From a virus: DNA of 21,030 nt. The position numbers were made by a program, and so were the translations under genes. The DNA lies in the IMG/VR virus record IMGVR_UViG_3300029319_000636, positions 1 to 21,030 of that record; one strand, 5' to 3'. Within the stretch, counting starts at the first letter, position 1. The number at the start of each line of letters is the position of its first letter. Under the pieces are notes generated by a model that was not told the DNA's origin, did not search any database, and was given only the letters and a program-made list of their open reading frames with translations. Below are positions 1 through 21,030 of the stretch, in pieces.

Positions 1-473
1 ATAGTGTCGGTGCATACAACACCTGGCCCTCTAAAGAACCCGCTAATTTGCTCGCAAGTAAACCTATCTACTTCACTACAATTTCCATTCCCGTCACAAC
101 ACGCTCCGATACCAAGAATAGATGTTTCACAATCAACACAATCGCATCCAGACTCAACTTGAGTAATATCACAGCCAGGAATGTAATCGTTAAAGTTTGA
201 GAAGGATGCGTATAAATCTGGATTGTTGCTAAGAGACAAACATTGATCGGGACTCTGATCATTGATACAATTAATTTCTTCAGTATCGAGTTGATATGTG
301 CAACAAGGGCCAACAGCGTCCCCATTAATTCCTGTCTCCGGAGTTCCACAAGCGTTTTCAATATTTTGTGGTGTAAATCCAAAAGCGGCAGCAATTTCTT
401 GTGAAACGAAGAAGCCCGGACACTCCGCAAAAGTTGAAATTATGGTGTTTCCGTCACCAAGGCAACATGCACC
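1..473 (-). repeat. Cysteine-rich GACC/GPCC repeat region of the fibre
   Basis: Three diverged modules start with a Gly-X-Cys-Cys motif at residues 355, 409 and 477 of the fibre. Spacing is 54 and 68 residues, so they are not a perfect tandem. The third and clearest module has the pattern GACC-D-G-x-G-x-C, then C about eight residues on, then a Gly-Phe-rich stretch and a final C. The same general pattern is familiar to me from cysteine-rich repeats in predicted secreted proteins of environmental bacteria. That resemblance is from memory and untested. The array may continue beyond the left edge. Confidence 0.6.
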
Positions 474-1535
474 CGTGACACCAGAATCAGTTGTGCCAAA
501 GAAAGGTTCCAAATCGTTGCAGTAGTGTGTTTCACTATATGGTTCTAATTGATTAATAACTGGGAAATTACCCTGAAGATCCCATCCAACAAGATTCCCA
601 TACCATGTATCTTGAAAAGAAATGAAAGTAAAGACATCTCTATCACCACTAAAACATGGCTTTTTGATATACGGGAATTTAACGTTACTGCTACTCGTAA
701 ATCGGTCAACCGAGGGTGTTGTTCCGGTCGCACCATCAACAATTAAAAAGAAAGAGGAACTGTAATCTTGTGGTGCTTTTTCTATATTTACTGTAAGAGG
801 TGTTTGTCCGTCAGTCACTTCTGAATATTGTGTCATATCAACAACAAAAGTTTTTGCTCGGGACCAATCAATGGTTGCTTCAACTCCCTGAACACCCTCA
901 ATGGTTTTTATTTCTACACCGTTTCCTTTTTCCAATAAAACGGTTGGCTCTCTGTATGATTTAACTCTAAGTCCACGAACTTCATTTCTGTTTGAAAATT
1001 CTTTTGCCGTCGCACCCTGAAGTCCTCTAAGATTACTTGAACCATCTGTTTTAATTAATTGTCCGGTAAGACCAGATACTGCGGCAAAACCTGATCCACT
1101 TAAATCATAATTAAGAGTTACCTCCCCGTCAGCGGAAGTTGTTAAAGTTAAATACTCACCCTGAACATCAAGAGTTCTTAAAAATAAAGTATCCTCGTTA
1201 GTAACATTTGCAGCGAGAGTAAATCCTGTGCCAAGATTGTTAAAGTCTATTCTAGTTGAAGTTGATCCCGTATTTCCTAGAACTTTAGAACCGTCGGCGG
1301 GACTATATTCAGCCGATATTCCTCTTGCAACGGTGTTCCCGTTGAATATTGTGACAAAAGTAAGTCCAGATGAGGAGGAAAGAATTTCTAAAAAACTTTC
1401 TCCAGTTGGACCAGTAGCACCCTTAATTTGTGGGCCAGTCGCTCCAGTTGGTCCGGTAGGTCCAGTTGGTCCCGTTGGGCCTGTGGAACCAGTCGCAGAT
1501 CGTAAAAAGGCACTACTTCCATAAAATGAGGTCAT
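1..1535 (-). CDS. Collagen-like, cysteine-rich tail fibre protein (partial, C-terminus beyond left edge)
   Basis: Open minus-strand frame from ATG at 1535 to the window edge, at least 511 residues, C-terminus missing. Seen: a short head, then Gly-X-Thr collagen-type triplets at residues 16-36 and 39-46. A long beta-rich region without a recognised domain follows, up to about 340. A cysteine-rich tail then has GACC, GPCC and GACC motifs at residues 355, 409 and 477. Each motif is followed by further spaced cysteines, and the last reads GACCDGNGNC. Known: GXY repeats form trimeric collagen-like stalks in phage fibres. Inferred: an extracellular trimeric fibre or adhesin at the distal baseplate, with disulfide-rich knobs. 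The ATG overlaps the stop of the upstream fibre gene as ATGA, so the two are probably coupled. The specific receptor is unknown. Confidence 0.85.
   Translation of the reverse strand, partial: MTSFYGSSAFLRSATGSTGPTGPTGPTGPTGATGPQIKGATGPTGESFLEILSSSSGLTFVTIFNGNTVARGISAEYSPADGSKVLGNTGSTSTRIDFNNLGTGFTLAANVTNEDTLFLRTLDVQGEYLTLTTSADGEVTLNYDLSGSGFAAVSGLTGQLIKTDGSSNLRGLQGATAKEFSNRNEVRGLRVKSYREPTVLLEKGNGVEIKTIEGVQGVEATIDWSRAKTFVVDMTQYSEVTDGQTPLTVNIEKAPQDYSSSFFLIVDGATGTTPSVDRFTSSSNVKFPYIKKPCFSGDRDVFTFISFQDTWYGNLVGWDLQGNFPVINQLEPYSETHYCNDLEPFFGTTDSGVTGACCLGDGNTIISTFAECPGFFVSQEIAAAFGFTPQNIENACGTPETGINGDAVGPCCTYQLDTEEINCINDQSPDQCLSLSNNPDLYASFSNFNDYIPGCDITQVESGCDCVDCETSILGIGACCDGNGNCSEVDRFTCEQISGFFRGPGVVCTDT
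1398..1490 (-). repeat. Collagen-like Gly-X-Thr triplet repeat
   Basis: Nine-base periodic DNA encodes consecutive GPT triplets plus GST, GAT and related variants at residues 16-36. A second block (GAT, GPT, GES) occupies residues 39-46. The repeat lies directly behind the N-terminus of the fibre, where a trimerising stalk would start. The thymidine-light, GGT/CCA-rich periodicity also creates a long antisense frame that is not a gene. Confidence 0.85.
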
Positions 1536-2701
1536 GTTATAAGTCCAAGATTCCTTTGAACCGTTTCAAGATCACTTTTAACAGTATTTACTGTATTGTT
1601 AATATCTAAAAGTGTCGAGGCAGCATTCGTTGACGTAGTAAGTTTATCTGTGACTTCAAGTTCTTTAACCACAACTTTTCTAGGAATTGAAATACCACGA
1701 ATGTTTTTTACGACCATGGCAACACCTATCGTGCCTGAAGTTATTGAATTACTGACAGAAATTCTTGCCGATCCCGGTGTGGTAATTTGAGGAAGAACAA
1801 ATTTTGTTACGGTTGTGCTTTTTACAGTATACTCAACATCGTCAATGATTAATTTAACCTTAGTGTTTACTTGATTGAGTCCCGGTCCTCTTTGAAATGT
1901 AATTGAATTTGTTGTTGTATCCACTGATTTAACTGTTGCAGAAAAAGTTGTCGCACCACCGACGATTTGTTTTGCTCTCTTACTCACAAGGCTCGCTTTT
2001 ACAACGCTGTTTGAATCAAATTCAACAACTTCATCGAAACCGTAAACTTGTCCGATAACTTTATACAATTCTTCATACTCAGAAACATTTAATCTCTGAG
2101 TTCCCAGATCAACTCGAAGTAATGATGGAGGCAGCGTTTGACCGACATCTAAAAATTCTTTAACTTCTCCTATCAAATCATCCGTGCTTTCGGACGCAAT
2201 AGATCCACCAACAGCATAACCAATGTAATTGAGAACAATGGCATTATTCACTCCATCATCTGCGATTTGCAAAATTGGCTTGATAACTTGTGTTTGATCG
2301 AATGGTGCAAGATTTTGAACGCCGCCAGTTGCAGACGGACTGAGGAAGTAAATGTCGTTACCACCAGTTGCTCCCGTGGTGTCCTCCGATAAATTTGTAA
2401 GTTTACTTGATGGATAATTAATTTGACCAAAAACAACAACGTTTAAATGTAGAGTATCAACAGATTCAACAACCCCGATAACTTCTGCATTTTCAATTGT
2501 ATCTGCTTTTGATTTTCTATAAATTTTATTTGATGGATCCGATACATCGTATCGAATAACATCACCCGCTTCAATTCCAGCCTCCACGGTGTAATCGGAA
2601 CTTGTTATTGGGATGGTGGCAAGAATTCTTGAACCGATGCTATTTAAATTAACATTGGTAGTCGATGAATTAATATTTGAACTACTTGAACAACTTGACA
2701 T
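1532..2701 (-). CDS. Tail fibre/appendage protein with tail-collar-like domain
   Basis: 389 residues. A Ser/Cys-rich N-terminus (MSSCSSSSN) precedes a beta-rich module at about residues 40-160. That module is also found in the next fibre gene upstream: both copies share a G-x-V-x-R start, a KAD and AEV-x-G stretch, a FL-x-PS-x-x-GG turn and a V-x-KPIL strand. Residues about 185-225 (GQTLPPSLL, then SEYEELYKVIGQVYG) resemble the phage tail-collar domain of short tail fibres. The usual CDG motif is not intact here: RVDLG stands where LCDG is common. GAGGT-type ribosome binding sequence lies 7 bases before ATG. A CTAAATA motif lies 22 bases upstream, inside the end of the preceding gene. Role inferred: short-fibre-like baseplate appendage, functionally similar to T4 gp10-gp12. 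Exact orthology is not established. Confidence 0.8.
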   Translation of the reverse strand: MSSCSSSSNINSSTTNVNLNSIGSRILATIPITSSDYTVEAGIEAGDVIRYDVSDPSNKIYRKSKADTIENAEVIGVVESVDTLHLNVVVFGQINYPSSKLTNLSEDTTGATGGNDIYFLSPSATGGVQNLAPFDQTQVIKPILQIADDGVNNAIVLNYIGYAVGGSIASESTDDLIGEVKEFLDVGQTLPPSLLRVDLGTQRLNVSEYEELYKVIGQVYGFDEVVEFDSNSVVKASLVSKRAKQIVGGATTFSATVKSVDTTTNSITFQRGPGLNQVNTKVKLIIDDVEYTVKSTTVTKFVLPQITTPGSARISVSNSITSGTIGVAMVVKNIRGISIPRKVVVKELEVTDKLTTSTNAASTLLDINNTVNTVKSDLETVQRNLGLIT

Positions 2702-2709
2702 ATTTTACC

Positions 2710-4929
2710 TCAACTTACGTCGTTATTTAGGTCAGCATCAGCAACATAATGGACAGAAATATTATCAAAGTTAACAAAACCAGCAAGAGGCTCAATAAGA
2801 AGACCATCTTTTGTTTTTTGTCCGGTGCGAATCGTTGTTGCACCGGCCTGGGCAACTCTCGTGGCACCACCCAATCCTCTAGATCCAGAGGTTCTCTGGA
2901 GATTGGAATTTGCTGTTCTGTTAAACGCATCAGCGGTGAATCCATCGCTTGGAGAGAATAGAGTGACCGTTGGTTCTGAACGCATGCGAACTGGGAATCT
3001 GTAATAGAAATCGGAGTCAGGTGAAATGACTGTAAAATTGAGAGAGGTAGGATCGGGTACACCGTTCAAAGTTGTGTCGGTGGCTGTAGCAATATTTGGT
3101 GCATAACTTCTTTGATAATACCTTGCACAATCCTCGTATTCTGCCTCTATGGTTTTTGGTCTAGCCGGAGTTGCGGCAAGTCCTCTTTCGAGTTTTACCT
3201 GAGCAATGTCCATTTGACCGGGAACTCGAAGAATGTCAAGTCCAACACCAACATAATCAGCACCATTAAAGTTTGGAACTTGAGTCATGTCAGGCATAGA
3301 GAATGATGTAATATATTTTGTAAAATCTGTGCCAAGCGAGAATGTACCAAGATTGGTTAAAGTTTCATCTGTTTCGTTATAAACTTGTTTCACAAACGCT
3401 GTGCATGTCGCTCCTGAAGTCCCCGCTCTCGCATAGAAGGAAAGTGTCATGTTCTCCCCTCGGAAAGCATTAGAGCCCTCCACACGGTTCTCAACGTGCA
3501 GGAAATCCCCTCCAGTGTAGCCTGTGATACTATGATTCAACCGAGTATAGTAGAGTGGATTACCCTCAACCTCCGTTTGTGTTGGAGAGAAGTCTTTTCT
3601 TAAAATACTAAAGGTTCCTGATCCTTGTGTCACACCGTTAAGTCTTACCCACCTATCTGCAAAATAAGTGCTTCCTGTTCCAGTGTGTGCGGATCCTACA
3701 CCAATGCCTCTTTGCCAAATAGTATATGATCCGTTAATTAATTCGTTGTCATTTACATAAGAAACACCACCAGTGTTGGATGTTGCACCAAAAAGAACTG
3801 GTGGGGCATTTCTAGAAAATTGAATTGGATTTCCTGTTGATTCACCAGTTAATGGGTTGAAGGATCCAACATCGTGTTTCGGGTGAACAACCACAGCAAA
3901 GTCACTGCCAACTAAAACATTAATTCCAACTATTTTGGAACCTCCGCCGGGATTCGTGAATTGAAGTGACCCATCAGTATTTACGAACAGTGGTCCTGAG
4001 CCAGTGGTTACTGGTGAGTTAACCACAAAACCATTTGTAACAACCTTGATAACACCGGACGCAAGACCTGTGGTTGAGTCCTCGGTGATAATCCCAATAC
4101 AATTGTTCATTGAGTTTGAATTATTTCCGTTCGTTATTTCAAACTGACCGTCGTTAAAGGAAATTGCTTTTCCTCGAACAAAATCGGAAGCCATTCCAGT
4201 CAGGAAAAATGCGTTGTTATCCGCTTGAGCGGCACCAGTTCCGCCAGTTCCTTGAAGAAGTTGACCTCTAAAATTATAAACGACACCTTGAGTTTCTGAT
4301 GTTGCAATGAGAATGGGTTTAGAAACTTGACCTAGCACGTTTGGTTCAGTTTTTGTCAAACCACCTGCCGTTGACGGATCTAAGAAGTGAACGCATCCGG
4401 GCTCAAGACCACCAGATGGGATATTAACAATACCATGTGTTGCAACGGAAATTGTGTTTTCACCCGTCTCTCCATTTACAATACCAAAAACTTCTGCTCC
4501 TGTTGGAGAATCTGCTTTTGCTAAAGTAAGACCCCTTGTGTCTCCATCGAAACGAACAACTTGACCAGCAACATAATCGGCAGTCGCACCAGTGACAGAG
4601 GCAGAGACTGTATTTACACCTGTGAATGATTTTGTAAAATCATAAGTAAGTAATCCATTAATTGTGACATCGTTGAATGTCATTCCTTTGCTAACATCAC
4701 CGCTAAGTTCGACAAAAATATCACCAGATGAAATACCAGTGTTATCACTACCAACACCATCAGAGGTTATACCAACAACTACATTGATACCGTCACCGGA
4801 AATACCATCGTAAACCCGAAGAAGATTGAGTTTTTCGATAATTTCTGAATTGGTTTTTGTTGCCCACTCAAAAAAACTCGTGTTGTCGCTCAAATCCGAT
4901 ATTTGAAATGTATTGTCTTCAACGCCCAT
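2710..4929 (-). CDS. Large tail fibre protein with repeated beta modules and carbohydrate-binding-like domain
   Basis: 739 residues. The N-terminus (SDNTSFFEWATKTNSEII, then a YDG-x-SGDG-x-NV stretch) resembles the baseplate-attachment head of marine T4-like fibres. Two copies of a beta module follow, at about residues 117-225 and 247-353. The first is clearly similar to a module in the neighbouring 389-residue fibre; the second is more diverged. Residues about 392-608 look like a jelly-roll carbohydrate-binding-type domain common in phage fibres: it starts near SYTIWQRG, has a FADRW turn, and closes with EDCARYYQRS. The remaining C-terminal part to 739 is unassigned. Start ATG has GGGG 6 bases upstream. 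A CTAAATA motif lies 54 bases before it, within the upstream gene. Inferred role: host glycan binding by a long or medium tail fibre. Confidence 0.85.
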   Translation of the reverse strand: MGVEDNTFQISDLSDNTSFFEWATKTNSEIIEKLNLLRVYDGISGDGINVVVGITSDGVGSDNTGISSGDIFVELSGDVSKGMTFNDVTINGLLTYDFTKSFTGVNTVSASVTGATADYVAGQVVRFDGDTRGLTLAKADSPTGAEVFGIVNGETGENTISVATHGIVNIPSGGLEPGCVHFLDPSTAGGLTKTEPNVLGQVSKPILIATSETQGVVYNFRGQLLQGTGGTGAAQADNNAFFLTGMASDFVRGKAISFNDGQFEITNGNNSNSMNNCIGIITEDSTTGLASGVIKVVTNGFVVNSPVTTGSGPLFVNTDGSLQFTNPGGGSKIVGINVLVGSDFAVVVHPKHDVGSFNPLTGESTGNPIQFSRNAPPVLFGATSNTGGVSYVNDNELINGSYTIWQRGIGVGSAHTGTGSTYFADRWVRLNGVTQGSGTFSILRKDFSPTQTEVEGNPLYYTRLNHSITGYTGGDFLHVENRVEGSNAFRGENMTLSFYARAGTSGATCTAFVKQVYNETDETLTNLGTFSLGTDFTKYITSFSMPDMTQVPNFNGADYVGVGLDILRVPGQMDIAQVKLERGLAATPARPKTIEAEYEDCARYYQRSYAPNIATATDTTLNGVPDPTSLNFTVISPDSDFYYRFPVRMRSEPTVTLFSPSDGFTADAFNRTANSNLQRTSGSRGLGGATRVAQAGATTIRTGQKTKDGLLIEPLAGFVNFDNISVHYVADADLNNDVS
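2724..2730 (-). promoter_or_regulatory. Late-promoter-like CTAAATA motif before the collar-domain fibre gene
   Basis: CTAAATA on the minus strand, overlapping codons for Leu-Asn at the end of the 739-residue fibre gene. The motif ends 22 bases before the next ATG, leaving room for a start site about 6 bases on and a leader carrying the GAGGT ribosome binding sequence. T4-type late promoters use TATAAATA, and variants keeping the TAAATA core are known in T4-like phages. No experiment supports it here. Confidence 0.45.
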
Positions 4930-4939
4930 TTTTACCCCA

Positions 4940-5785
4940 TTAGAATGTGTCTATTAGTAAGTTATTCATGTATTTTACTTTTCTATTTAGGTGATCTACA
5001 TATAGGACTGGAGCAAAGTCTGAAATAATAGTATCCCCATCCCCATATAATTTTGTTGCCTCGGTAAATTCATATTGAATTCTTTTTGCAACCGTTACCT
5101 GATCGTCAACGGATTTTAATTTATCATTCATCAAAGTTTCATCGGTATCGTCACCAGTCACTGTTCTTGTTCGTGGGAGAATTTCATTACTTTTAAATTT
5201 TAGTCCAACATAAGTTGTACCGAAAGTAGTTTCTCTGTTCACATCAACTGTGAATTTGTCCAATCCAACATTTTGATTTAGATAAACGTGATATAAAAAT
5301 CCATGATCTTTTGATGTTCCATTTACTGTTGAAAGACGATAAAATCCCTCGTTGAATTTTATCGCAAGATTATTGCTACTTTTTGTGATGGTAACAGGAG
5401 AATATTCGTTCTGTTTTCTTGAAATTGTTGGCACTATTTTTGTTGATATTGGTATGCCCGGAATAATCGGAGTGGCACCGTTCCAGCCAGGAGAGCCAAC
5501 TCTGTTTCGTCCATCATCTCCATTTGCAGGTGGCCCTTGAAAAAATCCCCATGATCTGAGTGATTCTATCGCAAGATTTCTTTCTATGTAATGAGTTTCT
5601 TGTTGCTCATTTAAATCCGATGACTGGAGGGTATCACCCGATGCGAATGCAATATGAGTGTAATTTTTATTTACAGACTCCTCATTTAAAGAGTGTTCTG
5701 CTTTTTTCGATCCATATGGTGAAAGCGGACCATACACTGTGGATGATCCTTGTTGCTTTTTAAATGGATAGAGATTTCTTGTCAT
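4940..5785 (-). CDS. Virion structural protein, paralogue A (probable baseplate/fibre connector)
   Basis: 281 residues and a clear paralogue of the 288-residue protein encoded immediately upstream. Shared marks: a PFK N-terminus, SPYG/APYN, an NY-x-x-(I/V)AF-x-x-G stretch, the motif LQSSDLNEQQE (VQAAELNEVQE in the paralogue), GPGW/SPGW-x-GATP near residue 100, and a closing APVLYVDH followed by VKYMNNL. The ELNE-Q-E region resembles the (V/L)QA-x-EL-x-x-LQ motif seen in structural proteins of marine T4-like phages. ATG lies one base after the paralogue's stop. Inferred: a baseplate or fibre-attachment subunit, perhaps filling the T4 gp9/gp11 niche. No sequence proof of that was found. Confidence 0.75.
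   Translation of the reverse strand: MTRNLYPFKKQQGSSTVYGPLSPYGSKKAEHSLNEESVNKNYTHIAFASGDTLQSSDLNEQQETHYIERNLAIESLRSWGFFQGPPANGDDGRNRVGSPGWNGATPIIPGIPISTKIVPTISRKQNEYSPVTITKSSNNLAIKFNEGFYRLSTVNGTSKDHGFLYHVYLNQNVGLDKFTVDVNRETTFGTTYVGLKFKSNEILPRTRTVTGDDTDETLMNDKLKSVDDQVTVAKRIQYEFTEATKLYGDGDTIISDFAPVLYVDHLNRKVKYMNNLLIDTF
4984..4990 (-). promoter_or_regulatory. Late-promoter-like CTAAATA motif before the 739-residue fibre gene
   Basis: The same CTAAATA heptamer lies on the minus strand 54 bases upstream of the fibre ATG at 4929, inside the 3' end of paralogue A and again over a Leu-Asn codon pair. Together with the copy at 2724-2730 it would give each fibre gene its own late start within the operon. 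Short motifs like this also arise by chance in AT-rich DNA. Confidence 0.4.
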
Positions 5786-5786
5786 A

Positions 5787-6653
5787 TTACACCGTTGTTA
5801 TAATTAAATTACTCATGTATCGAACTTTGCCGGTTGAATGGTCGATATACAAAACGGGGGAAATGTTCTCAATTCCAGTCGAACCATTGACACCCGCAAC
5901 ACCTATACCGGAGAAGTTAAAGGAAACTCTTGCAGCACCAAGACCGTTTATATTATAAAAACCAGCAGAGTTATCTTGTAGTGTTCTATCAGTCGCTCCG
6001 TCACCACCACCTTCTGGTAAAACATATGTTTGTGTTAAAAATAATCCAACGTAAGAAATACCAGATGTCGCTTTTGAAATTGTGGTTGTGTAAAGAGATT
6101 CACCCAAAGCACCCTCATAGTTAAGATACACAAAGTATTTAAATCCATTATCAACATCGGTTCCTGTTTTCACTTCTGTTAGATAGTAACCTTGATTTAA
6201 TTGAATTGTAATTGAATTTCCGTTATCAGTTACAGAAACAAGATTTGGAATTTCGGATGATGGTGGTTGAGACTCTGCGGGAATCACATCGAATCCGGGC
6301 TGATCTCCGGAACCGTATGGTGCGAGTGGTGTTGCACCGTCCCAGCCTGGTCCACCGTAACGAAGGCTCGTTCCTTCATCTCCAGATCCAGCGTAAGGAG
6401 TTCCAACATAATAACCCCAGAAATTAATCATCGTTGCCATCAGAGTATTTTCTTTATAGAAATACTCTTGGACTTCGTTTAACTCTGCCGCTTGAACGGC
6501 ATAGCCGGGACGAAAGGCAACATATTTGTAGTTCTCCTCGAAAGCATTTGGATCAAACGAATGCAAAACTACTCTACTATTATATGGGGCAACAGAGAGC
6601 GGAGTTTGAGGCTCTGTTGAAGAAATTTTAAATGGTAATATTGATCTTGCCAT
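5787..6653 (-). CDS. Virion structural protein, paralogue B (probable baseplate/fibre connector)
   Basis: 288 residues, tandem paralogue of the downstream 281-residue protein. Seen: MARSILPFK start, YVAFRPGYAVQAAELNEVQE at about residues 43-63, a Gly-rich turn ending GPGWDGATPL near 105, and a C-terminal SPVLYIDHSTGKVRYMSNL. A middle section with YVGLF and LNYEGAL is also mirrored in the paralogue. The start codon overlaps the gp8 stop (TAATG), and AGGAAAA lies upstream. Its place between gp8 and the fibres suggests a connector from wedge to fibre. It could instead be a fibre chaperone or decoration protein. Identity to a named T4 gene is not claimed. Confidence 0.75.
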   Translation of the reverse strand: MARSILPFKISSTEPQTPLSVAPYNSRVVLHSFDPNAFEENYKYVAFRPGYAVQAAELNEVQEYFYKENTLMATMINFWGYYVGTPYAGSGDEGTSLRYGGPGWDGATPLAPYGSGDQPGFDVIPAESQPPSSEIPNLVSVTDNGNSITIQLNQGYYLTEVKTGTDVDNGFKYFVYLNYEGALGESLYTTTISKATSGISYVGLFLTQTYVLPEGGGDGATDRTLQDNSAGFYNINGLGAARVSFNFSGIGVAGVNGSTGIENISPVLYIDHSTGKVRYMSNLIITTV

Positions 6654-8485
6654 TAATATTTTCCTAATGAATAAATGTATTGGAAGAAAACTTCTCTTGG
6701 TGGTGCTTCCACAGAAGCGGTGCTAGAAGTAGCGGTAATATTTGTATCATTTGACGAAACAAGTTTACCTGTAAATGGTGTAACGTTTGGAGTGGAGGTG
6801 ACTTGAGACACAGTGAAAACGTCGGTTAAATTTGTATTCAAAACCAATTCATCTCCCACATCCACATTATTGGACGCTTCGATTAATTCCAATGTTGCCA
6901 CCTTTGATCCCACTTGTTTGGTTGAAACAATTTTTGAGGACTGTTTAACTTTTGTTTTTTTATCCTGTCTTAAATCGTTGAAGGCACGCTCACCTGATTG
7001 ATTAATAATTTTGGTTTTATCGTGACTAAAATCGGATATATTAAACGTTGGAGTTGCACCAAAACTAATAGCGGATGGAGAAGTGACGTTTACTTTTTTC
7101 ACATTAGAAAAACGTTGAACTTGTCCTGATCCCGTATCTGATCCTGCTTGAAAATTAGTCGTCTGTCCTTGTGTCTGAACATCTCTTATGATTCCATAGC
7201 GTCTAAATGTTATTTGGTTTGTTCCAAAATCATCAGCGAGTCTATCGGTTCGGATTCCGACCCTAACCATCACTCTGGTGGCATTCAACAATCTTCTGGG
7301 ATCAGCAAAAAGGCCGTCTTGGTAGTCTAAATTAATTCTAATTCTGTTTTCAAGACTGTTTGTAACTGACAAAACTGAAGCATCCCTATATCCCGATCCC
7401 CCATTAACTAGACTAATGCCATCAATTACAAAACTACTACCACTTTTATAAGTCGTTAATTGAACAACGGCATTTTCTCCAGAACTCGATGATAACTCCA
7501 CAACTGGATTTTTTGTTGTTGTTGTTAGATCACTAACCGAAAGTCCAGACAAATCAATTGAAACTGACTGAATTTGTCCTATTTTTGCCTTTGCTTCTTT
7601 GTAAACATTTGCTTGTAAATAAAGATTTCTATTTGGGCTTGTTTTTCTTTGTTGATCCAAGGCAAGTTCGTACCCATTCTTAATCGTTGTTGTTGAAGCA
7701 CATGGGTTATCGGTGCAGGTGCCAAGTAGATTAAAAGTATATGATCTATTAAGTGCTTTTGCTATGGCAAAACAATTTGTGCATTTTATGTTTTCGGTGC
7801 AAAAATCAAGATCACCCTTAGAGAAGGTGTCTGATGTCACCGGATCAATGGCATCTTCCTTATAATAAAAACAACATGAACCAGACGCTCCTACATTAGT
7901 ACCACACCCACGACGAAAAGCCTCTTCTCTTTTAGAGACGGACGAGGGCACAATATCATACTCGTTTATGTCTGGAACAGGCATGTAGGTGTTTGAGAGA
8001 AAGTTTTTGTCTGCAAGATCGACTTTATACAAAAATCTCCAAGTATAACCATCAGCCAAAATTGTGTTTTGATTCTCTCTCGTGGGTTTAATTGTTGATG
8101 TGCTTAATCCAAATTGATCACGTCGATTTTTTTCGTTCGCTCCCATACAAACAAAAACTTCCTTGTCCTCTGTCATCGCATAGTAGTTTCTTTCCGGTCC
8201 ACTCGCCCCAGTTTCTGGAATACCATTTGAATCATATGGATAGTAAACGTTCCCCGACGACCAGTTAACTCGTCTTGCAATAATAGCAACCTCGCTGTCA
8301 CGAATTTTTTGGAGGAATGTAATATCCTGCCAAACAGAATTATCATCAGTGATTGTGTTTTTATTTTCTTCTGGGTTCGCACTTTCTCCACCCAAAAAGA
8401 AGAGCCAATTACTGTTATCTCCCCGAATAAGATCATACAGGGTTTTTGCTGTGTCTATTCCAATTGATCTCAAAGTTGTTGACAT
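6653..8485 (-). CDS. 8: Baseplate wedge protein gp8-like, with cysteine-rich insertion
   Basis: 610 residues, against 334 in T4 gp8. The N-terminal third carries the gp8 pattern: an isoleucine/arginine strand followed by W-x-x-G-x-VYYPYD, then YYAMTEDKEVFVCM, then ADGYTWRFLYKVD near residues 145-160. T4 and cyanophage gp8 have equivalent stretches at the same relative places. Residues about 193-262 form an insertion with eight of the protein's nine cysteines (GCG, SCC, then C-x5-C-x2-C and C-x4-C spacings). The C-terminal half is beta-rich. The ending FFQYIYSLGKY is consistent with the family. The product forms part of the baseplate wedge next to gp6, gp7 and gp53. Ribosome binding sequence AGGAA lies about 7 bases before ATG. 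The gp8 call is good; the function of the extra cysteine segment is unknown. Confidence 0.8.
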   Translation of the reverse strand: MSTTLRSIGIDTAKTLYDLIRGDNSNWLFFLGGESANPEENKNTITDDNSVWQDITFLQKIRDSEVAIIARRVNWSSGNVYYPYDSNGIPETGASGPERNYYAMTEDKEVFVCMGANEKNRRDQFGLSTSTIKPTRENQNTILADGYTWRFLYKVDLADKNFLSNTYMPVPDINEYDIVPSSVSKREEAFRRGCGTNVGASGSCCFYYKEDAIDPVTSDTFSKGDLDFCTENIKCTNCFAIAKALNRSYTFNLLGTCTDNPCASTTTIKNGYELALDQQRKTSPNRNLYLQANVYKEAKAKIGQIQSVSIDLSGLSVSDLTTTTKNPVVELSSSSGENAVVQLTTYKSGSSFVIDGISLVNGGSGYRDASVLSVTNSLENRIRINLDYQDGLFADPRRLLNATRVMVRVGIRTDRLADDFGTNQITFRRYGIIRDVQTQGQTTNFQAGSDTGSGQVQRFSNVKKVNVTSPSAISFGATPTFNISDFSHDKTKIINQSGERAFNDLRQDKKTKVKQSSKIVSTKQVGSKVATLELIEASNNVDVGDELVLNTNLTDVFTVSQVTSTPNVTPFTGKLVSSNDTNITATSSTASVEAPPREVFFQYIYSLGKY

Positions 8486-8498
8486 TTTAAATTCCTAT

Positions 8499-9701
8499 TT
8501 AAGAGCAAGGTGTGTACGATGTGTTGGGACTATTTTCTGCGGGTGCAAGAAAAAAGAAACTCCCAATATTTATATTACCAAATGCCGACGCTGCCGATCC
8601 CTCGACGGGGATGTCATCCGACCAGCCGGGGTGAGCGTGTGTCGTGAGTGAGGTTCCATCGCCGTCTAAATCAAGTGTGCAACCGGCAGTGTAAGTAAGA
8701 CCGGTTTGATCAAACAATCGGTAAGCGTTGTAGTGACCTAAAATTGTTGTTTCTTTAGCACCAAACTCACCCTCAAAATCTGGTGGTGGAACGTAGTCAT
8801 CATTTGTGGTATTAAAGAAAACTTTAATTCCAGCGGGGTGTGCAAGTTCAGAGTATATTTCCTGCTCAACTTCATCTAAATCATATGTTAAGTCTAATCC
8901 CACTGCTTCACCCAAAGCGGTAGAAACACTTAAGAGATAAGAATAGTCTTGATACCAATAACTATCTTGAAAAACTGCTTGTCCCAAAGGTTGATCGGAT
9001 ATTAAGAGATTACCTGAGGCACTTGGTGCAAACTCAGGAATACCACCATCCGTTCTCAGAATATATTTTTTTGGTTCGTCAACTATGACGCTCGCACCGA
9101 CAACCTCAAACAAAGTTCTGAAATAGTAATCAAGTGCCGCTTTATTTGTTTTCTTTTGATAAAAATTTTCACGAATGCCGCTAATAAACTTAATTAATTG
9201 ATCCTCGGTAATTGGATTTGATGGATCATTCCAATATGTCTCTAATCCCTCTGCGTATTGCGAAGCGATGAGAGAAAGAATATCTTTACGAAGTTTTTTA
9301 TCGTAAATAAAATCTCTATCGTCAGTTGATGTTCTTGCAATTGAATCAATATCTAATAAACGATATACGTCTTCGGACGTTAAGAAATACCCAGATCCCT
9401 GAGAATTTGTCGTATTTGAAGTATAAACCCAATCGTAATACTCTGTTACAAGACTAATAAAATCGGTGTAGCCTAGAAGCGTGAGATATGCGGGCAAAGC
9501 CGGGTAAATATTATAAAATGCGTTTGATACACCATCAACTCGCTGAGAGCCAATTGGTTGAAATATAGTTGGTGCGTTTTCTGGACTTGCCGGTAAAAAT
9601 TCTCTACTCGCTTGAGAAAAACTATTAAGATACAAGGAGGAGATTTCATTAAATCTATACTCTTTGTTCTTTTCCGTATTTTTAAATATTGCACCGTACA
9701 T
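8499..9701 (-). CDS. Baseplate wedge/virion structural protein in the gp7 position
   Basis: 400 residues. Residues about 160-215 read as a helical stretch (KFISGIRENFYQKKTNKAAL, then YYFRTLFE). This resembles the short-chain-length structural proteins of marine T4-like phages in which a KGT-x-x-S-x-x-xFFR-type motif recurs. Near residues 245-290, FQDSYWYQDYSYLLS and then LAHPAGIKVFF match the usual continuation of that group. A DLDGDGTS loop at residues 344-351 has calcium-loop character. The gene sits exactly between gp6 and gp8, where T4 has gp7 (1032 residues). It is much shorter than T4 gp7, so orthology is uncertain and it may be a lineage-specific wedge or fibre-base protein. Start overlaps the gp6 stop (TAATG) with no clear ribosome binding sequence, pointing to coupling. 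Confidence 0.7.
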   Translation of the reverse strand: MYGAIFKNTEKNKEYRFNEISSLYLNSFSQASREFLPASPENAPTIFQPIGSQRVDGVSNAFYNIYPALPAYLTLLGYTDFISLVTEYYDWVYTSNTTNSQGSGYFLTSEDVYRLLDIDSIARTSTDDRDFIYDKKLRKDILSLIASQYAEGLETYWNDPSNPITEDQLIKFISGIRENFYQKKTNKAALDYYFRTLFEVVGASVIVDEPKKYILRTDGGIPEFAPSASGNLLISDQPLGQAVFQDSYWYQDYSYLLSVSTALGEAVGLDLTYDLDEVEQEIYSELAHPAGIKVFFNTTNDDYVPPPDFEGEFGAKETTILGHYNAYRLFDQTGLTYTAGCTLDLDGDGTSLTTHAHPGWSDDIPVEGSAASAFGNINIGSFFFLAPAENSPNTSYTPCS

Positions 9702-11575
9702 TAGAGTTGATTAACCGTAACTGATCCCTGTAAAACACGAAGAATAATTTCTTGCTTTGCGATTGCTTTCGGTTCCTTGAAATTTGCGGTAAATGTAACT
9801 AACCCAGTTCCAACATTTTTAAATATTCGAATCAGTCCTCTGTTGTAATCAATTTCACCAACACCACTCGGTGCCACAACAGAAACAAGACCCGACGAAT
9901 CTCTTGTTACGAGTCTAAGTGGTGAAAGTCCAAATCTGTTTGGAGTAATTCCGCTATCTTGAATAAAAACACTACTTAAACCAAACTTGGGAGACGTAAA
10001 TGGAGTTGAGGTTATTCCATTACCGGCACCGGCAAAATTAATTGGATTCTTAAAAGTAAACTCCTTGTCCTCGTTGTCTGAGAGTGTCTCTACTTTTGAG
10101 ACGTTAAAGGAAATCTCAAGCGGAGTGATTACTGCCGGTTCTGTTCTTTTGATCAAAGCAACCAAATCACTTACATCAACACTGTTGTTAAACTTTACTT
10201 TTCCATATTCGGCAGCGATTGCATCAAAAATGGCTCGTTCAACCTGTTCACGAGTTCTAGTGGTGCCTGAGCCATTAAAGTTTATCACATAGTTTAAATT
10301 CATCGTGATATCTTCCGGTGCAAGATATTCTGGGATGATAGACACTGGACATAACTCTCGTAATTTTTCCGTGATTGCAACAGAGTTTGCGTCGATAACA
10401 CCACCCGCAGCACCATCAATCGTGGAGATGAAAACTCGTCCGTAATACGGTGGATCTGTCTCCTCGCCACCAAATACGACTAAAGATTCATCAGGTGATT
10501 GCCCTGCCGGAAAAAATTCTGGTATCGCAGCACGATAATCGTTTTTTGTGACGGCTCTTCCCTGAGCAGCGAACCATTTTGGTGCAAAGAACTTTACTAA
10601 CTCTGGATCTGGTTCTAAACTACCACCAAAACTTCCAACTCGTAAAGTTGGTGTCCCTGTGCCCGAGGCATATGTAAAGGATCGAACTCCATTTGCAGAT
10701 GGACCGGTAGGGATAAGATATGAAATCCTGACGATATCCGTGTTTAAAATTTTTCGTCCGACATTATCAGTTTCAAGACTTTTGTTAAGAGCAGAGTATT
10801 CTTCATTTCCTCTCGCCGAAAATATAATTTTTACTGATCGACTTTGACGTTCAGTAAAATAAACTTTACTTTCCTCTGTAATATCATAACTAACATTTGA
10901 GAGTCTTGTGTATTCGGTAAAAGTCTCTCCGTTATCCTCACTTACTTCAATAACCAAAGAATTTAGATCAATTCTGTCATCACTAAGAATGAGTCTTTGC
11001 CGATCAATATCAATTTGTGTCGTAACATCACGATTTAAAACAAAATCTTTGGCTTCAAACAAAACAACTTCGTTAATATTTCCGCTTGTGTCTGGATCAT
11101 ACGAATTTAAGGTGAAAAAGTTATAATTTGCACCATCTGGTGACGTTCCAACAAATCTAGAGTATTTTGGGATTGTTGCTGTTACATTTGCCATCGACAC
11201 CGATGCTCTAGCCGCTGATCCGGCAGGAACCTCGAAACCAAGTGGTTTAGAAATTGAAATTAATGATTCGATTCTTTGTGCTGAGTCAAGGTATAACTCA
11301 TTTGCTATCATGTTTGAATAAAAGGCATAATACAGGGTATTATATGCGAGAGCGTCAACAAGAACTTGAATTGCAGAGGATTCAAAATCAAAATCTTTGA
11401 GTGGACCCTCTGTTCTTTTTAGATACTCGATGATGCTTGTCTTAATGTCACCAAAATCGAGATCACCGATCTGAATTTGATTACCAGAAAGCGTGAGAAT
11501 ACTCGTCGCAGTTGCCGTGCTTGCTGCCGATGCCGCTGGAACCGATATTCCTGATAAACTGCTATAAACTGACAT
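9701..11575 (-). CDS. 6: Baseplate wedge protein gp6
   Basis: 624 residues, close to the 660 of T4 gp6. The N-terminal region has the hallmark stretch DFESSAIQVLVDALAYNTLY, then FYSNMIANELYLDSAQR and ISKPLGFEVPAGSAARA, at about residues 62-125. This is the conserved J-like baseplate segment. The middle contains FFAPKWFAAQGRAVTKNDYRAAI (about residues 330-352), another family mark. The C-terminal domain has repeated beta strands and VTFTANFKEP. gp6 forms the inner ring of the wedge by dimerising, and binds gp25 and gp53. AGAGGAA lies 7 bases before the ATG. The start overlaps the gp25 stop as TAATG, so gp25 and gp6 are probably made in step. Confidence 0.95.
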   Translation of the reverse strand: MSVYSSLSGISVPAASAASTATATSILTLSGNQIQIGDLDFGDIKTSIIEYLKRTEGPLKDFDFESSAIQVLVDALAYNTLYYAFYSNMIANELYLDSAQRIESLISISKPLGFEVPAGSAARASVSMANVTATIPKYSRFVGTSPDGANYNFFTLNSYDPDTSGNINEVVLFEAKDFVLNRDVTTQIDIDRQRLILSDDRIDLNSLVIEVSEDNGETFTEYTRLSNVSYDITEESKVYFTERQSRSVKIIFSARGNEEYSALNKSLETDNVGRKILNTDIVRISYLIPTGPSANGVRSFTYASGTGTPTLRVGSFGGSLEPDPELVKFFAPKWFAAQGRAVTKNDYRAAIPEFFPAGQSPDESLVVFGGEETDPPYYGRVFISTIDGAAGGVIDANSVAITEKLRELCPVSIIPEYLAPEDITMNLNYVINFNGSGTTRTREQVERAIFDAIAAEYGKVKFNNSVDVSDLVALIKRTEPAVITPLEISFNVSKVETLSDNEDKEFTFKNPINFAGAGNGITSTPFTSPKFGLSSVFIQDSGITPNRFGLSPLRLVTRDSSGLVSVVAPSGVGEIDYNRGLIRIFKNVGTGLVTFTANFKEPKAIAKQEIILRVLQGSVTVNQL

Positions 11576-11982
11576 TAAATTCCTCTTTCCAGTTCTATTG
11601 TGATACTTCTTAGTGTTTGCTCATTGACTAATCTAAATTGAAGATTTATGCTTATCATATTTGAGTCTATATTATTGGTATCAAAATCAAGTCCAACAAA
11701 ATTAACTCTTGGTTCAAACGCTCCGATTGATTCCTTTATGTCCTCTTGAATTCGAATCATTTGAACCGGATCAAAATTTTCAAATATCAAATCAACTATA
11801 TTGCTACCAAACTCCGGTGAAAATCCTTTTTCACCAGGTCTCGTCAAAATGAGATTTACAAGAGACTGTCTAATCGCATTGATATCTTTTTTCACGGCAA
11901 GACCGTGAGGTGCATCACCAGTTTTAGTAAACTTTAAATCAAAATCAATGAATCTGTCTCTTGCATCCACTCTTGTTGACAT
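11575..11982 (-). CDS. 25: Baseplate wedge protein gp25 (GPW/gp25 family)
   Basis: 135 residues, near the 132 of T4 gp25. The family core is plain: DINAIRQSLVNLILTRPGEK, then FSPEFGSNIVDLIFENFDP at about residues 36-75, ending in a beta hairpin with RSITIELERG. This family also includes TssE of type VI secretion. The conserved EFG loop contacts the sheath-initiating wedge core. A strong TTGGAGGAAAG ribosome binding sequence stands before the ATG. A 27-base gap separates the gene from the upstream hub gene, the largest gap within the core wedge run. In T4, gp25 joins late in wedge assembly, after gp6 and gp53. Confidence 0.95.
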   Translation of the reverse strand: MSTRVDARDRFIDFDLKFTKTGDAPHGLAVKKDINAIRQSLVNLILTRPGEKGFSPEFGSNIVDLIFENFDPVQMIRIQEDIKESIGAFEPRVNFVGLDFDTNNIDSNMISINLQFRLVNEQTLRSITIELERGI

Positions 11983-12009
11983 AGACTTTCCTCCAAACTA
12001 TGTAGGTCA

Positions 12010-15000
12010 TTACTGCTCGTACTGGGGTTCAGATCCACCACTCGAATCTTGTGGTGATGAATCTCGTGTCAGAGTGACACTCATTATATGATTTTGTAAA
12101 CTCATTCTATGATCTATCTTAGAGACAAGATATTTTCCAGAAGTTCTTCTGAAGACTTCGTTTCCGGGAGCATCGGCTTTTCTTGGGTTGACAACGTTTA
12201 TGATTGTCCCCGGACGTAAAGTGAGATCCCCCGGCAAAGAAGCAACGACAGTCTGTGAGGTAAGTTGAACCATATGTGCATCACGGAGAAGTGTTGTTTT
12301 GTCTGGTGTCGACCAAAATGTTGCTTTAGTTCGATAAAACGGCAGAAGATCCTTAAATAGTTCACCTCGTTGTGGGCAATTGCAACTATAAGGCAAGTCT
12401 GGATCAGAGTAAACACATCCAAGATACTCGGGTCCAAGTTCAGTTTCGATGAAGTCACATTGACTGACCTTTAATTCCTCTTCGAGTTGATCTATTTCAG
12501 TTCGAGTTGGCTCTTTTAACTCTGGATCGAATGCAGACTCGATAGCAGTGATTGGCTCACCTGGCTCTGGTTCATTTCCCTCTAGTCCCAGATAATCCGG
12601 TCTTAATTCTTGCATGGGACAGTTAAGATATGGATCATACTCTTCATCTGTTTGACCCGGCTCTCTTTTTGGTGGATTCACTGGACCGGTATTTCCACAC
12701 TCGTAATTTCGACAAGGTGTGGACTCCTTGCCATAAACTATAAATTGTGCGGAGAAGTTTTTCTCAAGTAAGTGAACATAATCATTATCCTCTCCAACAC
12801 CTTGATTTTTTGGAGGAAGTATTGGTGGTGAAAATACACCATACTCTGCTTCACCCGAAAGATCATATTTCCATAAATTTTCCTCTGGATATTCTTCAAA
12901 CGGTGCGGGATCTCTCCACAACCTTCCATACGTTGATGTTTGAGCATCATTTGAATATCCGGTCGTGCTCGATAAATGTTTTGAATAAAATGTTTCCCCG
13001 TCACCAATTGTATCAAATGGACTTCCAAATACATCATTACCAAAAGTTAAGTAATATGGTGGAGTCTCTCCTCTTTTTAATCTGTCTAAGTGATTTTTAT
13101 TTATTATTGAATTTGGGGTAACTACATATGGATCTTGTGGTAAGTGATGATGCCAAGTTTTGGGAAAATAATCAAAATTGCTGATCGGCTGTGTTTCCTC
13201 TCTAAGTAATCCATACATCTGAGCATCTCTTTGGAAAGTTGACTCTTTATAAAATACATTAATGGGATCAATTTTTTCGTTCTCCACTGCCTCGGCTGGA
13301 TACAGATATGGGTTGTCGTGAGAAACATTGTTCTGCACAGTTCTCCACGCATCTGTTCGTGTAACAGCGACATCAAATCCATATGGATCCATGCCAATAA
13401 CACTGACATTATAATTTGCTGATTGTCTACCAAAAGGTCCTGCTGTTATCTGGACATTGTATGGTAAATAATATTCTGAACCTGCATCTCGAACAAAGCC
13501 ATATGGGAAGTCCTCCAAAGATTCCTCTCCAATCGGCTCTTCAAATTCAACACGAATATAGTGTTGATTCTCAGCAAGGAATCTTCTTGCAGATTGATAA
13601 TTTTCCTCAACAAACTCCGTAAATATTCCCTGTTCTTGCTTTAGTTCAAACCACTCAGCGATACTACCCAATCCATACACAGCACCGAAATTAAGTTTTT
13701 CTGGGTTGAATACTGGTCTGTTGCGTCCATCGTTGTAAAATACCTTTGGATCTTCGTCTGCGGTTTGTGGATTTACTTGACCATCCCCACGAAGATATGA
13801 TTCTCCAATAACATAACTGTTAATACCGAGTCCTTGAACACCCGGCATCACATGGAATCCGCTTAACTCTGCGGTATATTTTGCGGGTTCTCGTGGGAAA
13901 TTTTCGATAACGAATCCATTTTCATCTCGAAGTGGCTCAGGTGCTGGAGGATTTGTAAGTTGTGTTTCATACCATATGGGTGACGACTCAAATTCATCAA
14001 TGAATCCACCGTAACTTGCCCATCCAAAGCCCCCAGCAACATTTCCACCAGAAACTGATGCGTAATTAAAATTATCCCAATAATCACCATAATACTGACC
14101 ACCTCTGGAGGTGTAATCATAATTATATCTATTTTGCCAATAGCCGTCGTACCACCACCTATTTCTATAGAATGGTAAGTAACCACCCCAACCATTATAG
14201 TAATTTAACCAACTAGAACCTCGACCACCCCAATATGAATTTAGGACTCCAAGAGTTACTGTATAACTAACGGGGACATCTTTTATGTAACCGTTCCCTC
14301 TGTCCCAGACTCTTCCCTCATAATTGTACGAGTTACTTAGATAAGGGAATGATTTGATTCCGGGGGAACACGTTGCGGTTCCATTAAACAACTCTAATTT
14401 TTGATCATAGTATGGGTGTGGTGCCTCTGATTCTTCTTCACCAAAACCCAAGTAGTTTATAAAATAGTCATATGAGTCAGCAACGTCCTCTTTTAAAGAT
14501 TGTTTTTTTGCTAAAACTTCATATCTACTACCTCGTATTTTTTGACGAGTGATACTTTTTATATTTTTAAAGGTATTGGTTGAAACTTCTGGAATTTCTA
14601 AATATGGTTTTTTAGATTGAACATAAACTTTTCTATTAACAAATTCATCATAGTCTGTGAATAAAAGTTCTTTATAATCCAAAAATTCTGCTATGGTTTC
14701 CTGTAAAGCATCATATGATCTTTGGTATGCTCCAATAACACAATTGGGACTGTTTATATCAGAAACAAATCTTCTTTTCTTTATTCTAATAGGAAACCCA
14801 CCATCTGGGTTTGGTTCAATGATTTCTTCCTGTTGACCATCAGCACCTATAACTGGTTCATCATAGTAACAACCACCACACGGCCACAAAAAAGTCCAAC
14901 CATCCGCAAATTGATAATTCTTTCTATCAGCAGTTGCCAGTTCATACGCTCTGGTCGTTTCAAACGGAGGGACTCCTCCAGAATTTGTGCAAGTATTGAT

Positions 15001-16719
15001 CATACTTTGAATACCAGATAAATGTTGTTGCATCGTCCAAATTCTACCTTCAAGTAAATAACGAAGACCTTGCAATTCTCCAGACTCACGAAGTCTATAA
15101 AGAGTTTTTATCGTTTCTTGTAACGCAGGATCCGCTTCGACTCCCTCTTCCTCCTCAAATTGATAACTTGAAAAGAAGCCGTTTTCATTTGCTCTTGGAT
15201 CATCGGGATCATAGTTAACTGCATCGGTTAAAGTTCCGGCCGCTGCAACACTAAAATCATCATCGCCACTTGTGGTGTTTTTATCACCAGTGTATCCTGC
15301 ATCTGGATTGTAATTTTTCAAACAACAAACGGAACAGCGATAAGCGGACCACTTTTCTTTAAGTTCTCGCTTTTCCTCTAGTTCTTTTTTCTTTTGCTTT
15401 TGCTCTTTCTTAAACTGAATAAGTTTTTTCAGAATACTACCATCATATTCAACATGATCAAACATGGGCTGCCACAAAACTCTAGAACCAGTGTCTCGAT
15501 CTTTTTTGTAAACTTCACTATATTCTGTATGTTCATTTCTCATTCTAATTTGAGGATCATTGTATATTGAGTCCTCATAGTAACCGTGCATTGTGTCATA
15601 TCTTCTGACAGCAACACTGGGAGTGTATTCTTCAAATTCATTCGAGACAATTGGATACTGTTCGATTCGTTTAATTTTGTCAAACTCTTCAAAATACGAA
15701 TATTGAACCAGTTTACCCACATTTTGATGTGTGCTTTTTGATGAAATAAAATCTAAATAAGGGTCCTCATAATTTGGATCTACACGCTCATATTCAGAGA
15801 TGAGTGCTGCGTTGTGGAATAAATTTAGTGGTGAAAAATCAGACATCGGAACAAAGTTTAAAAAGGCATTTCTTAAATCGCCAGGAGTGTTTTGTTCAAT
15901 AATATAATTTCTTACATTTCTTTCCTCATAATCACTAATGATTTTGTTTACAGACTTGTAATGCCAACCATCTAAATCTTGCCAAAACAAATAATTTGCA
16001 GCGTTAATATTCGTTTCTGGGATTGATTTTTCAACCAAATAGTTCATTAACTTTATGAGGGGGAGTTCACCAACGGGTTTTCTATGGGGGTAAAGAGTTT
16101 CATTTTTCTTCAACCAAACATAGTTTGCCGTTGGCTCAATTTCCATGTCAAGTCTGTTTGTATTTTCTTCAGATGGATTGAAAAACTTTTCCGCAAGAAT
16201 ATTTACAAGTCCCTTTTCGTCAGACTCTTCACCATCTTCCGTTGACGTTGCAATTTTTAATACAACTTCATCTGTGTCAGATTCCTCACCACCGTTATCT
16301 TCATCATACTCAAAAACAGCAGAACCCGTGTAATTGGAAAAAACGTTTTCTGAACCACCAAATTCTACAACCCATGTCAATCTTTTCTCATTACCAAGCA
16401 TCGCTCCCTGAACCTCGTCGGTTGCTGGACGAAGAGAATGAACGAAGAAACGAAGTTGCTTTCTTGAATCTTCAACTTCCGGTGTTTCAATGTCGAGAAA
16501 CAAAAGTTCACCACCAACAAGAGGTAGAGCCTCACCAATGTTATTTGGTTCATGGAACAATAGTCTCCCGTTGACACCGGCTGTAAAAATATTCTCTTTT
16601 ATCTCAAGACGATCAAAAATCTGAGTGATATCACTTCTCATGATATCAATAATTTTTCCGGATCGTTTTACAATAGCAGCAGAACGTAAATTAAAACTCG
16701 CAACGGAAGCATCAACCAT
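12010..16719 (-). CDS. Giant gp27-like baseplate hub protein with aromatic and cysteine-rich insertion
   Basis: 1569 residues from the ATG at 16719, which has AAGGA 9 bases upstream and overlaps the gp53 end by 8 bases. An upstream in-frame ATG at 16803 lies deep in gp53 and is less likely. The N-terminal part (1 to about 440) has a hub pattern: LEIKENIFTAGVNGRLLFHE, LPLVGGELLFLDIETPE, KPVGELPLIKLMNYLVEK and YLFWQDLDGWHYKSVNKII. These recall gp27-type hubs of marine T4-like phages. A charged helical segment (about 430-455) leads into an insertion of about 1000 residues with all 15 cysteines (C462 to C1448). Residues 829-910 are Tyr/Trp/Gly/Asn-rich. The C-terminal part (about 1455-1569) has LTLRPGTIINVVNP and SGKYLVSKIDHR, a typical hub ending. 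No lysozyme domain is visible. Role inferred: central hub ring and spike platform. Confidence 0.75.
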   Translation of the reverse strand: MVDASVASFNLRSAAIVKRSGKIIDIMRSDITQIFDRLEIKENIFTAGVNGRLLFHEPNNIGEALPLVGGELLFLDIETPEVEDSRKQLRFFVHSLRPATDEVQGAMLGNEKRLTWVVEFGGSENVFSNYTGSAVFEYDEDNGGEESDTDEVVLKIATSTEDGEESDEKGLVNILAEKFFNPSEENTNRLDMEIEPTANYVWLKKNETLYPHRKPVGELPLIKLMNYLVEKSIPETNINAANYLFWQDLDGWHYKSVNKIISDYEERNVRNYIIEQNTPGDLRNAFLNFVPMSDFSPLNLFHNAALISEYERVDPNYEDPYLDFISSKSTHQNVGKLVQYSYFEEFDKIKRIEQYPIVSNEFEEYTPSVAVRRYDTMHGYYEDSIYNDPQIRMRNEHTEYSEVYKKDRDTGSRVLWQPMFDHVEYDGSILKKLIQFKKEQKQKKKELEEKRELKEKWSAYRCSVCCLKNYNPDAGYTGDKNTTSGDDDFSVAAAGTLTDAVNYDPDDPRANENGFFSSYQFEEEEGVEADPALQETIKTLYRLRESGELQGLRYLLEGRIWTMQQHLSGIQSMINTCTNSGGVPPFETTRAYELATADRKNYQFADGWTFLWPCGGCYYDEPVIGADGQQEEIIEPNPDGGFPIRIKKRRFVSDINSPNCVIGAYQRSYDALQETIAEFLDYKELLFTDYDEFVNRKVYVQSKKPYLEIPEVSTNTFKNIKSITRQKIRGSRYEVLAKKQSLKEDVADSYDYFINYLGFGEEESEAPHPYYDQKLELFNGTATCSPGIKSFPYLSNSYNYEGRVWDRGNGYIKDVPVSYTVTLGVLNSYWGGRGSSWLNYYNGWGGYLPFYRNRWWYDGYWQNRYNYDYTSRGGQYYGDYWDNFNYASVSGGNVAGGFGWASYGGFIDEFESSPIWYETQLTNPPAPEPLRDENGFVIENFPREPAKYTAELSGFHVMPGVQGLGINSYVIGESYLRGDGQVNPQTADEDPKVFYNDGRNRPVFNPEKLNFGAVYGLGSIAEWFELKQEQGIFTEFVEENYQSARRFLAENQHYIRVEFEEPIGEESLEDFPYGFVRDAGSEYYLPYNVQITAGPFGRQSANYNVSVIGMDPYGFDVAVTRTDAWRTVQNNVSHDNPYLYPAEAVENEKIDPINVFYKESTFQRDAQMYGLLREETQPISNFDYFPKTWHHHLPQDPYVVTPNSIINKNHLDRLKRGETPPYYLTFGNDVFGSPFDTIGDGETFYSKHLSSTTGYSNDAQTSTYGRLWRDPAPFEEYPEENLWKYDLSGEAEYGVFSPPILPPKNQGVGEDNDYVHLLEKNFSAQFIVYGKESTPCRNYECGNTGPVNPPKREPGQTDEEYDPYLNCPMQELRPDYLGLEGNEPEPGEPITAIESAFDPELKEPTRTEIDQLEEELKVSQCDFIETELGPEYLGCVYSDPDLPYSCNCPQRGELFKDLLPFYRTKATFWSTPDKTTLLRDAHMVQLTSQTVVASLPGDLTLRPGTIINVVNPRKADAPGNEVFRRTSGKYLVSKIDHRMSLQNHIMSVTLTRDSSPQDSSGGSEPQYEQ

Positions 16720-17653
16720 AACCACCAATTCCTTCAGATGATAAAGAGATAATAGAACTCTGAGTTCCATTCTGGGAAAGGAGTTTTTTAACCTCACCCA
16801 CAATTAAACTAGCAAATTCTTTTCTAATTAAACGTATTGTATTTGAAGAGTTTTCGTCCAACTCAGTTTGAATAGTTACAACAGAAATATTTGAGTCTTG
16901 AATAATACTATCTTGTCCGTCCAAATATTTTTGTAAAACAGTTGTCACACTGGTTTTCTTTTCATTCGTCGGGTATAAGTTAACATCAAGATTGTTAAAC
17001 GCAGAGGCCGTGGTAAGTTTCAATGACGGACTTAACACATAACCATCTTTGTGTCTAAAATATAAAACGGCATTTCTTAAGTTTTCAATTCTTTTTGGTG
17101 TTAACTGATTTCCAAGAGTAGTAAACTGACCGTTTCCAGTTTCCCGAAAAACATAATATGTGCTAAGACCGCTTGTTCCCGTCGTAATTGTTGATGAGGT
17201 AAAATTGTGATTTCTTACTTCGGTTTTATTTAATGAAAAATCATGATCATAAACAACACCATAATCTCCAGAAACTGTGCCCTCTGCGGAAACATCATAT
17301 TTTGCAATAATATCACCTTTTTGAAGTTTCATTTCATCATCAAAGAAAAAAGCATATCCGGAGTATTGATTGGAAAGAACTCGATCCTGATCCGCAGAAA
17401 ATCTCGGCCATTCAGTGTTTATATTTTCTATGTCGTTTGCCATTAGGACTAACCAATACAATGATGGATCCTCATAGTATTTGTTCGCAATACCCTCAGG
17501 TCTTTCTCCATCAGTTAATGTGTAATACTCAAAAAGTTCAGGTTTATCCAAAAGACGTTTCATTTTCACATTACGAAAAATATCTAACATTTCAACTGAA
17601 ACGTCATTAGGAAATTTGTAACTTAATTTTGGAAAGTTGTTAAAATATTCCAT
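16712..17653 (-). CDS. 53: Baseplate wedge protein gp53
   Basis: 313 residues, against about 196 in T4. The N-terminal half has the gp53 signature: FEYYTLTDGERPEGIANKYY at about residues 40-59, then EDPSLYWLVLMANDI. This is a LysM-like segment that clamps the wedge to its neighbours. The extra length is a beta-rich C-terminal region with a helical end (EFASLIVGEVKKLL). The start ATG overlaps the gp48 stop as TGATG. No clear ribosome binding sequence is seen, so coupling to gp48 is likely. The 3' end overlaps the hub start by 8 bases. In T4, gp53 connects gp6 and gp25 and closes adjacent wedges into the dome. Confidence 0.9.
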   Translation of the reverse strand: MEYFNNFPKLSYKFPNDVSVEMLDIFRNVKMKRLLDKPELFEYYTLTDGERPEGIANKYYEDPSLYWLVLMANDIENINTEWPRFSADQDRVLSNQYSGYAFFFDDEMKLQKGDIIAKYDVSAEGTVSGDYGVVYDHDFSLNKTEVRNHNFTSSTITTGTSGLSTYYVFRETGNGQFTTLGNQLTPKRIENLRNAVLYFRHKDGYVLSPSLKLTTASAFNNLDVNLYPTNEKKTSVTTVLQKYLDGQDSIIQDSNISVVTIQTELDENSSNTIRLIRKEFASLIVGEVKKLLSQNGTQSSIISLSSEGIGGYG

Positions 17654-18579
17654 CAGTCAAATAACCCACTTGCATCAATACTTGAACCCGCTTGACTTGT
17701 AACAGAGGAGCGACTTCGAATTCTTCCGTTGACGTTCATATTTGGCTCTAGTTCTAAGTATTGTAAATTAATAATCGTTGCGATTGGTGCGTCGTTACTT
17801 GAGGCAAAAATGCCGTTCAGTGGTGTTTTGTCAACACTAACTTGAGTGAGAACGGAGGTTTGTGGGTTACTTGTCCAAAATTCTAAATTTGAATTCTGAG
17901 ATAACGTTTTTGCAATCCCAACTCCTGAAGGATTTGTCGTGTATGGCGTCCACGACCAAAGTGGTGGGTGAATCATTGCATTGGCAGAAATATTACCAAG
18001 AAGACTGGTTGCGGGGAAGGGAAGAGCGTATGATTCAAACGCTTTTGCAATTCTACCAATTGCTGTTGCCTCCGCAGGAGTTCTAGCGATCAATGCAAAC
18101 GAAAAGTTAAATGTTCTAGGATTTGCGGATTGGAATAAACTCTCACCCGTATCCATACTAACTCGACCAAGATTTCCACCAACAGTTAAATCAATGATAC
18201 TTTCAGTTATCGGATCAAAAATACCGCCTAAGAGACGCCGTCCCGCACCCAAAAAGTTCCCCGTCTTGAGTTTATCAAGACTACTTTTTATGACCTCAAT
18301 AAAGGGTGTTTCGTTGCTTTGATCAACTTCATAATTAACATTTGACGTTGAGTTCATATTTGTGGGCATTGGTAGTAGGATATCAACAAGTTTACCTGGT
18401 CGTCCACCGGCTGCTTTTTGTGCTCTTCTGTTACTATATCTTTTGGCTGAGAAGTTGAGCCAGTATCTAACTTCGTTTTGTCTATAAAATGGGTAATATA
18501 GTTTAACATTTTCCGTTGGATATGCTCCAACAATTTGATCGTCTATAATATCGGGATCATATTGATCTTCTTCTGCCAT
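17653..18579 (-). CDS. 48: Baseplate tail-tube cap protein gp48
   Basis: 308 residues, against 364 in T4 gp48. The middle region has the family pattern NPRTFNFSFALIARTPAEA, then GRIAKAFESYALPFPA near residues 150-190, followed by MIHPPLWSWTPY. T4 gp48 and gp54 have a comparable F-x-F-x-L-x-x-R...EA-x-x-I-x-x-x-F element in the tube-initiator fold. The N-terminus has an acidic start and the segment VRYWLNFSAKRYSNRRA. First gene of the leftward operon, with GGCGGGGG 6 bases before ATG. gp48 caps the hub and starts tail-tube polymerisation together with gp54. Its promoter must lie within or beyond the opposite-strand gp4 gene, since only 23 bases separate the two starts. Confidence 0.85.
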   Translation of the reverse strand: MAEEDQYDPDIIDDQIVGAYPTENVKLYYPFYRQNEVRYWLNFSAKRYSNRRAQKAAGGRPGKLVDILLPMPTNMNSTSNVNYEVDQSNETPFIEVIKSSLDKLKTGNFLGAGRRLLGGIFDPITESIIDLTVGGNLGRVSMDTGESLFQSANPRTFNFSFALIARTPAEATAIGRIAKAFESYALPFPATSLLGNISANAMIHPPLWSWTPYTTNPSGVGIAKTLSQNSNLEFWTSNPQTSVLTQVSVDKTPLNGIFASSNDAPIATIINLQYLELEPNMNVNGRIRSRSSVTSQAGSSIDASGLFD

Positions 18580-18591
18580 TGTTACCCCCGC

Positions 18592-18598
18592 CTAAATA
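18592..18598 (+). promoter_or_regulatory. CTAAATA motif in the divergent gp48/gp4 gap
   Basis: The 23 bases between the two divergent start codons contain CTAAATA on the plus strand, ending 4 bases before the gp4 ATG. With T4 late-promoter geometry, transcription would begin at or next to the ATG, giving a leaderless or near-leaderless gp4 message. That fits the absence of a ribosome binding sequence there. No equivalent TAAATA-core motif was found for gp48 on the other strand. Confidence 0.4.
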
Positions 18599-18602
18599 TA
18601 GT

Positions 18603-19034
18603 ATGGCATATAAAACAGTTTACAAACCGTTAAATGAATCTAAGTATGTAGGTGACTCCACCAACATTATATGTAGGTCGTTATGGGAACGTCGTGTGTG
18701 TAAATACCTTGACACAAACGAAAATGTGATAAATTGGGGGAGTGAAGAAATAACCATACCGTACATTTCTCCTCTAGACAATCGAAGGCATCGTTACTTT
18801 CCGGACTTCATCGTTAGGATAAAAGAAAATAGTGGTGACGTAAAGACAAAAGTTATTGAGGTTAAACCATTCAAACAAACAAAAAAACCAGAGCGAGGTA
18901 AAAAAAGAAAAGCCACATATGCAAACGAATGTGCTACATATGTTGTAAACCAAGCAAAATGGAAAGCAGCGGAGAATTTTTGCTCTAAAAAGGGTTGGGA
19001 ATTTCTGGTTTTAACTGAGAAGGAAATATTTTAA
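18603..19034 (+). CDS. 4: Head completion protein gp4 (PD-(D/E)xK nuclease-like fold)
   Basis: 143 residues, near the 150 of T4 gp4. Seen: SLWERRVCKYLD with E29, WGSEEITIPYISPLDNR, HRYFPDF with D68, and VIEVKP with E86 and K88. This E...D...E-x-K arrangement is the core of the TnsA-like PD-(D/E)xK nuclease fold, which the gp4 family shares. T4 gp4 is needed to complete packaged heads before tails join. The start is taken at ATG 18603, because family members begin a few residues before a K-Y-x-G-x-x-T-N-II stretch. A TTG at 18579 would add eight odd residues. No ribosome binding sequence precedes ATG 18603. A CTAAATA motif ends 4 bases before it. Confidence 0.9.
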   Translation: MAYKTVYKPLNESKYVGDSTNIICRSLWERRVCKYLDTNENVINWGSEEITIPYISPLDNRRHRYFPDFIVRIKENSGDVKTKVIEVKPFKQTKKPERGKKRKATYANECATYVVNQAKWKAAENFCSKKGWEFLVLTEKEIF

Positions 19035-19627
19035 TGGCAAAAGCAAGACACCCATCAAACCCTGATGCACTAAGATGGAAAGTCATTTCCAGAGGACTTC
19101 AACGAGCAAATCGGTTCGAGGTCTTTATCAACGTCGAGGGAATTGGTACTTTAAGTATGCCCGCACAAACGGTATCTCTTCCCGGCAGAAGTTTCCTTGG
19201 AATGCCAGACGACATCGTTGCTCAGGGTTCAAACCCACGAATAGTTCCGATGAGAAGAGCGTATGGTGGAGAAGCAACCATCCTGCTTGGTTTTTTTATA
19301 GATCAGAATTGGTTCACCAGAGCGTTTTTTGAAAAATGGTCAGACAGATTTTACCCATTAACTCAAGATGTTTCTGATGCCTACCTTGTTCGCAGTGGCA
19401 GTTATGCTAATCTTGCAGAAGGCTCAACCATGAGGATTTCTTTTTTGGATTTAGAGGACAATATTCGATGGCAAATGCGAGTCATTGAACCTTATGTTTC
19501 AACCATCATTCAAGAAACATATTCACAAGAACAAATGAATCAACTTGCTATGCTCAATGTAGCGATTGGTTTTAAAGAATACATACCCGAACTTGGATCT
19601 CTTGGGAGCAATCCAGCAAGTTATTGA
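19034..19627 (+). CDS. Tail-tube-fold protein, baseplate tube initiator gp54-like
   Basis: 197 residues. The sequence has the tail-tube style pattern: RANRFEVFINVEG near residues 24-36, MPAQTVSLPGRSF, an RAYGGEATILLGFFIDQNW beta stretch, then ISFLDLEDNIRWQMRVIEPYVSTI. The FEV-x-I, SLPGR-type and D...W-x-M-x-V-x-x-x-Y-P elements are shared by the gp19 tube and gp54 initiator proteins. T4 gp54 is 320 residues and gp19 is 163, so length does not decide. The position before gp26 and away from a sheath gene favours an initiator role, but it could be a second tube protein. Start overlaps the gp4 stop (TAATG) behind AAGGAA. Confidence 0.8.
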   Translation: MAKARHPSNPDALRWKVISRGLQRANRFEVFINVEGIGTLSMPAQTVSLPGRSFLGMPDDIVAQGSNPRIVPMRRAYGGEATILLGFFIDQNWFTRAFFEKWSDRFYPLTQDVSDAYLVRSGSYANLAEGSTMRISFLDLEDNIRWQMRVIEPYVSTIIQETYSQEQMNQLAMLNVAIGFKEYIPELGSLGSNPASY

Positions 19628-19642
19628 TAATAGGAGAAGATA

Positions 19643-20332
19643 ATGAGCATACTTGAAGCGATACAAACAACTTTACCAAAATATGAGGTGGTTATTCCGT
19701 CAACGGGATCAAAAACCACATTTAGACCGTTTTTGATGAAAGAACAAAGAGTTTTGATGATGGCAGATCCGGAAAAATCATCCGAAATGCTTTTAGCAAT
19801 TGCCGCAGTTGTTGAAAACTGTGTGGATAATGTCAATGATGCAAAAAAGATCCCAATGCACGATTTAGAGTATCTTTTTTGTCAAATTCGATCAAAATCT
19901 GTTTCTGAGATGGTTGAACCGATTTTTACTTGTCCAGAAACGGGTGAAAATATTAAAATTGGAATTGATTTAACAAAAATTGACATTTCGAGAGGCAATC
20001 CGGCCTCTGAAATTAAAATTAACGATGAAATTACCTTTCACATGCGTTCTCCAATGGTTCGGGATTATGTCGAAGAAAACAACACTGATTTTGATAGCAT
20101 TCTTTCACATTGCATTGAAAAAATTGTTGTAAAAGATGAAGTATATGAAGGTGTTTCTTTAACTGCAACCGAAAAAGAAACCATACTGGAAAATCTCACA
20201 AAGGATCAATACTATAAAGTTCAAGATTATCTTCTTGAGCAACCAAAAATTACAATAGATGCGCCATACAGAACATCGGACGGCACGGAAAGATCAATTA
20301 AACTGGAGGGAATGAAGGATTTTTTCGGCTAA
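19643..20332 (+). CDS. 26: Baseplate hub subunit gp26, with a possible -1 frameshift at its end
   Basis: 229 residues, against 208 in T4 gp26. Family marks: LPKYEVVIPSTG, FRPFLMKEQRVLMMA at about residues 29-43, MHDLEYLFCQIRSKSVSE at about 73-90, and FTCPETGENIKI. They match the T4-type gp26 hub family. AGGAGAAGA precedes the ATG. The last codons are GAT TTT TTC GGC TAA, so a T TTT TTC slippery heptamer ends 3 bases before the stop codon and is correctly phased. Slippage to the -1 frame would replace the last residue with 67 others, giving 295 residues including the gp51-like part. In T4, gp26 takes part in building the hub with gp51 and gp28. The placement directly before a tape-measure-type protein parallels tail assembly chaperones. 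Confidence 0.93.
   Translation: MSILEAIQTTLPKYEVVIPSTGSKTTFRPFLMKEQRVLMMADPEKSSEMLLAIAAVVENCVDNVNDAKKIPMHDLEYLFCQIRSKSVSEMVEPIFTCPETGENIKIGIDLTKIDISRGNPASEIKINDEITFHMRSPMVRDYVEENNTDFDSILSHCIEKIVVKDEVYEGVSLTATEKETILENLTKDQYYKVQDYLLEQPKITIDAPYRTSDGTERSIKLEGMKDFFG
20320..20326 (+). other. Candidate -1 programmed frameshift site T TTT TTC
   Basis: In the gp26 frame the bases read GA-T TTT TTC GGC TAA, which fits the X XXY YYZ heptamer with X = T, Y = T, Z = C. Both tRNAs could re-pair after a one-base backward slip. The gp26 stop is 3 bases downstream. A possible hairpin follows after two bases: CTAAGTC at 20329-20335 can pair with GAC at 20344-20346 and TTAG at 20350-20353, leaving a 3-base bulge. 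The spacer is shorter than usual for stimulatory structures, so the hairpin is weak support. Confidence 0.55.
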
Positions 20333-20529
20333 GTCTTTGCCATGACTCGTTAGAAACAATATTCAAAGTTAATTTTGATTTGTTCATACACTTTAAGATG
20401 AGTTTACTTGAAACCGACATGATGATTCCGTGGGAAAGAGACATTTATGTTGAATTAGTAAAACAACATATCGAAGAGGAAAACAAAAAGTTACGGGAAA
20501 GACAAAATGCAAGACAAACCCTTAGATAA
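20320..20529 (+). CDS. gp51-like frame, probably expressed by -1 frameshifting from gp26
   Basis: Open -1 frame entered at the gp26 slippery site and ending at TAA 20527-20529. It encodes 67 residues beyond the slip: RLSLCHDSLETIFKVNFDLF, then HFKMSLLETDMMIPWERDIY, then an EEEN-rich helix. From memory, short gp51-type baseplate assembly proteins of marine T4-like phages have a comparable S-L-x-E-x-x-x-MIP-W/F-ERDIY core. An independent start would be ATG at 20398 (43 residues) or TTG at 20380. Neither has a ribosome binding sequence, and both cut off the well-behaved residues upstream. In the -1 frame a TAA lies only six codons before the slip site. The end overlaps the next gene by 23 bases. 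Coordinates given here are of the open frame, not of a proven separate start. Confidence 0.7.
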   Translation, partial: FFRLSLCHDSLETIFKVNFDLFIHFKMSLLETDMMIPWERDIYVELVKQHIEEENKKLRERQNARQTLR

Positions 20530-21030
20530 AATTATAGACTCTCTTGGTGGAAAGAAAAAGGGGAGAAAGCGGAAGAAAGAGACTACACCAACTCCAATGA
20601 GTGAGGTTGAATTTTTCAATGCAATCCAGACCACCAGTAAGAGTGGGGGGTTTGATCAAGAAAAGTTGGAGTCTGCCACCGAAGCAAAAGAAGTTTCATA
20701 TGAAAAAGATTTTAGTGAATTAAAAGATATGGTGCAAGAAGTGTTGAGTAAGAAAACACCAAAAGAGACTAAATTCAAAAAAATTGACCCACGAGATATC
20801 AAAAAACTTGACAAATATACTTTTAAAACGGCAGTAATTAAAACTGAAAAGGGTGTAACACAACTCCCCGCATTACGCACAGGTGGTGTTGTTACAAGTC
20901 CAACACAAGCATTGATTGGTGAAAATGGACCAGAGGCCGTGGTTCCATTAGAAAAATTACAATCTCTTTACGATCAAATGCCCGGTATAAGCAGAGAAGG
21001 TTTTGGAACGTTGGTAAGAAACTTTATGCC
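20507..21030 (+). CDS. Probable tape-measure-type tail protein (partial, C-terminus beyond right edge)
   Basis: At least 174 residues from ATG 20507, reaching the window edge. GGGAAAG lies 6 bases before the start, inside the end of the gp51-like frame. Seen: a lysine/arginine-rich N-terminus (GGKKKGRKRKK at about 14-24), a charged helical part, then TGGVVTSPTQALIGENGPEA and VVPLEKL at about residues 125-152. The GGVV...ALIGE-x-GPEAV(V/I)PL motif is widespread in phage tape-measure proteins. There it more often stands in the later part of the protein, so its early position is odd. T4's own tape measure is gp29, and no gp29 similarity is visible in this fragment. Context (after gp26 and gp51) supports a hub or tape-measure role. 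Total length is unknown. Confidence 0.7.
   Translation, partial: MQDKPLDKIIDSLGGKKKGRKRKKETTPTPMSEVEFFNAIQTTSKSGGFDQEKLESATEAKEVSYEKDFSELKDMVQEVLSKKTPKETKFKKIDPRDIKKLDKYTFKTAVIKTEKGVTQLPALRTGGVVTSPTQALIGENGPEAVVPLEKLQSLYDQMPGISREGFGTLVRNFM

Follow-up and report, generated by a model that had tools for sequence, protein, structure and literature searches.

The overlap of the gp26 gene with a gp51-like sequence in another frame raises the question of whether the locus holds two genes or one frameshifted gene, and what its products do. The locus, in which gp26 and gp51 are usually annotated as distinct baseplate components, comes from a marine T4-like virus and lies in a window of 21,030 bases, the whole stretch of DNA analysed and the whole of its IMG/VR record (Table 1). 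It is assigned here, with high confidence, as a tail assembly chaperone (TAC) pair in which gp26 is the short form, TAC-N, and gp26 joined to gp51 is the long form, TAC-NC, made by predicted -1 ribosomal frameshifting. A frameshifting TAC pair is marked by a slippery sequence, by an overlapping protein-coding -1 frame without a conserved start of its own, and by a position between the tube-protein and tape-measure genes. Most ribosomes would end at the gp26 stop to give TAC-N, and in a minority the Phe-tRNA on UUU UUC would shift by -1 onto UUU UUU, bypassing that stop. The slipped ribosomes would then read 67 further codons, giving a predicted TAC-NC of 295 aa that consists of gp26 residues 1-228 and the 67-aa extension. 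We infer that slippage takes place in vivo at a rate that makes the long form the minor product, and that both products act as chaperones.

Table 1. Features of the gp26/gp51 locus, with positions numbered from the first base of the window.
Feature	Position	Strand	Evidence or remark
Tail-tube-fold protein (phrog_45), immediately 5' of gp26	19034..19627	+	E 2.8e-6
gp26, predicted short chaperone form TAC-N (229 aa)	19643..20332	+	PF12322 E 4e-49; phrog_150 E 2e-50
TAA closing the -1 frame upstream	20299..20301	+	Six codons before TTT TTT
GGAGGG, Shine-Dalgarno-like, 9 nt 5' of heptamer	20305..20310	+	Over-represented versus synonymous resampling
Slippery heptamer T TTT TTC, gp26 phase (X XXY YYZ)	20320..20326	+	236/243 homologous loci
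-1 extension (gp51 core, predicted TAC-C), 67 aa and stop	20326..20529	+	phrog_634 E 2e-19
gp26 0-frame stop TAA	20330..20332	+	One sense codon (GGC) between heptamer and stop
Tape-measure-like gene start (GENGPEAVVPL), overlapping the end of the -1 frame and running off the window	20507..21028	+	Tape-measure phrogs, E ~2e-6

The gp26 of the window matches PF12322, the T4_baseplate family, at 167.6 bits against a curated cut-off of 24.5, and its gene ends with GGA ATG AAG GAT TTT TTC GGC TAA, in which T TTT TTC provides the slippery sequence. In the -1 frame no stop occurs from 20302 until a TAA at 20527-20529, and the product of this frame, which reads RLSLCHDSLETIFKVNFDLFIHFKMSLLETDMMIPWERDIYVELVKQHIEEENKKLRERQNARQTLR, matches profile positions 58-120 of the 121 in phrog_634 (gp51, 'baseplate hub assembly catalyst'). 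The stop that closes this frame upstream lies close to the slip site, and therefore the extension cannot start far upstream. The first ATG of the frame is at 20398, a TTG is present at 20380, and no ribosome binding site is evident before that ATG in the preceding ATTTGTTCATACACTTTAAG. The sequence-only reading of this DNA had described an in-phase T TTT TTC 3 bases before the gp26 stop, an in-frame stop six codons 5' of the slip site, 67 open codons beyond it, and neither an ATG before 20398 nor a ribosome binding sequence there, and is accurate to the base on all of them. Among isolates, Pelagibacter phage Mosig, a member of Kyanoviridae, gives the nearest match to the -1 product, and the product is found in 527 phage records of the phages collection. 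Among the records inspected, some show it as a gene of its own, named 'baseplate hub assembly catalyst' or hypothetical, and others, such as DSL-LC03 and Ah1, lack an annotation for it; the annotated starts vary between records.

Homologues of gp26 were taken from IMG/VR and phage records, yielding 243 loci with a gp26-type ORF. T TTT TTN is present in phase close to the gp26 stop in 236 of these loci; it is missing from seven, namely T4, close relatives and a Marfavirus, all of the T4/Tevenvirinae type with a separate gene 51. Clustering at 60% identity gave 40 frameshift-type representatives drawn from the 236 heptamer-bearing loci, and the heptamer is kept in all 40, mostly 0-3, usually 0-2, and rarely 8-9 codons before the gp26 stop. 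Its last base is C, T, A or G among these representatives, with T TTT TTG occurring in one relative (L049). T TTT TTA and T TTT TTG encode Phe-Leu, not Phe-Phe, and conservation therefore applies to the nucleotides and not to the encoded residues. Under synonymous codon choice, NNT TTT would occur in all 40 with a probability of ~1e-21 if the loci are treated as independent, a value that overstates significance because the loci share ancestry and were selected for the heptamer. The T TTT TT context is absent from all 33 other Phe-Phe pairs of gp26 bodies. Lineages with the heptamer include Kyanoviridae, Straboviridae other than the T4 group (Ah1, phi-ST2), and phages of Rhizobium, Sinorhizobium, Agrobacterium and Stenotrophomonas. 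These comparisons indicate that the in-phase heptamer is not due to chance. The sequence-only reading had named as support a conserved slippery heptamer in phase, a fixed -1 relation between the gp26 and gp51 frames, and a gp51 without a conserved start; the first is found in the 236 loci, the second is the same in all of them, and the third is borne out by the start codons considered below.

An AlphaFold2 model of the window gp26 (pLDDT 91.6) has as its top PDB fold match the HK97 gp13 tail assembly chaperone, 2OB9, ranked first of 350,542 chains, although the match is weak and distant (E 0.17, prob 0.89, TM 0.43 by target length, 88 aligned columns of 229 residues). 3FGX, at rank 10, has the second highest probability among the matches listed (0.60) and exhibits the TAC fold (PMC9603447). 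Pfam at a lenient E-value matched neither gp26 nor the extension to a TAC family, and no credible relatives were found in PDB sequence searches. The locus is situated between tube-protein and tape-measure genes, the tape-measure side being assigned from a short motif in the downstream gene, the complete form of which encodes 566 aa in a 94% relative (L002). The order of tube-fold protein, gp26, -1 frame and GENGPEAVVPL-bearing protein had been read from the sequence beforehand, and matches to phrog_45 on the 5' side and, through the short motif, to tape-measure phrogs on the 3' side agree with it. Isolates show the same neighbours around gp26/gp51. Elsewhere in the window, on the minus strand, positions 3-1535 hold an ORF with collagen-like GPTGPTGPT repeats, many cysteines and weak tail-fibre matches, and positions 12010-16803 hold a 1597-aa ORF, the best phage tail-protein match of which, phrog_350, lies at its C-terminal end (residues 1502-1587).

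If the pair works as lambda G/GT does, TAC-N and TAC-NC would coat the tape measure protein, the C-terminal extension would recruit the tube protein, and both would then leave. It is improbable that the frameshift is real but that its products serve baseplate hub assembly and not the tape measure. T4 genetics places gp26 and gp51 in that process, where both are classed as hub assembly chaperones and gp51, although required, is absent from the virion (PMC3004832). However, the listed hub components of T4 include the tape measure gp29, and a chaperone of the tape measure would therefore be recorded as a factor in hub assembly; the HK97 TAC fold match, weak as it is, and the gene order favour a chaperone.

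The evolution of the -1 frame was analysed over codons 2-18 after the slip, the segment preceding any shared start codon. Across 49 independent pairs, substitutions at -1-frame codon positions 1, 2 and 3 number 46, 37 and 148, and codon changes comprise 121 synonymous versus 69 nonsynonymous, a pattern indicating that the frame evolves as protein from the slip onward. No ATG precedes codon 17 after the slip in 29 of 53 representatives, and 19 of the 53 possess no ATG, GTG or TTG in that interval. An ATG at codon 2 or 3 is present in ~16 of the 53, at a position that is not conserved, and the RefSeq gp51 of P-SSM2 starts at such an early ATG. No start codon for the extension is shared among the divergent representatives, and thus the -1 frame is overlapping, protein-coding and without a conserved start of its own. 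One divergent locus without a recognisable extension (L252) was excluded from the start-codon, substitution and SD-motif counts and from the tree, and was included in the 40 representatives for the heptamer, codon-choice and RNA-folding analyses.

These data bear on whether gp51 is a small gene in its own right, with translation starting at the ATG at 20398 or the TTG at 20380 by re-initiation or coupling after gp26. Inspected phage records in which gp26 and gp51 are distinct entries or the stretch has no annotation, and relatives that carry an ATG 2-3 codons after the slip, are in keeping with such a gene. It is nevertheless very unlikely, as the window lacks both an earlier ATG and a ribosome binding site at 20398, and protein-level selection acts on the conserved segment before that ATG, LSLCHDSLETIFKVNF (in relatives LSHDSLxNYYxxNF), while starts are not conserved. 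A separate gene also leaves the near-invariant heptamer unexplained.

Frameshifting at the heptamer may be assisted by flanking elements. Most representatives carry GGAGGG or a comparable purine stretch 8-9 nt 5' of the heptamer. GGAGG is present upstream of the heptamer in 15 of 53 representatives versus 2.4+-1.5 expected from synonymous resampling, and Shine-Dalgarno (SD)-like 5-mers in 38 of 53 versus 23.2+-3.1; at control positions of the gp26 body, such 5-mers occur at 2.8%. This enrichment suggests that the SD-like GGAGGG of the window is a likely frameshift stimulator that probably aids the slip. A fixed spacing of 8-9 nt points to the ribosome, and not to RNA polymerase slipping on the T run and producing heterogeneous transcripts as the source of the long form. 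Six to seven consecutive T are present, as polymerase slippage would call for, but T runs of six are short for that process, and the last base varies between C, T, A and G while the phase and tandem-codon structure are kept, making this source of the long form highly improbable. That an assembly or sequencing indel in the T homopolymer has split one true ORF is refuted by the recurrence of the same -1 relation in 236 independent loci, including isolate genomes, and the chance of it is negligible.

RNA folding in 80-nt windows is strongest at +4 nt after the heptamer, with a mean z of -1.4+-0.27 over the 40 representatives; z is below -2 in 15 of the 40 at this position and near 0 by +80. P-SSM2 (L039) possesses a strong stem-loop at 2507-2537, directly 3' of the slip site, with z from -2.35 to -4.0 according to which stretch is folded. 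RNA folding of the window itself found no stable downstream stem (z +0.33) and that of its nearest relatives no significant one, and a stem is therefore not claimed for the window phage. Downstream structure was thus rejected as a universal stimulator, being enriched on average but absent here; a stem probably aids the slip in some relatives and apparently not in the window phage. It may be that neither the SD-like element nor the folding peak has been described before, and the former is put forward as a candidate stimulator.

The gp26 proteins of T4 and the window are homologous. T4 gp51 matches PF12322 over residues 1-201 (E 3.9e-52), its C-terminal part matches phrog_634 (E 1.2e-23), its end matches the profile of the -1 product, and it aligns with T4 gp26 (E 2e-6). 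A model of T4-type gp51 comprises a gp26-like N-terminal part and four C-terminal helices. T4 gp51 is composed of a gp26-like domain and a -1 product domain, and therefore corresponds, in a single frame, to the frameshift product. In T4 and close kin, gene 51 is separate, divergent and on the opposite strand to the neighbouring gene 26, whereas the window has one locus with a -1 overlap; the T4 type lacks the heptamer, with GAG TTC TTT at the site where the window has T TTT TTC. On an unrooted phylogenetic tree, T4-type gp26 and gp51 group together, apart from all frameshifting loci (98/90; the gp51 branch is long), as expected from one duplication. Positions 6803-8229 of T4 (L036) hold genes 26 and 51 as divergently transcribed paralogues, consistent with a duplicated frameshifting locus. 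T4 gp28 was considered as a third paralogue, but has a weak PHROG match (E 9e-4) without support in direct comparison. A comparison of profiles A2 and A3 was also set aside, since rows common to both alignments mean that it is not independent evidence. The chances are even that an ancient three-part signal (SD-like element, T TTT TTN, and a downstream stem in many lineages) sets the ratio of TAC-N to TAC-NC in the T4 superfamily, and was lost in Tevenvirinae upon duplication into divergent genes 26 and 51, ratio control moving from the ribosome to gene expression.

The assignment of the locus as a frameshifting TAC pair agrees with the sequence-only reading, which had suggested that gp26/gp51 is the counterpart of a chaperone pair and is supported by the heptamer, the -1 relation, the domain makeup of T4 gp51 and the weak 2OB9 match, and also agrees with the listing of T4 gp26 and gp51 as hub assembly chaperones. 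The gp51 annotated as 'baseplate hub assembly catalyst' in hundreds of marine T4-like records is most likely a frameshifted chaperone tail, and the old T4 question of the role of gp26 and gp51 in hub assembly would gain a concrete answer that matches the general scheme of long-tailed phages. The 2022 study by Vladimirov, Gautam and Davidson reportedly found that some T4-like phages use frameshifting whereas T4 has separate genes. As cited in later papers, that study identified TACs of T4-like phages (Virology 2022;566:9-15, doi 10.1016/j.virol.2021.11.003). It is cited for slippery poly-T sequences within TAC-N genes of these phages (PMC12846349) and for T4-like phages with a short gene and a separate fused long gene (PMC10885494). 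The novelty that the earlier reading implied for gp26/gp51 as a chaperone pair is thus lost to cited precedent: according to these citations, the frameshifted chaperone idea for T4-like phages was published in 2022, and the window provides one more frameshifting member.

Other known systems share parts of this arrangement. P2 slips on T TTT TTG, and the heptamer of lambda is G GGA AAG, other than the T TTT TTC of the window. Lambda G/GT and P2 E/E' likewise consist of a short chaperone and a -1 long form between the tube and tape-measure genes (Levin 1993, Christie 2002 and Xu 2004, as cited in PMC12859696). Profile searches found no sequence similarity of the window proteins to either pair, and the gp26 domain is larger than in both. 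HK97 gp13 is the best PDB fold match of the window gp26, but a distant one. Vandenendeviridae and Andersonviridae are other phage families than that of the window, and the likeness to them is drawn from the slip-site arrangement: their TAC locus has an invariant GTTTTT and, as in the window, a poly-T slip at the 3' end of TAC-N, followed by a -1 extension that is usually annotated as a separate hypothetical gene (PMC12846349).
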